Of a stretch of DNA of 64,000 bases, positions 1-64,000 are shown piece by piece. The notes below the pieces were generated by a model. It made no database searches. It was not told where the DNA came from and saw nothing but the letters and a program-made list of their open reading frames with translations. Where the stretch lies: contig JAOAAU010000007.1 of assembly GCA_026418695.1 (NCBI GenBank), forward strand, positions 47,818 through 111,817. Direction: 5' to 3'. The number at the start of each line of letters is the position of its first letter. The first letter of the stretch is position 1. This DNA is from Clostridia bacterium (GTDB taxonomy: Bacteria > Bacillota > Clostridia > Acetivibrionales > JAFADI01). The position numbers and the translations under genes were made by a program.

Positions 1-442
1 CAGCATCCATATTGATTCTTGCATGCATGTCAAGAATTCTTCTTTGGCGGTCCTCTTCCGCCTCTGCAAACAGCTTTTCGCACACCGACCGGATGGTTTT
101 TGACAGGATATCGGGGTCAATATCCAGCTTGATCAGATATTCCTCGGCTCCAAGCTTCATGGCTTCCTTCACAAGATGAAATTCGTCATAGCTGCTCAGC
201 ACGATAAACTTTGCTTTGGTATGGCTGCTTTTCAGCCTGCGGATCATCTCAAGCCCATCCATTACTGGCATTTTAATGTCCGTAATGACAATATCGGGCT
301 GCAGGTTTTCAACAAGCCTGATTCCTTCCTCTCCATTGCAGGCTTCTCCCAGAACTTCACAATCAAGGCTTTCCCAGGGGATCATAGATTTCAAGCCAAT
401 CCTGGATAGAGCTTCGTCATCCACGATGATAATCCTATACAT
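1..442 (-). CDS. YesN-type response regulator, C-terminus outside window
   Basis: The reverse strand encodes MYRIIIVDDEALSRIGLKSM..., a receiver domain. It has the acidic pair D8/D9, the phospho-acceptor D55 in DIVITDIKMP, and the conserved Ser-Ser/Lys region (FIVLSSYDEF, EYLIKLD). The reading frame is open to the window edge, so only about 147 residues are visible and the expected AraC-type DNA-binding half lies outside. The ATG overlaps the stop codon of the upstream kinase by 8 nt (ATGTATAG), showing translational coupling. By family and pairing it should be the cytoplasmic regulator phosphorylated by the YesM-like kinase at 435-2279, probably controlling uronate or pectin genes. The ORF track missed it because it has no stop in the window. 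Confidence 0.9.
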   Translation of the reverse strand, partial: MYRIIIVDDEALSRIGLKSMIPWESLDCEVLGEACNGEEGIRLVENLQPDIVITDIKMPVMDGLEMIRRLKSSHTKAKFIVLSSYDEFHLVKEAMKLGAEEYLIKLDIDPDILSKTIRSVCEKLFAEAEEDRQRRILDMHARINMDA

Positions 443-2279
443 TCACGGTCCCCCTCTCTTCTACAGAATTCATATACAATCCGGGAATCCTCACAAAAAC
501 CCGGGTATATTCTCCTACCTTACTTTCGATATGAATGCCATACTGTTCCCCATAAACCAGTTTGATTCTTTCATTCACATTTCTGATACCGATCGCGCTG
601 AATCCTCTTTTTGTATCCTCTTGCTTATCTTCTCTCAACAGGATTTCAATTTGTTCTTCCGTCATACCAATCCCATCATCCTCAATGCATATTTCCAATG
701 CTTCGGGTTTTCCTACGACATGAATCGTGATCAGTCCCGAGTCTTTCTTAGGTTCAATTCCGTGGAAAATAGCATTTTCAACCAGAGGCTGCAGCGTCAT
801 CTTCAGGATCTTACAATTTAAAAGATCTTCATTCTCAACCTGATACTTTACTTCGACACTTTCCATATACCTAAGCTTCTGGATTAAAACATAGTCATTT
901 AACAGCGCCAACTCTTCTTTTAGGGTTATTTCCTGCGAAGTATCTCCAAGTGTGTTTTTTAAAAGTCTTCCCAGAGAAGTAATGGCATCCCGGACGCCAT
1001 CAGCTTTTTGTATGATGGCAATCCATCTTATGGAATTCAGTGTATTGTAGAGAAAATGGGGGTTGATCTGGCTTTGAAGCATTCGAAGCTCCAGATGCCT
1101 TTTCTTACTTTCCTCCTCAAGCAGCTGCTTCATTAAGCCGTTGATGTTTTCTGTCATATGATTGATGCCTTTACCCAGCATCCCCAGTTCATCATCCCCT
1201 TCAATTCCCGGCTCTTTGCTGAAATCGCCCGAGGCAATCCTTTTCATTTTCTTTAATATGCGCCGGAGAGGACTGGTAAGGTTATAAGAAAGGAAAACGG
1301 ACAAAACTGAGGAAAGACAAATGCTGCAGAAGAAAAGTAGAATACTGATATAAACCAGGGTTGTTTTCTGTTTTGCCAGAAAAGCATTGGATACCTCTTG
1401 AATGATGACCCAATCATTGACATTGGATTTGCAAAAAACCAGATTTTTTTCCTTCCCGTTGATGCTGGCCGTAATATATCCTGAGCCTTTATGGAGGATG
1501 TCTTTGAAATACGGCTCCTGATGAATACTCTTGCCGATACGCTTTCCATCACTATGAAAAATCAGGGTTCCCTGAGGGTCAATGAGAAAAATAACATCTT
1601 CCCTGTTTACTGCATAATTCTCAAAGAGATCCGAGATCAGCGAGCTTTTGAAAGCAATAAAACTCCATCCGATCTGTTGGTTGTTCCTTGTATTGATAAT
1701 CGGCCGGATGAATGGGAAGATATACGGATCCGTCTTCACTGAAGCAGGATTTTCAACGATCGGCTGCCAGTTCACCTTCCACCCGTTCATCATCTGTCGT
1801 TTGAACCAGTCATACTGTACAATCTCATCTTTATCGACCAATGCAGCATCCAGGCCATCTCTGATATCCACGCCATTGTCTCCAATGATCAGCAGAGAGG
1901 ATATATACTTTTCCAGGGATGTCCCCAAAATTGTACTATGGACGGCGTTGTAAAAGTTCATCGAGTGATTCACAAATTCCTGGTCCTGTTTGTCCCACTC
2001 TTTAAGAAACAGTTTGTCATAGTTGGAATTCACAGTAATGTCGGTGGTATTGATAAAAATCCAGTCGGACAGCTGCTCTGCCAGCTTTAATTGCTTGTCG
2101 ATATTGCTCATGATATAGGTTAGGTCTGAGGTCGCATTCTGAACCATGCTGGCATTGAGCATCTTTTTTTCATCATAGTAATAGTAGAGGCTGATAGCTA
2201 ATGCAGGAATCACAGCGATCAGGGTAAAATAAACGATCAGCTTGTTTTTTAAGCTTTTGGGCTTCTTGATGTTGATCAT
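435..2279 (-). CDS. YesM-type sensor histidine kinase
   Basis: This 614-residue membrane kinase has a TM helix at about 12-34, an extracytoplasmic sensor region (about 35-305, Cache-like), a second TM at about 308-331, and a HAMP linker at about 335-385. The His_kinase domain has the motif QSQINPHFLYN near 405. The ATPase domain has an N box (PLVENAIFHG, about 496) and a G1 box (DDGIGM). This is the standard order of the B. subtilis YesM/LytS-like family, which phosphorylates AraC-type regulators such as the one encoded next (8-nt overlap). Its position in a uronate locus suggests that it senses extracellular pectin or another uronic-acid polymer. That ligand assignment is inference. Confidence 0.93.
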   Translation of the reverse strand: MINIKKPKSLKNKLIVYFTLIAVIPALAISLYYYYDEKKMLNASMVQNATSDLTYIMSNIDKQLKLAEQLSDWIFINTTDITVNSNYDKLFLKEWDKQDQEFVNHSMNFYNAVHSTILGTSLEKYISSLLIIGDNGVDIRDGLDAALVDKDEIVQYDWFKRQMMNGWKVNWQPIVENPASVKTDPYIFPFIRPIINTRNNQQIGWSFIAFKSSLISDLFENYAVNREDVIFLIDPQGTLIFHSDGKRIGKSIHQEPYFKDILHKGSGYITASINGKEKNLVFCKSNVNDWVIIQEVSNAFLAKQKTTLVYISILLFFCSICLSSVLSVFLSYNLTSPLRRILKKMKRIASGDFSKEPGIEGDDELGMLGKGINHMTENINGLMKQLLEEESKKRHLELRMLQSQINPHFLYNTLNSIRWIAIIQKADGVRDAITSLGRLLKNTLGDTSQEITLKEELALLNDYVLIQKLRYMESVEVKYQVENEDLLNCKILKMTLQPLVENAIFHGIEPKKDSGLITIHVVGKPEALEICIEDDGIGMTEEQIEILLREDKQEDTKRGFSAIGIRNVNERIKLVYGEQYGIHIESKVGEYTRVFVRIPGLYMNSVEERGTVNV

Positions 2280-2399
2280 CCGACCTTCGTCCTCACGTGA
2301 TTTTTGATGTTTTTATTCGGGTGTTTCAAATGAAAGGCTAATGCTCTGGAAGTATATTAATATTTTATAACAAATCAGACTCCGATGCAAAATATTCCG

Positions 2400-4274
2400 T
2401 TATCTTCCACAAAGGAATGCAACTTCAACAGTAACATCAAGCTCAGGTTTTTTTAACTCCAGGTCGATGGTATATACGTCCGTATCCATCCCCCAATGAT
2501 CTTTAAATACATTTTTCTTAATGCTGCATTCCATTCTTTCCTGGTCAAACACTATGTCTACCCTTCCGCTTCCCCCGGACATACTCACCACACCATCCCC
2601 TGTACTTACGGGTTCATGAAAGGAAACAAACCGTTCTATGATTGAAGCAGGCTTCTCTTCAAATTGGAATTCATCCCTCAGCACCAGCTTTACCTCAGAG
2701 GTCTTATAAAAGGAAAAGGCTCGCTGAAGGGATTTTAGATTTCTCAAGGCATAAGCTTTCGTAATATCTAAAGAAAAGATATCCGTTTCCGCTCCTATTT
2801 GAACATTTAGAACTTTTGCAGCATGTTCCGATTCCTCCGATTGGAAACAGCCGTCTATGATAGGCACGGAATGCCCCTGGGAGCCATTGCAGAAAAAGCT
2901 GTACCTTTCCGATCCGAAATACTGTCGCGTATACTCGCCTGCGCCGGTATCCGTCAGCAAGGTTTCTCCATTGACGTGCAGGATGAAATTGCCGATATCA
3001 TTGTGATTGTGGGGCTCCTCATTGTGCCCTCCCTTTGCAGCAAAACAGATAATTTCCTGATCCTGAACTTTCCTTGATATGAACCATTGAGCATCTTCCA
3101 GGAAATACGCTTCTTCAGCAAGCTTGCTTTCCGCATATTCAGGATTGCTCCATACAAAATCCCGGATAAAATGTGCCCACCGGTGGCAATGATCATCCCT
3201 AACACCTGCCTTGAATCTGTTGTCGGGAATCCCCACTTCCGGAAACCGCTCTTTCAAATAATGTGTAAGTCCCAACTGAAACCTCGACGTTGTAAATCCG
3301 TCAGAAAAGCTGATGACCTTATTCTCGCTCAAATAGCATTTCTGCTGGAACAGCGCGATCTGCCGGACCTTGTCGTTTTCCATCATATCCAGTTTTCCTG
3401 CAGTCCGCTGCTTCAAAAGCGCAGCAAAGTATGTAAAGAAGCCGAACCCGTAAATCCAGTAGGAAAGTCCCTCCGTGCAGGCCCCATCCATACCGAAGCC
3501 CGCTAGAAAGCATTCCATCGCATTGATGACTCTATTGAGGATAGATGCAAGAATCAAGTCATCCTGAATCAAATAGATCGCAGCAGCTCCAATAGAACCT
3601 GCACAGACAGCAGACCAGTTCATGGTGCAGGTTTCCCACCAAAACATGGAGTTCAAAGCACAGTACGGCTCCAAGAGTCTTTCCCTGATTTCTTTTCTTG
3701 CTCTTAAAACAACCATTGGTGCAAGTTTGTCCTCCAACAGATAGAGGATCTCCGCCAGCGAGAATCCGGTCTCCGCAGAAAATAAATCAATATAGGCTTT
3801 ATGCTCACGGAAATTCCCCTGGATCTTTCCATCACTTTTGCTGAGATTATTCACATGGTCAATAAAATGAATTCCTTGCTCGGGGAGATGGGCAGGCAGG
3901 CACCAGGTGTATTCATCACAAATCGCCCAAAGGATATCCTCAAGACTATCCAAATACTTCTTTTCTCCGGAAACAATCGAAAGAAGGGCCAAGGCATTCA
4001 GCCTTCCCCTTCTTTCAAAATACACTTTCTCAAATGCTATTCTGTTTCCTGTTTCAGCATACAGCTTGTGCAAGGAAAAGGGCAATACCTGAATGGAGCC
4101 CTGCAAATATTGCAGGGCGATATCGGTTATCTCCCGAAGCATTTCACCATAGTACGGGGACAGCTTGATTTTTTCCCATCTTTGGAGGTCTCTTCCCTCT
4201 TCAAAAAGACCTGATCCGTTTTGTCTCGCAGTACTTCCATAGCTTAATGCATCCAATATCTCCTTGATATTCAT
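2400..4274 (-). CDS. Heparinase II/III-like protein (putative uronic-acid polysaccharide or oligosaccharide lyase)
   Basis: The C-terminal half carries the heparinase II/III signature: a HNHNDIGNFILHVNGE stretch at about residues 420-436 followed by LLTDTGAGEYTRQYF, then a beta-rich tail. The N-terminal half (about 1-390) is helical and fits the (alpha/alpha) toroid of these lyases. I start at ATG 4274 (MNIKEILDAL...), which has GGAGG seven bases upstream; the track's start 69 nt further upstream has no ribosome binding site. The protein is then about 624 aa. No signal peptide is visible, so it probably acts on imported oligosaccharides in the cytoplasm, producing unsaturated uronates that KdgF, KduI and KduD could use. 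The exact substrate cannot be read from the sequence; hydrolase or lyase action on other acidic glycans is possible. Confidence 0.82.
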   Translation of the reverse strand: MNIKEILDALSYGSTARQNGSGLFEEGRDLQRWEKIKLSPYYGEMLREITDIALQYLQGSIQVLPFSLHKLYAETGNRIAFEKVYFERRGRLNALALLSIVSGEKKYLDSLEDILWAICDEYTWCLPAHLPEQGIHFIDHVNNLSKSDGKIQGNFREHKAYIDLFSAETGFSLAEILYLLEDKLAPMVVLRARKEIRERLLEPYCALNSMFWWETCTMNWSAVCAGSIGAAAIYLIQDDLILASILNRVINAMECFLAGFGMDGACTEGLSYWIYGFGFFTYFAALLKQRTAGKLDMMENDKVRQIALFQQKCYLSENKVISFSDGFTTSRFQLGLTHYLKERFPEVGIPDNRFKAGVRDDHCHRWAHFIRDFVWSNPEYAESKLAEEAYFLEDAQWFISRKVQDQEIICFAAKGGHNEEPHNHNDIGNFILHVNGETLLTDTGAGEYTRQYFGSERYSFFCNGSQGHSVPIIDGCFQSEESEHAAKVLNVQIGAETDIFSLDITKAYALRNLKSLQRAFSFYKTSEVKLVLRDEFQFEEKPASIIERFVSFHEPVSTGDGVVSMSGGSGRVDIVFDQERMECSIKKNVFKDHWGMDTDVYTIDLELKKPELDVTVEVAFLCGR

Positions 4275-4542
4275 CCGGGTACCTCCACTGCTTTTTATAC
4301 TTAAGTAACCATTTGCTTCGGGATCAACGGATAAGGTATACAAGACCCTATGATAATCATTATATGAGCAAGCTGTTCATATTTGAATGAATCGAGTTTT
4401 TGGAAAACCTGCATTATTTTTTTAAAATAATGACATTCGGGTTGTTCGACATGACCGGACATATCGAAATCTTTATCCTGCCTTTTTTCATATACTTTTT
4501 TTCAAAAACATAATACGATCTTTCGAAAACATGACCAATACA

Positions 4543-5181
4543 TTAAAATCCTGTTTCCTCAGCAATCATGATCACAGAAATTCTGCCCTCAAACTTCATC
4601 CCATGATTGATGATTCCAATAACATTATCAATCCTTTCAGGAGTTACGCACTCCATACACCTTCCGGTCTCGGTGCAGGGCGTTTTGTGACCGTTCCTCA
4701 GCGCGTTCATGGGAGCTATATTCTTTAATCTTTTTAAGGCCTCATCAACATTTTTGACAACCTTATTGGCACCAGCGATAACGATTACTCTCTTAGGACC
4801 AAAAATCATTCCAGCAACTCTATTCCCTGAAGAATCTACATTTACCAGTTCGCCCTGTCTGGTGACAGCATTGGTGCCTGTAACAAGAAAATCTGCGAGA
4901 AGCGATTGCCTGTATATCTCAACAATTTCATCAAACGGAAGACTCTGATAGCGATCAAAGAAGTGATATTCTCCGTTCCTGAATATATCAACAAGCTCCA
5001 TTTCACTGATGGTTTCCGACCCTCCGAGAGCAACACTGGAAGCCGGAGGAATCATCCTCAGGACCATTCCTTTTGCTTCATCAAGGTTTTCTGCGTAATG
5101 CGCATCATAACCCTTTTGGTTTAAAATCCCTACCATTTCCTTCGCCAGCATCTGATACTGCCATTTTCTATATTTATTCAC
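4543..5181 (-). CDS. LUD-domain (LutC/YkgG-like) protein, orphan
   Basis: This protein of about 212 aa belongs to the LUD (DUF162) family. Visible are the SSVALGGSETISEMEL segment, FLVTGTNAVTRQGELVNVD and GPKRVIVIAGANKVVKNVDEAL, which are typical of this fold. The chosen GTG at 5181 has GGAGG seven bases upstream and gives MNKYRKWQYQ; the track's ATG 18 nt upstream would overlap that ribosome binding site. LUD proteins usually work with LutA and LutB in L-lactate oxidation, but no lutA or lutB is nearby. Four cysteines in TPCTETGRCMECVTPER could bind metal. Placed between uronate genes it may serve a redox or stress-linked step of sugar-acid breakdown, which is inference. Confidence 0.85.
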   Translation of the reverse strand: MNKYRKWQYQMLAKEMVGILNQKGYDAHYAENLDEAKGMVLRMIPPASSVALGGSETISEMELVDIFRNGEYHFFDRYQSLPFDEIVEIYRQSLLADFLVTGTNAVTRQGELVNVDSSGNRVAGMIFGPKRVIVIAGANKVVKNVDEALKRLKNIAPMNALRNGHKTPCTETGRCMECVTPERIDNVIGIINHGMKFEGRISVIMIAEETGF

Positions 5182-5277
5182 TGCTGCACCTCCGCTCAAT
5201 CTTAATAAGTGAAAGAAATTGTTGTCCTCTCCATTATTCCGGTCTCCAGAAAACCCCTATCTTTTTGAAACATAACT

Positions 5278-5727
5278 TTATACCAGTACTTTAACAACAA
5301 CCTTTCTGACCTTTTGCTTTGTTGACGCCTGAATACCCGGCATATGAGCATCCTCAGGAAACAGAATCATAAACTGACCTTTTTTAACCTCCATAAAATG
5401 CCCTTCTCCTTGAAAAAACTGTATGTCCTTATCAGGATTGTAATCCTGGGAACCGTTCATTTGTGATAAGCTTGCAAAGCCGATCCTTTCTTCTCCATCG
5501 GCTACATACTGAATGTCGATATACTTTCTATGTGCCTCCCATTTTCCTTCCTCAATGGGTTTGGTCTCATACTCCTGCACCAGTGCATATACTTCATCCC
5601 CCTGAATCGGATATCTTCCAGGCTCCATCGCAATAAAATCGTTATCATGAAGAAATTGCAGAGCAATATTCAGCCTTGAGCCTTGAGCTGTATATAGTTT
5701 TGAATTTTTAATATAGTCGAAAATCAT
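5278..5727 (-). CDS. YhcH/YjgK/YiaL family protein (DUF386, cupin-like)
   Basis: The 149-aa protein matches the YhcH/YjgK/YiaL family: the start MIFDYIKNSKLY, the central WEAHRKYIDIQYVADGEERI, and FMILFPEDAHMPGI with candidate metal ligands (His in EAHRKYID, Glu and His in PEDAHMP). Family members are double-stranded beta-helix proteins that occur in sialic-acid and rare-sugar operons; sugar anomerase or isomerase roles have been proposed. It follows the kduD terminator and precedes the LUD gene. In this locus a role in opening or epimerising uronate rings is plausible but not shown. The start is supported by GAGG eight bases upstream. Confidence 0.88.
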   Translation of the reverse strand: MIFDYIKNSKLYTAQGSRLNIALQFLHDNDFIAMEPGRYPIQGDEVYALVQEYETKPIEEGKWEAHRKYIDIQYVADGEERIGFASLSQMNGSQDYNPDKDIQFFQGEGHFMEVKKGQFMILFPEDAHMPGIQASTKQKVRKVVVKVLV

Positions 5728-5763
5728 TTTCCCTACCTCACTTTTTCAAATTTGGAAAAAGAA

Positions 5764-5797
5764 AAGGAGAAGGCTTGTTGATTCAATCCTTCTCCTT
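5764..5797 (-). terminator. Intrinsic terminator after kduD
   Basis: On the minus strand AAGGAGAAGG pairs perfectly with CCTTCTCCTT across a 14-nt loop and runs into TTCTTTTT. It sits 13 nt after the kduD stop and ends the kdgA-kdgK-kduI-kduD transcript, at least in part. The yhcH start lies only about 35 bp further on, so the downstream genes depend on read-through or a cramped promoter. Confidence 0.8.
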
Positions 5798-5810
5798 CGT
5801 AGTAATTCAA

Positions 5811-6572
5811 TCACCTTGCAAGCCATCCGCCATCCACTGCTACGATATATCCGTTCACATAGTCCGAGGCAGGAGACGCAAGGAATACAGCCGGTCCCAT
5901 TAAATCCTCCGGCAAACCCCATCTTCCCGCAGGAATTCTTTCCAGTATAGCAGCACTTCTATCCTGGTCCGCTCTCAGTGGTGCAGTATTGTTTGTAGCC
6001 ATATATCCTGGTGCAATGGCATTGATGTTGATGTTGTGCTTTGCCCATTCGTTGGCCATCGCCCTTGTGATTCCCATAACACCGCTCTTGCTTGCAGTAT
6101 AGGAAGGCACCCGGATTCCTCCCTGAAAGGAAAGCATGGAGGCGATATTGATGATTTTACCGCCGGTTCCCTGCTTGATGTACTGTTTTGCTGCAGCCTG
6201 GCTGAAAAAGAAAACCGTCTTGACGTTGATATTCATTACATCATCCCAGTCTTTTTCAGTAAAGTTGATGGCATCCTCTCTCCGGATGATTCCTGCATTG
6301 TTTACAAGGATATCCACTTTCCCGAACTTTTCAACAGCGCTATCGATGATTCCCTGAATGGGTTCAACACTCATGAGGTTTGCCTTGATTCCAAGGAATT
6401 TTCTTCCCATGGCCTCAATCTTTTCCTGGGTTTCAGGCATTTCCACATAATCCACCCCAACGATATCCGCACCAGCTTCTGCAAAAGCAAGGGACATTCC
6501 CTGTCCAAGACCCGTGCTGGCTCCGGTTACGATTGCTACTTTACCGTCTAATTTAAATTTATCCAATATCAT
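5811..6572 (-). CDS. kduD: 2-dehydro-3-deoxy-D-gluconate 5-dehydrogenase
   Basis: This is a 253-aa short-chain dehydrogenase with the nucleotide motif TGASTGLGQG (about 17-26), NNAG (about 91), the catalytic Ser in INIASMLSFQGG, and YTASK (about 157). Its KduD identity rests on ILDKFKLDGKVAIVTGASTGLGQGMS, the AINFTEKDWDDVMNIN segment, and the C-terminal YVNGYIVAVDGGWLAR. KduD reduces 2,5-diketo-3-deoxygluconate (DKII) to KDG with NAD(P)H in the cytoplasm, the step after KduI. It has AAAGGAGG upstream and is the last gene of the kdgA-kdgK-kduI-kduD run, followed by a terminator. Confidence 0.95.
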   Translation of the reverse strand: MILDKFKLDGKVAIVTGASTGLGQGMSLAFAEAGADIVGVDYVEMPETQEKIEAMGRKFLGIKANLMSVEPIQGIIDSAVEKFGKVDILVNNAGIIRREDAINFTEKDWDDVMNINVKTVFFFSQAAAKQYIKQGTGGKIINIASMLSFQGGIRVPSYTASKSGVMGITRAMANEWAKHNININAIAPGYMATNNTAPLRADQDRSAAILERIPAGRWGLPEDLMGPAVFLASPASDYVNGYIVAVDGGWLAR

Positions 6573-6614
6573 TGTAAAACCTCCTTTAAATTAATTTAAA
6601 ACCCTATCATGTTA

Positions 6615-6696
6615 GGGCGGATAGGATCGTCCGCCCCTACATTAATCATATCCGTTTAAATTCATTCACATGGGCGAGCCGATGTCTCGCCCCTAC
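6615..6696. repeat. Pair of REP-like palindromes in the kduI-kduD gap
   Basis: Two similar imperfect palindromes stand in the 126-bp gap. GGGCGGA...TCCGCCC is followed by CTAC, and GGGCGAG...CTCGCCC is also followed by CTAC. Both follow the pattern GTAGGGGCGnn(8)nnCGCCC on the minus strand and lie about 57 bp apart. This form is known as an abundant intergenic repeat in several bacterial groups. In the transcript they would form two stable hairpins between kduI and kduD, which could protect upstream mRNA from exonucleases. Confidence 0.75.
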
Positions 6697-6698
6697 GA

Positions 6699-7526
6699 TT
6701 ATTTTAAATCCTTCATAGCTACTGCATCCATATCGGAGAACACCTGGTTTTCTCCTACCATCCCCCAGATAAAGGTATAATTTCTGGTACCACAGCCTGA
6801 GTGAATGGACCAGCTTGGAGATATTACTGCTTCCTCATTCCTCATTACGATATGTCTTGTCTCTGTAGGCTCACCCATGTAGTGGAATACGACAGCATCC
6901 TCCGGCATGTTGAAATATAAATAGACTTCCATTCTTCTGTCATGGGTATGACAAGGCATGGTGTTCCAAACACTTCCGGGTTCGAGGATGGTCATTCCCA
7001 TGACCAACTGGCAGCTCTTCACACCCGCTGGATGAATGTATTTGTAGATGGTCCTTTGGTTGGATTCCGCCAGGGATCCCATTTTGGCAGGTTCCGCCTT
7101 GCTGATTTCAATCTTTTCTATGGGATACGACTTGTGGGCAGGCGCGCTGTTGAAATAGAACTTCGCCGGGTTCTTTGAATCCTCACTGGAGAAGATGATT
7201 TCCTTTGAACCCATGCCGATATACAAGCCGTCCCTGGTTTCAAGATCATACTTTACTCCGTCAACCGCAACGGTTCCTTTAGGTCCGATATTGATAATTC
7301 CCATTTCTCTTCTTTCAAGGAAGTATTCGGCTCGCAGTTCTTTGCCTGCTTCCAATGTAATCGGGCTGACAGGACACGCGGATCCTGTAATGATTCTGTC
7401 TACATGACTGTAAACCGTCTTGATTTCTCCAGGTGTGAACAATCCCTGGATCAGGAACTCCTCACGCAGTCTGGCTGTATCATAGGTTTTTACGTCTTTT
7501 GGATTTGCCGCATTTCTGATTTCCAT
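6699..7526 (-). CDS. kduI: 5-dehydro-4-deoxy-D-glucuronate isomerase
   Basis: The 275-aa length is that of KduI. The zinc site is plain: PCHTHDRRMEVYLYF at about 190 supplies two His and a Glu, and SPSWSIHSGCGTRNYTFIWGM at about 240 supplies the last His. The N-terminus (ANPKDVKTYDTARLREEFLIQGLF) is also typical. KduI isomerises 5-keto-4-deoxyuronate (DKI), the product of unsaturated galacturonate opening, to DKII for KduD. It lies directly upstream of kduD, separated by the REP-like pair. It is cytoplasmic; the start follows an AGGAGG-type site. Confidence 0.97.
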   Translation of the reverse strand: MEIRNAANPKDVKTYDTARLREEFLIQGLFTPGEIKTVYSHVDRIITGSACPVSPITLEAGKELRAEYFLERREMGIINIGPKGTVAVDGVKYDLETRDGLYIGMGSKEIIFSSEDSKNPAKFYFNSAPAHKSYPIEKIEISKAEPAKMGSLAESNQRTIYKYIHPAGVKSCQLVMGMTILEPGSVWNTMPCHTHDRRMEVYLYFNMPEDAVVFHYMGEPTETRHIVMRNEEAVISPSWSIHSGCGTRNYTFIWGMVGENQVFSDMDAVAMKDLK

Positions 7527-7551
7527 GTTTAAACCTCCTATTAATTATTAC

Positions 7552-7607
7552 CCCCTCCGCTTTGCTCGTCCCCCTAACAGGGGGACCACACCTCTGGTGT
7601 GGGGGTC
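7552..7607. repeat. GC-rich double-palindrome element in the kdgK-kduI gap
   Basis: The sequence CCCCTCCGCTTTGCTCGTCCCCC leads into two adjoining hairpins: GTCCCCC-taaca-GGGGGAC, then CCACACC-tct-GGTGTGG. The element is far more GC-rich than its surroundings and unlike the coding sequence around it. Elements beginning CCCCTCCGCTTCGCTC are found as dispersed intergenic repeats in Clostridia. It lies just after the kdgK stop (7621) inside the operon. As RNA it would form two strong stem-loops between kdgK and kduI. Confidence 0.7.
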
Positions 7608-7620
7608 ATTTTTAGTTTCG

Positions 7621-8721
7621 TTATCTTTGTACTCTTGCGCCTGCGCCTTTCATCAAGCTTTCCACTTCTTTCAGGCTGGCCATGGAGGTATCACCGGGTG
7701 TTGTCATCGCCAATGCTCCATGAGCTGCTCCATAATTCACTGCCTTCAACGGATCTCCGGCAGTCATCAGTCCATACACAAGACCTGATGCAAAGCTGTC
7801 TCCGCCGCCAACTCTGTCGAAGATTTCAAGAGCATCGTAATCATTTGCTTTGTAAATCTGTCCGTCTGCCCAGCAAATAGCACTCCAGTCATTGACGGTC
7901 GCAGACCTTACAGTTCTTAATGTAGTCGCTACTACCTTGAAATTTGGATAGGTCTTTACAACCTCATTGATCATCTTTTTGTAGCCGTCGAGATTCAATT
8001 CTTTGAGATTCTCATCATTTCCTTCTACCTCAAAGCCAAGGCAGGCTGTAAAGTCCTCTTCGTTTCCAATCATTACATCTACATATTTTGCAATTTCCTT
8101 ATTCACTTCCTGTGCTCTTGCCTTGCCCCCGATGGAGCTCCACAGGGAAGGTCTGTAGTTCAAATCATAGGAAACAATCGTTCCATACTTCTTTGCTGTC
8201 TGTACTGCTTCAATAACCACATCCGGAGTGGTGTCCGAAAGTGCAGCGAAGATTCCGCCGGTATGGAACCATCTTGCTCCGAGTGTCCCGAAGATATACT
8301 CCCAATCGATATCTCCTTTTTTCAGCTGAGATGCCGCTGTATTGCCACGGTCAGAAACGCCTAAAGCACCTCTTACCCCAAAGCCTCTTTCTGTAAAATT
8401 GAAACCATTTCTTACAGTTCTTCCGATCCCATCATAGGGCACCCATTTAATAAGGGATACGTCCACGCCGCCCTGCATGATGAAATCTTCGACCAGTCTG
8501 CCGATATCATTGTCTGCGAATGCTGTGACCACTGCAACATTCATACCGAAACATTTTCTAAGTCCACGGGATACGTTATATTCTCCCCCGCCTTCCCAGA
8601 CTTTGAATTCTCTTGCATTCTTGATCCTGCCTTCTCCGGGATCAAAACGAAGCATGACTTCTCCCAGGGAAATGCAATCATATTTACAGCTATCCTTTGA
8701 TTTTATGCTTAGCACTGTCAT
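7621..8721 (-). CDS. kdgK: 2-keto-3-deoxygluconate kinase (PfkB family)
   Basis: A 366-aa PfkB/ribokinase-like sugar kinase. The N-terminal substrate part reads YDCISLGEVMLRFDPGEGRI...VWEGGGEYNVSRGL. The C-terminal catalytic motif DRVGGGDSFASGLVYGL at about 300 holds the anion hole and base Asp. It phosphorylates KDG at C6 with ATP to give KDPG for the aldolase encoded just upstream in the operon. The length is somewhat above the usual 310-340. The start has GGAGG seven bases upstream, after a 25-bp gap from kdgA. Other PfkB sugar kinases look similar, so the assignment leans on the kdgA-kduI-kduD context. Confidence 0.92.
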   Translation of the reverse strand: MTVLSIKSKDSCKYDCISLGEVMLRFDPGEGRIKNAREFKVWEGGGEYNVSRGLRKCFGMNVAVVTAFADNDIGRLVEDFIMQGGVDVSLIKWVPYDGIGRTVRNGFNFTERGFGVRGALGVSDRGNTAASQLKKGDIDWEYIFGTLGARWFHTGGIFAALSDTTPDVVIEAVQTAKKYGTIVSYDLNYRPSLWSSIGGKARAQEVNKEIAKYVDVMIGNEEDFTACLGFEVEGNDENLKELNLDGYKKMINEVVKTYPNFKVVATTLRTVRSATVNDWSAICWADGQIYKANDYDALEIFDRVGGGDSFASGLVYGLMTAGDPLKAVNYGAAHGALAMTTPGDTSMASLKEVESLMKGAGARVQR

Positions 8722-8746
8722 ATGAAATCCTCCATCAATTCTATGA

Positions 8747-9394
8747 TTACTTGGTTCTTGCCTGCTTTACATTCTCAACAAATTGTTTTCCAATATCCGC
8801 AATGGATTTATAATCACCTTTTTTTGCTCCAGCAGTGAGGTTTCCTCCTACACCAACGGCAACACACCCTGCCTTGATCCATTCAGCCACATTCTCCAGA
8901 CTGACACCACCCGTAGGCATCAGCTTTGCCTGAGGAATCGGTCCTTTGACTGCTTTAATGATTGCTGGTCCGAAGAGTTCTCCAGGGAATATCTTTACGA
9001 TGTCGGCTCCAGCTTCTAAGCATTCAACCACTTCCTTAATGGTCATTGCACCCGGCATACAAGGTACCTGATAGCGGTTACAGAGCGTTACAACATCCTT
9101 ATTAAGACATGGGCTGACAATATATTTTGCACCTGCCAGGATCGCTGCTCTTGCAGTTTCAGTATCCAGAACCGTACCTGCTCCTACGAGGATTTCTCCT
9201 CCTGCATATACTTCAGCAAGCTTTTTGATAACATCTACCGCCCCGGGTACTGTAAATGTAATTTCAATACCCGCAATTCCGGCTTCAACACAAGCATCTG
9301 CAATCTTGATTGCCTGCTCCGCATTCTCTGCTCTTACTACGGCAACAACACCACAGTCGCAGATTTTTTTAATGACCGCATTCTTATCCATCAT
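8747..9394 (-). CDS. kdgA: 2-keto-3-deoxy-6-phosphogluconate aldolase (KDPG/KHG aldolase)
   Basis: A 215-aa class I aldolase of the Eda/KdgA type: GVVAVVRAENAEQAIKIADA, EITFTVPGA, VGAGTVLD, YIVSPCLN, the Schiff-base lysine in ADIVKIFPGELFGP (about 132), and the phosphate-binding LMPTGGVSLENV. It splits KDPG into pyruvate and glyceraldehyde 3-phosphate in the cytoplasm. It is the first gene of the kdgA-kdgK-kduI-kduD run. A KdgR-like dyad lies about 25 bp before its start. Two adjacent ATG codons (MMDK) both fit the AGGAGG site; the second start would shorten the protein by one residue. Confidence 0.96.
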   Translation of the reverse strand: MMDKNAVIKKICDCGVVAVVRAENAEQAIKIADACVEAGIAGIEITFTVPGAVDVIKKLAEVYAGGEILVGAGTVLDTETARAAILAGAKYIVSPCLNKDVVTLCNRYQVPCMPGAMTIKEVVECLEAGADIVKIFPGELFGPAIIKAVKGPIPQAKLMPTGGVSLENVAEWIKAGCVAVGVGGNLTAGAKKGDYKSIADIGKQFVENVKQARTK

Positions 9395-9418
9395 TTCAAC
9401 CTCCTAATGTTTCATAAT

Positions 9419-9435
9419 GTGAAACGTCGTTTCAC
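9419..9435. promoter_or_regulatory. Predicted IclR/KdgR-like operator of the kdgA operon
   Basis: GTGAAACGTCGTTTCAC is a perfect inverted repeat with 7-bp arms and a 3-bp centre. Its GAAAC...GTTTC core resembles the KdgR boxes known in pectin-degrading enterobacteria. It lies just downstream of a plausible -10 for kdgA, where a bound repressor would block transcription. The IclR gene next door is the likely binder. Confidence 0.75.
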
Positions 9436-9439
9436 TTTT

Positions 9440-9468
9440 ATAGTATAAAAGTTGGCTTTACGAATTAA
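9440..9468 (-). promoter_or_regulatory. Candidate sigma-A promoter of kdgA
   Basis: On the minus strand TTAATT is followed 17 bp later by TACTAT, and the operator begins 4 bp after that. The -35 is poor and TATACT in another register is an alternative -10, so only the general position is supported. Confidence 0.4.
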
Positions 9469-9589
9469 GGCTATGGTACACCTCTACAGCAAAGCCTATT
9501 GCTAGACTCTTTTAAATTCACTAATAGAAAACAAACCAATGTAGAATTACATTTTCCTACTCTTTTTTCCTACTCTTCAAAAAGAATTT

Positions 9590-10354
9590 TTATTTTTTAT
9601 ATCCTAATCTATTTGAAATTTTAAATGCAATGTTGGAAACCAACTCACCAAATTCTTGGTCCTTTTCTTTTGTCACAACCGATGCCGGGCCTGAAATACT
9701 AAGCGCTGCAATGACCTTCCCCCTGTAGTCCAATACAGGAGCAGCAATGCACCGGATTCCTTCATCGTGTTCCTCGTCATCGATCGACCAACCTGTGATC
9801 CTTACTTTTTTAATCTGTCGGATTAATTCGCTTCTGTCTGTCAGAGTATTGTCCGTCAGTCTTGTTAAACTGCAATTGGAAACAATTCTGTCCAACTCAT
9901 CATCAGTAAGCCCTGATAATAAACTTTTCCCAAGTGCCGAGCAGTAAACCGGGATTCTTCGGCCAATCTGAGAATACAGCCGGATGTTGCTTACCACATC
10001 TACTTTCTCGATATAGATGGCATCCGCGCCCTCTAGAATTGCCAAATGGGTGGTAAGATTGAGTTTTGAAGTCAACTCCCACAAATAGGGCCTTGCTTCG
10101 GTCTTGAGCTCTACATTACTCAAATGTACACTGCTTAACTCAACCATCTTCAGCCCGATTTTATATAATCCATTGTTGGAAATCTTCTCAATGTATCCTC
10201 TTTCAGCCAAGGCTGAGAGGATTCGATGAACCGTACTTTTATGAAGGCTGAGCCTGTTCCCGATCTCGGTAACACCCAGTCCTTCCTTTTCAGTTGCAAG
10301 TAGTTCAAGAATATCTAATGCTCTTTCAATAACCTGAATCGATTTTTCTGACAT
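9590..10354 (-). CDS. IclR-family transcriptional regulator (KdgR-like)
   Basis: From ATG 10354 the protein is 254 aa and begins MSEKSIQVIERALDILELLATEKEGLGVTEIGNRL. It has an N-terminal winged helix-turn-helix (about 25-55: LHKSTVHRILSALAERGYIEK) and a C-terminal effector domain (about 75-250, including DEEHDEGIRCIAAPVLDYRGKVIAALSISGP). The track's longer start adds 35 residues unlike any IclR N-terminus and would place the operator inside the gene. IclR proteins of uronate loci bind KDG or related acids and repress the pathway. Its place between kdgA and kdgF and the two dyads support that role. The ribosome site (AGAGATGG) is weak. Autoregulation is likely from the second dyad. Confidence 0.9.
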   Translation of the reverse strand: MSEKSIQVIERALDILELLATEKEGLGVTEIGNRLSLHKSTVHRILSALAERGYIEKISNNGLYKIGLKMVELSSVHLSNVELKTEARPYLWELTSKLNLTTHLAILEGADAIYIEKVDVVSNIRLYSQIGRRIPVYCSALGKSLLSGLTDDELDRIVSNCSLTRLTDNTLTDRSELIRQIKKVRITGWSIDDEEHDEGIRCIAAPVLDYRGKVIAALSISGPASVVTKEKDQEFGELVSNIAFKISNRLGYKK

Positions 10355-10374
10355 ACCATCTCTCGTTTCGCATT

Positions 10375-10391
10375 GTGATACAGCGTTTCGT
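10375..10391. promoter_or_regulatory. Second KdgR-like operator, before the IclR gene
   Basis: GTGATACAGCGTTTCGT matches the perfect kdgA dyad GTGAAACGTCGTTTCAC at 12 of 17 positions and keeps the GTTTC half. It lies about 20 bp before the IclR start codon, where it could mediate autorepression. Another GTTTC-like half (CGTTTCG) occurs about 10 bp closer to the gene. Confidence 0.5.
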
Positions 10392-10465
10392 ATACTAATA
10401 TTATATTCCATAATTCCATATTTATCAAGTCTTACAATAAATTTATCGCAGATCAACAAGCACTC

Positions 10466-10786
10466 TTATAAAAACTCTCTCCTGATCGGAGTAAAGACAT
10501 CCAGAATCACTGAATCTTCAAGAGCTACCACTCCATGGGGGGTGCTGCTGGGAGCATAAAAACTGTCGCCCTGCTTTAATATCTTTTTTTCATTGCCAAT
10601 GGTCACTTCAAAGCTTCCTTTGACGATATAGGAAACCTGTTCATGGACATGGGAATGGATTTCTCCGATACCGTCCTTCTTGAAGATCACTTCTACCATC
10701 ATCAGAGAACCGCCATAGCCGAGAATTTTTCTCGAAATTTTCTCTTCTAGCTTTTTCACTTTCACTTGATCACTATCAACAAACAT
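10466..10786 (-). CDS. kdgF: KdgF-type cupin, unsaturated uronate ring-opening protein
   Basis: A single-domain cupin of about 106 aa from ATG 10786 (MFVDSDQVKVKKLEEKISRKILGYGGSLMMVEV). The metal-binding cupin motif is HSHVHEQVSYIVKGSFEVTIG (about 50-70) with a later His in APSSTPHGVVAL; the end is VFTPIRREFL. This whole pattern is that of KdgF, which speeds the conversion of 4,5-unsaturated galacturonate to the linear keto acid DKI before KduI. GAGGGTGGG lies upstream of this start; the track's start 15 codons earlier has no better support. It sits between the TRAP genes and the IclR gene on the same strand. Confidence 0.9.
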   Translation of the reverse strand: MFVDSDQVKVKKLEEKISRKILGYGGSLMMVEVIFKKDGIGEIHSHVHEQVSYIVKGSFEVTIGNEKKILKQGDSFYAPSSTPHGVVALEDSVILDVFTPIRREFL

Positions 10787-10938
10787 TTCTATCCCACCCT
10801 CTGAAAATATTGGTTTGCTTTTATGAGACAAAGGCCCTTACATTGCAGCTATACAGCGCAACTTTTCAGGCCTGAGTCCCGCATGGATATTATTATTCTA
10901 ATTTCAAAATATCGACTTGATCCTTTATTTAGCTCCCC

Positions 10939-12234
10939 TTACTTTATGAAAAGCTTAGGTAAGAACAGTACCAAGTCAGGTACATAAGTAACAAGAAGCA
11001 ATACAGCAATCATGGTTGCATAGAATGGGAGCATGGCTCTGATCATTTTCTCAATTGAGATTTTACCGACCGCGCAGCCAACGAACAATGCTGAGCCTAC
11101 AGGAGGTGTACAAAGCCCGATTGCAAGGTTCAGGATCATAATGACACCAAAGTGAACCGGGTCAATCCCAAGCTTTGTAATCACAGGGAACAGGATCGGA
11201 GTACATATAACAATCAGCGGCGCCATGTCCATGATACAGCCAAGAACAAGAAGCAATATGTTAATCAGAAGCAAAACAACATACTTATTACTGCTTATAG
11301 ATAGAAGTGCTTCTGTTGCCAGTGCAGGAACTCTCAAGTAAGCCATAATATATCCGAACGCAGAAGCCGTAGCGATCAGCGTCATGACCATTGCCAGTGT
11401 CTTCAGGGATTTATACAATATTCCCTTCATCCTGCTCAATGGAATCTCACGGTAAACAAAGAATGTAACTATAAATGCATATACTGCTGCGATTGCTGCT
11501 GATTCAGTAGCTGTGAATATTCCCGAAAGAACACCGCCCATGATAATAACTGCAGTAAATAGACCTAGAACAGCATCTTTTGTGTGTTTGATTGCCTGCC
11601 AGAGGGTTACCTTTTCTCCTTTCGGATAGCCTCTGTTAACTGCAATGACAAAGCTGGATATCATTAGTCCCACGCCTAAAAGGATACCCGGCAGAGCGCC
11701 GGCCAGGAATAGAGCACCAACAGATACCCCCCCGGCTGCTACTGAATAGATAATCATATTATGGCTTGGAGGAATCAATACACCTTGACATGCACCTGTG
11801 ATGGTTACACCAACAGAATAGTCGGTATCATACCCCTTCTTCTTCATCATCGGTATCATGATAGAACCAATGGATGAAGCATCCGCCACTGCAGACCCGG
11901 ATATACCGCCGAAAAACATACTTGCCAAAACATTTACCAGCGCCAATCCGCCGCGGAGTCTTCCAACAATGATATTTGAAAACTCGATAAGTCTTCTTGA
12001 CATACCGCCTTCACCCATCATTTCACCAGCAATGATAAAGAATGGGATGGCTAACAGTGCAAAGGATTGAATCCCCTTTACCATCTGCTGTGAAATGATC
12101 AATAAAGGGATTTTGAGGTAAAAAGCAGTTACAATTGATGATAGTATCAATGATACTGATATCGGAACTCTTAAAACCAATAATACTGCAAACACTCCAA
12201 ATAATAACCAAATTGCTAAAGTCATATCAGGCAT
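10939..12234 (-). CDS. dctM: TRAP transporter large permease, DctM/SiaM type
   Basis: A hydrophobic protein of about 431 aa with the pattern of the TRAP large membrane subunit: LRVPISVSLILSS, a long run of about 12 membrane segments, VTGACQGVLIPPSHNMIIYS, ATESAAIAAVYA and NLAIGLCTPPVGSALFVGCAVG. It forms the ion-coupled channel that imports carboxylated substrate delivered by DctP. I start at ATG 12234, which overlaps the dctQ stop by 8 nt (ATGCCTGA) and has GGAGG 11 bases upstream. The track's start is 33 nt earlier. Neighbouring uronate genes point to galacturonate or unsaturated uronates as cargo. Confidence 0.95.
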   Translation of the reverse strand: MPDMTLAIWLLFGVFAVLLVLRVPISVSLILSSIVTAFYLKIPLLIISQQMVKGIQSFALLAIPFFIIAGEMMGEGGMSRRLIEFSNIIVGRLRGGLALVNVLASMFFGGISGSAVADASSIGSIMIPMMKKKGYDTDYSVGVTITGACQGVLIPPSHNMIIYSVAAGGVSVGALFLAGALPGILLGVGLMISSFVIAVNRGYPKGEKVTLWQAIKHTKDAVLGLFTAVIIMGGVLSGIFTATESAAIAAVYAFIVTFFVYREIPLSRMKGILYKSLKTLAMVMTLIATASAFGYIMAYLRVPALATEALLSISSNKYVVLLLINILLLVLGCIMDMAPLIVICTPILFPVITKLGIDPVHFGVIMILNLAIGLCTPPVGSALFVGCAVGKISIEKMIRAMLPFYATMIAVLLLVTYVPDLVLFLPKLFIK

Positions 12235-12748
12235 TGGTATGTTCACCTCCTGTAAAAATTCTTTCAAAGCTTTCGTCCTCTTTATCTATCCCAAATAAAT
12301 CCATGATGCTGTCATAGGCAATCAGTATTCCTGCAATCGGAGTAAAAATATATTCCATGGAGGAACGGAATCCGGTAGCCGGAAGGGTCGACATTAATCC
12401 ATTTTCCACCAATAACCACCCATAATAGATCAGGACCATACTAAAAACGATAGTACACACATCCGTAATCTTATTAATCACATTTTTCATCACTTTTTCA
12501 GAAAGCTTCATGGTAAAAAGTTCTATGGCGATATGCAATCTTTTCTTTACTCCGATGGCCATGGAAATCATACTGAACCAAATCATCAGTATCAAGGATA
12601 CTTCCTCTGCCCACGAAATGCTGAAACCCAGCAAGAACCTGCAGAAAACCTGAACACTTACGATTATGGTCATTGCCAGCAGCTGGACTACTCCGAAATA
12701 CCCCATGAAAATATGAATTCCGTTAAATAGTTTTTTAATTATTTTCAT
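12227..12748 (-). CDS. dctQ: TRAP transporter small permease, DctQ type
   Basis: A 173-aa protein with four membrane segments and the family motif FLLGFSISWAEEVSLILMIWFSMISMAIGVKKRLHI, which holds the conserved Trp-Ala-Glu-Glu and Gly-x-x-x-Arg-x-His-type region. It is the small membrane subunit that pairs with DctM. It lies between dctP and dctM, and its stop codon overlaps the dctM start. A separate stem-loop lies between dctP and this gene. Confidence 0.93.
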   Translation of the reverse strand: MKIIKKLFNGIHIFMGYFGVVQLLAMTIIVSVQVFCRFLLGFSISWAEEVSLILMIWFSMISMAIGVKKRLHIAIELFTMKLSEKVMKNVINKITDVCTIVFSMVLIYYGWLLVENGLMSTLPATGFRSSMEYIFTPIAGILIAYDSIMDLFGIDKEDESFERIFTGGEHTNA

Positions 12749-12869
12749 GTCCCCATCTCCTTTCTTTATATAGCTCTATAGGAATTTTGATAGTTTCCAT
12801 AGTATTTAGCATATTGTTATATGAAGTAATAATCAATTTAAGCATTTCTCCTATTTCCAGGATTATAGT

Positions 12870-12899
12870 GTTGAAGCCAGATCTAAATCCGGCTTCAAC
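12870..12899 (-). promoter_or_regulatory. Stem-loop between dctP and dctQ
   Basis: GTTGAAGCC and GGCTTCAAC form a perfect 9-bp stem around an imperfect, partly self-complementary GATCTAAATC loop. No U-run follows. In binding-protein operons such structures usually stabilise the upstream mRNA so that the binding protein is made in excess. That role is inferred. Confidence 0.6.
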
Positions 12900-12940
12900 A
12901 CATTTGTAAATATATATCCTATAGGGTAGTAACAGGGAAA

Positions 12941-13999
12941 TTATTTTGTTTCCTGAATTTTCTTTATGAGGTCTGCAAAGTCCTTAGCATCGTCATAGAG
13001 AGGAGCTACTGCCTTCTGGAATTCTGCTACAGTCTTATCGTCAAGGTAAGTGATCTTACAGCCTGCTGCTTTTGCTTTCTCTTCATCTTTCTTTTCCTGT
13101 TCGATCCACTTTGCCTTCTGGAATTCAATTGCTTCCTTAGCTGCAGCCCTTATTGCTTCCTGATCTTCCTTGGAAAGCTTATCCATGGTCTGCTTGCTGG
13201 CAACGGTGATTTCAGGAACCATTGTGTGTCTGTCAACGGTGTAGTTCTTAGCAACTTCAAAGTGGCTTGCAGAAATATAGCTTGGCCAGTTGTTTTCTGC
13301 ACCGTCGATAACACCAGTCTGCAATGCACTATAAACATCTCCCATTGGCATTGGTGTCGGGGATGCGCCGAGAGCTTTTACAAGGCCCATCATCAGTTTG
13401 CTTTCCTGTACTCTTATCTTTAAACCTTTCAGATCCTCAACAGATTTGATTTCCTTCTTGGAGTTATAGAAACTTCTTGCACCGGCGTCATACCAGTTCA
13501 AGCCGACCATCTTCGCCTTTTCAACCGATTTTAACAGGTCATCACCGATCGGTCCCTGAAGAACCTTCCACATGTGTTCTCTATCCCTATAAATATATGG
13601 GAGCTGGAGAACATTGAGTTCTTTTGCAAATTCAGCTACAGGAGATACACTGATTCTTGCAAAGTCGATGGCACCAAACTGTACCTGTTCGATTACTGCT
13701 TTTTCTTGTCCTAACTGAGCGCCAAAATAAACTTCTACTTTGATACGGCCTTTCGTCTTTTCACCCACAAGTCTTGCAAATTCTTCATCCCCTAATTCGG
13801 TAGGGTATCCTTTCGGATGGATTTCAGCAAGTCTCAAAACAATCTGCTTTCCGTCCGGTTTAGGCGCTGGAGCAGCTTCCTTTGAAGCCTCTGCCTTTGC
13901 AGGTTCTGTTGACGCAGCCGGTTTGGATGCTCCACATCCAGCAAATACAGTAAGCAGTAACATGGTTGCAACCATCAGACAAACGATCTTTCTTGCCAT
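12941..13999 (-). CDS. dctP: TRAP transporter substrate-binding lipoprotein, DctP type
   Basis: A 352-aa lipoprotein: signal peptide MARKIVCLMVATMLLLTVFAGC with lipobox FAGC (Cys22), an Ala/Pro/Lys-rich linker, then the DctP fold. Family marks are LRLAEIHPKGYPTELGDEEFARLVGEKTKGRIKVEVYFGAQLGQE, GLNWYDAGARSFYN, and LKIRVQESKLM near 195 with the Arg that usually binds the substrate carboxylate. It is membrane-anchored on the outside and hands a sugar acid to DctQM. The start has AAAGGAGG. It follows the second YesM/YesN pair, a likely regulator. Confidence 0.95.
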   Translation of the reverse strand: MARKIVCLMVATMLLLTVFAGCGASKPAASTEPAKAEASKEAAPAPKPDGKQIVLRLAEIHPKGYPTELGDEEFARLVGEKTKGRIKVEVYFGAQLGQEKAVIEQVQFGAIDFARISVSPVAEFAKELNVLQLPYIYRDREHMWKVLQGPIGDDLLKSVEKAKMVGLNWYDAGARSFYNSKKEIKSVEDLKGLKIRVQESKLMMGLVKALGASPTPMPMGDVYSALQTGVIDGAENNWPSYISASHFEVAKNYTVDRHTMVPEITVASKQTMDKLSKEDQEAIRAAAKEAIEFQKAKWIEQEKKDEEKAKAAGCKITYLDDKTVAEFQKAVAPLYDDAKDFADLIKKIQETK

Positions 14000-14073
14000 T
14001 TCGGTTCCTCCTTTAAGTATGTTGATGCTTTAATGTTACAGCTTTGAACCGATCAATTCACTAGAGTAAATTG

Positions 14074-14105
14074 TTGTTGATATGATATTTTTGTTCTATC
14101 AACAA
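14074..14105. promoter_or_regulatory. Inverted repeat upstream of dctP
   Basis: TTGTTGATA and TATCAACAA are perfect 9-bp arms separated by 14 bp, about 75 bp before the dctP start and 42 bp after the YesN-like regulator stop. There is no U-run, so it is more likely a regulator site or mRNA structure than a terminator. Confidence 0.45.
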
Positions 14106-14146
14106 TTAAAAAGTGGAACTTCGACACGCCTATCACTATTTTGTGA

Positions 14147-15736
14147 TTACAGCATTTTTTTGTTTCTGTATTCAGTAGGAGTCAATCCTTCTGTTCGCTT
14201 GAATACCCTTGTAAAATAATTCGGATCGTTGTAGCCAACAAGTTCCCCAATATCTTTGATATTGATGCTAGGATCTTTTAACAGTTCTTTAGATTTATTA
14301 ATTCTAACCTCGGCAATATAATCAACAAAATTCACATTTTTGTATTGTTTGAACATTTTACTAAAATAGAAGTTGCTCAGCCCCACTATTCCCGCAGCTT
14401 CCTCCAGGCTCAATTCCCGGGTATAGTTCTGCTTGATGAATTCACAAACTTTGTCAATCAGTGCACCGGATCTACCCGTCTTCTTATCATTGATTTCGTT
14501 GATAATCCTATGAATTTCCTGACTTAAATAAGTCTTCAGTTCTCCGACCGACTCTACTATTTGAAGCTCTTCAAAGCAAGTTTTCGCATCCTTGCTGCAG
14601 GCCTTGAATTCCTTTCCTGCTGATCTAAATAAAACGATCAAGAGTTCACAAGCCCTCCAGCGTATTGCTTCCATTGATTCAAGGTTGTCTGTCATCCATT
14701 CTATGATCTCGTCCAGCAAGATATTGACTTCATCTACGCTGCAGGAGAGAATACTGTCGCACAGCTTATTTTCTTTTTCAGAAGGATATGAAACACTCTT
14801 TTTCGATTCAGTAACACAATAACGGACAATGTTGGATGTACGATTTTTGCTCCTGCATGCAGACTTAGCTTCCAGTAATGCATTATGCATACTTTCCGGT
14901 TCTGAATAATCCTGCCCAAAGCCAATAACAACACCGGCATCAACAACACCCTGAACTGCTTGATATACTTGAGACAGCAATTGATCCGAGGGTTTTCGCT
15001 GATCCATGCTTTGTGATTGTTGATACAAAACTAAAGCATAGATGGTATTGCCCATATGAGCTGCAAGGCTTTTGCAGCCAAGTTTCTCAATCTCCAGCTT
15101 CAGCTTCTCAATGCAACGTTTTTTCATCATGTCCTTTTGGAACTGTGATTGAATCGGAGCAGAGCTTTTATTGAAGTCAATATCGATCACTGCTGCAAAA
15201 CCAGCGGAGAATCCAATATTCATTACAGAAAAATATTCCGCGATTTGCTTGCCATCCATATCACCATTTAAAATGGATAAAACCAACTCTGATTCAAGAT
15301 ACTGCGTTACTTGTCCCAGCTTGCTTTCCATTTCTACTTGCCGGGATGCGCTGTTTCTCTCATTTTCTAGTGCATCAATGGTCCTGTTTACAACATCAAT
15401 GACCTGTTCATTGGTTGCCGGCTTTATAATAAAGTCCTCCACACCGATCCTTATAGCTTCCTTTGCATAGTCAAAATAGTCAAATGCCGTCAGCAAAGCG
15501 ATTCTGCATTTTGGAAAATACTGTTTGATGGTTTTTGATGCCTCAATTCCATTGATTCCCGGCATCTTGATATCCATCAACACAATGTCGGGCTGGAAGA
15601 CAGACGCCTTTCCAATCGCTTCCTTCCCATTGGAGGCCTCTTCTATGCTTCCTATACGCTTGCAGTTGTTTGTAATGATAAACTTGAGGGCATCTCTTTC
15701 AATAAATTCATCATCAACCACCAATAGCTTATACAA
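14147..15736 (-). CDS. YesN-type response regulator with AraC DNA-binding domain
   Basis: A 529-aa protein with an N-terminal receiver (D8, D9, phospho-acceptor D55 in DIVLMDIKMPG, switch Lys in FIIKPATNEQ), a middle linker region of about 280 aa, and a C-terminal AraC double helix-turn-helix (LSLEEAAGIVGLSNFYFSKMFKQYKNVNFVDYI, then VGYNDPNYFTRVFKRTEGLTPTEYR). The start is TTG at 15736: the next codons give YKLLVVDDE, exactly where a receiver begins, and TTG overlaps the upstream kinase stop by 8 nt. It most likely activates the TRAP operon just downstream and perhaps uxaBA. Confidence 0.93.
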   Translation of the reverse strand: MYKLLVVDDEFIERDALKFIITNNCKRIGSIEEASNGKEAIGKASVFQPDIVLMDIKMPGINGIEASKTIKQYFPKCRIALLTAFDYFDYAKEAIRIGVEDFIIKPATNEQVIDVVNRTIDALENERNSASRQVEMESKLGQVTQYLESELVLSILNGDMDGKQIAEYFSVMNIGFSAGFAAVIDIDFNKSSAPIQSQFQKDMMKKRCIEKLKLEIEKLGCKSLAAHMGNTIYALVLYQQSQSMDQRKPSDQLLSQVYQAVQGVVDAGVVIGFGQDYSEPESMHNALLEAKSACRSKNRTSNIVRYCVTESKKSVSYPSEKENKLCDSILSCSVDEVNILLDEIIEWMTDNLESMEAIRWRACELLIVLFRSAGKEFKACSKDAKTCFEELQIVESVGELKTYLSQEIHRIINEINDKKTGRSGALIDKVCEFIKQNYTRELSLEEAAGIVGLSNFYFSKMFKQYKNVNFVDYIAEVRINKSKELLKDPSINIKDIGELVGYNDPNYFTRVFKRTEGLTPTEYRNKKML

Positions 15737-17234
15737 AGTTCTCCACTTCCTTTCCAGCAGGAATCACCATGGTAATCACTGTTCCTATTCCTACTTTGCT
15801 GCTGATCTTAAACTCGGACCTTCCACTAAAATAGTTGCCTAATCTATTCATAACATTGGTAAGTCCTATTCCGGTCGTATGTCCGGCATACATTTCTTCT
15901 TCCATGTTCATCATCCGGCGGATCTTATCCCTTGGGATTCCTACTCCATTATCAATGATTTTTACAATCACCCGGGCTCCCTTCCTGGACACTTTGATTC
16001 TCAGCTTCCCTCCGTTTTCCTTAGGCTCAAGCCCGTGGATGATGGAGTTCTCAACTAATGGCTGAATAGTGAAACATGGGATCAGGACTGCGTCCGTTTG
16101 AGTCTGGCATTTGACATCCAGCTTGATGCGCTCCCCAAAACGGTACTGCTGGATGTACATATATTCCATGGTGATATCAAGTTCCTTCTCCAGTGTCGTA
16201 CTTTTATCGGATTTTCCAAGGTTGTACCGGAATAGTGTTGACAAGGCTTGAATGAGTTTTGTTGTATTCTCCGCCTGTTCAAACATCGCCGTCCGTGAAA
16301 TGATATTCAGTGTATTAAATAAAAAATGCGGATTGATTTGGGATTGAAGTGCAAGAAACTCTGCATCCTTCAGAAGCTGCTGCATTTTTATGTTTTTCAG
16401 CTCCTCATCATGGAGCTTTCTTTCCAGGTTGGATTTCTCCGTCAAGTCCTCTACCAGCTGCTTGATGCTGACATTCATCTTGTTGAAGGAGCTTGCCAAT
16501 ATTCCAACCTCATCCGTAGATTTAACCACAACCTCCTTCACATCCAGATCACCTTTGGACATCTTCTGAGACGCTGCAGCCAGCTTTCGGATCGGTTTTG
16601 TCAAATACGCTGAAAAAATCAGAGCGAAGGCAAGACACAATACCGAGATGGCAATAATACTAACTAAAGTAATGATCTTTACATTATTCGCTTTGGGTAC
16701 GATCTGGTTGCTGAAAGCCCAATTTCCCTCCTTCAGGGTTATATACAGCAGCTGCTGAACGTATCCCTTGATGTAATCATTGATATGAACCGCATCATAA
16801 AAGGCCTTGTAATAATCCTCATCTCGTTCCATCCGCATACCGATGGCGGAATCACATCCCTCAAAATAGGAGGCGGTAGAATTTTTTATTGCATTAATCT
16901 GGAGATATGTATCCAGACTGTCTGTTTCCTTGTCTATCTCAGCAATCAGCTCATTGATCATCTTTACGCTGGCACGGTATTTATCAAGATCCTCCCGGCT
17001 CATTTCCCGGATAAATCTCTCTACATACTGCTTGTTATCGGAAATATCATTAAAGAGCTTGTTGATTTTATAATACTTACTCAGATAGTGGTAATATTTA
17101 TTCATGAAGCCGACCGTAGTCTGCTGGCTGTAAAAGCTGATCAAGCTGACAAACAAGATAATGATGGCAAAGAAAAATAGCTGCTTGTTCTTGATGGAAA
17201 GCATGTACCAGTAATCCCTGATGGTTTTGAACAT
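15729..17234 (-). CDS. YesM-type sensor histidine kinase
   Basis: A 501-aa kinase with TM1 at about 20-38, a short extracytoplasmic helical region of about 150 aa, TM2 at about 190-212 and HAMP (about 213-265, LTKPIRKLAAASQKMSKGDLDV). The His_kinase motif LQSQINPHFLFN lies near 298. The ATPase domain has PLVENSIIHGLEP, DNGVGI and GIGLTNV. It is the partner of the overlapping YesN-type gene. The start has GGAG nine bases upstream, 15 bp after the stop of the small kinase-like gene. Its sensor is smaller than the Cache-type sensors of the two other YesM homologs in this window, so its signal may differ. Confidence 0.92.
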   Translation of the reverse strand: MFKTIRDYWYMLSIKNKQLFFFAIIILFVSLISFYSQQTTVGFMNKYYHYLSKYYKINKLFNDISDNKQYVERFIREMSREDLDKYRASVKMINELIAEIDKETDSLDTYLQINAIKNSTASYFEGCDSAIGMRMERDEDYYKAFYDAVHINDYIKGYVQQLLYITLKEGNWAFSNQIVPKANNVKIITLVSIIAISVLCLAFALIFSAYLTKPIRKLAAASQKMSKGDLDVKEVVVKSTDEVGILASSFNKMNVSIKQLVEDLTEKSNLERKLHDEELKNIKMQQLLKDAEFLALQSQINPHFLFNTLNIISRTAMFEQAENTTKLIQALSTLFRYNLGKSDKSTTLEKELDITMEYMYIQQYRFGERIKLDVKCQTQTDAVLIPCFTIQPLVENSIIHGLEPKENGGKLRIKVSRKGARVIVKIIDNGVGIPRDKIRRMMNMEEEMYAGHTTGIGLTNVMNRLGNYFSGRSEFKISSKVGIGTVITMVIPAGKEVENFV

Positions 17235-17249
17235 ACGCCGGTTCTCCTC

Positions 17250-17822
17250 TTATATAGGAATCCTTATTTGTACTGATGTGCCTTTACTCGGGCAGCTCAT
17301 GATGTTGACTGTTTCAGGAGAGTTAAAAAAGGCAGAAAGTCTTTTGACTGTTGAAAGTATGGTCCCGTAAAGCATATTACAGCTATTTTCATGCATGGAT
17401 TTCTCCGGTTCAAACCCGCAGCCGTTATCATTGATTTCAATATCCAGTGAGTTGTCCGTCCTTTTCACTGATATTTTAAATTCCCTCGTTCCCTCAGTGG
17501 TCTCAAAGGCATGATACAATGCATTTTCAACAAAGGTCATCAGGGTGTAATGAGGAATATAGCAAGACAATGCTTCTGTATCGATATCCATCTGATATTG
17601 CAGGGAATCCCCAAAACGCATTTTAAAAATATCGAGAAAATTTTCAACCGCTTTGATTTCTTCATTAACCGTAAGCAACTGGTTTTCTCTTGATGTTTTA
17701 TAACGGATACTGTTGATAACTTTTCCTGTATGTTTCTGAGTCTGACCGGCGTTTTCCATCGCCGCAAGTCTAGAGATACTGTTCAGATGCAACATGAGGT
17801 TATCCAGAAAGTGCTTTTTCAT
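17250..17822 (-). CDS. Stand-alone soluble histidine-kinase core, degenerate lid
   Basis: A 190-aa protein made only of the His_kinase plus ATPase part of the YesM/LytS family. MKKHFLDNLMLHLNSISRL corresponds to the NPHFLYNTLN motif and keeps the His and final Asn. FVENALYHAFE is the N box and DNGCGF the G1 box. The G2 region (YGTILSTVKRLSAFF) lacks the usual GxGL. There is no membrane or sensor part. I start at ATG 17822, eight bases after GGAGG, not at the track's ATG two codons earlier. It begins the three-gene run with the full YesM kinase and the YesN regulator. It may modulate that pair, for instance by dimerising with the kinase; activity is uncertain. Confidence 0.75.
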   Translation of the reverse strand: MKKHFLDNLMLHLNSISRLAAMENAGQTQKHTGKVINSIRYKTSRENQLLTVNEEIKAVENFLDIFKMRFGDSLQYQMDIDTEALSCYIPHYTLMTFVENALYHAFETTEGTREFKISVKRTDNSLDIEINDNGCGFEPEKSMHENSCNMLYGTILSTVKRLSAFFNSPETVNIMSCPSKGTSVQIRIPI

Positions 17823-17936
17823 AACCATAACCTCCCTTGCCCATTTGGCTTCATTCTATCATATTCAACCAATCACCATCAACAAACTACTGTTTTTAGG
17901 GGAATATTAACAACCGCTCCAAATTATGCCCTGGTT

Positions 17937-17978
17937 CCAAAGAACAGCCCGTTAATGGATTAACGGGCTGTTCTTTGG
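17937..17978 (-). terminator. Perfect 20-bp palindrome after uxaA
   Basis: CCAAAGAACAGCCCGTTAAT pairs perfectly with ATTAACGGGCTGTTCTTTGG across a 2-base centre. It begins 2 nt after the uxaA stop. The upper stem is GC-rich and the flank has a short T-rich arm (TTCTTTGG), so it can act as the terminator of uxaB-uxaA, possibly in both directions. Confidence 0.7.
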
Positions 17979-17980
17979 TA

Positions 17981-19477
17981 CTATAGGGTTACGCCATCTT
18001 TAAATATCGCTATTTCTCTATAACCGTTGATTTCATTCTTGGCTTTGATTTCACCGGATGCAGTCTTGCTCACAAATTCTAGGAAATCAAACTTCAGCCG
18101 GCTGATATCTTTGCCATCAAGGATCTGCCCGGCATCAAAGTCGATCCAGGCTTTCTTCCGCTCAGCCAGGTCGGTATTGGTGGAAATCTTTATGGTAGGA
18201 ACCGGAGCTCCCAGCGGTGTTCCTCTTCCTGTAGTGAAAAGTATGAGGTGAGCTCCTGAAGCCATGAGTGCCGTTACTGCTACAATATCATTTCCCGGCC
18301 CCCGGAGGAGGTTCAATCCGGGGGCTTTTACCGGTTCTCCATAATCCAGTACATCTACGACATTCCCAACTCCACCCTTTTGGGTGCATCCTAGAGATTT
18401 TTCTTCCAAAGTAGAGATCCCACCCTTTTTATTCCCGGGGGACGGATTATCATAAATCACCTGATCGTGTTTGATATAGTATTCCTTAAATCCATTGATC
18501 AGCTCTACCGCTTTATTGAATATCTCCCCGTTAATGCATCGGTTCATGAGGATGGTTTCAGCTCCAAACATTTCAGGAACCTCTGTGAGGATGGAAGTAC
18601 CTCCTTGTTCAATAAGAAGGTCAGAAAGTGTGCCTACCAGAGGATTGGCTGTAATCCCAGAGAAAGCGTCGGATCCGCCGCATTTTAGACCGACGATCAA
18701 CTTTGAGAGGGGACAGTCCTGCCTTTTTTGCGTAGAAGCATATTCAATCAATTCCTCAATCAGCTTCAATCCCTCTTCAATTTCGTCTTCCACCTCTTGA
18801 GTCACAAGGAATTTCACCCTCTTCGGATCATATTCTCCGAGAACCTTTTTGAATTCCGGAATGTTATTGTTCTCACAGCCAAGCCCCAGGACCAGAACTC
18901 CGGCTGCATTGGGGTGGTGGACCATGCCCGCAAGAATCTTCTGTGTATTCACCTGGTCATCTCCCATTTGAGAGCAGCCATAGGGATGAGGAAACGCAAA
19001 TATACCATCCGTATTGCCGTCAAACCTCAAATTTGCTTGCTTGGCAAGGAGTTCTGAAGTCTTGTTCACACAGCCTACGGTGTTTACAATCCATATCTCA
19101 TTTCTTATTCCAACCTTCCCATCCGCACGAACATATCCCTTAAATGTTCTAGAAGGCTTTTCGCCCTCAAAGTTACTGAGCCCCGGATTATAGGAATAGT
19201 CTAGAATCCCTTCAAGATTGGTTTTTATATTATGGGTATGCACATATTCTCCTGCAGAGATTGACCTTGTTGCATGTCCTATGGGGAACCCATACTTGAC
19301 CACATCTTCACCGGAAGGGATGTCTTTAAAAGCGACCTTATGTCCCTTATCAATATCTTCAAATGCAGTGATTACAGCATCTTCAAACTCAATGTTTTCT
19401 CCCTTTCTGATATCCGCAAGGGCAACCGCTACATTATCTTTATCATGAATCTTCAATATCTTGCTTTTTCCGTTCAT
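17981..19477 (-). CDS. uxaA: Altronate dehydratase
   Basis: About 498 aa. The N-terminal SAF-type domain (about 8-95) holds VALADIRKGENIEF and GFPIGHATRSISAGEYVHTHNIKT. The C-terminal altronate/galactarate dehydratase domain starts with GYVRADGKVGIRNEIWIVNTVGCVN and includes PYGCSQMG, VLGLGCENNN, GLKCGGSDAFSGITANP and LLRGPGNDIVAVTALMASGAH. It dehydrates D-altronate to KDG in the cytoplasm with iron. It joins the galacturonate route to KdgK and KdgA. It follows uxaB by 32 bp. The start used is ATG 19477; the track begins at a TTG one codon earlier. Confidence 0.96.
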   Translation of the reverse strand: MNGKSKILKIHDKDNVAVALADIRKGENIEFEDAVITAFEDIDKGHKVAFKDIPSGEDVVKYGFPIGHATRSISAGEYVHTHNIKTNLEGILDYSYNPGLSNFEGEKPSRTFKGYVRADGKVGIRNEIWIVNTVGCVNKTSELLAKQANLRFDGNTDGIFAFPHPYGCSQMGDDQVNTQKILAGMVHHPNAAGVLVLGLGCENNNIPEFKKVLGEYDPKRVKFLVTQEVEDEIEEGLKLIEELIEYASTQKRQDCPLSKLIVGLKCGGSDAFSGITANPLVGTLSDLLIEQGGTSILTEVPEMFGAETILMNRCINGEIFNKAVELINGFKEYYIKHDQVIYDNPSPGNKKGGISTLEEKSLGCTQKGGVGNVVDVLDYGEPVKAPGLNLLRGPGNDIVAVTALMASGAHLILFTTGRGTPLGAPVPTIKISTNTDLAERKKAWIDFDAGQILDGKDISRLKFDFLEFVSKTASGEIKAKNEINGYREIAIFKDGVTL

Positions 19478-19509
19478 CAACTACATCCTCCTTCCTTTTG
19501 CTGAGTTCA

Positions 19510-21036
19510 TTAATCCAAGATCAAGTCTTTTAATGCTTTTTCTATTCCAAAGGAAAGAATCTCAAACAGGTATTCGGTCACAAGTTCAGCAAATCCCTTC
19601 ACTTCATTAAGATCCCTTCCCCACCAGTCCGTCTTTGCAAGGAGTTTTGAAACAATGAGTCCCAATCCTTCCTTTGTACCGTCAAAGTCGGACCACTGCT
19701 GTTTAAAAAACTCCAGTACGGGCATATCATCGTTGATCTTATATTCACTGCCGTTTCTGGTCCCGATGAGCGCACCCTCTTTTACTTCAGAACCTTTATA
19801 GAAGGCAAAAAGTGCAGCCAGTGAGAATGTCAAAATCTTTGGCAGTTTCTTTTTTCTTTCAACATATTCCAGAATGGACGGCAGTACCCTGGTCTTGAAT
19901 TTAGAAGTCGAATTTAATGAAATACTCAGAAGGTAATGCTTGATAAACGGATTTGCAAACCTCTCCAAAACATCCTTTGCAAACTGTGCAAGCTCGCTTT
20001 CAGGCAGGTCCAGGGTAGGAATAATTTCATCAAAAATTCCTTTTCTCATAAAGGTGCTGATTAATTTATCATCCATACACTCTTTCACTGTATCCAGGCC
20101 GTAAAGGTAGGCCGCCAATACAGTCATTGTATGTGCGCCATTCAGAATTCTAACTTTTCTGGTTCTGTACGGTGTCATATCATCTGTCCAGATCACGTTC
20201 AGTCCGGATTTTGTAAAGGGCAGCTCTTCAGCAAGCTTCTTATCCCCTTCAATCACCCACAGGTGAAAAATCTCTCCTGTATCAAGCAGGTTATCCTTAT
20301 ATCCGAGTTCCTCAGTGATTGTCTGTACTTCATCTCTGGGGTAGCCGGTAACAATTCTGTCTACCAAGGTGTTCAAGAAGTAATTCGCTTTTTCGATCCA
20401 GTTGATGAATTCACTTCCCAAATTCCATTCTTTTGCCAGTCTTAATACAATGTTTTTAAGGTTATCTCCGTTTCTATCGATCAGTTCACAGGGGATAATG
20501 ATGAAACCCTTGGACATGTCCCCCGCGAACACCTTGAATCTTTGATGTAAGAAAACTGTGAGTTTACCTGGAAATGACGCTGGCGGAGCATCTTCAAACC
20601 TGTCTTCCGCGTTATATGCAATCCCGGCTTCCGTGGTATTGGATACAATTACCCTTAATTCCGGATTTTCAGCAAGTTTCATGTAATCCCGGTAATCCTC
20701 ATACATATTAACGCCCCTGCTGATCGCCGTAATCATCTCTCTGTTGTTCACAACTTCTCCGTTCTGGATTCCTCTTAAGAGTAAGGTGTAAAGACCATTC
20801 TGCTCGTTGATCATAGGAATCATCCCCTGGCTGATAGGCTGTACAACAACAATGCTGCCGTTGAAGATACCTTGATGATTCATCCTGTTAAACATCCAGT
20901 CTACAAACCCTCTTAGAAAGTTACCTTCCCCGAATTGCAGTACTTTTTCCGGAAGTTTTCCCATTGTTCCTGCAGCTACATTTTCCGGTATTTTGATTTG
21001 ACCTTTCTCTATACGTGCTCTGCTTAACGTCTCCAT
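19510..21036 (-). CDS. uxaB: Tagaturonate reductase (altronate oxidoreductase)
   Basis: A 508-aa member of the long-chain mannitol dehydrogenase family. The UxaB-type start is KVLQFGEGNFLRGFVDWMFNRMN, followed by GIFNGSIVVVQPISQG. The central VDRIVTGYPRDEV and the catalytic-region motif VRILNGAHTMTVLAAYLYGL are visible. It reduces D-tagaturonate to D-altronate with NADH. With uxaA it forms a two-gene unit. The isomerase UxaC, which makes tagaturonate from galacturonate, is not in this window. The ribosome site (GGGGG) is modest. Confidence 0.95.
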   Translation of the reverse strand: METLSRARIEKGQIKIPENVAAGTMGKLPEKVLQFGEGNFLRGFVDWMFNRMNHQGIFNGSIVVVQPISQGMIPMINEQNGLYTLLLRGIQNGEVVNNREMITAISRGVNMYEDYRDYMKLAENPELRVIVSNTTEAGIAYNAEDRFEDAPPASFPGKLTVFLHQRFKVFAGDMSKGFIIIPCELIDRNGDNLKNIVLRLAKEWNLGSEFINWIEKANYFLNTLVDRIVTGYPRDEVQTITEELGYKDNLLDTGEIFHLWVIEGDKKLAEELPFTKSGLNVIWTDDMTPYRTRKVRILNGAHTMTVLAAYLYGLDTVKECMDDKLISTFMRKGIFDEIIPTLDLPESELAQFAKDVLERFANPFIKHYLLSISLNSTSKFKTRVLPSILEYVERKKKLPKILTFSLAALFAFYKGSEVKEGALIGTRNGSEYKINDDMPVLEFFKQQWSDFDGTKEGLGLIVSKLLAKTDWWGRDLNEVKGFAELVTEYLFEILSFGIEKALKDLILD

Positions 21037-21166
21037 CGTTTAGCCCCCTGTTATTCTCTATTGGATTTCATTTTCTTTCCCTATACTTCTACTATACAAC
21101 AATGGATTTGCAAATTTCTTTGCGGAAGTTGACTAATTTAATGCAAATATTGCTGTTGTTTTTATA

Positions 21167-21233
21167 GGGGGACATTCCTTCACTTTTATCAAAATTGGTC
21201 AAGATTTGTTAGCAATTTGTGCGGGACAGTCCT
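21167..21233. repeat. GGGGACATTCC / GGGACAGTCC motif pair
   Basis: GGGGGACATTCC (21167-21178) and GGGACAGTCCT (21223-21233) share one consensus, GGGGACA(T/G)TCCT. The same motif recurs at 22641, 27029, 27121 and 27202. The reverse form 30 bp from the other flank of the RAYT gene makes this look like the end marks of a RAYT-mobilised unit. Confidence 0.55.
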
Positions 21234-21365
21234 CCATTCTTAACAGTTTTACCGCACTTATAGGAAAAATCTTAAAAAACACTCGAGAATTTCGAATAGT
21301 ATTTTCTTTTCACAAGTAATGATTATAGATAGAAACATTGAGAGTCAATCGTGTGATTGAAGAGA

Positions 21366-21410
21366 CAGAAGTATTCGTGAATTTAATGCATTAAAAAAAG
21401 AATACTTCTG
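21366..21410. repeat. 11-bp inverted repeat near the RAYT gene
   Basis: CAGAAGTATTC and GAATACTTCTG are perfect arms around a 23-bp AT-rich loop, about 240 bp after the RAYT stop. It could be a terminator for the transposase message or a hairpin of the kind that Y1 transposases bind. Confidence 0.45.
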
Positions 21411-21651
21411 ATGGAAGAATTTAATTTTGATATATCATTTAGAAGTGCTATCTTCTCTGCAACATATATGATAAATCTTTTTGATCGCGTTTCAATTACC
21501 TTGAATTAAGTTCGCGAAGAAAAACGTCCTTGAGAAATCATTTTTATGATTCATATAAACCAAATTATAAAATGAAAAGCTTACTGCAGGAAGTTTGGCT
21601 AGATAAGCTAATTACAACTCCTGCTTTTGATTCATGAAAACAAACCCTCTA

Positions 21652-22575
21652 CTAAATTGAAAGTACCAATTGATTAAACAACTTCCGCAGATCTTTATCC
21701 CTTTTATACAGTTCGAATCCCTTTGTACAGAGTCTTGATATCCCCGAGAGTGTCATATTTCCAATGATCTGACAAATATCCCGGTAAGAAAAGTTGCATA
21801 ATGCTCGCAATAAGAATGCACTGGCCGCCCTCAATTCAGAAATCTGGCGATTATACTTAATCCCCAAAATGTCCCTGTTTGGAAGTCCGTATCTCCGAGA
21901 AACTGCATCCAAAACAGATTGGGGTTTTGTTTCGCGGAAAATTATTTTTCTTTCATTTTTGTATTCATTAGTAACCACCCGATAAAGGCAATTCTTCATT
22001 TCTTTGCTTGTTAGTCCATCCTTCCTCTTTGCTACAAATTCTACATACCTTTGAACTGCCTTTTTGGATTTTCCTACATTAAAAATGCCGAGAATGAACG
22101 TAGTATCAACTAATTTGTATAAATCCTTTCTTGCACCCATGTAGATTCCCATGGACGAAAAAGGGTACTCATATTCCCGTCCTCTATAACCTTCGATGTC
22201 TTGAGGATTATTGTGAATATACGCAGATACCGCTAGGTTATATGTATCTGAAGATATAACCTTACTCTCAAACCTTCCTTGAAAAAGATGTCCATGACGA
22301 CCATACTTTCTATTGTAATAGACTACATATGCAGTATTTAGGCAAAGCATAAATCTGGAAAGATCAAATCCCTTAGGGTCAAAGTGCAGGTGCAGATGGT
22401 TATTCATAAGGCAATAACCATAAACAGAACACTGAAACTTGTCACAGTATTTTTTTAACAGTCCCAAATAATAATTTTTATCGTCCTCATCTCTAAAAAG
22501 AAGCAGTTCGCTCATGCTTCGGCACATAACGTGAAATATTGCACTAATCGGTTTTATTCGAGCTATTCTGGACAT
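21652..22575 (-). CDS. REP-associated tyrosine transposase (RAYT, Y1_Tnp family)
   Basis: About 307 aa from ATG 22575, which has GGGGAGG eight bases upstream; the track's start 12 codons earlier includes that site. The Y1 domain shows IFHVMCRSMSELLLFRDEDDK, YCLMNNHLHLHF with the His-hydrophobic-His (HUH) pair near 55, YGRHGHLFQGRFESKVI, and the putative catalytic Tyr in VSAYIHNNP (about 116). The C-terminal third has a helix-turn-helix (FSYRDICQIIGNMTLSGISRLCTKG), as in RAYT proteins rather than plain IS200. It would nick single-stranded DNA at palindromic repeats. No terminal IS structure was recognised, but matching short motifs flank the gene. Confidence 0.92.
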   Translation of the reverse strand: MSRIARIKPISAIFHVMCRSMSELLLFRDEDDKNYYLGLLKKYCDKFQCSVYGYCLMNNHLHLHFDPKGFDLSRFMLCLNTAYVVYYNRKYGRHGHLFQGRFESKVISSDTYNLAVSAYIHNNPQDIEGYRGREYEYPFSSMGIYMGARKDLYKLVDTTFILGIFNVGKSKKAVQRYVEFVAKRKDGLTSKEMKNCLYRVVTNEYKNERKIIFRETKPQSVLDAVSRRYGLPNRDILGIKYNRQISELRAASAFLLRALCNFSYRDICQIIGNMTLSGISRLCTKGFELYKRDKDLRKLFNQLVLSI

Positions 22576-22640
22576 TCCTCCTACCTCCCCCCACATTTTA
22601 CCATAGAACATAAGTTTTGTAAATAAATGGTATTTAGACA

Positions 22641-22652
22641 GGAATGTCCCCG
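22641..22652. repeat. RAYT-associated motif, inverted copy
   Basis: GGAATGTCCCCG is the reverse complement of the GGGGACATTCC motif at 21167. It lies about 65 bp before the RAYT start, so the gene is bracketed by inverted copies. It falls within 5 bp of the stop of the neighbouring AraC gene. Confidence 0.55.
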
Positions 22653-22656
22653 ACTT

Positions 22657-23505
22657 TTACTTTAAAGATTTTCTATAATTCAGCGGTGAGCAGCCGGCAA
22701 GATCCTTAAAGATTCTATTAAAATTCGCTACACTCCCAAACCCCGACAGTTCGGCTACCTGTATGACTTTAAGACTTTTATCCGATAAAAGCTTCTGAGC
22801 TTCCCTTACCCGTACATTATTCACATATTCAACCAGGGTAAAGCCTGTTGTCTCCTTGAATATCCGGCTTAGGTAATAGGGACTGATATAAAATAGCTCT
22901 GATATTCGGGGAATGGCCAATAGTTCAGAATAGTGTGCATTGATATATTGGACAACTTCTGAAACCTTTTCATGTTTTGGACGGATAGAAACATAGGCAT
23001 GCTCGTCATAATGTTCCATAGTCCTTGCAATAAACACCAGCAGCTTCATTAAAAGCCCTTGTAAGCAAGTCTCAAAGCCCAAGGACTGTTTTAATATTTC
23101 CTCATTCATATCCTGAATGATTTTTTCAACGACCTGCTGCTCTTTGAGGGAAAGACCAAGGACACAATGATTTTTTCGGTGCAGCAAATCCAGCAATCGA
23201 TCCATAGATCCGTTGGAAGTGGCAACGAAATCCCTTTTAAAATATACCAGGATTCTTTCATGGTCCGGAAGGTCTGCGTCTGTTGTCTTATGCAGTTCTC
23301 CCTGGTTCACAAATACCAGATGGCCTTTTTTAATTTTGAAAAATCGATCTTTGATAAAATAATATCGCTCACCGGAAACAAGGTAATAGATTTCATATTT
23401 TTCATGGACATGTTTTTCCGGCATGGAAAAGAATCCTGTTACTTTGCTGCTGGATATGGAAAAACCATCATTATTGGCAGTATAAGTCTCAATATTGGTA
23501 TTCAT
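22657..23505 (-). CDS. AraC-family regulator with cupin sensor domain
   Basis: About 282 aa from ATG 23505 (GAGGGGG seven bases upstream); the track starts at an in-frame GTG five codons earlier. The N-terminal half is an AraC-type cupin (EKHVHEKYEIYYLVSGERYYF, KKGHLVFVNQGELHKT). The C-terminal 100 residues form two helix-turn-helix motifs (LAIPRISELFYISPYYLSRIFKETTGFTLVEYV and VAELSGFGSVANFNRIFKDLAGCSPLNYRKS). It is divergent from the GH105-GH28 pair across about 170 bp and is the obvious candidate to control them in response to a sugar ligand. Confidence 0.92.
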   Translation of the reverse strand: MNTNIETYTANNDGFSISSSKVTGFFSMPEKHVHEKYEIYYLVSGERYYFIKDRFFKIKKGHLVFVNQGELHKTTDADLPDHERILVYFKRDFVATSNGSMDRLLDLLHRKNHCVLGLSLKEQQVVEKIIQDMNEEILKQSLGFETCLQGLLMKLLVFIARTMEHYDEHAYVSIRPKHEKVSEVVQYINAHYSELLAIPRISELFYISPYYLSRIFKETTGFTLVEYVNNVRVREAQKLLSDKSLKVIQVAELSGFGSVANFNRIFKDLAGCSPLNYRKSLK

Positions 23506-23673
23506 GGAATTCCCCCTCACCTCTTATTATACCACAATCCACCACTCAAAAGACAAAATTTGATGAATTTTTATAAATCAAAGCACAATTTGCGCAGATA
23601 TTGCCATAGCAATCTCCTATAATATTTACATAACCAGAAATTCAATATTTCTTTAAATATAGGGAGGGTCAAT

Positions 23674-24795
23674 ATGCAAGCACAAAGCTTTCAGAAGGAT
23701 TGGTCGGTAAAAATGGCGGACTCCGCGATGTCATGCCCCTCAAAATATATGGAAAAGTGGTGCTATGAGTTTGGCTTGATTCTAAAAGCTATTGAAACCG
23801 TTTGGAGCAAAACAGGGGATGACAAATACTATCGATATATCAAAGAGAATGTGGACAGGTTTGTAGATTCTGAGGGCAAAATTGATGAATATGATCCTGG
23901 CGAGCTCAATCTGGATCATGTCAATCCAGGTAAAGTCCTTCTTCTATTATATAATGAAACCCATGATGAACGGTATAAGAAAGCCGCAGATATCTTGCGG
24001 GATCAGCTGAACCGTCAGCCACGCAACTTGCAGGGCGGCTTCTGGCATAAGAGAATTTATCCTCATCAGATGTGGCTGGATGGGGTTTATATGAGTTCTC
24101 CTTTCTATGCCCAGTATGCACTGATGTTTGATGAAACCATAGCTTTTGATGATATTGCCAACCAGGTCATTCTGCTTGCAGACAATGCCAAGGACCCCAA
24201 TACCGGCCTTCTATATCATGCCTGGGATGAAAGCAAGGGAATGAAGTGGGCGGATGATTGCACAGGCTGTTCACCGAATTTCTGGGGAAGAGCCATGGGC
24301 TGGTACGCCATGGCCTTGGTGGATATATTGGACTACTTCCCAGCAGAGCATGTCCAAAGGGAGAAAATCATCAATATTCTCCGTAATCTCATCAATGCAC
24401 TCATATCTGTGCAGGATAAAGCTACAGGTGTATGGTACCAGGTTGTCGATAAAGGTACAAAAAAAGGAAACTATCTTGAAGCATCCGCATCCTGTATGTT
24501 TACATATGCTCTGGCCAAAAGCATTCGCATGGGATATATCGATTCTTCCTATAAGAATGTTGCTATAAAAGCCTTTAAAGGCATTCTTAAAGAGTTTGTT
24601 GAAACGGATGAGAAAGGCATGGTTGATCTAAAAAATGTTTGCAGTGTGGCAGGTCTTGGAGGTAATCCCTATCGTGACGGGTCTTTTGAATATTATATCA
24701 GCGAACCGGTAGCGGTCAACGACTATAAAGGTTATGGTCCATTGATCCTTGCCAGCGTCGAGATTGAAAGGCTTGAGGGATGTTGCCATGAATAA
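23674..24795 (+). CDS. GH105 family unsaturated rhamnogalacturonyl hydrolase (YteR/YesR-like)
   Basis: A 373-aa (alpha/alpha)6-barrel protein of the GH105/GH88-like clan. Family segments are NLDHVNPGKVLLLLY, GGFWHKRIYPHQMWLDGVYMSSPFYAQYA (about 120-150, with the probable catalytic Asp in WLDGVYM), and DDCTGCSPNFWGRAMGWYAMALVDILDYFP (about 192-222). It removes the unsaturated galacturonyl residue from the end of rhamnogalacturonan oligosaccharides left by lyases. No signal peptide is seen, so it is cytoplasmic. The start has GGGAGG six bases upstream. Its stop overlaps the GH28 start by 8 nt, so the two are co-translated. Confidence 0.93.
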   Translation: MQAQSFQKDWSVKMADSAMSCPSKYMEKWCYEFGLILKAIETVWSKTGDDKYYRYIKENVDRFVDSEGKIDEYDPGELNLDHVNPGKVLLLLYNETHDERYKKAADILRDQLNRQPRNLQGGFWHKRIYPHQMWLDGVYMSSPFYAQYALMFDETIAFDDIANQVILLADNAKDPNTGLLYHAWDESKGMKWADDCTGCSPNFWGRAMGWYAMALVDILDYFPAEHVQREKIINILRNLINALISVQDKATGVWYQVVDKGTKKGNYLEASASCMFTYALAKSIRMGYIDSSYKNVAIKAFKGILKEFVETDEKGMVDLKNVCSVAGLGGNPYRDGSFEYYISEPVAVNDYKGYGPLILASVEIERLEGCCHE

Positions 24796-26092
24796 AGGAT
24801 CCCTTTCAACGGTTTATGATATTACTTCATTCGGAGCATTATCTGACGGTAAGACTTCGTGTTCGAAAGCTTTCCGTCAAGCAATTGCCGCTGCTGTCCA
24901 AAACGGCGGAGGAACTGTGTATGTCCCGGCAGGAACTTATCAGACAGGTCCCATTCAAATGGAAAGCAATATCACACTTTTTCTGGATGCAGGCGCACGA
25001 CTTATCTTCAGTACTATCAAGGAGGATTATCCTGTGATCACCTCTCGCTGGGAAGGTGCTGAGGGTTTAACGTATATGCCCATGATTTATGGCAAGAATG
25101 TTGAAAATGTTTCCATTACCGGTTATGGGACCCTCGATGGGCAGGGAGAAGCCTGGTGGAAACCCTTTAGAGAACGTACACTGGACCATCCGAGACCAAG
25201 GTTTGTCAGTTTTGAAGACTCCTCCAGAGTTTTGATTGAGGGTATCCATCTGATTAATTCTCCTTCCTGGACCCTCAACCCTGTCCGCTGCAGCAATGTA
25301 ACCATTGATAAAGTCACCATCAATAATCCTCCGGATTCTCCCAATACGGATGGTATCAACCCGGATTCTTGCAAGAACGTACATATTTCCAACTGCCATG
25401 TGGATGTTGGAGACGATTGTATCACAATAAAATCAGGCACAGAAAGAAGTACTTACAAAGTAAGCTGTGAAAATATCACTGTCACCAATTGTACCTTGGT
25501 ACATGGTCATGGTGGTGTAGTCATCGGCAGCGAAATGAGCGGCGGTGTAAGAAATGTTGTTATCTCCAATTGCGTTTTTGAAGGAACGGATAGAGGTATC
25601 CGACTCAAGACACGAAGAGGTAGAGGCGGGATCGTTGAGGATCTGAGAATCAATAACCTGGTGATGAAGGACGTCATGTGCCCCATTGTCATGCACCAAT
25701 ATTACTTCTGCGGTGAAGGCGGAAAGGAACAGATTGTTTGGGATAAGGCTCCCTACCCTATTACAGAGGCAACTCCTGTTTTCAGAAGTATCCATTTCAG
25801 CAACATCACTGCAAAGAATGCTCATGCTGCCGCAGCTTTTATTTATGGACTTTCCGAGATGCCCATTGAAGATCTTTCCTTTGATCATATTTCCATTTCT
25901 ATGGCTGAAGATGCAATTCCGGGAATACCCGCCATGATGAACGGTGTTGATCCAGTAGTCAAGATGGGTTTCTTTTGCTGCAACGTAAAGGACGTGAGTT
26001 TCAGTCATGTAACCATCAAGGGGCATGAAGGAGCCGCCTTTCAGGTGAAGAATTCCAAAAAAGTTGTATTCATTTCATGTACTGAGGAGTAG
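24788..26092 (+). CDS. GH28 family polygalacturonase-like glycoside hydrolase
   Basis: About 434 aa from ATG 24788, which overlaps the GH105 stop (ATGAATAA) and has GAGGGA upstream. The track's start 39 nt earlier is unsupported. The right-handed beta-helix carries all GH28 catalytic signatures: NTDGINPDSC (about 185), GDDCITIKSG (about 207), GHGGVVIGSEMSGG (about 239) and RGIRLKTRRGRGG (about 268). There is no signal peptide, so it probably trims short galacturonate or rhamnogalacturonan oligosaccharides inside the cell. The coupled GH105 gene suggests that both act on imported rhamnogalacturonan or pectin fragments, delivered perhaps by the ABC importer at 31-34 kb. Confidence 0.95.
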   Translation: MNKGSLSTVYDITSFGALSDGKTSCSKAFRQAIAAAVQNGGGTVYVPAGTYQTGPIQMESNITLFLDAGARLIFSTIKEDYPVITSRWEGAEGLTYMPMIYGKNVENVSITGYGTLDGQGEAWWKPFRERTLDHPRPRFVSFEDSSRVLIEGIHLINSPSWTLNPVRCSNVTIDKVTINNPPDSPNTDGINPDSCKNVHISNCHVDVGDDCITIKSGTERSTYKVSCENITVTNCTLVHGHGGVVIGSEMSGGVRNVVISNCVFEGTDRGIRLKTRRGRGGIVEDLRINNLVMKDVMCPIVMHQYYFCGEGGKEQIVWDKAPYPITEATPVFRSIHFSNITAKNAHAAAAFIYGLSEMPIEDLSFDHISISMAEDAIPGIPAMMNGVDPVVKMGFFCCNVKDVSFSHVTIKGHEGAAFQVKNSKKVVFISCTEE

Positions 26093-26094
26093 TA

Positions 26095-26129
26095 AATACC
26101 CTCTACCAAAAGTATTGATAGAGGGTATT
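26095..26129. terminator. Bidirectional terminator between GH28 and isomerase genes
   Basis: AATACCCTCTA and TAGAGGGTATT are perfect 11-bp arms with a 13-nt loop, 2 nt after the GH28 stop and 21 nt after the convergent isomerase stop. U-runs are short on both sides. Confidence 0.75.
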
Positions 26130-26149
26130 GAAAATTACGGCATTATTCT

Positions 26150-26986
26150 TCAAACCCTTTCATAGATCCCTTTTAAATATGCAATCCCCTCATCCATGAT
26201 ATCAACTTTTGCATCTTCCATGAGGATATTGCAGTAGGGCTTCCTCTGCTTCAACAGCCCAAACAAAAGCTCATAGTTCAGCAGACCTTTTCCTGCTTGG
26301 ACTGAGCGGACCACCTGCTCCTCAATCACAAAATCCTTTGCATGAAGCGCAACAATTCGATCACCAAACATGTCAAAGGAATCACAAATCACTTTCTCCT
26401 GATTTTCATAATTCTCTATGGAAATCAGATTGACGGGATCAAATACGATCTGCAAATGGTTGGATTGAATCTCTTGAAGAACCCTGGCTACCCTCTCCGG
26501 TGACTGTGTAACATAGCGGGTCACCCCCTCAATCCCCACAAAGACTCCAAATTTTTCGGCTTCCTCCACTAGCTCCTTTACACTCTCCAGTAAAATCCGA
26601 AAAGCATTTTTCCCGTGGTTTTCAGGGTGAAAAGAAAAGTCCGCATTTAGGGAACCTGTCTCAGTTGCGATAACACTACATCCGAAATCCCGCGCATACC
26701 GGATATGCTCCTTAAACCGCTCAATTTGAAGCCTTCTTTCTTCCTTATCCGGATGAACAGGATTGATGTAGCATCCAAGGACCGCAATCTGTATTCCGTA
26801 CCGATCAAAGGTTTTCCCTATATGATACGCCATTCCCGGGTTTAGTCTTCCAAGACCCGCTTCCAGACCTGCAATCGATTTCGAAAGCGCCAACTGAATA
26901 CAGCGGAAGCCCTTTTGAGATATTTTTTTAGCCAGTTCTTCTACTGGTAGTTTTCCAAAATCATGAGCACGAACCCCTAGTCTCAT
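26150..26986 (-). CDS. Sugar phosphate isomerase/epimerase-like TIM-barrel protein
   Basis: A 278-aa protein of the xylose-isomerase-like TIM-barrel superfamily (AP endonuclease 2 family). It starts with MRLGVRAHDFGKLPVEELAKKISQKGFRCIQLAL. Probable metal-ligand strands are VFVGIEGVTRYV, LQIVFDPVNLIS, IVALHAKDF and CNILMEDA. The start has GGAG. Such proteins isomerise or epimerise sugars or sugar acids, and the exact substrate cannot be told. It lies downstream of the third YesM/YesN pair and convergent with the pectin hydrolases, so a role with galacturonate or rhamnose derivatives is likely. It could be a uronate or tagaturonate epimerase or isomerase; this is inference. Confidence 0.85.
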   Translation of the reverse strand: MRLGVRAHDFGKLPVEELAKKISQKGFRCIQLALSKSIAGLEAGLGRLNPGMAYHIGKTFDRYGIQIAVLGCYINPVHPDKEERRLQIERFKEHIRYARDFGCSVIATETGSLNADFSFHPENHGKNAFRILLESVKELVEEAEKFGVFVGIEGVTRYVTQSPERVARVLQEIQSNHLQIVFDPVNLISIENYENQEKVICDSFDMFGDRIVALHAKDFVIEEQVVRSVQAGKGLLNYELLFGLLKQRKPYCNILMEDAKVDIMDEGIAYLKGIYERV

Positions 26987-27028
26987 TCACTTCACTCCAT
27001 TCTCAAATTCCTATCTTTTCAAAGCACC

Positions 27029-27214
27029 GGGGACATTCCTCTACAATTTGCAAAAAATGATCTTTATTCTATAGAAATAACAAGACAAGCTATATAAATA
27101 GAAAAATTATCAATTAGTACAGGACTGTCCCCAACAAATAAAAGTCGTTTCCCTAATTCTTAAAAGATTCAAACCATCAAAACCAACATATCAATTAAAG
27201 AAGGACTGTCCCCC
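27029..27214. repeat. MITE-like segment bounded by RAYT-associated motifs
   Basis: GGGGACATTCCT (27029-27040) faces AGGACTGTCCCC (27121-27132) in inverted order 104 bp apart, followed by another AGGACTGTCCCCC at 27202-27214. The enclosed DNA is AT-rich with no ORF. The layout resembles a small non-autonomous element that could be moved in trans by the RAYT protein encoded 5 kb away. The last motif ends 3 bp before the YesN stop codon. Confidence 0.5.
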
Positions 27215-27216
27215 TT

Positions 27217-28842
27217 CTACTTCCCCATCTTTTTAAACTCCAGCGGAGTGATCCCAACCGTATTCTTGAATATCGTCGAGAAGTACTGCACATTTTGATA
27301 TCCCAGTTCCTCGCAGATCTCATAGATCTTCTTCGTACTGTTTTTCAAAAGTTCCTTGGCCATTTCCATCTTCACATTCCGTACATACTCTACAAACTGA
27401 ATCCCGGTTTCCTCCTTAAAGATTCGGCTCAAGTACGACGGGTTCAAATTAACGTGTTCCGCAACCTCTCCCAGCGAAATATCCTTATTGCAATGCTTCT
27501 TAATATACTCTACAGCGGAATGAATGACATTGCTGGACCGGGCAGTTTTTTTGTCATTAATGGCAGCACACGCTCTTGCTACAAGATCGCTGTACCATTT
27601 TTCAACTTCCTCCAAGGTTTGTTTCTTGAATAACTCTCCGTACAAGTGTACCGGAGTATCATATAATTGCTCAGGGAGAATATTCATTTCATAAATCGTT
27701 CTCAGCAGAACAGACAGCAGATGGCAGTAAACCTGTTGAATATAATAATAGGGAATGCTTTTGCACTTGATCAGCTGCGAAATCTTACTGTCAATCAGCT
27801 TCAGTACTTCCTCCGCTTTTCCTGTCGACAGCACGTTCTGGACGTTGGTCAGGATCTCGCTTAAGTCAATAAACAAGTGGGCATGCTTCATCTCTTTCAT
27901 TTCTAAATGATCAATGTACAAAACGGCATTATTTCCGTAAACAAGCCTGTAATTTAGAGCCTTAACCGCTTCCTGATAGGAAAGGGAGGCATCCTTCAAC
28001 GAAGGGTAAATCCTCCCCACTCCGGCACTTACAGATATCATTGTATCACGCCGCATGGTATTTTTAATTGTTTCTGCCGTGAGTGTGATGTCCTTGATGG
28101 TAGCTGCACGGTCAGAAGAGGCATTAAAGATTGTCACGACTTCGCTGTTATAGCTTTGAAAGATGGTTCTTTTATAACAAGTTGGCAGCAGCTCCTTGAT
28201 CATCTCAGCAATCCGAAGGTGGAGGATCTGGGTGCTCTTTTCAAAGAATTCTTCCGAAGTTTCTTCCAGATTGTCTATTGTACATACAAAAACCCCGGTA
28301 GGACCTTCATCGATGTCAATGCCATATGTTGCAAACTGCTTCTTATAATCACCGCTCAGTCTGGTTTTTCCCATAATCAGACTGTTATGATAATGCTCTC
28401 TCAATATGGGCAAATTACTGTTATACAGCTCTTCCAGCCTGCTTTTATTCTCCTTTTCCAGTCTTTCCTGAAGGATTTTATCCCTTGCTTTCAAGACCTC
28501 CTCAATGACTTTCTGCTTTTTAAGAGGCTTGGTGATATAGGATAGAACCCCCAGTGAAATCGCTTCTTGGGCAAAGTCAAACTGTTCATAAGCACTGATC
28601 AGAATCATCTGGACTTCAGGACGCAGTTTCTTGACTTCTCTCAAGAGCTCAAGACCATTAAGACCAGGCATTTTTATATCGGTGATCACGATATCCGCAC
28701 AAAGGTTCCGTACCATCTCCAAGGCCTCAATCCCGTTGTGCGCAGCGCCCACTACTTCGATCTCAAAGCTTTTCCAGTCAATGCTTTCCTTCAATCCGTC
28801 CAATATGATCTGTTCGTCATCCGCAATAATCATTCTCAACAT
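27217..28842 (-). CDS. YesN-type response regulator with AraC DNA-binding domain
   Basis: A 541-aa regulator with a receiver (D8, D9, D55 in DIVITDIKMPG, switch Lys in YITKPLKKQ), a linker region of about 300 aa and a C-terminal AraC domain (ISLGEVAEHVNLNPSYLSRIFKEETGIQFVEYV, then LGYQNVQYFSTIFKNTVGITPLEFKKMGK). Its ATG overlaps the stop of the upstream kinase by 7 nt (ATGTTGA) and has GGAGG seven bases upstream. It should be phosphorylated by that kinase and activate the ABC importer upstream and perhaps the pectin hydrolases. Confidence 0.94.
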   Translation of the reverse strand: MLRMIIADDEQIILDGLKESIDWKSFEIEVVGAAHNGIEALEMVRNLCADIVITDIKMPGLNGLELLREVKKLRPEVQMILISAYEQFDFAQEAISLGVLSYITKPLKKQKVIEEVLKARDKILQERLEKENKSRLEELYNSNLPILREHYHNSLIMGKTRLSGDYKKQFATYGIDIDEGPTGVFVCTIDNLEETSEEFFEKSTQILHLRIAEMIKELLPTCYKRTIFQSYNSEVVTIFNASSDRAATIKDITLTAETIKNTMRRDTMISVSAGVGRIYPSLKDASLSYQEAVKALNYRLVYGNNAVLYIDHLEMKEMKHAHLFIDLSEILTNVQNVLSTGKAEEVLKLIDSKISQLIKCKSIPYYYIQQVYCHLLSVLLRTIYEMNILPEQLYDTPVHLYGELFKKQTLEEVEKWYSDLVARACAAINDKKTARSSNVIHSAVEYIKKHCNKDISLGEVAEHVNLNPSYLSRIFKEETGIQFVEYVRNVKMEMAKELLKNSTKKIYEICEELGYQNVQYFSTIFKNTVGITPLEFKKMGK

Positions 28843-30659
28843 AAGATTTCCTCCGGCACATTTACAGCATTTGCAGGTATGATAATTGTCACCTTGGTCC
28901 CCGCCCCCTGCGTACTTCTGACAGTGAGGCCATACTCCTCACCGTAATGCAGCTTAATACGCTTATTGATATTTGCCAGAGCGTAATAGTTGTCTGCTTC
29001 CGTTTTTCCACCCTCAAGAAAGTGTGCAATATTTTCAAGAGTATCCGGATTGATTCCAACCCCATTGTCTTCAATGGTGAAAAATACTCTGTCCTCAATC
29101 TTTATCCCTTTCACCTGGATCAGACTTTCCTCCGGCTTTGGCTCAATCCCATGGCAAATAGCGTTTTCCACCAGTGGCTGCAGCATAAAATTGGGGATCA
29201 ACATATCCATGATCTCATCATCAAAGTCAAAAGTACACTCAAAACGATTCCTGAAACGGATTCTTTGGATCTGAACATAGTTTTTCAACTGCTCCATGGT
29301 ATCCGCTACTGTAATAAAATCCTTTCCAGCATTGAGGCTTTTTTTAAAGTAGCCGGACACGGAATCCACAAGAACTTCCAGTTCGCTGTACCGTTCCAGC
29401 TGGATGAGCCAGTTCATGTTATCAAAAATGTTATAAATAAAGTGCGGGTTGATTTTCGACTGCAGGAGCTTTAGTTCCGCATCCTTCTGCAGGAGCTTCT
29501 GTTCGTATAGTTCTCCGAATAGGGTCTTGATTCTGTTCACCATACTGTTGAAGCTGGCGTACATGTATCCGAATTCGTCTTTTTCATTATGCTGGATATT
29601 AATATTAAAATTACCCTTTTCAACTTCCTTCATGGAAAGGATCAGCTTTTTCAATTTTCTGTAGACCTTCTCCGAAAGAAGAATAATCAATATCAGTGCC
29701 GTAATGGTATTCATCAAAAGAAACAGCATCAGGATATAGTCTCTCAGTTCCGACATCTGCTGGGTGGAGGTATTGGCGGGCACCACCGAAACAAACTTCC
29801 ATCCGGAGTATTCAGAGGTCTCATAGACTAAAACATATTCTTCCCCATTGATATTGCAGAGCAATTCACCGCTGTCTTTATTCATCAGCGTCTTGAATCC
29901 TTCAATCTGAGCGACTGAATTCTGGTGCTTCTCTGAGAAAACGCCAATAATCCTGTTGCCTTCACTGTCTAGAATCATGCTGCTGGAATCAGGGTTTCCC
30001 TGAATGATTGTTTTTAACTCGTATTTATCCAGGTTAATGGCTACTACGCCGGCTTTTGATCCCTTGGACAATATGTACAACGGCCGAACCAGCGTAACCT
30101 GCTCATAATTTCGATTGGACATAAAATTTAGTTTTTTTCTGTAATTGTCTGTAAAAGCAAACCTTGCACTGCTCTGCTGGAGTTGAGTGAAGTAATCTCT
30201 GCTGGATTCCTCAAGACTTGAGAACATGCCGTAATCAGAGGTAATTAGTTTACCCTCTTTTTTGATAAACAGGTCGATGGAGGCAACTCTGCTTACGGTA
30301 TTGGTAACAATCCCCTGCAAGGCCTCTACAATCTCCTTGTTCATGGTATAATACTCCGGATTCTCCTCCAGTTCGGAGTCAAGGCGTCTTTGAATCAGTG
30401 AATTATTCTGGGCTACATCAGCCGTATATTCCATGCTTTCGAGAATCATGTCCACATATTCACGGGTTTTTATGACACTGCTTTTGCTTTCCTTGATTAC
30501 AATCTGACGGATGTTGGAAGAATATAACCTGTAAAAGACCGAATTGAAGATAAAAAACACGATTACAACGATGATAAAGAAGTAAGCGATAATCTTCTTT
30601 TTGGTTGCAAATATCTTATAATCATTTTTACCTTGTTTGTTTTTTACGCGGTTGAGCAT
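28836..30659 (-). CDS. YesM-type sensor histidine kinase
   Basis: A 607-aa kinase with TM1 at about 22-42, a Cache-type extracytoplasmic sensor (about 43-295), TM2 at about 298-320 and a HAMP linker (about 322-375, MKEVEKGNFNINIQHNEKDEFGYM). LLQSKINPHFIYNIFDNMNWL lies near 400, and the ATPase has PLVENAICHGIEP and DNGVGI. It has AGGAGG upstream. It follows the lipoprotein gene of an LplBC-type importer. In B. subtilis and Clostridia such kinases sense extracellular oligosaccharides, often the cargo of the neighbouring importer, here probably a pectin fragment. Confidence 0.93.
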   Translation of the reverse strand: MLNRVKNKQGKNDYKIFATKKKIIAYFFIIVVIVFFIFNSVFYRLYSSNIRQIVIKESKSSVIKTREYVDMILESMEYTADVAQNNSLIQRRLDSELEENPEYYTMNKEIVEALQGIVTNTVSRVASIDLFIKKEGKLITSDYGMFSSLEESSRDYFTQLQQSSARFAFTDNYRKKLNFMSNRNYEQVTLVRPLYILSKGSKAGVVAINLDKYELKTIIQGNPDSSSMILDSEGNRIIGVFSEKHQNSVAQIEGFKTLMNKDSGELLCNINGEEYVLVYETSEYSGWKFVSVVPANTSTQQMSELRDYILMLFLLMNTITALILIILLSEKVYRKLKKLILSMKEVEKGNFNINIQHNEKDEFGYMYASFNSMVNRIKTLFGELYEQKLLQKDAELKLLQSKINPHFIYNIFDNMNWLIQLERYSELEVLVDSVSGYFKKSLNAGKDFITVADTMEQLKNYVQIQRIRFRNRFECTFDFDDEIMDMLIPNFMLQPLVENAICHGIEPKPEESLIQVKGIKIEDRVFFTIEDNGVGINPDTLENIAHFLEGGKTEADNYYALANINKRIKLHYGEEYGLTVRSTQGAGTKVTIIIPANAVNVPEEILC

Positions 30660-30840
30660 TATTAACCTCCTGAGTGGAGCTGAGAAAACAGATTGATTTT
30701 ATTTCACCCTGAACTGAAATATTGAAATGCATTTGGCTGTTTTTTACTACACTTTAATCATACAATAAATCATCGGACATGGCAAAGGTGTTTTATGAAA
30801 GCAGTTGGCTGATAAAGCAAAGGGAAAAGCCCTAAAATAA

Positions 30841-30876
30841 ATTACAGGATAGGGGAACTTCCCCCTACCCTGTAAT
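30841..30876 (-). terminator. Hairpin after the sugar-binding lipoprotein gene
   Basis: ATTACAGGATAGGGG pairs with CCCCCTACCCTGTAAT (one bulge and a 5-nt loop), 13 nt after the lipoprotein stop; on the minus strand it is followed by TTATTTTAGG. The U-run is weak, so it may be a partial terminator or attenuator separating transporter genes from the kinase and regulator genes. Confidence 0.65.
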
Positions 30877-30889
30877 CATGAAATATCGC

Positions 30890-32392
30890 TTATTTGTTCA
30901 ACTGGCTGAGCATTTCATCCCCGTTGATGCTCTTCCAGAATGCTTCATATTCAGCATATCCTTTATCAACAGTGATGGAACCCATGATAATCTTGGATGC
31001 AATTTCCTCGATCTTCTTCTTGTATGCCGGCTGATTCTTGTCATACAAGGCAGACTTTCCACCCGGAACAACATACCTTGGACCAAGGTGTTTGTTCACT
31101 TCTTCGTTTACCTTCAGCTGCTGCGGAAGCAATTTTTCTGTAGTTGCATCCCACTTGAAGCCATAATCCTTTACCTTCGGGTAGTAGAGGAAGAATTGGT
31201 TAACATCGCATTTATAACCTGAATTCTTAGCTTTATCAGTAGCTTTTACTACACCATTATCAATTGTATAGTGCTTATCTTTAACACCAAGAATTCTGAG
31301 TTTTACGCCTTCTTCACTGAACACATAATATTTGATTACTTCCAATGCTCTTTCAGCTACTTTGGATTTTGCTGAGATCGCCAGAACGTCATTAATCGCT
31401 TCATTGTGATTTCCGCCCTGACCCTTTGGACCTTTCAATTCATAAATCGGAACAAATTCTGTAGGCGCCTTGATCTTTTCACTTTCTGCAGCAAAATAAA
31501 TGAATCTGTTGAAGTAGTCAATGGTGGATGCTGCTTTACCGGAGTAGAGCATTTCTCTGATCTTTGCATTTTCGTTAGTAAGGAATTCCTTATCCCAGAT
31601 CTTATCTTTATACAGCTTATTGATATAGGTTAACGCTTCCTTCATTTCCGGAGTGTTGAAACCATCATAGAATTTACCGTCTTTGTTCTGGCCGATTCCA
31701 AAGTATGCGCCGAAAGGATTTGTAAAGAAAGGCAAGTTGTCAAGGAATTTAGGGAATGTGAACGGTACGATTCCCTTGTCAGCCATCTTCTTCATTTCAT
31801 TATAGAATTCTTCGGTAGTCGGTGTTTCTGACAGCTTAACACCATACTTATCCATCATATCTTTTCTCAGCCAGAGGTTCTTTGTCATCGGAACATACAT
31901 AGGTACACCATGAACCTTGCCTCCAACTGTTACATATTCCATATACTTTTTATCTATCTGTGAGGTGATATCAGGAGCTTTTTTCAACAAATCATCCAAG
32001 GGCATGGTATATCCTCTGGCTGCATAAACCTGCATGTTGTCCATAGCTTTTCTCACAGCGAAAATGTCAGGAATCTGACCGGAAGAAAGCATAACATTGA
32101 GCTTTTCATTATAGCTGCTCTGTGGGGGTGCAATAACTTCCAGATCCGTATTGGTCTTTTCCTCAATGACCTTTTCCACTTCTGCCATCAGTTCAGGGTC
32201 AACCGCTTCGCCGCCCCAACCATTTTGAGACAAGCAGAAGGACAATTTTACTTTTTCTTTAGGTTTCTCCGCTTCTTTTGACGTTTCCTTTTTCTCAGTG
32301 GTGTCAGCAGATTTGGAACCACATCCAGCAAACATAGTGACTGCTAAAGCAACTGCCAGCAACAGTACTATCAGCTTTCTAGCCTTAAACAT
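30890..32392 (-). CDS. ABC transporter sugar-binding lipoprotein (LplA/YtcQ-like)
   Basis: A 500-aa family 1 extracellular solute-binding protein. The signal is MFKARKLIVLLLAVALAVTMFAGC (lipobox FAGC, Cys24), followed by a Lys/Glu-rich linker. The mature part has LDVIAPPQSSYNEKLNVMLSSGQIPDIF-like segments (here LEVIAPPQSSYNEKL), GVPMYVPMTKNLWLRKDMMDKYGVKL and ALTYINKLYKDK. About 500 aa is typical of the LplA/YtcQ group that binds oligosaccharides for LplB/LplC permeases. No ATPase gene is nearby; such importers usually share a common MsmX-type ATPase. Start: GAGGGG with nine bases spacing. Confidence 0.93.
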   Translation of the reverse strand: MFKARKLIVLLLAVALAVTMFAGCGSKSADTTEKKETSKEAEKPKEKVKLSFCLSQNGWGGEAVDPELMAEVEKVIEEKTNTDLEVIAPPQSSYNEKLNVMLSSGQIPDIFAVRKAMDNMQVYAARGYTMPLDDLLKKAPDITSQIDKKYMEYVTVGGKVHGVPMYVPMTKNLWLRKDMMDKYGVKLSETPTTEEFYNEMKKMADKGIVPFTFPKFLDNLPFFTNPFGAYFGIGQNKDGKFYDGFNTPEMKEALTYINKLYKDKIWDKEFLTNENAKIREMLYSGKAASTIDYFNRFIYFAAESEKIKAPTEFVPIYELKGPKGQGGNHNEAINDVLAISAKSKVAERALEVIKYYVFSEEGVKLRILGVKDKHYTIDNGVVKATDKAKNSGYKCDVNQFFLYYPKVKDYGFKWDATTEKLLPQQLKVNEEVNKHLGPRYVVPGGKSALYDKNQPAYKKKIEEIASKIIMGSITVDKGYAEYEAFWKSINGDEMLSQLNK

Positions 32393-32466
32393 ATTTCCTA
32401 ACCCCTCTCATTTTTATTATTATAACAAAATGCGCAGTCTTTTTGGCATTTTATCATTCAAATTTA

Positions 32467-33345
32467 TTAGCCCTTTACGGAACCGAGCATAATTCCTGAT
32501 ATGAAATACCGCTGAATAAACGGATAGAGTATCAGAACCGGCAGCATGGTCATGATCATTACTGCCATTTTGAAGTTGTTCAATGCCGAATGGGAAGATA
32601 CCGCCGATTCGGATTGGAAAATCAGTTGTCTCAACAATACCTGCAGCGTGTATTTGCTGCTGTCGTTGATAAACATAACCACCTGAAAGTACGTATTCCA
32701 ATGGTGTACTGCATAGAAAAGAGTTACCGCTGCTATGATAGGAATTGAAACAGGAATGACAATCCTAATCAGCGTTCCCATTTCAGAACATCCATCCAAT
32801 CTGGCCGATTCGATCAGGCTTTCAGGAATGGAAGCAATATAGTTTTTAACCAGAATAAGGTTATACGTCGAAATTGCCGCCGGAATGATCAGGGACAAAT
32901 AACTATCGATCAGGCCCAACTGCCGGACAACAAGATAGAACGGGATGATCCCTGCATCCAAAACCATGGTCGCAACCACGAACCGTACAAAGAAGGTTTT
33001 GCCCAACAAATCCTTTTGGGCCAGTGCATACCCCATGATCAGCGTCATGATCATCGAGACCACGGTCGCACATATCGTTACAAACAAGGAATTATAAAAT
33101 GCAGGCATATAGCCGCTGTTAAAAATCGACAGATAGTTCGCGAACGTGATTGAGGCTGGAATCAATACATACCCTTGTCTTGCTACAATCTCATCCGGAG
33201 ATACAGAAGTCACAATAACCAGGATCAGCGGCACAATCACAGTGAGGCAAACAAGCAGGAGAATGATGCTATTGATCACTATAAATACTTTTCTTCCAAG
33301 ACTTACTTTTAAAAAGCTGCTCTCATAACTTGCCATTGTATTCAT
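32467..33345 (-). CDS. ABC sugar transporter permease (LplC/YtcP-like)
   Basis: About 292 aa with six membrane helices and the binding-protein-dependent permease motif LIESARLDGCSEMGTLIRIVIPVSIPIIAA (EAA loop, about residues 190-215). Family marks include VSPDEIVARQGYVLIPASITFANY and the C-terminal LYPFIQRYFISGIMLGSVKG, characteristic of the LplC group. It is the second permease, 12 bp after the LplB-like gene. Several start codons lie close together (GTG, ATG, ATG at M5); none has ideal spacing to the AGAAGG site, so the N-terminus is uncertain by up to four residues. Confidence 0.93.
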   Translation of the reverse strand: MNTMASYESSFLKVSLGRKVFIVINSIILLLVCLTVIVPLILVIVTSVSPDEIVARQGYVLIPASITFANYLSIFNSGYMPAFYNSLFVTICATVVSMIMTLIMGYALAQKDLLGKTFFVRFVVATMVLDAGIIPFYLVVRQLGLIDSYLSLIIPAAISTYNLILVKNYIASIPESLIESARLDGCSEMGTLIRIVIPVSIPIIAAVTLFYAVHHWNTYFQVVMFINDSSKYTLQVLLRQLIFQSESAVSSHSALNNFKMAVMIMTMLPVLILYPFIQRYFISGIMLGSVKG

Positions 33346-33359
33346 CACCTTCTTCCATA

Positions 33360-34307
33360 TTATAGAATGCTCTCATCCAAGAATTTCTTGCTGGCTTTGT
33401 TGCAACCGATTACCAGGATCGTGCTGATGACCGCTGTGAACAAGCTGATCGCAGTCGCATATCCGATATTTCCATTCAGCAATCCTTCTGTAAAGGAATA
33501 GGTTGTCAATACTTCACTTACACTGTATACAGGAGGTACATACATAACGAGCACCTGTTCAAACACCAGAAGTATTCTTGCGACTGTCAGAAGAAGTACG
33601 GTAGCGATCGTTCCCTTAATCGACGGAAGCGTGACGTACCACAATTTTCCCCAGTACCCTGCTCCATCCACGGTTGCGGCGTCATACAACTGAACATCGA
33701 TGGTGGATATGGTTGCGATATAGATGATGGTCCCATATCCTACATCTCTCCACATGTACGATGCTACCAGAATGCTTCGGAACCATTTTGGATCCACCAT
33801 GAAGTAGATGGATTCTCCCCCTAAGGCCATGATCAATTGGTTAACAAATCCTTCACTGGGTGAAAGCATCATTGAGAAGATGGCACCAATGACAACCCAG
33901 GAGAAAAAGTGGGGAATGTATACAACAAACTGTATCAGCCGCTTCAACCGTACCCGGAAGATTTCGTTCATCAGCAGCGCCAGGATGATTGGAAGCGGAA
34001 AATAAAACACTAGGTTATAAAAACTGATCAATAAGGTATTGCGAAATGCCCCCCAGAATCCGGGAGACGAAAATAATTGCTGAAAGTTTTCAATCCCGAT
34101 AAATGAAATGTCCGCCCTTGTCCCATAATCGGTAAAAGCCGCCAACACCCCCATCATCGGTGCATATTTGAAAATCAGGTACCAGATCAAACCCGGAACC
34201 AATAACAGCAAAACCGCTTTTTGCCGATTGAATTTGCTTCGCAGTTCGCCGGGCTTTTTCACAACCTGCACATTCTGTTCGGATATTTGTGTTACGTTTG
34301 CATTCAT
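33360..34307 (-). CDS. ABC sugar transporter permease (LplB/YteP-like)
   Basis: About 315 aa from ATG 34307 (MNANVTQIS...), which has AGGAG eight bases upstream; the track's start adds 25 residues without a ribosome site. It has six membrane helices, LLLLVPGLIWYLIFKYAPMMGVLAAFTDY near the N-terminus, and the EAA loop YDAATVDGAGYWGKLWYVTLPSIKGTIATV. The end NIGYATAISLFTAVISTILVIGCNKASKKFLDESIL is typical for LplB. It opens the importer operon LplB-LplC-lipoprotein, probably for pectin-derived oligosaccharides given the neighbouring GH105 and GH28 enzymes. Confidence 0.94.
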   Translation of the reverse strand: MNANVTQISEQNVQVVKKPGELRSKFNRQKAVLLLLVPGLIWYLIFKYAPMMGVLAAFTDYGTRADISFIGIENFQQLFSSPGFWGAFRNTLLISFYNLVFYFPLPIILALLMNEIFRVRLKRLIQFVVYIPHFFSWVVIGAIFSMMLSPSEGFVNQLIMALGGESIYFMVDPKWFRSILVASYMWRDVGYGTIIYIATISTIDVQLYDAATVDGAGYWGKLWYVTLPSIKGTIATVLLLTVARILLVFEQVLVMYVPPVYSVSEVLTTYSFTEGLLNGNIGYATAISLFTAVISTILVIGCNKASKKFLDESIL

Positions 34308-34880
34308 GAGGATCTCTCCTAAAAGTATTGGGCCCTTGTAATTTAATGTTACATAATTCAGGATTGGATTACTACATGACACTTTCTACATTTTTTATAG
34401 ATTTTTTACATGGCTTGCTTGGAGTCCTTTTTTAGGAGTATGAATCGCAATAACACTGTTTTTCCAGCTTGAAAAGGCAGATTGATACGCTCGATAAACA
34501 GATAGATGAAATGGTATAAGAAATATTTACGATATCTTTACATTTTCATATAGTTTTTTTACTTTTAGCTGAAGGTGTAGAAGTTATGAATAGCTTTTGG
34601 ACACTTTATAGATTAGCGCGTTTTCTCTAATGTAACACATATTTTTCAATTGTGTCTATGCTGTAGTATCGCAGCCCTGTGCTAAGATTTATTTCTTTCA
34701 ACCTAATACCTTTATTTAATCTTTTGATAAAATAGCAAACAAATTTTTTACTTATTTTTTTACATATTTAAAGGATTTTTTCTTTTTATGTCAAATATTA
34801 CATAATATTACGTAATTTTTCTTCATTTTCTATTTTTCCGTAGCATAACTGAATACAATGTTAAAAAGGAAAGAGGTTTG
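34308..34880. other. 573-bp AT-rich divergent intergenic region
   Basis: Separates the importer operon (leftward) from the chemoreceptor gene (rightward) and must hold both promoters. It is very AT-rich, with a TTACATAAT site at 34349-34357 near the importer and a tandem pair of similar sites near the chemoreceptor. No gene or clear RNA structure was seen. Confidence 0.6.
34797..34816. promoter_or_regulatory. Tandem ATTACrTAAT palindromes upstream of the chemoreceptor gene
   Basis: ATTACATAAT and ATTACGTAAT stand side by side about 65 bp before the gene. A third related TTACATAAT lies at 34349, before the importer operon. Shared sites suggest a common regulator, but such AT-rich words can arise by chance. 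Confidence 0.35.
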
Positions 34881-37028
34881 ATGAAATTGCTGAAGAATTC
34901 ATTGAAACGAATCAGAAATTTTATAGAAACTGCAAAAAGCTTTAACCCCGCCTTTATTGCCAAGAGTATCCGTGTCAAACTTGTTCTGTGTTTTTTGGTT
35001 CCTGTCCTTTTCATCGTCATTTTAGGGCTGGTATCCTATAATACAGCTGCACAAACTGTCCGGAGCTCTACAACTTCTTCAACACAACAAACGATGAAGA
35101 GTACCAATGAATATATTCAGCTTGTTTTAGGGAGTGTTAAGTCCGCCTCCGACCAAATTTTTTCCAACCAGGATGTCCAGGATTTCTTCTCAAAAAATGA
35201 ATCTGGAGATCTTTCGATTGAGTCCATTGATAAACTTAAGAAGATAGAAGCCTTCATCAATTCGCTTCATTTTTCCAACAACAATCTTAATTCAATCTCC
35301 ATCCTAGGAGTAGAAAACAACATTATAGTCGGCTCTCCCTCTTTTAATAATCTCTTTAAACTTGAACAATTAAAAAACACTGATTATTATAAAAAGCTTG
35401 CTGAATCCGACGGACAGATTGTTTGGTTTGGGAACTTCGAGAAAATTACCTTGTCATCGGGTCTTACTTATGCAAATGAAGGCAGTGTCATCTTATGCTC
35501 CAGGGTTCTTAAAAGTGTCTCAACGGGAGAAGTTATAGGTGTATTGACTGTAGAATTAAAATCTGAAGCAATCACAAATACTTTAAAGGGGATCACACTG
35601 GGCAAGGGAAGCGAAATTCATTTCGTCAGTCCCGATGGTATTGATTTCAGCACCATCGCCACATCTGAAAAAAAGGAAAACAATGCGGATGAAAGATTGA
35701 TCTCCTTCTCAAAGCAGAAATTCTTTGAAGAAATCATTAAAAACCCGCTGGATGCTAATTCACAAGTTGTCAAATATAATGGTAAAAGCAGCCTCATGGT
35801 ATATTCCAAGCTGAAAGCGGCAGGCTTTACCCTTGTCGGTATGATTCCCGAAAGTGAGCTTTTATCCGGTGCGAACAAAATCAAGATAACAACGCTAATT
35901 GTTGTACTTCTCGCTGTCACAGTGGCTGTTGTGATAGGAATATTAGTTGCTAATGGTCTGAGCAGTACCATCAACAAAATTATCACTGTTGCCGGGAAAG
36001 CCGCCACAGGAGACCTGACTGCCAGTACTTCCTCCAACAGAACAGATGAGTTGGGTATCCTTACAAAGAGTATCGACTCAATGATTCAAAATATGCGTCA
36101 GCTGATTGAGCAAACCTCCTCCATTGCAAACGAAGTCGCGAACTCAGCCATCACGGTCTCCACGGATTCACAACATGTTTCGGCAACGTCGCAGGAAGTC
36201 ATCAAATCCATTCAGGAAATAACCGAAGGTGCAAATCTGCAAGCTTCTGAAGCGGAACAGAGTGTCAAAAAGATGAGCGAACTTTCCGCCAAGATCAACC
36301 AATTATCTATCATTACAAATAAAATCGAGGGCCTAACAGAAAGTACAACCAAATCCACGCAACAGGGAGTCTCCTGTATTAAAGAACTCAGCAGCAAAAT
36401 CCAGGATACGACCTCCATCACCAGAGAAATTTTGTATGATATTCAAGCCCAGGGGCAGCATTCCCAATCCATCGGAAAGGTCATCAAAGTCATCACTAAC
36501 ATCGCTGACCAGACCAACCTTCTTGCCTTAAATGCAACCATTGAAGCAGCCAGAGCCGGTGAGATGGGAAAAGGGTTCGCCGTGGTAGCCAACGAGGTAA
36601 GAAAATTAGCTGAGCAATCCATGGACGCTGCAAAAGAAATCGCCAAAATCATTGCAGATGCTCAGGCACAAACAGCCTTAACGGTTCAAAAAGCAGTTTC
36701 TACGGATGAAATTCTAAAATCACAGGGTACGGCTCTTGAAAATGCAATTTCTGCTTTTAAAGTAATTTCTTACTCCATGGATGACCTTGTAAATGAAATG
36801 AAGGCAATCATGACCAGTGTAGATGAGATGGAACACTATAAAGAAGCCACGATGCAATCCATCGAAAATATATCCGCCGTCTCACAACAAACAGCTGCCT
36901 CTGCTGAACAGGTAACTGCCTCTACCCAGGAACAGCACTCCAGCATTGAAGATCTATCCTCCTTTGCTCTCCGGCTTGGTGAAACCTCCCGTCAGCTTCA
37001 GTCAGCAATCAGTAAGTTCAAGATATAA
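34881..37028 (+). CDS. Methyl-accepting chemotaxis protein
   Basis: About 715 aa from ATG 34881 (the track starts at TTG one codon earlier). It has TM1 at about 33-54, a Cache-type periplasmic-side sensor (about 55-335), TM2 at about 340-362, a HAMP segment (about 363-415, [23 protein letters not shown]) and a long cytoplasmic coiled coil. The hairpin tip is [35 protein letters not shown] near 542. It signals to CheA/CheW and steers swimming. Its place next to the oligosaccharide importer hints at taxis towards the same sugars, which is inference. A terminator follows. Confidence 0.95.
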
Positions 37029-37053
37029 AATCAATGATCACCTGTGAGTATAT

Positions 37054-37086
37054 AAAAGTGCATTCCGAACTCGGAGTGCACTTTTT
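37054..37086 (+). terminator. Intrinsic terminator after the chemoreceptor gene
   Basis: AAAAGTGCATTCCGA and TCGGAGTGCACTTTTT form a long stem (one G-T pair) with a small loop and a T-run. It may also serve the convergent MATE gene, whose stop lies 37 bp away. Confidence 0.85.
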
Positions 37087-37122
37087 ATTTGCTTAAGCTC
37101 CCCATCCAAACTTTGCCCAGTT

Positions 37123-38490
37123 TTATACCGCCAGCTGCTTCCACCCTCCATTTTTATACCGATACAGCATTAAAACCGATCGGATGGATTGGTCTATCAA
37201 TGCAGCTGTCCAAGCACCTGCAATCCCTAAGTGGAAATACTTCACCAGAATATACGCAAGTGTCAGCCTGGTAAATATCGTGCCCACCAGGGCATTCACC
37301 AACGGCCATTTTGTATCCCCGGCTCCTCGAAGGCTCCCGGATATGATCATTAAAGAATTTTGGGGCGGGGTGATGAATGCTGCAATCTTAAGCACTAAAG
37401 CCGCCATTGCCAGGACAGACGCATCCGGGGTAAACAACCTTGAAATCTGATAACCAAAAAAGAAGAAGGCGGTTCCAATGGTTATGGATAAAACAAACCC
37501 CATCCTCCTGATTTCATCACAGTATTTCTCAGCCAGATCGGGTCTCTTCGCCCCAAGGCTTCTGCCTGTATAGGAACTGGCAGCTGTAGAGAATCCCATG
37601 ACCGCATTGGAAGCCAATCCGGTGATGCCCAAGCAAACCTGGTGGGCAGCAAAAGCAGTGGTCCCCAGGTCAGCAATCATCTTGGTATATAAAAGAAAAC
37701 CGATCCGCACCGCAAGCTGCTCTCCTGCTGCGGATATACCAATACGCATGATTCTTTTCAGCATCACACCATCGAGCCTGAGTTGATCCTTAAAAGATAT
37801 GGCTACCGGAAGGCCACAAGTAAACAAAGCATAGATGGACATCCCACAAGCAACAAGCTTTGCAAGGGTTGCAGCAATTGCGGCTCCCTCCAACCCCAGC
37901 TCCGGGAAGATCCAAAATCCATAAATCAGCATATAGCCGCCAGCGGCATTCACTATATTTGAAACTACATTGAACTGCATGGGTGCCTTTGATTCACCTG
38001 CTCCTCTGAGAATGGAGGCTACCGCAGTAGGTATCGCCTGAAACAGCATGCCTATGGACATGTAACGCATGTACATGGCAGCAGGTTCAACGGTATCTGC
38101 CTTTGCCCCCATAAGGACAACGATTTCTTTTGAATAAAGGAAACTGATAAAAGCCAGGATGATACCGGACAATACGGCCATCATCATCGTCTGAACAACT
38201 ACTTTTTTAGCATTTTCATTTTCCCTAGCTCCGATAAATCTCGCCACCAGGGCAGTTGCCCCTACATTAAAGGATTGAAACACTGCGACACTGATGAAAA
38301 CCGGTTGGCTTGTCAGGCCTATGGCACTGATGGCATAAGCCCCCAAATGCCCAACCATGGAAAGATTGACGATGGAGATCAGGGACATCAGCATCAACTC
38401 CGCTACAATTGGTCCCGAAAACAGGAGAATGGACTTTCTGAACTCCGATTTATTCATTTCAGCTTCAATATTGTTTATATCCGTCGTCAT
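37123..38490 (-). CDS. MATE-family multidrug/cation exporter
   Basis: A 455-aa membrane protein with twelve predicted helices. Typical MATE segments are LFSGPIVAELMLMSLISIVNLSMVGHLGAYAISAIGLTSQPV, FNVGATALVARFIGARE, SILRGAGESKAPM and the second-half repeat VCLGITGLASNAVMGFSTAASSYTGRSLGAKRPDLAEKYC with ISGSLRGAGDTKWP. It would export cationic drugs or metabolites with Na+ or H+. It is divergent from the PadR gene across a 314-bp gap that holds a PadR-type dyad, so the PadR protein could control it too. The cargo is unknown. Confidence 0.94.
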   Translation of the reverse strand: MTTDINNIEAEMNKSEFRKSILLFSGPIVAELMLMSLISIVNLSMVGHLGAYAISAIGLTSQPVFISVAVFQSFNVGATALVARFIGARENENAKKVVVQTMMMAVLSGIILAFISFLYSKEIVVLMGAKADTVEPAAMYMRYMSIGMLFQAIPTAVASILRGAGESKAPMQFNVVSNIVNAAGGYMLIYGFWIFPELGLEGAAIAATLAKLVACGMSIYALFTCGLPVAISFKDQLRLDGVMLKRIMRIGISAAGEQLAVRIGFLLYTKMIADLGTTAFAAHQVCLGITGLASNAVMGFSTAASSYTGRSLGAKRPDLAEKYCDEIRRMGFVLSITIGTAFFFFGYQISRLFTPDASVLAMAALVLKIAAFITPPQNSLMIISGSLRGAGDTKWPLVNALVGTIFTRLTLAYILVKYFHLGIAGAWTAALIDQSIRSVLMLYRYKNGGWKQLAV

Positions 38491-38718
38491 CTATACCATC
38501 CTGAGCAATGGAGAACTTTATAATAGTAACTTCATCTTGTTTATATTTGAATTATATCGAATGCCTATGTTAAATTCTGCGTATTTTCTACCCTATATGG
38601 AAAATTTCTCTTATATTTTGCTTTATTTTGATCATACTTTTCCTTTATAGTGCCGTATTATAGTTTATAGCAGGCTTTACACGGTACCTTTTTTAAAAAG
38701 CTAAAAAATTATATTTAG

Positions 38719-38751
38719 TACCTTGCATTCTAAGGTAGCTTGTGATATTAT
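38719..38751 (+). promoter_or_regulatory. Promoter with PadR-type operator before the PadR gene
   Basis: TACCTT-n7-AAGGTA (38719-38737) is a perfect inverted repeat that spans a good -35, TTGCAT (38723-38728). Seventeen bp later comes TATTAT (38746-38751). A repressor bound there would block the promoter, as in the autorepressed padR genes. This sits in the 314-bp gap between the MATE and PadR genes; the rest of the gap shows only AT-rich sequence and a GGTACC site at about 38680. Confidence 0.7.
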
Positions 38752-38804
38752 GATGATGTGAGGAAAATATTTACTCTACAGAACTGCAAGGAAAGGAGAA
38801 AAGT

Positions 38805-39128
38805 ATGAACATTCAATTCAAAAAGGGCGTACTCGAGTTGTGCGTATTGTCGATGCTCTTTAAGAAAGACTGCTACGGCTATGAACTCGTAAATGAGATA
38901 TCAAAAAATATATTAATCTCAGAAGGCACCATTTACCCGTTACTTAAAAGACTCAAGGATGAAGGTTACTTCACCACCTACCTGGAAGAATCCCAGGAGG
39001 GACCGCCGAGAAAATATTACAAGCTTACGGATCTCGGTGCAAGCACCAAAGTGGAACTTGAAAAAGAATGGTTTTCATTTGTTGAAGGCGTTAATAAGAT
39101 AGTAAAGGAGGCCAACGAACGTGAATAA
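38805..39128 (+). CDS. PadR-family transcriptional regulator
   Basis: A 107-aa winged-helix protein: [76 protein letters not shown], then a short dimerisation helix. This is the PadR subfamily-2 form. It starts the PadR-DUF1700-DUF4097 operon, a common arrangement in Firmicutes; its stop overlaps the next start. It likely represses its own operon through the TACCTT-n7-AAGGTA dyad. The start has AAGGAG seven to eight bases upstream. Confidence 0.95.
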
Positions 39129-39693
39129 GCATGAATTTCTTACCACACTGAAAAACAATCTTGCAAGCATGCCTGAAGCTGAGAAGGGAGAGATTCTCTA
39201 TGATTACGAAGAACACTTCCGCATAGGGCAGGAAGACGGCAAATCAGAGGAGGAAATTGCTGCGTCCCTTGGTGATCCCAGATTCATTGCCCGTCAGTTC
39301 AAGGCTGATTTCAGCATCAATCAGGCAGCAACGAATACTTCTGCCGGCAACATATTTAAAGCAGTACTGGCAACAGTAGGTTTGGGTTTCTTTAATCTGG
39401 TATTTGTATTCGGACCTTTTATGGGCCTGGTCGGAGCCCTGATCGTTTTCTTTGCAGCTGCCCTTGGCGTCACAGTAGGTGGTCTTGGAACGCTGCTGGT
39501 AGTATTCCTTGCTCCTGCATTCCCGGATTTTATTGCAATGGATGTAAGTCCGGTGGTTGCAGTTTTTATGTCAATAGGAACAACCTGTCTGGGTTTATTA
39601 ATGTTCATCGGTTGCTGCTACCTGGCGAAGTTCTTTTATAAGGGAACCGTCAAGTATCTCAAGTGGAACATGGATATAATTACAAGAAAGTAG
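39121..39693 (+). CDS. DUF1700 (HAAS-type) membrane protein
   Basis: A 190-aa protein with a helical N-terminal domain ([61 protein letters not shown]) followed by three or four membrane helices (about 75-180). The N-terminal part is the signalling domain often called HAAS, which in family members is proposed to pair with PadR regulators. The start is GTG at 39121 with AGGAGG nine bases upstream, inside the end of the PadR gene. It probably links a membrane signal to PadR or to the DUF4097 protein; this role is known only by association. Confidence 0.93.
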
Positions 39694-39705
39694 GAGGTAT
39701 TGTGT

Positions 39706-40647
39706 ATGAACAGAAATTTTGATGTAAGAAAAATAGTATTATGGCTCTTTGGAATCATGATCGTCTCTTTCCTGATCGCAGGATCCATTATGAGCGTAAA
39801 AGGTGTGGGCAGTGTATTTGTCAAAAGCGCCGGCAAAACAGGTAATCAGGATATCAACATTGAAAAGGAATTTAACGCGGCGGATATTAAGGATATGTCC
39901 ATCAGCACATCGAGTACCAATATCAATGTAATTCCTGTAGATACCAATGCCGTCAAGGTACATTACCATGGGTATTTCCGGGGTATGGCGGGAAAAACCG
40001 CACCGGAACTGGAAGTCGGCCTCAACGGCAGCAGACTGGTAGTTCGTGAAAAACACAAAGTTAATATTAGCATTGGGTTTAATTTCACCAACCAGGAACT
40101 CAAGCTGGATCTATATGTTCCCAAAAGCTATGCCGGCAGCCTGGAACTTGGCACCTCTTCAGGTGATGTCAATGTTGACGGATTAAGCTTTGACAGGTTT
40201 AACTTCAGCTCCTCCTCAGGAAACCTGCATGCTGCTTCCCTGAATACCAAGAACGCTGAATTGAATACTTCCTCCGGAGACTTTACCGTAAAAGGGTTCT
40301 CAGGAGGATTGAGATTCAATTCATCCTCAGGAAAACTGGATGCATCGGATGTTGACTTGACTGGAAACATGAGTGTAAATACTTCTTCAGGAGATATTAA
40401 TGTAGATTTTTCAAAACTAGCCGGCAATATCAATTCCAATACATCTTCTGGCGAGGTAAAACTAAGGCTCCCTGAAAATGCTGAGTTTGACGTTCAATTT
40501 GATACATCTTCCGGAGATTTCGAAACAAACTTCCCATTGACCCAAAACATTAAGAATCGTCATGAAGTTCGTGCCAAAGCCGGAAATGGCGGCAGTAATA
40601 TTACAGCCCATTCCTCATCCGGTGATTTACAGATTTTCAAAAGGTAA
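39706..40647 (+). CDS. DUF4097 family beta-strand repeat protein
   Basis: About 313 aa from ATG 39706 with AGGAGG eight bases upstream (the track starts at TTG two codons earlier). One N-terminal membrane helix (IVLWLFGIMIVSFLIAGSIM) anchors an outside domain that repeats the motif SSGDVNV/SSGNLHA/SSGDFTV at least seven times, spaced about 20 residues. That is the single-stranded beta-helix of DUF4097 proteins. With PadR and DUF1700 it forms a signalling cassette; the beta-helix may bind a ligand or cell-wall polymer. Function beyond that is unknown. Confidence 0.93.
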   Translation: MNRNFDVRKIVLWLFGIMIVSFLIAGSIMSVKGVGSVFVKSAGKTGNQDINIEKEFNAADIKDMSISTSSTNINVIPVDTNAVKVHYHGYFRGMAGKTAPELEVGLNGSRLVVREKHKVNISIGFNFTNQELKLDLYVPKSYAGSLELGTSSGDVNVDGLSFDRFNFSSSSGNLHAASLNTKNAELNTSSGDFTVKGFSGGLRFNSSSGKLDASDVDLTGNMSVNTSSGDINVDFSKLAGNINSNTSSGEVKLRLPENAEFDVQFDTSSGDFETNFPLTQNIKNRHEVRAKAGNGGSNITAHSSSGDLQIFKR

Positions 40648-40653
40648 TAGTGC

Positions 40654-40686
40654 AAAACAGCAGGCAACATGTCAGCCTGCTGTTTT
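40654..40686 (+). terminator. Intrinsic terminator after the DUF4097 gene
   Basis: AAAACAGCAGGC and GCCTGCTGTTTT are perfect 12-bp arms around a 9-nt loop, followed by a T-run. It ends the PadR-DUF1700-DUF4097 operon. Confidence 0.9.
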
Positions 40687-40726
40687 TTTATTGTTCATAC
40701 AAAAAGTTCTTATTATTGATCACGAA

Positions 40727-41161
40727 CTATTCTGCTTTTTGGACTCTTGCTTTCCCTACTACCCGGAACATGGCGGATATCAGCATGATTCCCAATGCAA
40801 TGGCACCTGCACTGGCCAGGGTCTCAATTCCTTTTCCTGCGGCTTCACTCAGCTTGTTTTCAACGATCAGCTGCACCGTATTATATGCGCCAATACCGGG
40901 TACCAGAGGGAAAATCCCGGATATGGAAAATACCGTTGCCGGCACCTTTAAGGCTCTGGCCATTATCTCACTATAAATTCCTACTGCAGCGGCACCTGCA
41001 AAGGTTGAGAGGATCACCTGCTCTGAAGGATTCAATACCCCGGAGTATGCAAACCAACCTACAGAACCGGACAGTCCCACCCAAATAAAATGTTTCTTGT
41101 TTACATTGAAAAGTGCCGCCGGAAGCAAGCTTCCGAAAAAAGCAAGTACCAATTCTATCAT
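40727..41161 (-). CDS. Threonine/serine exporter, small subunit (ThrE C-terminal-like)
   Basis: A 144-aa protein with about four membrane helices, matching the ThrE_2 (DUF3815) half: LVLAFFGSLLPAALFNVNKKHFIWVGLSGSVGWFAYSG and FSISGIFPLVPGIGAYNTVQLIVEN. In many Firmicutes the ThrE exporter is split into this small part and a large DUF1212 part, which is the gene just upstream here (18-bp gap). Together they probably export threonine or serine. AGGGG precedes the start by eight bases. Confidence 0.92.
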   Translation of the reverse strand: MIELVLAFFGSLLPAALFNVNKKHFIWVGLSGSVGWFAYSGVLNPSEQVILSTFAGAAAVGIYSEIMARALKVPATVFSISGIFPLVPGIGAYNTVQLIVENKLSEAAGKGIETLASAGAIALGIMLISAMFRVVGKARVQKAE

Positions 41162-41178
41162 ACGTTTATCCCCTTGGT

Positions 41179-41934
41179 TTATGTCAGGTTAAACCCAACG
41201 GTTAAGGCCAGTGCTACTCCGGAACCGACTGCAACAGAAATGAACAGGGCTTCAGATATTCTGTATAAGCTTGAGACCGTATCCCCATATAACGCATCCT
41301 TGATACCGTTAGTGATTGCAACTCCCGGTACCAAAATCATGATGGCGCCGATAATTACTTTATAAAGGTTGAGCGAGGGAAACAGCATGGAAGCAGAAAA
41401 GCTTAATGCTCCTGCAATCAACCCGGATACAAAGAACTCAAAAAACTGAAAAAATCCGATCTCAGAAATTTTCTCCTTGATGGCATAGATCAGGAGACTG
41501 ATCAGTAAAGCTACCAGACCTTCATACGCATTCCCCTTAAAAATTAGTGTATAAACAAAGGCATTTGCTCCCGCAACAGCCAATCTGGTTGGGAAACTGT
41601 ACCGATGCCTGTTTTCAATGGTATGCAAGGCTTTCTTGGCATCATCATACTCCAGTGGATTCTCCTGTAGGTTTCTTGAGAAAGAATTGACCAATTCAAT
41701 CCGGGACAAGTCGATGGTGTGGCCTTTAATGCGCTTAACCAGTGTCACCACTTGACCGTCCTCTCCTTCAGCGGATAAAAAGATGCCTGAAAGCAGCACA
41801 AAGCTTTCACACTGAACGCCATAGGCCCCAAAGATTCTTATAATGGTATCCTCTACCCTGTAGATTTCAGCTCCGCTTTTCAGAAGAATCTCCCCTGATT
41901 TTACGGCGATCTCCATTAGTTCTTTCACTCTCAT
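41179..41934 (-). CDS. Threonine/serine exporter, large subunit (ThrE N-terminal-like)
   Basis: A 251-aa protein of the ThrE (DUF1212) family. The soluble N-terminal part reads VKSGEILLKSGAEIYRVEDTIIRIFGAYGVQ, followed by SRNLQENPLEYDDAKKALHTIENRH, then five or so membrane helices (about 120-250) with IIGAIMILVPGVAITNGIKDALYGDTVSS, a family hallmark. It pairs with the small subunit downstream. The start codon has only a weak AGGG site; another start a few codons on is possible. Confidence 0.92.
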   Translation of the reverse strand: MRVKELMEIAVKSGEILLKSGAEIYRVEDTIIRIFGAYGVQCESFVLLSGIFLSAEGEDGQVVTLVKRIKGHTIDLSRIELVNSFSRNLQENPLEYDDAKKALHTIENRHRYSFPTRLAVAGANAFVYTLIFKGNAYEGLVALLISLLIYAIKEKISEIGFFQFFEFFVSGLIAGALSFSASMLFPSLNLYKVIIGAIMILVPGVAITNGIKDALYGDTVSSLYRISEALFISVAVGSGVALALTVGFNLT

Positions 41935-42149
41935 ATGCTGCTTTACCCTATTATCTTTCTTTCACTTTGTTAATAGTCATACACTTTTGGCTCTGGCTCT
42001 ATCCCATAAAAGCCAGATAGGCCTCCAAAAGTACAATAAAGACTTATAGTGCTCACTACGCTGCATATTTTCAACAGCTATGTCCATTATATAATAGGAT
42101 TCCCCAACATTAAAGCCAGTTCATATGATTCCTCTGGAATAGGCACAAA

Positions 42150-42173
42150 AAAAGAGACTTTCATCTCTTTTTC
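42150..42173 (-). terminator. Terminator after the OmpR-type regulator gene
   Basis: On the minus strand AAAAAGAGA pairs with TCTCTTTTT around a 6-nt loop and continues into T residues, 4 nt after the regulator stop. It ends the kinase-regulator transcript. Confidence 0.75.
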
Positions 42174-42176
42174 ACG

Positions 42177-42866
42177 CTATACTTTAAAACGGTAACCTGC
42201 TCCCCAAATCGTCTCAATGTACTGAGGGTTCGAGGTGTCCATTTCTATTTTTTCACGAACTTTCTTAATATGAACAGTGACTGTGGCAATGTCCCCAAAG
42301 GAATCCATTCCCCAAATTTTATCAAACAGTTCCTCCTTACTGAAAACCCTGTTGGGGTTCATCGCAAGAAAGACAAGCAAATCAAATTCCTTGGTCGTGA
42401 ATACCACCTCTGCTTCATTTACATAGACCCTTCTGGCGGATTTATCGATGCGCAAGCCCCGAATCGAGATAATATCATTCTTCGGCTCTCTGCCCCCGCG
42501 CAATCGTTCATATCGTGCAATATGCGCTTTCACACGGGCGACAAGTTCCCCCGGACTGAAGGGCTTGGTGATATAGTCATCGGCACCTAACCCTAGACCT
42601 CGGATCTTATCAATATCTTCCCTTTTCGCTGAAACCATCAAGATGGGTACGTCCTTGTCATTCCGTATTTGCCTGCAGATCTCAAAGCCATCCACCTTTG
42701 GAAGCATCAGATCCAGGACGATAAGATCAAATTCTTCTGTTTTCGCCCGTTTCAGCCCCGCATCCCCTGTCTGCTCCAGAGCCACGGAAAAACCGTTGAT
42801 TTCGAGATAATCTCTCTCAAGCTCTGCAATACTGGTTTCGTCTTCGATGATGAGAATCTTTTTCAT
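42177..42866 (-). CDS. OmpR/PhoB-family response regulator
   Basis: A 229-aa regulator with a receiver (MKKILIIEDETSIAE; phospho-acceptor Asp in DLIVLDLMLPKVDG, about 51-53; switch Lys in YITKPFSPGELVARVKA) and a winged-helix C-terminal domain (FTTKEFDLLVFLAMNPNRVFSKEELFDKIWG...TVTVHIKKVREKIE...IETIWGAGYRF). The HisKA kinase listed next is upstream on the same strand. Together with the adjacent ABC exporter and secreted protein this looks like an envelope-stress or peptide-response unit. Start: GGGG with eight bases spacing. Confidence 0.95.
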   Translation of the reverse strand: MKKILIIEDETSIAELERDYLEINGFSVALEQTGDAGLKRAKTEEFDLIVLDLMLPKVDGFEICRQIRNDKDVPILMVSAKREDIDKIRGLGLGADDYITKPFSPGELVARVKAHIARYERLRGGREPKNDIISIRGLRIDKSARRVYVNEAEVVFTTKEFDLLVFLAMNPNRVFSKEELFDKIWGMDSFGDIATVTVHIKKVREKIEMDTSNPQYIETIWGAGYRFKV

Positions 42867-42916
42867 GGTTTAATCCCCTGTCTTGTATTCGTTAAGGAAA
42901 GAAAAATATCTAGCGA

Positions 42917-44365
42917 TCACACCCGTTTTAAGGTAAAGTAGACTCTCGTCCCCTTTCCTTCTTCACTTTCTGCCCAAATTTTACCTTCATGGCCTTCGAT
43001 GATTTGCTTTGCAATGGCCAGTCCCAGTCCGCTTCCTCCAGTGGAAGTGTTTCTGGAGGAATCCGCCCTATAGAATCGCTCAAAGATCATCGGCAGATCC
43101 TGCTGACTGATCCCCGGCCCATTATCCTGAATCATTACCGTCACATTCTGCGCATCTTCCATCAGGCCAATGGTGATGAGTCCTTTTTCTTTGTCCATGT
43201 ATTTCGCCGCGTTACCAACTATATTATTGATGACTCTTTTCAGCTTTTCACGGTCTGCAACAATTTCCGTATCGGCTGAGCCATTCTGTTTCAAGTCCAG
43301 TTGAATCCCTCTTTTTTCAAGGTCAAAACTCATTTCTTCAATGCAATCTTCAAAATATTTTAAGAGTTCTACCTTTTCAAAATTGAAAGGCAGCTTTTTC
43401 AAATCCAGTTTGGAAAACAGGAACAAGTCTTCAATCAGCCGATCCATGTCTGTTGCTTTTGCGTAAATAGTCCGGATATACTTATCCATCTTTTCGGGGG
43501 AATCAGCCACCCCGTCCAGGATGCCTTCCACATACCCCTTGATCGAGGTAATGGGTGTCTTCAAGTCGTGGGAGATATTTGAGATAAGCTCCTTCCGATT
43601 TTCATCATACTGCAGCTGCATCTCAATGGAATCTTTGAGTTTTTGCCGCATCTCTTCAAAGGCAGTACAAACCTGCCCGATCTCGTCTCTGGACGTGCAT
43701 TCCAGGTTAAAATTCAAGTTGCCTTCCTTAATCTGCTCTGCACCGTATTTGAGTTTACCCAGCGGCTTGATGATGCTTCTGGAGACCAAATAAGTAATCA
43801 CACCATTTGTGAGAATCAGAATGATGAGGACTGCCCATCCCAGTGAGGAAAAATACATTACGGTAAATTGCCCTATCAGACTGATATCTGCGATAAGATA
43901 GATGCTTCCCTTGCTTCCGTCCGAGAATCTCAAATCCTGCTGGTTGACCGCATAGACTTTATTATCCAATTCAATGGTATTCGTATGCTGGCTTCCTCTG
44001 TCTTTAAAGTCTGAAAGCCTACCGAGGATCTTATGGTTCATCAGGATCTTAGAAGTATAAATATTCTTTTGCTCATTTTTTACTACCATTCCGATATTCA
44101 AGGTACTCAATTGGCGGTCAAGATCGCTCAGCTTATTGATATCCTTCAGTTGATCCGGATCATTCTCACATAGCTTCTCGATTTCAGCAGACATCTTAAA
44201 CGCCCGTTCGGGATATCCCCTGAAAAGGTCCTTTTCAAATTTGGACTGCTTGCTAAACCCTCCCATGAGAACTGCCAGTATCACTACTGCAGTGATTGCT
44301 GTTAGAATAATTGGGACGATGATCATTGCTATATATGAAATTACAAGCCTGAATCTGATCGACAT
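42917..44365 (-). CDS. HAMP-containing HisKA sensor histidine kinase
   Basis: About 482 aa: TM1 at about 8-32, an outside domain of about 135 aa, TM2 at about 170-190, HAMP (about 192-245, RSIIKPLGKLKYGAEQIKEGNLNF) and HisKA with ISNISHDLKTPITSIKGYVEG near 262. The ATPase has NNIVGNAAKYM, QDNGPGI and GGSGLGLAIAKQIIEGHEGKIWAESEEGKG. It phosphorylates the OmpR-type regulator encoded 50 bp downstream. The ATG at 44365 is preferred to a GTG four codons earlier; both have weak ribosome sites. The sensor domain is not recognisable. Confidence 0.93.
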   Translation of the reverse strand: MSIRFRLVISYIAMIIVPIILTAITAVVILAVLMGGFSKQSKFEKDLFRGYPERAFKMSAEIEKLCENDPDQLKDINKLSDLDRQLSTLNIGMVVKNEQKNIYTSKILMNHKILGRLSDFKDRGSQHTNTIELDNKVYAVNQQDLRFSDGSKGSIYLIADISLIGQFTVMYFSSLGWAVLIILILTNGVITYLVSRSIIKPLGKLKYGAEQIKEGNLNFNLECTSRDEIGQVCTAFEEMRQKLKDSIEMQLQYDENRKELISNISHDLKTPITSIKGYVEGILDGVADSPEKMDKYIRTIYAKATDMDRLIEDLFLFSKLDLKKLPFNFEKVELLKYFEDCIEEMSFDLEKRGIQLDLKQNGSADTEIVADREKLKRVINNIVGNAAKYMDKEKGLITIGLMEDAQNVTVMIQDNGPGISQQDLPMIFERFYRADSSRNTSTGGSGLGLAIAKQIIEGHEGKIWAESEEGKGTRVYFTLKRV

Positions 44366-44398
44366 TTTGCACCCCACAAATCATTTCTTGATACCATT

Positions 44399-45151
44399 TT
44401 AGAGTTCTCTTCTTTCAAAGAGGTAAAAACCGGATGCCAAGAATATTATACTATAGGAAAGGATAAACATAAACACAGTAAATATCCTTCCCAACTGTCC
44501 CCATCCGGCAGTCCAAAGCAAATGCCAGTCCGTATAGGAGGTAATCATCAGGTTGGATATCCCCGGGAAAACAGTTGAAACAATATTGAGCCCAAAGTAA
44601 ATCAGAATTAGTATTACCAGTGCACCGCTGCTGTTCTTAAACAATTGTGCAATAAACACTGCCGCGATTGCGATGAGAAGCATTGGCAGTATTGCTGCAT
44701 TGTATGCCAACAGTCCTTTCGTCATTCCCCAGATCAGTCCTTCCTTACCTTCCAGAAAAAAAGTCGAGAAAGAAGATACAAGAAAGATGATGCCCAGGTT
44801 TACAACAATGTAGGCTGCTAAAGCTATTATTTTCGCACTAAAGATCCCAAGTCTGCTGACAGGCCTGAGAAGAGTGATCTTGATGGACCGGTCTCCGATT
44901 TCACCTGCAAACAGATCTACAGCCGCCATCCCGATAAACAACGGCAGCAAGAAATTTGTAAATATGCCCAGAATCCAAACAGAGAATTCTGAAGCGCTTA
45001 CGGGCATGATTCCCAGGCCTTTCTGAAAGAAACCAACGCCAATTGCTCCTAAAACAGGAATCAACATGGTAATAATTAATAGTACCATGGTTTTCTTCTT
45101 TAAAAAGATCCTTTCAGTTTCATTCACAGCACATGCAGTCAAGCTGTTCAT
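44399..45151 (-). CDS. ABC-2 type transporter permease
   Basis: A 250-aa protein with six membrane helices: KTMVLLIITMLIPVLGAIGVGFF, FLLPLFIGMAAVDLFAGEIGDRSIKITLLRPVSRLGIFSAKIIALAAYIV and later hydrophobic stretches. The LFAGEIGDRSIKITLLRPVSR motif is typical of ABC-2 exporter permeases of the NosY/YhaP kind. Its ATG overlaps the ATPase stop (TGATG), and GGGGGAGG lies eight bases upstream. With the ATPase it forms an exporter, possibly for a peptide antibiotic or envelope component. Confidence 0.92.
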   Translation of the reverse strand: MNSLTACAVNETERIFLKKKTMVLLIITMLIPVLGAIGVGFFQKGLGIMPVSASEFSVWILGIFTNFLLPLFIGMAAVDLFAGEIGDRSIKITLLRPVSRLGIFSAKIIALAAYIVVNLGIIFLVSSFSTFFLEGKEGLIWGMTKGLLAYNAAILPMLLIAIAAVFIAQLFKNSSGALVILILIYFGLNIVSTVFPGISNLMITSYTDWHLLWTAGWGQLGRIFTVFMFILSYSIIFLASGFYLFERREL

Positions 45152-45882
45152 CAGGCAATCCTCCCCCTATCTTCTCTTACCTGGGTAATAAAATAGTCTT
45201 CCAGTGAACTGTATTGGTCCAGAAGCTCCCTCACAATTCCCGTCCGTATGATTCTTCCGTCTTCAATAATCCCGATCCTGTCGCAAGTGATCTCCATCTC
45301 ATGGATCATATGGCTTGAGATAAAGAATGTGATCCCCTGTTCACGTGCCAGACGGGTAATGATGTTTCTTATATCCACAGTTCCTTCAATATCCAGTCCA
45401 TTTGCCGGTTCATCCAGAATCACCAGCTCCGGCTTTGAAAGAATTGCCGAGGCAAGCCCCAGCCTTTGTTTCATTCCCAAAGAAAAGCAGCCTACCTTTT
45501 CGTTCTTGTATTTATCCAGTCCTACGAGTTCCAACACCTCATGAATCCTTGACTTATCCAAACCCGGATAATACCTTAAGGCCATTTCTAGATTTTTAGC
45601 TGCACTTAGAAACTCGTAGGACTCCACTGTCTCTATGATACATCCGACTTTCCGCATCGCTTCTTCAAAACGGGTTAAAACATCATATCCGAAAATCTTG
45701 ACGGATCCACGGTCTGCTCTGCTTAAGCCGGTAATTATTTTCATCGTCGTGGTCTTTCCTGCACCGTTTGGACCAAGAAATCCGAAGATCTCCCCTTGAT
45801 ATACATCAAAACTGATATCCCGAATTCCTCTGCCGTTTTTAAAGAGTTTGGTCAGTCCATTGACTTCCAATACCTTTTCCAT
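45151..45882 (-). CDS. ABC transporter ATP-binding protein
   Basis: A 243-aa ATPase: Walker A FLGPNGAGKTTTMK (about 36-49), Q-loop region VGCIIETVESYEFLSAAKNLEMA, signature CFSLGMKQRLGLASAI (about 133), Walker B ELVILDEPANGLD, and the switch His in FFISSHMIHEME. This is the CcmA/BcrA-like type that drives drug or peptide export with an ABC-2 permease, encoded next with overlapping codons. A CAGGGGTAG...CTATCCCTG inverted repeat at 45927-45954 lies between this gene and the upstream secreted-protein gene. Confidence 0.95.
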   Translation of the reverse strand: MEKVLEVNGLTKLFKNGRGIRDISFDVYQGEIFGFLGPNGAGKTTTMKIITGLSRADRGSVKIFGYDVLTRFEEAMRKVGCIIETVESYEFLSAAKNLEMALRYYPGLDKSRIHEVLELVGLDKYKNEKVGCFSLGMKQRLGLASAILSKPELVILDEPANGLDIEGTVDIRNIITRLAREQGITFFISSHMIHEMEITCDRIGIIEDGRIIRTGIVRELLDQYSSLEDYFITQVREDRGRIA

Positions 45883-45967
45883 ACCTATCCACCCTGCCTT
45901 ATTCTTAATTTGTTTCAGAATTTCACAGGGATAGACCCAGAGGCCTACCCCTGCGTTTATTGAATCA

Positions 45968-46876
45968 CTATCTGCTATGTTCTCCCTTAATATCTTCCGG
46001 CTTCAATTCTTTTACCTGTTTTCCTGTCAGGTCGACTTTGTCAACAGTAGTGCTGTTCACATTTTTCAGCTTCATGTCTGCACTAAATTCTATTTGGTGG
46101 GACTTTCCTTCCGCATCCTTACCGGTTAATACTGCAGTGATGATCTGGGACTCAATGGTCTTATCCTTGTTTATTTTTGCCTTTACATCCACTTTTGTGA
46201 TCTTGATATCATCGACAAGCTTCGGGGGCTGCAAATCAAAGTTTTCATCAAAAGGTGCAGGTCCATGGGCATGGGGACGATTTCCATCCTTGGCGGCACC
46301 CTTAGCCCCAAGTGAAGCCAGTGCATTTACTACTGCAGGAATCTGATTGCCTTCCAACTGAATGGTTACATCGGATCCACCTTCACTATTCCCGCTGGCT
46401 GATACATAGTTTTTAAGGTCGCCTACCAATGCGTCCAGAACAACTTCTCCTGCTTTGGACATTTCAGGATCCTCAGCACAGTTAAGCTTTCTATCGTGTC
46501 TTCCAAAGTCTTTCTTGTCGTTTTTAATGAGATAATATTCATCGCTGCTGCCTTTTTTCAGTACTACGTTGTCTTCATTTGCATAGGTCTCCATCTTAAC
46601 TTCCTTATCCTGTACCTTTGCATTCGTAATGTGACTCATTGCTCTTTCCTCATGGCTTTGTTTCATCGTAGAATCCATTTCCGCCATAACCTTTCCATTA
46701 TCCTTGAAGGTCATGCGGACATCAGCTGTGAAGCTTTTTGCCTTTACTGTGTTTTTTACCGCCTCCTTGTAGATTTCATACCCCGTATTCCCGGTCATGC
46801 TGGCAAATGCTGTTGTAAACAGCATGGCACATCCCGCTGCAATACTCACTCCTGTTAAAAGAATTTTTTTGTTCAT
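45968..46876 (-). CDS. Secreted protein of unknown function
   Basis: About 302 aa from ATG 46876, which has GGAGG eight bases upstream. The track's start five codons earlier covers that site. A signal peptide (MNKKILLTGVSIAAGCAMLFTTAFA) is followed by a soluble domain with ITNAKVQDKEVKMETYANEDNVVLKKGSSDEYYLIKNDKK, reminiscent of LolA-like or MucB-like beta-sandwich carriers, though I cannot assign a family. A His/Pro-rich stretch (GNRPHAHGPAPFDENFD) sits in the middle. It is the first gene of a run with the ABC exporter and two-component genes and might be its outside sensor or partner. Confidence 0.75.
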   Translation of the reverse strand: MNKKILLTGVSIAAGCAMLFTTAFASMTGNTGYEIYKEAVKNTVKAKSFTADVRMTFKDNGKVMAEMDSTMKQSHEERAMSHITNAKVQDKEVKMETYANEDNVVLKKGSSDEYYLIKNDKKDFGRHDRKLNCAEDPEMSKAGEVVLDALVGDLKNYVSASGNSEGGSDVTIQLEGNQIPAVVNALASLGAKGAAKDGNRPHAHGPAPFDENFDLQPPKLVDDIKITKVDVKAKINKDKTIESQIITAVLTGKDAEGKSHQIEFSADMKLKNVNSTTVDKVDLTGKQVKELKPEDIKGEHSR

Positions 46877-47009
46877 AAATTTTTCCTCCATCTATTCATT
46901 GTTTTGAAAGCAATTCAACTTCCATGTATCCATGATATCCCGGAGTCATAAACTGCCCATAAAGCAAATCTAAAAATTTTATTAAATTTTCTTAATTAAG
47001 TATAAATAG

Positions 47010-47186
47010 CGGAAAAAAGTAAGAAACTTGCTTACCACTCATAAAAGATTAAGGAGGAATGGATGAGTGGGCAAGTTATAAACATTTCTGAATTTAAAAT
47101 AAAACACGAAAAAGTTAGAAGCTTGCTTACCACTTATAAAAAAATAAGGAGGAACGGATGAGTGGGCAAGTTATAAACATTTCTGA
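47010..47186 (+). repeat. 95-bp tandem duplication with conserved hairpin
   Basis: Two copies (about 47010-47090 and 47106-47186) share nearly identical sequence, exact over the stretch GGATGAGTGGGCAAGTTATA and the following AACATTTCTGA. Each forms a stem CTTGC-(TTA)-CCACTyAT / ATGAGTGG-GCAAG around a loop that holds AAGGAGGAAyGG, a ribosome-binding-like sequence. The one stem change (CAT to TAT) keeps a G-U pair only in plus-strand RNA. The start codon of a small ORF lies in each right arm. Confidence 0.75.
47063..47161 (+). CDS. Possible 32-aa small protein in the duplicated segment
   Basis: ATG at 47063, five bases after GGAGG, opens MSGQVINISEFKIKHEKVRSLLTTYKKIRRNG, then TGA. The peptide is basic. 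Its TGA overlaps the ATG of the second copy (MSGQVINISEINL, ending 47199). Before copy 1 the same frame reads KKVRNLLTTHKRLRRNG-stop, matching the end of this peptide. So the array is head-to-tail units of one mini-ORF, the outer ones truncated. It may be a decayed coding repeat or a leader peptide; there is no proof that it is expressed. It is too short for the track. Confidence 0.35.
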   Translation: MSGQVINISEFKIKHEKVRSLLTTYKKIRRNG

Positions 47187-47415
47187 GATTAATCTTTAAA
47201 GGGATACTATTCCTGCCCTCTACTGAGCCTGGGTGAGGCAGATAGTTTGGTGAGAGTTGATCAGAATTTTATAGTACTTATTATACTTACATTTTATTAT
47301 TTATACTATATAACGCCAATAGAATAGTAGAATGTTGGAATTTTGTTTGAAAATAAAAAAAGCCGCAGAGCTTTCGGTCTTAGACCAGCACTCCACAGCA
47401 GTTACTCTTATCGAA

Positions 47416-49674
47416 CTATGCATTAATCTCCTCATAGCATGGGAAGGCAATTCTAAAGGTTGTCCCCTGATCTTCCTCACTCTCAACCTCAATACGGGCT
47501 CCGTGTTCCTGGATAATTTTATAACACACACTGAGTCCCAAGCCGGTTCCCGAATCCTTGGTTGTAAAGAACGGTGTTCCAATCTTTTTGAGGTTTTCCT
47601 CTGAAATCCCCTTGCCATTGTCTGATATAGTTAAAAGCATCTCGGCGCCGCTTTCACTCAAGCATATCTGAATGCGCAACCTTGCATCCTTTATGGTTTG
47701 CATGGCTTCAATAGCGTTCTTGGCCATGTTCAGAATAATCTGTTTGATCTGAGAGCTGTCTGCTTTGATATCCTTTTCATGCTCAGCAGGGATTATTTCT
47801 ATAATGACATTTCTCATAAACGAAGGGCTTTCAAGCATATATCGCATGGATTCAATGGTTTCGTTCAACGAGATGATGTCCATGACCGTCTCTGACGGTT
47901 TTGCAATCGCCAGGAAATCCATGATCACTTTATTGACATCCTCTGCAATCGCTTCGATTCTTTGAATATACTTCAAAGACTGTTCATCTTCCAGCTTTGA
48001 TTCAAGTAGCTGACAATACCCTTTGATGGAAGCCAGGTGGTTCTTTGTCTCATGAACAATTCCAGACCCCATCTGACCGATAATCGCAAGCTTTTCCTGT
48101 TGAAGTACTTTCCGTTGTTCTTCCTTCAATGCCGTTATCTCAGAAGCAGTTCCGATATACCCAATGATCTCGTGATCTACATCAAAAATCGGCGCATAGT
48201 TAAACAAGACATCCTTTCGCTTACCCCTCAGTGTTTCAAAGGCACCCTCATGATCCTTCCTATCCTGATTGCTCTCAAGTACTATTTTGAAAGTCTCTCC
48301 ATTTTCAGTAAACTTAAGCAATTCACTAAGTTGATAAAAGTGCCGTCCAATCACATCTTCCCGTCTAACTTCAATTAACTGCAGATAAGCTTTATTACAG
48401 GAAACAATATGATAATTTTTATCCAGGATGATAACACTGCTTTTAATTGATTCCAGGATCGCCCGGGTCTGAATTCGCAAGTTTGCCAGTTCATGTTCCT
48501 TTTTTGCATCGGTAAAGGAAGCAAGTAATCCTTTCTTATACTTGAAAGCATTCACATTTAAACTGATATTCTTGCCATGAAACGTTTTATATCTCCTGAT
48601 TCCGCTGTAGACCTCTCTTGGCTGTCGCTTTAAGCATTCTAGAATATCTTTGCTGCCGGTTGAATTCTCCGGCATCAATAACTCGTGAATTTGGTTTAAG
48701 GATAGCTTGGAAATTTCATAAGCTTTAACCTCAAGTAATTTCAACGCATTATTATTTATAAAGCTGACTCTGCCATCATTGTTATAGGTTATTATCGATA
48801 AAGGGAGCCCGTTCAGAATATCCCTTAATTCATTTCTTATCTCCCTGATCTTGCCTTTTGTGATTTTCATTATTTCATAGGGCCGCTCTACAGCGCTCAC
48901 AAAAATACCCAGAAACAAATAGAAATAATATACAACCTTAAGAACATGTCCAAAGGCAAAATAGAATGAAGTTATGTTTCGAAATATTGTAAAGCAAAGT
49001 TCAGCAGAAATCACCAGTAAAATAGCCATATAAATATAGTTATAACTTAGGATATCTCTTCTCTTATTCCTTCTTTTCTTCAAAAGGAAGAAAGCGATGA
49101 TAAATGCAGCAATGATAATGTACTCCATAACGATTTTTGGAAATGTAACTCCTAAATCATTAAACAGTACTGGAATCAAGGTATGCTCATAGAATAGGAC
49201 TAGTGAAACACTCATTGTAACCAATAAAGTGACAAAAAGCGCCATCCACTTATTCATCCGAATTCGTAGAGGAAGTGTTGCACTAAAAATCAAAATACAG
49301 GCTTCCCCAAATCTTCCTACCAGCCAATATCTTGTGGTCAAATCCTGAAAGCCGGCAGGATACAGATTTAACCCGACATAATAGTAAGTGTGTAATGCAT
49401 CAAAGACAGCTACAGCCAGGAATCCGAAACCGATGATCCTATTTGAAAGCTGATTGACTTCATGGGTTAAGAAAACAATAATAAAGGATGTAAGTGCAAT
49501 AAAAATACAAATTAATTCAAAAACTGTATGCAGAAGGTTGACATTTTTTTCCCAAATCGTGGCTGTTAAAAGCTTGGATGCTATAAAGCAGATGAGAATT
49601 ATAGTGAAATAGGTTGTTAAAAGCTTGAGGAATTTTTCATTCTCCAGCTGTTTTTTTATTCCTCCAAAGTACAT
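47416..49674 (-). CDS. MASE3-PAS-PAS sensor histidine kinase
   Basis: About 752 aa. The first 270 residues form eight membrane helices of the MASE3 type (AVFDALHTYYYVGLNLYPAGFQDLTTRYWLVGRFGEA is characteristic). Two PAS domains follow (about 285-395 with IITYNNDGRVSFINNNALKLL, and about 410-515 with VIILDKNYHIVSCNKAYLQLIEV). Then come HisKA (IGQMGSGIVHETKNHLASIKGYCQLLESK, about 540) and the ATPase (NMAKNAIEAM, DNGKGI, GTGLGLSVCYKIIQEHGA). No regulator is adjacent; kinases of this build often feed the sporulation phosphorelay in Clostridia and Bacilli. The start is unclear: ATG 49674 is used, the track's TTG and a GTG lie upstream. Confidence 0.92.
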   Translation of the reverse strand: MYFGGIKKQLENEKFLKLLTTYFTIILICFIASKLLTATIWEKNVNLLHTVFELICIFIALTSFIIVFLTHEVNQLSNRIIGFGFLAVAVFDALHTYYYVGLNLYPAGFQDLTTRYWLVGRFGEACILIFSATLPLRIRMNKWMALFVTLLVTMSVSLVLFYEHTLIPVLFNDLGVTFPKIVMEYIIIAAFIIAFFLLKKRRNKRRDILSYNYIYMAILLVISAELCFTIFRNITSFYFAFGHVLKVVYYFYLFLGIFVSAVERPYEIMKITKGKIREIRNELRDILNGLPLSIITYNNDGRVSFINNNALKLLEVKAYEISKLSLNQIHELLMPENSTGSKDILECLKRQPREVYSGIRRYKTFHGKNISLNVNAFKYKKGLLASFTDAKKEHELANLRIQTRAILESIKSSVIILDKNYHIVSCNKAYLQLIEVRREDVIGRHFYQLSELLKFTENGETFKIVLESNQDRKDHEGAFETLRGKRKDVLFNYAPIFDVDHEIIGYIGTASEITALKEEQRKVLQQEKLAIIGQMGSGIVHETKNHLASIKGYCQLLESKLEDEQSLKYIQRIEAIAEDVNKVIMDFLAIAKPSETVMDIISLNETIESMRYMLESPSFMRNVIIEIIPAEHEKDIKADSSQIKQIILNMAKNAIEAMQTIKDARLRIQICLSESGAEMLLTISDNGKGISEENLKKIGTPFFTTKDSGTGLGLSVCYKIIQEHGARIEVESEEDQGTTFRIAFPCYEEINA

Positions 49675-50192
49675 TTTATTCACCGGTTCTTCCAATTATT
49701 TTGTATAACTGCTGCAGAGATATATACTAAATATTTCATATAAGATTCATACTATGCTTCCAAATCATGCTTCTTGGTCTCATCTTTGATGTTTTTGATA
49801 CCACCTTGAAACACTATTAGGTTAACCAGAGTAAGTTTTGCTGATAGAGAACATATTACTCTTTCTCAACTTCACCTTTCTATAGGGTGAGGTCTTAAGC
49901 TTTAAGAAACCGAACCTTTTAGTGCTGGCAAACCCGCTAGTTTATTTTATTACAAAATTTTACAAAATTCAAGTTTATTTATACCACCTTTTGCATTTGC
50001 CCAAACATTTTTTTATTTATTTTATGGAAATTAGTTTTCTTCGTCTCCCTCTGTTTATTTACAAACCTACTTGCTTCTGATATCATCTAATTGTTTACAA
50101 TCGGACATATTTCCTTTGATTTACGAATACCCCAATATCAAATGCAGCAATGATTTTCTTGTATCACAATTTTCTTCCCAGGAGGTATCACG
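49675..50192. other. 518-bp divergent intergenic region
   Basis: Between the MASE3 kinase (leftward) and the AI-2E-type permease (rightward). It is AT-rich apart from a GC-richer, self-complementary block at 49872-49940, which is listed separately. No ORF or clear promoter could be singled out. Confidence 0.55.
49872..49940 (-). ncRNA. Candidate structured leader RNA of the MASE3 kinase gene
   Basis: On the minus strand a GC-rich block about 200 bp before the kinase start holds CTAGCGGGTTTGCCAGCACTA, GGTTTCTTAAAGCTTAAGACC (self-complementary arms CTTAA/TTAAG inside GGT/ACC), and the hairpin TCACC-ctatagaaa-GGTGA. Three adjoining helices in an otherwise AT-rich gap suggest a cis-acting RNA. 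It does not fit the c-di-GMP, SAM, guanidine or fluoride consensus that I know. It could instead be a protein-binding region. Confidence 0.3.
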
Positions 50193-51269
50193 ATGTGGCA
50201 TAAGCACAACTTTTTCAAATATTCGGTAGGAACCATCCTCTGCTTGTTAATCATTTTCCTGTTTGGAAAGATTGAGTATTTCATTAACCCACTCAAATTG
50301 TTTGTTGCCACACTATTTTTCCCCTTTTTGATTTCCGGAATGATGTACTATATCCTAAGGCCTGCTGTTCGATGGCTCGTTAAAATCCGAATTCCAAGAA
50401 CGTTCGCCATTATCGTCGTCATTATTCTTTCCACAGCCGTTGTCCTGATTGCGGGAGTCTATTCAGGGGCACTGATTGTAAGCCAGTTTGACGACTTAAA
50501 AAGGGACATTCCTCAAATCATCGAATTATCCAGAGAAAGGCTGATGGCCGCTGCCAACAGCAGGGATCTCAGTTTTATTCCCTTTGACCAGCTGGAAGAA
50601 AAGATCATGTCTTTTTCTCAAGGCTTGATTGTTACCCTGCCCAACAACATTCTCAATTTCGTGGCGGCATTGGTCAATATCGCAACGGTACTGTTTCTTG
50701 TACCATTTATTCTGTTTTATCTTTTGAAGGATGATCATTTATTCTCAGAACAGCTCTTGAAATTGGCGCCCTATGAGCATAGAAAAGATGGCGAGGAGAT
50801 ACTTGAAGATATTGACAAAACTTTGTCTTCCTATATTATCAGTCAGGTGATTGTAGGTTTGATTATTGGGGTGCTGATGTATATCGGATACCTGATTATC
50901 GGATTGAGATATTCTTTCCTGCTTGCTCTTTTTGCGGCAGTGACCTCCATCATTCCAATCGTCGGAGCTTTTCTTGGGGTTCTTCCTGCGGTCCTAGTCG
51001 GCTTGCCCGGAGGTACGCTGGTCATTGTAAAAATTCTCATCATTATGGCCATCGTTCAGCAGGTCCAGGGCAATCTGATCTCTCCGATGATCATGGGAAA
51101 AAGTATGGATATTCATCCCCTGACCTATATCATCATCTTCCTGGTGTCCTCTGCACTCTACGGTTTTGTCGGAATGCTCATCGCAGTTCCGGTGTATGCA
51201 GTCCTGAAGGTAACCCTCAGCAACCTTTACCGGATCTACCGTTTGACTAAAATTTCGAAATCTCTTTAA
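50193..51269 (+). CDS. AI-2E family (PerM/YtvI-like) membrane transporter
   Basis: A 358-aa protein with about eight membrane helices. Family marks are PFLISGMMYYILRPAVRWLVKIRIPRTFAIIVVIIL, the amphipathic middle FDDLKRDIPQIIELSRERL, FILFYLLKDDHLFSEQLLKLAP, and LFAAVTSIIPIVGAFLGVLPAVLVGL followed by QQVQGNLISPMIMGKSMDIHPLTYIIIFLVSSALYGFVGMLIAVPVYA. The family includes AI-2 exporters, Na+/H+ antiporters and unknown transporters, so substrate is open. The start has AGGAGG seven bases upstream. Confidence 0.93.
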   Translation: MWHKHNFFKYSVGTILCLLIIFLFGKIEYFINPLKLFVATLFFPFLISGMMYYILRPAVRWLVKIRIPRTFAIIVVIILSTAVVLIAGVYSGALIVSQFDDLKRDIPQIIELSRERLMAAANSRDLSFIPFDQLEEKIMSFSQGLIVTLPNNILNFVAALVNIATVLFLVPFILFYLLKDDHLFSEQLLKLAPYEHRKDGEEILEDIDKTLSSYIISQVIVGLIIGVLMYIGYLIIGLRYSFLLALFAAVTSIIPIVGAFLGVLPAVLVGLPGGTLVIVKILIIMAIVQQVQGNLISPMIMGKSMDIHPLTYIIIFLVSSALYGFVGMLIAVPVYAVLKVTLSNLYRIYRLTKISKSL

Positions 51270-51277
51270 TAAAAATA

Positions 51278-52114
51278 TTATTCTTTAAGTTTTTTCCCGC
51301 AGTGAGGACAAAAGGTTGGAGCTTCTCCAGCCTTTTCTTTTCTATTTCTGGAATTTAACTCTTCCATAAAACTGGAACTGATGATCCCTGTAGGCAATGC
51401 AACCAATCCGATTCCCAAAAGGGCAATCACGGCACTGATGAAACGCCCCCATGCAGTCGCAGGATATACGTCTCCATAGCCAATCGTGGTAAGCGTAGCG
51501 ATTGCCCACCAGAAAGACGCCGCAATATTCGGAAATGCATCAGGATTTACTTCATGCTCTACATAATACATCACCGTGGATGCAACCAACACAAGAATAA
51601 AGGTCACAAACACCGTAATCGTCAGTTCTTCTTTTTTCTCTTTAATCACTTTGGCTACCAGATTAAACGCATTCGTATATCTTGTGAGCTTGAATACCCT
51701 GAGCAGTCTTGTCAACCTGAGAATCCTCAGGAACATCAAATTGATATAGGAATTCGGAACAAAGAATGTAATATAGGAAGGTAGAATAGCCATCAAATCT
51801 ACCAGCGCCATCGGGGATAAAATGAACTTTATCCGCGCACTGGTTTTACTTTGGCTGTGGTATTTCAAATCTGCTATCCATACGCGAAGGATATACTCAA
51901 GTGTGAACACAAGCACGGAAAAAGTTTCGAATATTGAAAAGCAGACATTATAATAGTTTTTGATATCTTCAAAAGATTCCAGGATAATGGCAAGGACATT
52001 GAGAACGATCAATCCGACAATAAAATATTCTGTTAGCTTGCTCACCCGATCGTGTTCCAGACTTCGTTCAACGATTTCATATGTCCTGCGTTTTAACCTG
52101 CCAAGTAAATTCAT
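51278..52114 (-). CDS. Voltage-gated-type potassium channel with C-terminal zinc ribbon
   Basis: About 278 aa from ATG 52114 (GGGGAG nine bases upstream; the track's start 15 codons earlier has no site). Six membrane helices are visible. S4 is LRILRLTRLLRVFKLTRYTNAF, with Arg/Lys every third or fourth residue. The pore is FPNIAASFWWAIATLTTIGYGDVYPATAWG with the K+ filter TIGYGD near 208. The C-terminus carries FCPHCGKKL, half of a zinc ribbon. This is the KvAP/Kch-like group. The N-terminus is charged and cytoplasmic. An AT-rich inverted repeat lies upstream at about 52157-52183. It is convergent with the AI-2E permease, 8 bp from its stop. Confidence 0.93.
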   Translation of the reverse strand: MNLLGRLKRRTYEIVERSLEHDRVSKLTEYFIVGLIVLNVLAIILESFEDIKNYYNVCFSIFETFSVLVFTLEYILRVWIADLKYHSQSKTSARIKFILSPMALVDLMAILPSYITFFVPNSYINLMFLRILRLTRLLRVFKLTRYTNAFNLVAKVIKEKKEELTITVFVTFILVLVASTVMYYVEHEVNPDAFPNIAASFWWAIATLTTIGYGDVYPATAWGRFISAVIALLGIGLVALPTGIISSSFMEELNSRNRKEKAGEAPTFCPHCGKKLKE

Positions 52115-52287
52115 GTTGACGGACTCCCCAAAAATATGTTTGACCGCAACCCTATCCATGATAGTATATATTGTAAGTATATATCAGTTTGGTATTGAAT
52201 CCAACTTTTGTTTTAAAATAATAGAGATGCAGTTGCTTTATGCTGCGCAGCAATAATAGATAAATACATAATATCAAGAGGTTTTCC

Positions 52288-53628
52288 ATGCTAAGAAATC
52301 ATAAGATCGAAATTCCTGAGGAAGCATCCTATATTTTAAGCACACTAAACCGGCACGGGTTTGAAGCCTTCGTTGTAGGTGGATGTGTCCGGGACAGCCT
52401 TCTAGGCAGAACCCCTGGAGATTGGGATATCACAACCAACGCCAGGCCCCATAAAGTAAAGGAATTGTTTGAGAAAACTGTTGATACAGGCCTACAGCAC
52501 GGAACTGTCACTATCGTTCTCCATGGAGAACACTTTGAGGTTACGACATATCGGATTGAGGGAGAATATAAAGATTATAGACGGCCGGAATTTGTAAAAT
52601 TCACTACCTCCCTGGAGGATGACCTGAGTCGGCGTGACTTCACCATGAACGCTATTGCTTACAATCCAGAAAAGGGTTTTGTCGACCCGTTCCATGGTAA
52701 AGCGTATATAGAAAACGCTCTGATAAAAACTGTGGGAAATCCGGACCAGAGATTCAATGAAGATGCCTTAAGAATGCTTAGGGCTATCCGTTTTTCAGCC
52801 CAATTGGACTTTAAAATTGACCCTGACGCTTTGACCTCCTTAGAAAACAATTGTCATCTGATTCATAATATCAGCAGTGAAAGAATACGGGATGAATTGA
52901 ACAAAATTTTATTATCCTCCAACCCGGACAGGCTTGATCTATTAAGGGATACAGGATTGCTCCGACAGGTTTTGCCCGAATTTGACCGGTGCTTTGATAC
53001 GGATCAGAATCATCCCTACCATGTCTATCATGTAGCCCACCATAGTCTAAAAGGTGTTTCTCTGATTGAAAGAGATCTTGTGCTTCGTTGGACCATGCTG
53101 CTGCATGATGTTGGGAAAGCAGTAACAAAGACCACAGATGAAAAAGGGATTGATCACTTTTACGGACATCCGTTAAAGAGTGCAGCCATAGCACATAAGA
53201 TCTTCAAGCGGTTAAGATTTGATACCAGGACCATGGATAAATCCATTCGGCTGATAGCACAACATGACCGGCAAATTGAGGCTTCCTGCAAAGCCGTGAG
53301 AAAAGCTGTCCGTGCTGTAGGTGAGGACATCTTTCTTGATCTTTTGAAGGTCCAGGAGGCTGATAAAAAATCTCAAAATCCGGAGTTTTTATCCGATCGG
53401 CTTGAAAATTTGAACCGGATCAGAAAAATGTATCTCGAAATTAAGGAAACTAATCAATGTATCAGCCTTAAAGATCTTGCAATTGATGGCCAGGATCTGA
53501 TCGCTATCGGCTATGTTCCAGGAAAGCAAATCGGAATTGTTTTGGATCAGTTGCTGGATGCTGTCCTTGATAATCCTAAGCTCAATTCAAAAGAAAAGCT
53601 TTTAGAAATGGCACGACAATTGAAATAA
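52288..53628 (+). CDS. cca: CCA tRNA nucleotidyltransferase
   Basis: A 446-aa class II enzyme. The head has FVVGGCVRDSLLGRTPGDWDITTNA with the two catalytic Asp of DWD, then the EFVKFTTSLEDDLSRRDFTMNAIAY fingertip. The neck and body have RFNEDALRMLRAIRFSAQLDFKID and SSERIRDELNKILLS. An HD domain follows (MLLHDVGKAVTK, FYGHPLKSAAIAHKIFKRLRF). It adds or repairs the 3'-CCA of tRNAs. The HD form is the longer bacterial type. AAGAGG lies six bases upstream of the start. Confidence 0.97.
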   Translation: MLRNHKIEIPEEASYILSTLNRHGFEAFVVGGCVRDSLLGRTPGDWDITTNARPHKVKELFEKTVDTGLQHGTVTIVLHGEHFEVTTYRIEGEYKDYRRPEFVKFTTSLEDDLSRRDFTMNAIAYNPEKGFVDPFHGKAYIENALIKTVGNPDQRFNEDALRMLRAIRFSAQLDFKIDPDALTSLENNCHLIHNISSERIRDELNKILLSSNPDRLDLLRDTGLLRQVLPEFDRCFDTDQNHPYHVYHVAHHSLKGVSLIERDLVLRWTMLLHDVGKAVTKTTDEKGIDHFYGHPLKSAAIAHKIFKRLRFDTRTMDKSIRLIAQHDRQIEASCKAVRKAVRAVGEDIFLDLLKVQEADKKSQNPEFLSDRLENLNRIRKMYLEIKETNQCISLKDLAIDGQDLIAIGYVPGKQIGIVLDQLLDAVLDNPKLNSKEKLLEMARQLK

Positions 53629-53682
53629 AAACTCTCTAGCCGAATTCTCTAGATAAGAGATTGGTCAGAGAGTTTTCTTTTT
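53627..53682 (+). terminator. Terminator after cca
   Basis: AAAACTCTCT and AGAGAGTTTT pair over an inner, partly paired 30-nt loop (TCTCTAGATAAGAGA), followed by CTTTTTC. It begins at the cca stop and lies before the convergent flavoprotein stop at 53692. Confidence 0.7.
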
Positions 53683-53691
53683 CAAAACAAA

Positions 53692-54786
53692 TCACCTCAA
53701 ACAACAAATCGTATTTTCTGCATTATTTTCTATCTCGACACTGAGGACTCCTGTCTGTAGGATATATTTCCTGATTGTTTTATTGTACATAACCGGTGAT
53801 TTCATGTTTTTAACCAGGATATTTGATTTTAGGGAGTTTGTATTTTCCCGATATCGTGCTTGAACCTCTTCCGTCCCAATCTCCAATGATTTTGCCAGTG
53901 CCAATGCACTTCTGAAGGCATAGCTCATTCCTTCTGCCGAACTTGGGCTGATAAAGCCTGCTGCCTCACCTATAAGTACAATTTCATCATTTCCTGTACA
54001 GATCTGCTTGCAGCTCAAAGGTCTCAATAAATATGTTCCGTTTCGCTTCACGCTTTTACCGAATTCAAAACCATGACTTGTCAGTTTCTTTTTCAGCAGT
54101 TCGAATTTACGAACCGCGTTTCGTCCCGGTTTCAGTGCTGACCCAAGGATAATGGCATTTTCCTTGGGTATGGTCCATGAATAAAAGTCTGTAATTTCCC
54201 TGTCAAAGATTGCACCGTAGTAATCCAGATCGCCCTGGGTCTGAAACCATTCCTGAATTGATACGTATAACTGGGGACTTGGCCATTTCCCGAATCCCTG
54301 GCTTCTCACTTTTGAAAACGCCCCATCAGCACCGACCAACAGTTTTGTTTTTTCGGAATACTCTTTACCATTCGCATGAAATTTAACTTCTATCCCATCC
54401 TCGCGAATTTCATAGGATTTATATACGCAATCCTGGATTTTATGCACCTCTGCCGGAATCATCCCTTGAAGCCACCGGTCAAATTCCTCCCTGTCTACAT
54501 TCAGGTAATGTCTTTGATAAAACCGTTCCAAGTGGTTATCCATATCGATGGTGCGAACCGCAAATAACTGGGGACTTACGAGGATGGATTTCGGGATACC
54601 GAGTCCGAATTTGGCCAGCATCAGCTGTGCATCGGGAGCAATCAACCCCCCGCAGCATTTTTCTTTTTTTGAACCGGCCTTCTCCCAAGACCTCTTCTCC
54701 AGAAGAAGAACCTTATACTTCTTACCTATCAGCCTTGCCAGGGTAGCGCCCGCGGGTCCTCCACCGATAATCGCAACATCGTACAT
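53692..54786 (-). CDS. FAD-dependent oxidoreductase, geranylgeranyl-reductase-like
   Basis: About 364 aa from ATG 54786 with AGGAG eight bases upstream. The FAD Rossmann motif VAIIGGGPAGATLARLIG lies at the start; KKEKCCGGLIAPDAQLML and the later LVGADGAFSKVRS and IGEAAGFISPSSAEGMSYAFRSALALAKS match the geranylgeranyl reductase / digeranylgeranylglycerophospholipid reductase group (GG-red-SF). The CCGG motif replaces the usual CxGG. Members reduce isoprenoid chains or oxidise aromatic substrates; the real substrate here is unknown. It follows the DUF4173 gene with the stop region abutting the start region. Confidence 0.88.
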   Translation of the reverse strand: MYDVAIIGGGPAGATLARLIGKKYKVLLLEKRSWEKAGSKKEKCCGGLIAPDAQLMLAKFGLGIPKSILVSPQLFAVRTIDMDNHLERFYQRHYLNVDREEFDRWLQGMIPAEVHKIQDCVYKSYEIREDGIEVKFHANGKEYSEKTKLLVGADGAFSKVRSQGFGKWPSPQLYVSIQEWFQTQGDLDYYGAIFDREITDFYSWTIPKENAIILGSALKPGRNAVRKFELLKKKLTSHGFEFGKSVKRNGTYLLRPLSCKQICTGNDEIVLIGEAAGFISPSSAEGMSYAFRSALALAKSLEIGTEEVQARYRENTNSLKSNILVKNMKSPVMYNKTIRKYILQTGVLSVEIENNAENTICCLR

Positions 54787-54803
54787 GGAAATTGCTCCTC
54801 TCA

Positions 54804-56369
54804 TTAATCCATTCGACTATCGAAGTAAGTCCTCGACTTTTCAGGATCATATTTCAACTCGTACTTTGCCAGAATCCTTTTTGCTGCAGCCTCGGAAATA
54901 TTGAAGGACTGCCAGTGGTTCTTTTTCTTCAGGTTTTCCTTTTTCAAAAACAAGTCGTTTTCTATACCACCTGCAATCGCACGGTTTTTATCCTTCAGCA
55001 GTTCGACGGTATAAGGCACTGCATCGTAGGACAATTCTGTAAGATAGGAAATATCCAGTTTCTGTGTCTTGTGATATCGCTCAATGTTTTGTTTGGCGAT
55101 GATCACATCTATATTGACATAGTTGATCAGTACATAAGCAACTAAAGTGATGACAATATACCATCTAAGAATCAGAACTTTATCAACCCAAATCTTATAG
55201 AGAGCAACCAGGAGGAGTGCGAAAATGAAAAACATAAAAGCATGGGTAAGTATTCTGAGATAAGTATAACCATAAGCTTCTTCATACAATGTCATTCGGA
55301 TGTGCGCCGATACCAGCATAACCATAGTACAAGCTACAAGAAGGGATTTCAGCACCTTCAATATCCTGTCCAGCAGTATACCCCCCTGCTTCGCAAATCC
55401 GATACACCCCAGCAATATGCTCAGATTGATCAGCGTTACAAATACCAGCTCAAAAAAGCCCCTTCTTGCATATTCAGCATAAGTAAAGTCTTTAGGCAAA
55501 CCCAGATCCAGACTCCCAAACAAGTAGGTAAACTGAATGAATGTAAAAAATACGTAAACGATATTAATCGATATCAGAACAGTGGTAATAATTACAGGAT
55601 CCCAAACCCTTTTCAAAGGTTTCAGTTCCTCCGGCGCCACCTCAATCCCCTGAATTTTAGGAGCCGAAAGGCTATATATATAGCTGAAGGATGTAACACA
55701 GATGATAAATGCAAGAATGGTTTGAGCTATAAAATCTTCGATATTGATATTCTCAAAAAAATCCGGAATATTTCCGAGATAGTGGCTAAAGACCTGATCA
55801 GCCGATGCCAGGAGCATGGTCACGACCAGGAGAAGCGGTATAGAAATCAACAGACCGATAAAAATCTTGCTGGCTACAGCATACTTCCCAGGCGCCGCCT
55901 TGCGTTTGATCAAACCGGATAGTATCATAAAAGGTTTGAAAACATGTACCAGGGTATTGCCGAAAAGTCCAATGATTACATCTGAAGCAAACTTAGCTGA
56001 ATACCAGCGGTATTTGTTGTTCCGGCTGATTAATACTGTTTGAGCAACAATCAGTATAGGAATTGCCAGGATGTTCAGTACTCTGAAAACGTTGTTGGAA
56101 AAGATCAGGAATGTTAGTGAAAGTGCCAAAACAGGAATGCTGAGCAGCCATGCAAAATCGAGCTTCAAAACCAGATGTTTTTTCATATTCCAGAGGAGGA
56201 TTCCGTAGAATACCACAACAAAGATCGGACATGAAATCCCCATGGGCTTGTCAAAAAACAGAAAGTCAAACAAGACTCCTAAAAACAACGAACATGCAAG
56301 CAGGATGACGTTTTCTTTTGTTAAAAGATTTACAGGTTGTTCCTTCTTTACTTCCAAAACCTCTTCCAT
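54804..56369 (-). CDS. DUF4153/DUF4173 family multi-pass membrane protein
   Basis: A 521-aa protein with about eleven membrane helices and a soluble C-terminal tail of about 90 aa. Family segments are LLVVTMLLASADQVFSHYLGNIPDFF and RRGFFELVFVTLINLSILLGC plus TLYEEAYGYTYLRILTHAFMFF, as in DUF4153/DUF4173 proteins. The tail (NIERYHKTQKLDISYLTELSYDAVPYTVELL) is also conserved in the family. In Bacillota it commonly occurs beside XRE/DUF2975 genes, as here. Function is unknown. AAGG lies seven bases before the ATG. Confidence 0.88.
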   Translation of the reverse strand: MEEVLEVKKEQPVNLLTKENVILLACSLFLGVLFDFLFFDKPMGISCPIFVVVFYGILLWNMKKHLVLKLDFAWLLSIPVLALSLTFLIFSNNVFRVLNILAIPILIVAQTVLISRNNKYRWYSAKFASDVIIGLFGNTLVHVFKPFMILSGLIKRKAAPGKYAVASKIFIGLLISIPLLLVVTMLLASADQVFSHYLGNIPDFFENINIEDFIAQTILAFIICVTSFSYIYSLSAPKIQGIEVAPEELKPLKRVWDPVIITTVLISINIVYVFFTFIQFTYLFGSLDLGLPKDFTYAEYARRGFFELVFVTLINLSILLGCIGFAKQGGILLDRILKVLKSLLVACTMVMLVSAHIRMTLYEEAYGYTYLRILTHAFMFFIFALLLVALYKIWVDKVLILRWYIVITLVAYVLINYVNIDVIIAKQNIERYHKTQKLDISYLTELSYDAVPYTVELLKDKNRAIAGGIENDLFLKKENLKKKNHWQSFNISEAAAKRILAKYELKYDPEKSRTYFDSRMD

Positions 56370-56427
56370 AAAATCACCTTTCCTTTTATCAAAATATGAA
56401 TGATTTTATTGTTACCGCAGCCGAAGC

Positions 56428-56667
56428 TCATTCACTGTTGTCATCGGCTCCGTTTGTTTTTCCATCGTCAACAAACTCCAAAATATCTCCCGGCTGACAA
56501 TCCAACGCCTTGCAGATTGCTTCCAGTGTTGAAAACCGAATGGCTTTTGCCTTGTTGTTTTTTAAAATTGACAGGTTGGCCAATGTCAAATCGATCTTTG
56601 CGGCAAGCTCAGAAGAGCTAATTTTTCGTTTGGCCATCATAACATCCAAATTTACTATAATCGACAT
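56428..56667 (-). CDS. Small XRE-type helix-turn-helix regulator (YozG-like)
   Basis: A 79-aa protein made of one Cro/C1 helix-turn-helix: IIVNLDVMMAKRKISSSELAAKIDLTLANLSILKNNKAKAIRFSTLEAICKALDCQPGDILEF. This is the YozG/YozF subgroup typically paired with a DUF2975 membrane protein, which is encoded just upstream with a 13-bp gap. The ATG at 56667 is used (GGAGG six bases upstream); the track begins at GTG two codons earlier. The acidic tail (DDGKTNGADDNSE) is variable. Confidence 0.94.
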   Translation of the reverse strand: MSIIVNLDVMMAKRKISSSELAAKIDLTLANLSILKNNKAKAIRFSTLEAICKALDCQPGDILEFVDDGKTNGADDNSE

Positions 56668-56680
56668 ATCCACCCTCCGG

Positions 56681-57193
56681 TCATATGGTTAGATCATTTT
56701 CTTCTTTATACTTTACCGCCTGCTTGAAAACCTCTGCCAGAATAATGGTAAAAAGGCCGGCAATGATGAATACCATCGTCAGGATAATGGTTAGAAATGT
56801 ATTGAAGGTAAAGATTTTAATTATGTAGCATATGGAAATTCCAAAGGATGATACGGCTATTCTGTGAAGACACTTTACATTCTCTATGATAAACGGATCC
56901 TTTTTATTCAGGCTTTTAAATATTTTCCGCATGTCATGCAAGATCATAATGCTGAAAAAACCTGAAATATACAGGAAACCCATGAGAAACCAGTAGCTTT
57001 CCGTATGAACCATGAAGAGATTTGTTTGATTCGCCCTGAAATATTTAATATTTTCAACTCCGTAAATCATGCCCAAGTACCATTTTAATGTAATGGGTAA
57101 GCTTAACCAAATCGCTGTTCCTCCAACAAACACCAGGTCAAGAAACCGTTTTACGACTCCAGTCAAGCCTTTCTCGCCGATTATGGATATCAT
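56681..57193 (-). CDS. DUF2975 membrane protein
   Basis: A 170-aa protein with four membrane helices and the DUF2975 pattern, including the central FKSLNKKDPFIIENVKCLHRIAVSSFGISICY and the C-terminal IIAGLFTIILAEVFKQAVKYKEENDLTI. The last segment leads straight into the partner XRE gene, a common pair in Bacillota. The membrane protein may hold or release the regulator. No stated function is known. The ribosome site is weak. Confidence 0.92.
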   Translation of the reverse strand: MISIIGEKGLTGVVKRFLDLVFVGGTAIWLSLPITLKWYLGMIYGVENIKYFRANQTNLFMVHTESYWFLMGFLYISGFFSIMILHDMRKIFKSLNKKDPFIIENVKCLHRIAVSSFGISICYIIKIFTFNTFLTIILTMVFIIAGLFTIILAEVFKQAVKYKEENDLTI

Positions 57194-57297
57194 CCGATCA
57201 CCTCTGTAACAAGAATATACTCAAATTATACACTGGATTTTCTCAATATTCAATATATATTTATTGTTTATCAATAAATATATATTGATATTAGATA

Positions 57298-57651
57298 TTA
57301 TACCAATCTGTCCACCAATGCCTTCATGACCTCATTAAAGGGCATTCCCCCTATTTGATCCAGCATTTTTTCCAGTTCGCTCTTTTCTTTTAGTGAACCG
57401 GAAAGAACAATCTGAACGGACTGATCCTTATCTACCAGGACCGATTCTACCTCAAAAACTCCCCCCAGGACTCCCCCAATGATTAATGCCTGGGAAGGAG
57501 TCATCGTCATTGTAGAATTGTTTTTTTCTGTTCCCATATTCTCCTGCAGGTTGCCGTACTCGACTTCACTAGGATCAGAATCCGCGTCATAGTTTTTCAG
57601 TTGTTCCATAATTTTTTTTGTGAGAATATTCAATTCCTCAGGCGATAACAT
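57298..57651 (-). CDS. Hypothetical protein, 117 aa
   Basis: I do not recognise this protein. It starts MLSPEELNILTKKIMEQLKNYD, has a polar linker with TMTMTPSQ, a hydrophobic strand ALIIGGVLGGVFEVESVLVDKDQSVQIVLSG, and an amphipathic end ELEKMLDQIGGMPFNEVMKALVDRLV. The start has GAGGTGG seven bases upstream, which supports a real gene. It heads a cluster of unknown genes (57.3-60.5 kb), some of spore-coat-like composition. No signal peptide is present. Confidence 0.7.
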   Translation of the reverse strand: MLSPEELNILTKKIMEQLKNYDADSDPSEVEYGNLQENMGTEKNNSTMTMTPSQALIIGGVLGGVFEVESVLVDKDQSVQIVLSGSLKEKSELEKMLDQIGGMPFNEVMKALVDRLV

Positions 57652-57897
57652 AGAAAAACCACCTCAACCCATACATTATAATAGTCGCGATAATAATACT
57701 TCTTGGAAGAATCGTCTTCACGACATATATCAATTAAACTCGAGCGCAAAAATAAAAGATAAAACTTTTTCGCGGTCAATTTATATATAAAAACACGATA
57801 CATTCAATTTCGTTTTCATAAAACGTACACCCGGATAGCTCATTAATTACACAACTCTCAGGGAAGTTCTTTAGTATGATCAAAATGGATAGAAATA

Positions 57898-57923
57898 AAT
57901 CCGATAGACTGCCGCTATCGGAT
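57898..57923 (-). terminator. Terminator after the glycine-rich family gene
   Basis: AATCCGATAG and CTATCGGATT pair perfectly around a 6-nt loop (actgcc/g). On the minus strand TTATTTCTAT follows. It lies 50 bp after the stop of the 57973-58452 gene. Confidence 0.75.
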
Positions 57924-57972
57924 TCTTTAAAATTTTATTCCACCACTATATACTTATCAACCTGCATATAAG

Positions 57973-58452
57973 CTATACTGCATTATGAACAAACGAAACA
58001 ATAGCAGCAATCGGTATATCCGTTACAGATCCAACGGTATATACGGGCACCGCATCCCAACCGCCTGCCGATACCGCGCCTACTTCACTGGCTGGTAAAA
58101 TAGGTCCAGGGACCATACCTGGGCCATAGCCTCCTCCATATGGGTTATATCCCATATTTGCTCCATAAGGAGCATTTGCACCAGCTACTTTGCCTGGCCC
58201 ATAGCCATATCCGTTACCAACGTTAAAGTTACTGCAAGCATTTCCAAGTGAACATCCGGGAGGAGGCCCTATTCTTGTCAGCAATCTTACAAAACTCTCA
58301 GTGACAGAAAGAATAACTCCTGTAAAACCTGATCCTGATTCGCCTCCGCTGGAAGTGAAAATAGTTACGGTTTCGCCGATGTACCTTGTCAAAAGTGCTG
58401 CAAAATTCCCGCCTGGAAATGTGCCAACACCTCCATATACCCCATCAGACAT
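57973..58452 (-). CDS. Glycine-rich protein of a new-looking family, spore-coat-like (paralog A)
   Basis: A 159-aa protein from ATG 58452 (AAAGGAG eight bases upstream). Residues about 27-70 hold YIGETVTIFTSSGGESGSGFTGVILSVTESFVRLLTRIGPPPGCSLGNAC, a small beta-rich domain resembling an Sm/SH3-type barrel (my inference). Then comes a Gly/Pro/Tyr/Asn-rich stretch (NGYGYGPGKVAGANAPYGANMGYNPYGGGYGPG) like those of spore coat or exosporium proteins, and a conserved tail TDIPIAAIVSFVHNAV. The second copy of the domain and tail is encoded at 59035-59670. The two Cys in CSLGNAC may cross-link. Secretion signal: none. Confidence 0.8.
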   Translation of the reverse strand: MSDGVYGGVGTFPGGNFAALLTRYIGETVTIFTSSGGESGSGFTGVILSVTESFVRLLTRIGPPPGCSLGNACSNFNVGNGYGYGPGKVAGANAPYGANMGYNPYGGGYGPGMVPGPILPASEVGAVSAGGWDAVPVYTVGSVTDIPIAAIVSFVHNAV

Positions 58453-58605
58453 ATATCTCGCTCCTTTCAATGATGTTAGGGATTATGTTTTCTATATATA
58501 TTATGTCTACTGAGTTTTTTATGTTCCTGATCCGATTTGATTTTTCATAAATTGTTTTAGAAAAATTGAAAGGGCAATGATTAAAACAGTGATCCGAATA
58601 AATAC

Positions 58606-58968
58606 TTAATTCTCCGCCAGATTAATCCGAACTCTTTCAAAGCCTTCCATCTCTTTGATCCTTTCAGTTGAAAGGACATACATATCAAGGGTAATTTTCT
58701 TGGAATTATCCAATTCTTCACCATCCAGAGAAACAATATCAAACCCGATGATATTGTAAAGGTAAAAGGGAATAATACTTCCTGAACCATCCTGACAGTT
58801 GAATTCCAGTCTTTCAATCCTTGAATCCACCGGATTGGTCCAACAGGGCTTAAAGCCTATTCCTACAATCCTTCCATTGACTCCATAGTCATTGCTTGTT
58901 AGCCGGCAGCCTTTCTTCGCCAGCTGAGTGATCACCGTTTTCAAGTTCTCGATTTCCCTGTAATTCAT
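58606..58968 (-). CDS. Hypothetical protein, 120 aa
   Basis: I cannot place this protein. It begins MNYREIENLKTVITQLAKKGCRLTSNDYGVNGRIVGIGFKPCW and continues with alternating strands (LEFNCQDGSGSIIPFYLYNIIGFDIVSLDGEELD) to FERVRINLAEN. It looks like one compact alpha/beta domain, with no signal or membrane part. GGGGTG precedes the ATG by ten bases. It lies between the two paralogous genes on the minus strand. Confidence 0.65.
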   Translation of the reverse strand: MNYREIENLKTVITQLAKKGCRLTSNDYGVNGRIVGIGFKPCWTNPVDSRIERLEFNCQDGSGSIIPFYLYNIIGFDIVSLDGEELDNSKKITLDMYVLSTERIKEMEGFERVRINLAEN

Positions 58969-59034
58969 GATAGATATTCACCCCATTGTTCAGCCGATTC
59001 ATAATTTATATTCAAAATTGCAGCAAGCTCAATC

Positions 59035-59670
59035 ATGAACTCCCGTAAAGTATTCCTTAATATTTTATGTCCCGTAAACCGATTATGTTCCATAGCATTG
59101 GAAATTCCATGCCTTCTAACCCTCAATAAAAGTAACATTCTGTTGGCTGTGGGATATGATAATAATAGGAACTGGAAATTGCGGGTGAAACAATTGCTAG
59201 GATTTAGAAGAAAGCGCAGGTTCGATCATCGGCAACACAGCAGACAAAGGTTCTCCGAAGGAGTTCCTCAAATAAACAGCAATATTCCCCTAAATACAAT
59301 CCAAGATAAACCTTCAGTAATATCATTATTGAAAGAGTCAACCTCACAGCATAATTTTTCCAACCATATGTCCGCATATATCGGGGAAACCGTTACTATA
59401 TTTGTCAGGGGTGGAGGCGCCTCCGGAATGGGCTTTACAGGTATACTACTTCATGTGAATGATGAATACGTTCATCTGATCACCAGGATCGGCCCACCCC
59501 CTGCATGCTCGTTGGGAAACGGATGTTTCCGGCCTCATTATCCGGGGATTAGCCCCATGCTATATTATTCAAGGTATTTCAGCTGGTTACATAATGGGGT
59601 AAAAGCAATTGGTTCTGCAGCTTATATTCCCGTAAACAAAATCGCATCTTTTGTCCACAACAATGCTTAG
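59035..59670 (+). CDS. Second member of the YIGETVTIF family (paralog B), start uncertain
   Basis: The C-terminal 100 residues repeat the domain of the 57973-58452 protein: YIGETVTIFVRGGGASGMGFTGILLHVNDEYVHLITRIGPPPACSLGNGC, then a shorter spacer (HYPGISPMLYYSRYF) and IPVNKIASFVHNNA. The first 110 residues are basic and unlike paralog A. None of the ATG, GTG or TTG starts in frame has a ribosome site. A GAAGGAG lies eight bases before an in-frame ATA (59272), so the true N-terminus is open, or the gene has lost its start. A terminator follows. Confidence 0.65.
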   Translation: MNSRKVFLNILCPVNRLCSIALEIPCLLTLNKSNILLAVGYDNNRNWKLRVKQLLGFRRKRRFDHRQHSRQRFSEGVPQINSNIPLNTIQDKPSVISLLKESTSQHNFSNHMSAYIGETVTIFVRGGGASGMGFTGILLHVNDEYVHLITRIGPPPACSLGNGCFRPHYPGISPMLYYSRYFSWLHNGVKAIGSAAYIPVNKIASFVHNNA

Positions 59671-59675
59671 TATAT

Positions 59676-59703
59676 AAAAATCGCCCTATTGGGGGCGATT
59701 TTT
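59676..59703. terminator. Bidirectional terminator between convergent genes
   Basis: AAAAATCGCCC and GGGCGATTTTT pair with a small loop and a T-run on one side, A-run on the other, serving the family gene (plus strand) and the coiled-coil gene (minus strand). Confidence 0.9.
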
Positions 59704-59752
59704 ATATTTAAGATCATATGACATTGTCTTCTCTGTCCTCTGCAAACAAGGT

Positions 59753-60499
59753 TTATATTCTTATATCAATATTCATTTGGCCTGCCTGTTCTTTTTGCTG
59801 CTCCTCTTTTTCCTTCATCGGATTACGATAGTCAGATTTACTCTCAAAATCTTTTTCCGATCTATTCAATGCTAAGAGTTCTTCCTCTTTTTCATCCTGG
59901 ATTTTCTTTCCCATATCATCCTTTCTGGCCTTTTCAATTTCCTCTTGAGCTTTCTTTTGGAGTTCCGGCATCTCCTTCTCCATCTCACGGATACGTTTTT
60001 CATTTTCTTCACGCATTTCCCGTTTCATTTTCGCCTTTGCGCCTGAAAGACTTCTAGCCTCATCAACCCTGATTTCATAGGAAAGTATTTTGTTATCGGA
60101 TTCCAAATTGTTTTTCATTTTCCCAACCATTTTGATGTTGCTATAGGTGGCTTTGGATGAGATCAAATGATCTAATGAAGAATTCGTACTCCCATCTGCT
60201 TGGATTTTATTGTTCTCGTTACTTTCCTCGATTAGCTTATTCTGTTCAGTCGGGTTGTTTTGCTTCTTAAACTTCTCTGCCTGTTTTTGCGCAATTTGTG
60301 CACTAATGTCCTCCAATTGCATTTCAAGCGCCTTCGCCTTCTCTTCCTTCAATGTATTGTTCTTTTCATTTTCCTGTACTTTTCTCAATTCTTCTTCAAT
60401 TCTCTTCTTCTGTTCCGTCAGGATTTTAATTTCCCGGTCGTGACCATCCGCAGCCAACGCAGTATAGGTGGCTGATACAGGCACTGTGCCAATTCTCAT
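59753..60499 (-). CDS. Coiled-coil protein, FlxA-like, unknown role
   Basis: A 248-aa protein, highly charged. A short hydrophobic start (MRIGTVPVSATYTALAADGHD) is followed by a coiled coil at about 22-85 (REIKILTEQKKRIEEELRKVQENEKNNTLKEEKAKALEMQLEDISAQIAQKQAEKF), a polar linker, and a second coiled-coil region at about 150-225 rich in Glu, Lys and Arg. The first coil resembles the FlxA family of small proteins. No membrane segment. AGGAGG stands seven bases before the ATG. Its role is unknown; the neighbourhood hints at sporulation or envelope work. Confidence 0.75.
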   Translation of the reverse strand: MRIGTVPVSATYTALAADGHDREIKILTEQKKRIEEELRKVQENEKNNTLKEEKAKALEMQLEDISAQIAQKQAEKFKKQNNPTEQNKLIEESNENNKIQADGSTNSSLDHLISSKATYSNIKMVGKMKNNLESDNKILSYEIRVDEARSLSGAKAKMKREMREENEKRIREMEKEMPELQKKAQEEIEKARKDDMGKKIQDEKEEELLALNRSEKDFESKSDYRNPMKEKEEQQKEQAGQMNIDIRI

Positions 60500-60697
60500 T
60501 TTGAGTCCTCCTTTTAAGCTAATATCTATGTGTTTTGAAATGCTCTTTTTAAATTACCTAAACTTTATATCGTCATAATTTAATTTCCTTATGAGGTTAA
60601 TTTTATCTTTAACAGTAAACGTTTGTATTTTTATCTGCAAGTAATTAATTCATAATTATCAAGAACACACGCAGCTCACAATCGGCGTACTTCAGAA

Positions 60698-60737
60698 CAA
60701 AAAGGCCATTGATGAGTATCAACAGCCATATCCTTTT
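60698..60737 (-). terminator. Terminator at the end of the SecA-like gene
   Basis: On the minus strand AAAGG...GGC..TTGAT-actc-ATCAA..GCC..CCTTTTTG forms a nested hairpin (TTGAT/ATCAA inside GGC/GCC inside AAAGG/CCTTT) with a T-run. It begins right at the stop codon. Confidence 0.75.
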
Positions 60738-63162
60738 ATCCTTCTCTATTCTTCTTTTTACTTTTCTTTCTAAACCGATTATACAATAAGGATGGCAATA
60801 GTAGCGGCCAGGAAATCCCCACTGCTATAGAAGCAAATCCTAAATTCTTGCCGCTGATCATATATAGTCCCGGATTATTTTTGAAGTAGTCATCGCTGAT
60901 TAAATACGTCCAGGTAGATGTAGGTCCCTTCAGACCTTCCTTCTCAAAATCTACTCCGTCTTTGGTAATGGTCAATCTCCTGAAGGTTTCAACAACCTCA
61001 AGCTCTATTTTATCCATTAATCCGTCAAAAGCTTCAAATACCTGCTTTGCAAATTCATCCAAAGGATCTTTTCCTGCAATGCTTACAAGATGAATCCCTT
61101 CCCGGAGATAGCTAACATAATCCAAGTGATCCGCCCAGCCCTTATCTATATGGAAGAGCATCAACTGCTTTTCGATACGCTGCATTACTTCTTTTCCGGC
61201 TACAGAGCATGCCCAATGATGCTTTTCAGGTTCTTTTTCCTTTAGGAGTGCCAGTTCTTCTTGATCCATCAGAATCTTCCGGCGTCTTTGATGGAGAATT
61301 TTTCTCTGTTCTTCGACGATATAGGCATATTTCCTTAAAGTTTTTCTAATCTCAAAGTTCTGTCCTTCAACGACTTTTTGTATATGGCTGATTCTCTGTC
61401 TAATCACTGGGTTATCAATCGGCTGCTCCTGTTTCAGCGTCTGAAACTGTTCAGGTAAAGCTTTCTTTATTCCAAACTTTATAATGAGATCATCTTCCAA
61501 GCTGATAAAAAATCTTGAAGAACCCGGATCCCCCTGCCGCCCGGCTCTTCCTCTCAGTTGGTTGTCTATCCGAAGACTTTCGTGGCGGTTCGTCCCGATA
61601 ACATACAATCCTCCCAGTCCTGCAATCCGACCCCTATCCTGCTCATTTGGTCCTCCAAGGCGGATATCCGTCCCACGACCAGCCATGTTTGTTGATACCG
61701 TAACAGCACCAAATTCACCTGCACGTGCAATGATCTCTGCTTCCAGTTCATCATTTTTTGCATTTAATACATTGCATTCAACTCCTGCCGCTTTTAGTGC
61801 ATCTGCAAGCATAATCGATTCTTCAATACTTGCTGTACCAATCAGTATGGGACGTCCAATGGCGTGTACCTGCACCGCTTCATTGACAATTGCTCTATAT
61901 TTTGCTTCCTTATGTGTAAATACTATATCCGGATAATCTATACGAATGCATTGTCGGTTCGTCGGAACAGTGAGAATATCCACTCCATAAAACTCCATCA
62001 GCTCATCAGCAGAAGTCCTTGCAGTAGCCGTCATTCCACATATTTTCGGATATTGTCCCAGGAAATACTGCAAGGTGGTGGATCCCAGTATCCTTCCCGT
62101 AAAGTCTGCTTCAAGTCCTTCCTTGGCTTCAACCGCAGTTTGAAGTCCATCCGGCCAATGCCGCTTATCTGCCACCCTTCCGGTAAATTCATCTACAAGT
62201 TCAATTTTCCCATCTCGTACGATATAATCAATATCCCTTTGTAAAAGCGCTTCAGCATGAAGTGCACTATTAACAGCGCAAAGAAGAGAAATATTCTCTG
62301 CTGAATAAATGTTTCCGCATCCCAGGGCTTGCTCAATCTTGTCTGCCCCGGAATCCGTAAGGAAAACATTTCGCTGATACTCATCCGTGTCATAGTCAAG
62401 CCCTGGAATCAGTTTTTTGATGATCTCTGCGAGATGAGCAAAGCTGTCTTTTTCCGGAGCGACACTGCCTGCAATAATCAACGGTACCCTTGCTTCATCA
62501 ATGAGGATGGAATCTGCTTCATCAATAATAGCACAATGAAATGGTCTTTGAACCAATTCATCAGGGCTATAGCACAAGAAACTCCTCAAATAATCAAATC
62601 CCGCTTCCTTGGCAGTCAGGTAGGTTATATCCGCATTATATGCTTTCCTTCGGTCACCAGCGCTCATACCTTCCTGAACAAATCCTACTGACAAGCCCAA
62701 CAGATAATAAACGGGCCCCATCCACTCAGCATCCCTTTTCGCCAGATAATCATTAAAGGTTAGTACATGAACTCCCTTCTCCGTCAAAGCATTCAGATAG
62801 GCACAAAAGACTGCGGATAAAGTTTTACCTTCTCCTGTTTGCATTTCTATAAGTTTTCCTTTATGCATACCTATCGCCCCTAGCAGTTGTACATCAAAAG
62901 GCTGAATTTTCAAGGTCCTGCTCGCTGCCCCTTTTACCAGCGCATAGGCCTCCACAAGAAGTTCATCCAGGGTTACACCCTTCAAAGCCCTTTTTTTCAG
63001 ATGCCTTGATCTTTCTAGCAGTTCGCTGTTCTCTAGTTTTGAAAAATCATAGCTATTAATAGATCGTATGATCGGTTGATAAGACTTTAATTCCTTTTCA
63101 GAAGTATCAATATTGGTATACTTCCCTATGGTTTCAATCATTTTCAATGATAAATTAGACAT
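60736..63162 (-). CDS. secA2: SecA-family translocation ATPase (second SecA, membrane-anchored)
   Basis: About 808 aa from ATG 63162 (GGAGG eight bases upstream; the track's start is 13 codons earlier). It has all SecA motor motifs: Walker A EMQTGEGKTLSAVF (about 101), DEADSILIDEARVPLIIAG (about 214), GMTATARTSADE, TVSTNMAGRGTDIRLGG (about 488) and QLRGRAGRQGDPGSSRFFISLEDDL (about 538), then a shortened helical scaffold. The C-terminal SEC-C zinc motif of housekeeping SecA is absent. Instead a hydrophobic helix FASIAVGISWPLLLPSLLYN and a KKSKKKNR tail close the protein. It probably drives export of a subset of proteins, as SecA2 does elsewhere. No SecY2 or glycosylation genes are near. The symbol follows family practice. 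Confidence 0.88.
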   Translation of the reverse strand: MSNLSLKMIETIGKYTNIDTSEKELKSYQPIIRSINSYDFSKLENSELLERSRHLKKRALKGVTLDELLVEAYALVKGAASRTLKIQPFDVQLLGAIGMHKGKLIEMQTGEGKTLSAVFCAYLNALTEKGVHVLTFNDYLAKRDAEWMGPVYYLLGLSVGFVQEGMSAGDRRKAYNADITYLTAKEAGFDYLRSFLCYSPDELVQRPFHCAIIDEADSILIDEARVPLIIAGSVAPEKDSFAHLAEIIKKLIPGLDYDTDEYQRNVFLTDSGADKIEQALGCGNIYSAENISLLCAVNSALHAEALLQRDIDYIVRDGKIELVDEFTGRVADKRHWPDGLQTAVEAKEGLEADFTGRILGSTTLQYFLGQYPKICGMTATARTSADELMEFYGVDILTVPTNRQCIRIDYPDIVFTHKEAKYRAIVNEAVQVHAIGRPILIGTASIEESIMLADALKAAGVECNVLNAKNDELEAEIIARAGEFGAVTVSTNMAGRGTDIRLGGPNEQDRGRIAGLGGLYVIGTNRHESLRIDNQLRGRAGRQGDPGSSRFFISLEDDLIIKFGIKKALPEQFQTLKQEQPIDNPVIRQRISHIQKVVEGQNFEIRKTLRKYAYIVEEQRKILHQRRRKILMDQEELALLKEKEPEKHHWACSVAGKEVMQRIEKQLMLFHIDKGWADHLDYVSYLREGIHLVSIAGKDPLDEFAKQVFEAFDGLMDKIELEVVETFRRLTITKDGVDFEKEGLKGPTSTWTYLISDDYFKNNPGLYMISGKNLGFASIAVGISWPLLLPSLLYNRFRKKSKKKNREG

Positions 63163-63291
63163 AAAAATATCCTCCGGCAAATTTAATTTTGTAGACTTCA
63201 TTGTTCACGACAGATTTTTTATAAATCCTCGCTCAATGAAATACCTACCTCTATTGACCCTTCTCTAAAGGCAGGGTTCAACTAGCGGTTC

Positions 63292-63612
63292 CTATTTGCA
63301 AAAGAGGATATGCGGTTCCTTAAAAGATTGAAATTTGACTAAAATCATACTGCTAAAATGGTATAGAATGTCCAAAGATAAAATGACATGGTTGGAAATT
63401 CCTCTTAAAGAAAATACATTCGTCGTGAGATTCCCAACTGCAAGAATAACAAACGCAAATTCAAAAAGTGTCGATGTTTTTTCGAGCAGCAAAAAATAGC
63501 TTTCAGGCAGGAGCCTTCCTGTCCTTGACAAGCTTACAAAAGAGCAAAATATCAATGTTATAAAAGCTAAGAATGCCAATCCAATTCCTATAAACTGCAC
63601 GAAACAATTCAT
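63292..63612 (-). CDS. Small membrane protein, unknown
   Basis: A 106-aa hydrophobic protein with three likely membrane helices (FIGIGLAFLAFITLIFCSFVSL, LLEKTSTLFEFAFVILAVGNL, and a weaker VILSLDILYHFSSMILV). AAGGG lies eight bases before the ATG. No family was recognised. It lies between the SecA-like gene and the rRNA operon end. The start and reality of the gene rest on the ribosome site and the hydrophobic pattern only. The stretch from 63613 to the 5S terminator (about 260 bp) shows no gene. Confidence 0.5.
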   Translation of the reverse strand: MNCFVQFIGIGLAFLAFITLIFCSFVSLSRTGRLLPESYFLLLEKTSTLFEFAFVILAVGNLTTNVFSLRGISNHVILSLDILYHFSSMILVKFQSFKEPHILFCK

Positions 63613-63869
63613 CTCTGACGCCCTTCTATCTTGCTACCTTTTCCTTATAGATCAATACTTTTTCAGATTTATTCCATAACTTCCGACCAATCCGTTCAAT
63701 AGCCAGAAACGGTTAACTGCTTTTTTATATAGTTTATTGAGTCCTTCATTACAATTAATATACGTATCAATATCGAATTTTCTTCACCTTTTTACTTTCT
63801 GTAATAACTATTTTCTTTTTTGGGGAAAGAAGACAGTCCTTGTGCACCAGTTTTGTTTCATAAATGCAA

Positions 63870-63901
63870 CAAAGCCTTATGGCGATAACCATAAGGCTTT
63901 G
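63870..63901 (-). terminator. rRNA operon terminator
   Basis: On the minus strand CAAAGCCTTATGG pairs perfectly with CCATAAGGCTTTG around a 6-nt loop and is followed by TTGCATTT, about 7 bp after the 5S gene end. Confidence 0.85.
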
Positions 63902-63908
63902 GAATAAA

Positions 63909-64000
63909 TCTGGCGATGACCTACTTTCCCGGGACGTTGCCGTCCAAGTATCATCGGCACTGAGAAGCTTAACTGCCGTGTTCGGTATGGGAACGGGTGT
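63909..64000 (-). rRNA. rrf: 5S ribosomal RNA, 3' part (gene continues beyond window)
   Basis: The reverse complement reads ACACCCGTTCCCATACCGAACACGGCAGTTAAG... and ends GGAAAGTAGGTCATCGCCAGA, the classic bacterial 5S core and 3' end. About 92 of roughly 117 nt are visible; the 5' end lies past base 64000. The strand implies that an rRNA operon ends here, reading leftwards. Confidence 0.97.

Follow-up and report, generated by a model that had tools for sequence, protein, structure and literature searches.

An unnamed, multi-copy family of predicted Sm-like proteins in Clostridia, probably late sporulation proteins of the spore coat or exosporium

Two systems of Bacillus are the closest described counterparts of the proteins reported here. 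GerQ (Spore_GerQ, PF09671) is a sporulation protein with a core of five strands plus helices and a flexible region outside this core; it forms C9 rings that are stacked into filaments, located in the inner coat or at the inner face of the exosporium (PMC11405398; 8zra). MnxE and MnxF, two different spore-associated small subunits encoded by neighbouring genes, belong to the Bacillus manganese oxidase complex, in which they assemble as a hexamer bound to a multicopper oxidase (9bxa; PMC5622069). Of the 70-odd coat proteins of Bacillus subtilis, few are conserved in C. difficile (PMC3789822), and many clostridial coat components are thus likely still unnamed.

The window analysed here, a stretch of 64,000 nucleotides from a Clostridia bacterium, encodes two related small proteins on opposite strands, P0001 (A type) and P0002 (B type), on either side of a gene that we call X (Table 1). 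We consider it probable that A, B and X are made by the mother cell late in sporulation and that A and B, which have a predicted Sm-like scaffold, play a structural role in the spore coat or exosporium.

Table 1. Features of the A/X/B locus, with positions in the window.
Feature	Position	Strand	Remarks
A-type gene P0001	57973..58452	-	159 aa, short N-terminus, Sm-like barrel (predicted), Gly/Tyr/Pro-rich insertion
P0001 residues 14-62, N-terminal helix and strands 1-3 (Sm1-like half)	58267..58413	-	AlphaFold2 model
P0001 conserved Pro/Cys loop PPPGCSLGNACS	58231..58266	-	
P0001 variable Gly/Tyr/Pro/Asn-rich insertion, between strands 3 and 4	58048..58230	-	model confidence low
P0001 VGSVTDIPIAAIVSFVHN, strands 4-5 (Sm2-like half; the 'tail' of the sequence-only reading)	57982..58035	-	AlphaFold2 model
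A gene sigma-K-type promoter, AC-N17-CATAATAT	58498..58524	-	pattern match
Gene X, conserved partner family	58606..58968	-	120 aa, without Pfam entry
Gene X sigma-K-type promoter, AC-N17-CATAAAAT	59062..59088	-	pattern match
B gene probable promoter, GTAAC...TATGATA	59132..59161	+	variant specific to B-type genes
B-type gene P0002, from probable TTG start	59194..59670	+	158 aa, basic N-terminus LLGFRRKRRF, linker, barrel (predicted) with short insertion
P0002 helix and strands 1-3 (Sm1-like half)	59353..59493	+	AlphaFold2 model
P0002 loop PPPACSLGNGC	59494..59526	+	
P0002 IGSAAYIPVNKIASFVHN, strands 4-5 (Sm2-like half)	59608..59661	+	AlphaFold2 model

A sequence-only reading of the window had noticed two open reading frames with shared motifs and had proposed that they represent an unnamed family. 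Both frames lie where it had placed them, and P0001 and P0002 are indeed paralogues, with 51 of 142 aligned residues identical (BLASTP E = 3e-24). The absence of a name holds as well: Pfam, NCBIfam and PHROGs returned no curated match for either protein and sub-threshold scores only, the best in Pfam being that of the RimP C-terminal SH3 domain (PF17384; 15.1 bits for a cut-off of 26.3), and none of 30 family members tested had a Pfam match. DUF2642 (PF10842), which had been suggested for a comparison of folds, was rejected, as these 30 members did not match it and none of 60 relatives carries it, the comparison being made by sequence profile only. Searches of the PDB by sequence gave chance matches only, and a phage or plasmid origin was rejected, as searches of phages, plasmids and viral contigs gave no match to the family.

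Homologues are widespread and extend beyond one strain. Whole genomes of 60 relatives were searched, and 30 of them carry the family, usually in several copies (two to seven per carrier genome), with long-spacer, A-type relatives likewise present in 30 of the 60; the genome under study has four members, three of A type and one of B type. A scan of a genome collection yielded 232 coding stretches, of which 79 loci were kept, hosted by Acetivibrio, Ruminiclostridium, Defluviitalea, Alkalibaculum, several Clostridium species and many MAGs. The family is spread across the Clostridia (Acetivibrio, Ruminiclostridium, Clostridium, Defluviitalea), and 163 distinct members were extracted from the fetched loci.

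Two main types, A and B, were distinguished among these members. In A-type proteins a short N-terminus is followed by the motif YIGETVTIFTxSGGxSGxGFTGV and by the loop PPxCSLGNxC; after a spacer rich in Gly and Tyr, they end in AGGWxxxPVYTVGSVTDIPxxxIVSFVHNAV. B-type proteins have a basic N-terminus, a linker, a domain as in A and a short spacer, and an extra group in Ruminiclostridium is B-like with a divergent loop. A CX5C element after the Pro/Cys loop is kept in 145 of the 163 members. The N-termini of P0001 and P0002 had been described as wholly different, which is correct, but each is typical of its own subfamily. Loci L177-L180, from a genus outside the class Clostridia, hold a compact and distinct branch of the family, with members of 122 aa that have CCPP ahead of strand 4, the genes being preceded by CATAATATG or a near match.

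The plus-strand gene was initially read as the whole open reading frame 59035-59670. This frame exists, but the gene very probably starts near 59194, at a TTG with GGGTG upstream, and its product would read (M)LGFRRKRRF, since B-type relatives begin with similar basic motifs (MFFFRRR, MLGIRGRNRR) and since a B-specific promoter-like element falls inside the longer frame. Directly beyond the B gene, a FlxA-like protein is encoded (59753-60499, minus strand; Pfam E 1.3e-7), followed by a second SecA of 821 aa (60736-63201, minus strand); the longer SecA of this genome (open frame of 915 aa) is found on another contig, so that the SecA of the window looks like an accessory SecA near coat-type genes. 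On the other side, the A gene is adjoined by a gene for a 117-aa protein without family match (57298-57651, minus strand), and a small HTH_26 regulator lies beside a DUF2975 membrane protein (56428-57193, minus strand). Elsewhere in the window, at about 5300-34400, a long gene run resembles, by reading, a set for the breakdown of uronates and pectin; TRAP and ABC transporters are included, as are several two-component pairs.

Gene X had been seen as one unknown gene between the two copies. It has no named family, as no relatives of X were found in Pfam or in the PDB, and no profile link was found between X and A/B; but it is conserved and linked to the family rather than incidental. Indeed, X is present in 24 of the 60 relatives, all of them carriers of the family (24 of 30 carriers vs none of the 30 non-carriers, Fisher 3e-11). 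Counted by genus, the figures are 11 of 13 carrier genera vs 0 of 19 others (6e-7), and in the class sample X was found in seven genomes, each of which has A/B members too. X adjoins A directly in most loci where it is found, and in some genomes it is sited elsewhere, still only in carriers, which indicates a link beyond mere neighbourhood.

The upstream regions were searched for the promoter pattern AC-N15-17-CATA...T. The sigma-K promoters of C. difficile carry AC at -35, and the sigma-K promoter of sigK itself has CATATAAT at -10 (PMC3789822). The pattern precedes 70% of the 163 members. Among 833 control ORFs taken from these loci it precedes 1%, and in shuffled sequences it occurs in 4%, the shuffled figure being the safer baseline because the control ORFs are slightly less AT-rich than the regions of the members and may include non-genes; the figures for the A group are 73% vs 3.5%. 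Similarly, 15 of 17 upstream regions of X (88%) show the pattern vs 4% in shuffles. Within the window, A and X both display AC at -35 and a CATA-type -10 box at the appropriate spacing, and B has a variant at -10. This variant, AAC-N14-22-TATGATA, was found in 10 of 16 B genes vs 0.2 expected in shuffles; the B element GTAAC...TATGATA(TA) is related to, yet distinct from, the sigma-K type. The -10 boxes of sigma-E and sigma-K are nearly identical, and the assignment to sigma-K thus rests on the AC at -35 and the spacing. The genome itself encodes SigK, which scores over the curated cut-off.

Published expression data for C. thermocellum provide independent evidence for a sporulation-linked expression of A genes. 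Two long-spacer members occur in this species. One locus (L064) holds the exact published promoters of rsgI9 (Cthe_0260) and sigI2 (Cthe_0268) with seven genes between them, so that, by counting, X corresponds to Cthe_0263 and A to Cthe_0264. At the second locus (L063), a cohesin protein is encoded directly before A; it matches OlpC, Cthe_0452, and A is therefore Cthe_0453, an identification that rests on one anchor. A comparison of cultures at 12 h and 37 h reported 73 genes significant on both platforms (PMC3880215, Table 4); in switchgrass RNA-seq, Cthe_0264 and Cthe_0453, both annotated merely as 'hypothetical protein', changed by +5.07 and +5.61 log2 units at 37 h over 12 h (PMC3880215). 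Like both A genes, the coat genes CotJB (4.46) and CotS (4.49 and 4.31) were higher at 37 h, as were dipicolinate synthase (DpaA, 4.18), YunB (4.16) and YabG (4.05) (log2 units; PMC3880215). Cthe_0264 and Cthe_0453 are thus expressed late, alongside known coat genes, and no B gene could be matched among the entries of the 73-gene list (PMC3880215). The idea of a coat-like protein, which had been raised on composition, is backed by these data and by the sigma-K-type promoters.

The distribution of the family was also compared with that of SpoIVA. In the class sample, SpoIVA was found in 20 of 20 carriers vs 163 of 223 non-carriers (p = 0.005, which ignores relatedness; carriers are related to each other and the counts are not independent), and in the phylum sample in 9 of 9 tested carriers, one of which is also in the class sample. 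One carrier among the relatives (G037; 97% complete, 6% contaminated) gave no SpoIVA match. Many spore formers are devoid of the family, which is therefore not a universal spore gene.

The timing of expression late in sporulation is well supported by these observations. Late expression and sigma-K-type promoters nevertheless leave the location of the proteins unfixed, and GerQ itself facilitates germination and recruits CwlJ; A, B and X could thus act elsewhere, for instance in germination or in the lysis of the mother cell, rather than as components of the shell. We consider this unlikely, because the copy number, the composition and a small barrel without obvious catalytic site fit a structural role better.

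The small barrel with a Cys-containing, Pro-rich loop that had been suggested from the letters of the sequence was also predicted by AlphaFold2 models of A and B, built with own-locus alignments, in which 43 residues of A and 51 of B are above pLDDT 90. The predicted core of both proteins consists of a short helix, strands 1-3, a low-confidence loop and strands 4-5, which in P0001 correspond to a helix at residues 17-22 and to strands at 28-33, 43-50, 54-59, 142-147 (4) and 151-156 (5). The motifs formerly described as a 'domain' and a 'tail' are present in both, but this order of the core makes them two halves of one predicted barrel rather than separate motifs, and the differing spacers are inserted into the loop that connects strands 3 and 4. 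An N-terminal helix, five strands, Sm1 and Sm2 halves and a variable loop are features of the Sm/LSm/Hfq fold, and they are found here in the models and with Foldseek. Searched against the PDB, the models matched mainly Sm-type and related small barrels. The best match of the B domain is MnxE of the Bacillus spore manganese oxidase (E 0.005, probability 1.0), and further top matches are GerQ filaments, LSm proteins and an Hfq into which a long L4 loop has been inserted; the longer A model retrieved the same kinds with weaker scores. The best E-values for Sm-type matches range from 0.005 to 0.3 with none below 0.001, so that the predicted fold is well supported and the exact kinship is not. As such, A and B are predicted to be five-strand barrels of the Sm/LSm type.

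The five strands and helix of the GerQ core are recovered in this comparison (8zra with the B domain: probability 1.0, E 0.058, TM 0.48/0.62). By sequence, the GerQ profile PF09671 gave no match at E below 1 with P0001 or P0002. Homology to GerQ by sequence was rejected after hhalign against six GerQ matches gave a probability under 1%, the GerQ profile being thin (Neff 1.9), and A and B are therefore not filed as GerQ. A GerQ match was found in 6 genomes of the 150 in the phylum sample, and none in the genome under study. The flexible part is N-terminal in GerQ, whereas it lies between strands 3 and 4 in A. In addition, the N-terminal lysines of GerQ are cross-linked by Tgl, whereas the N-terminus of P0001, MSDGVYGGVGTFPGGNF, has no lysine.

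The two small subunits of the manganese oxidase, encoded by neighbouring genes, may parallel A and B. MnxE is the best fold match, MnxE and MnxF bind copper and form an alternating hexamer (PMC5622069), and the CX5C loop is kept in most members; A and B might thus be metal-binding accessory proteins of the spore surface, with the CX5C loop as a metal site. This interpretation seems doubtful to us: the Mnx subunits are linked to a multicopper oxidase, whereas none was recognised by eye among the recurring neighbours of A/B, and the clostridia named as hosts are anaerobes. The likeness between MnxE and the B domain is in fold only, with 12% identity in the structural alignment.

Hfq and LSm proteins have the strand order predicted for A and B, and the inserted long L4 loop of the high-ranked Hfq match is at the place of the insertion found here; unlike them, A and B are multi-copy and have a Gly/Tyr-rich insertion and a CX5C loop. 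In spite of this predicted fold and of the strongly basic N-terminus of the B type, it is very improbable that the proteins are RNA-binding regulators of sporulation, with rings of the Hfq/LSm kind acting on mRNA in the mother cell. The solved spore-associated MnxE and GerQ are among the best fold matches, and it is unusual for Hfq to have Gly/Tyr-rich insertions and to occur in two to seven copies per genome.

It had also been proposed that A and B arose by recent local duplication and inversion, a scenario that the tree does not bear out. P0001 has its closest relative, with 92% identity in 86 columns, in another taxonomic family within its order, and P0002 groups, weakly, with B-type proteins from other families. 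In this tree, 23 of 29 B-type rows fall in a group of 28 rows (support 86/77), not cleanly one group, and the alignment of 88 columns is too short to resolve the duplication history. Since the nearest relative of A and the group of B come from other families, the pair looks old rather than like a recent local duplicate. A and B are side by side in several families of the order, and divergent and convergent orders were both seen.

The reading that we favour, structural units of the coat or exosporium, would involve several steps. Sigma-K RNA polymerase would transcribe A and X in the last stage of sporulation, and B would be transcribed from the related promoter variant. The predicted loop between strands 3 and 4 carries the conserved Pro-rich element with CX5C, to which A adds a flexible insertion rich in Gly and Tyr. 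We infer that the barrels are located in the coat and build rings or filaments through edge-to-edge contacts of strands 4 and 5, in the manner of Sm-type proteins; cysteines and Gly/Tyr loops could then cross-link or decorate the shell. B may be anchored through its basic N-terminus, and X may be an obligate accessory of the shell layer. More tentatively, it is possible that A and B together form mixed Sm-type rings or filaments tiling a clostridial spore layer, with long Gly/Tyr-rich loops turned outward, CX5C elements providing cross-links and X serving as a dedicated assembly partner. If true, such mixed tiling would represent a clostridial shell that shares its fold with the Bacillus proteins GerQ and MnxE/F, although no kinship to GerQ can be detected by sequence.

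The family described here is thus a multi-copy family of cellulolytic and other clostridia, with a partner gene confined to its carriers. In C. thermocellum it comes down to concrete genes that can be tested, namely Cthe_0263, Cthe_0264 and Cthe_0453. More broadly, it suggests that Sm-type barrels recur as material of the spore shell in both Bacilli and Clostridia.
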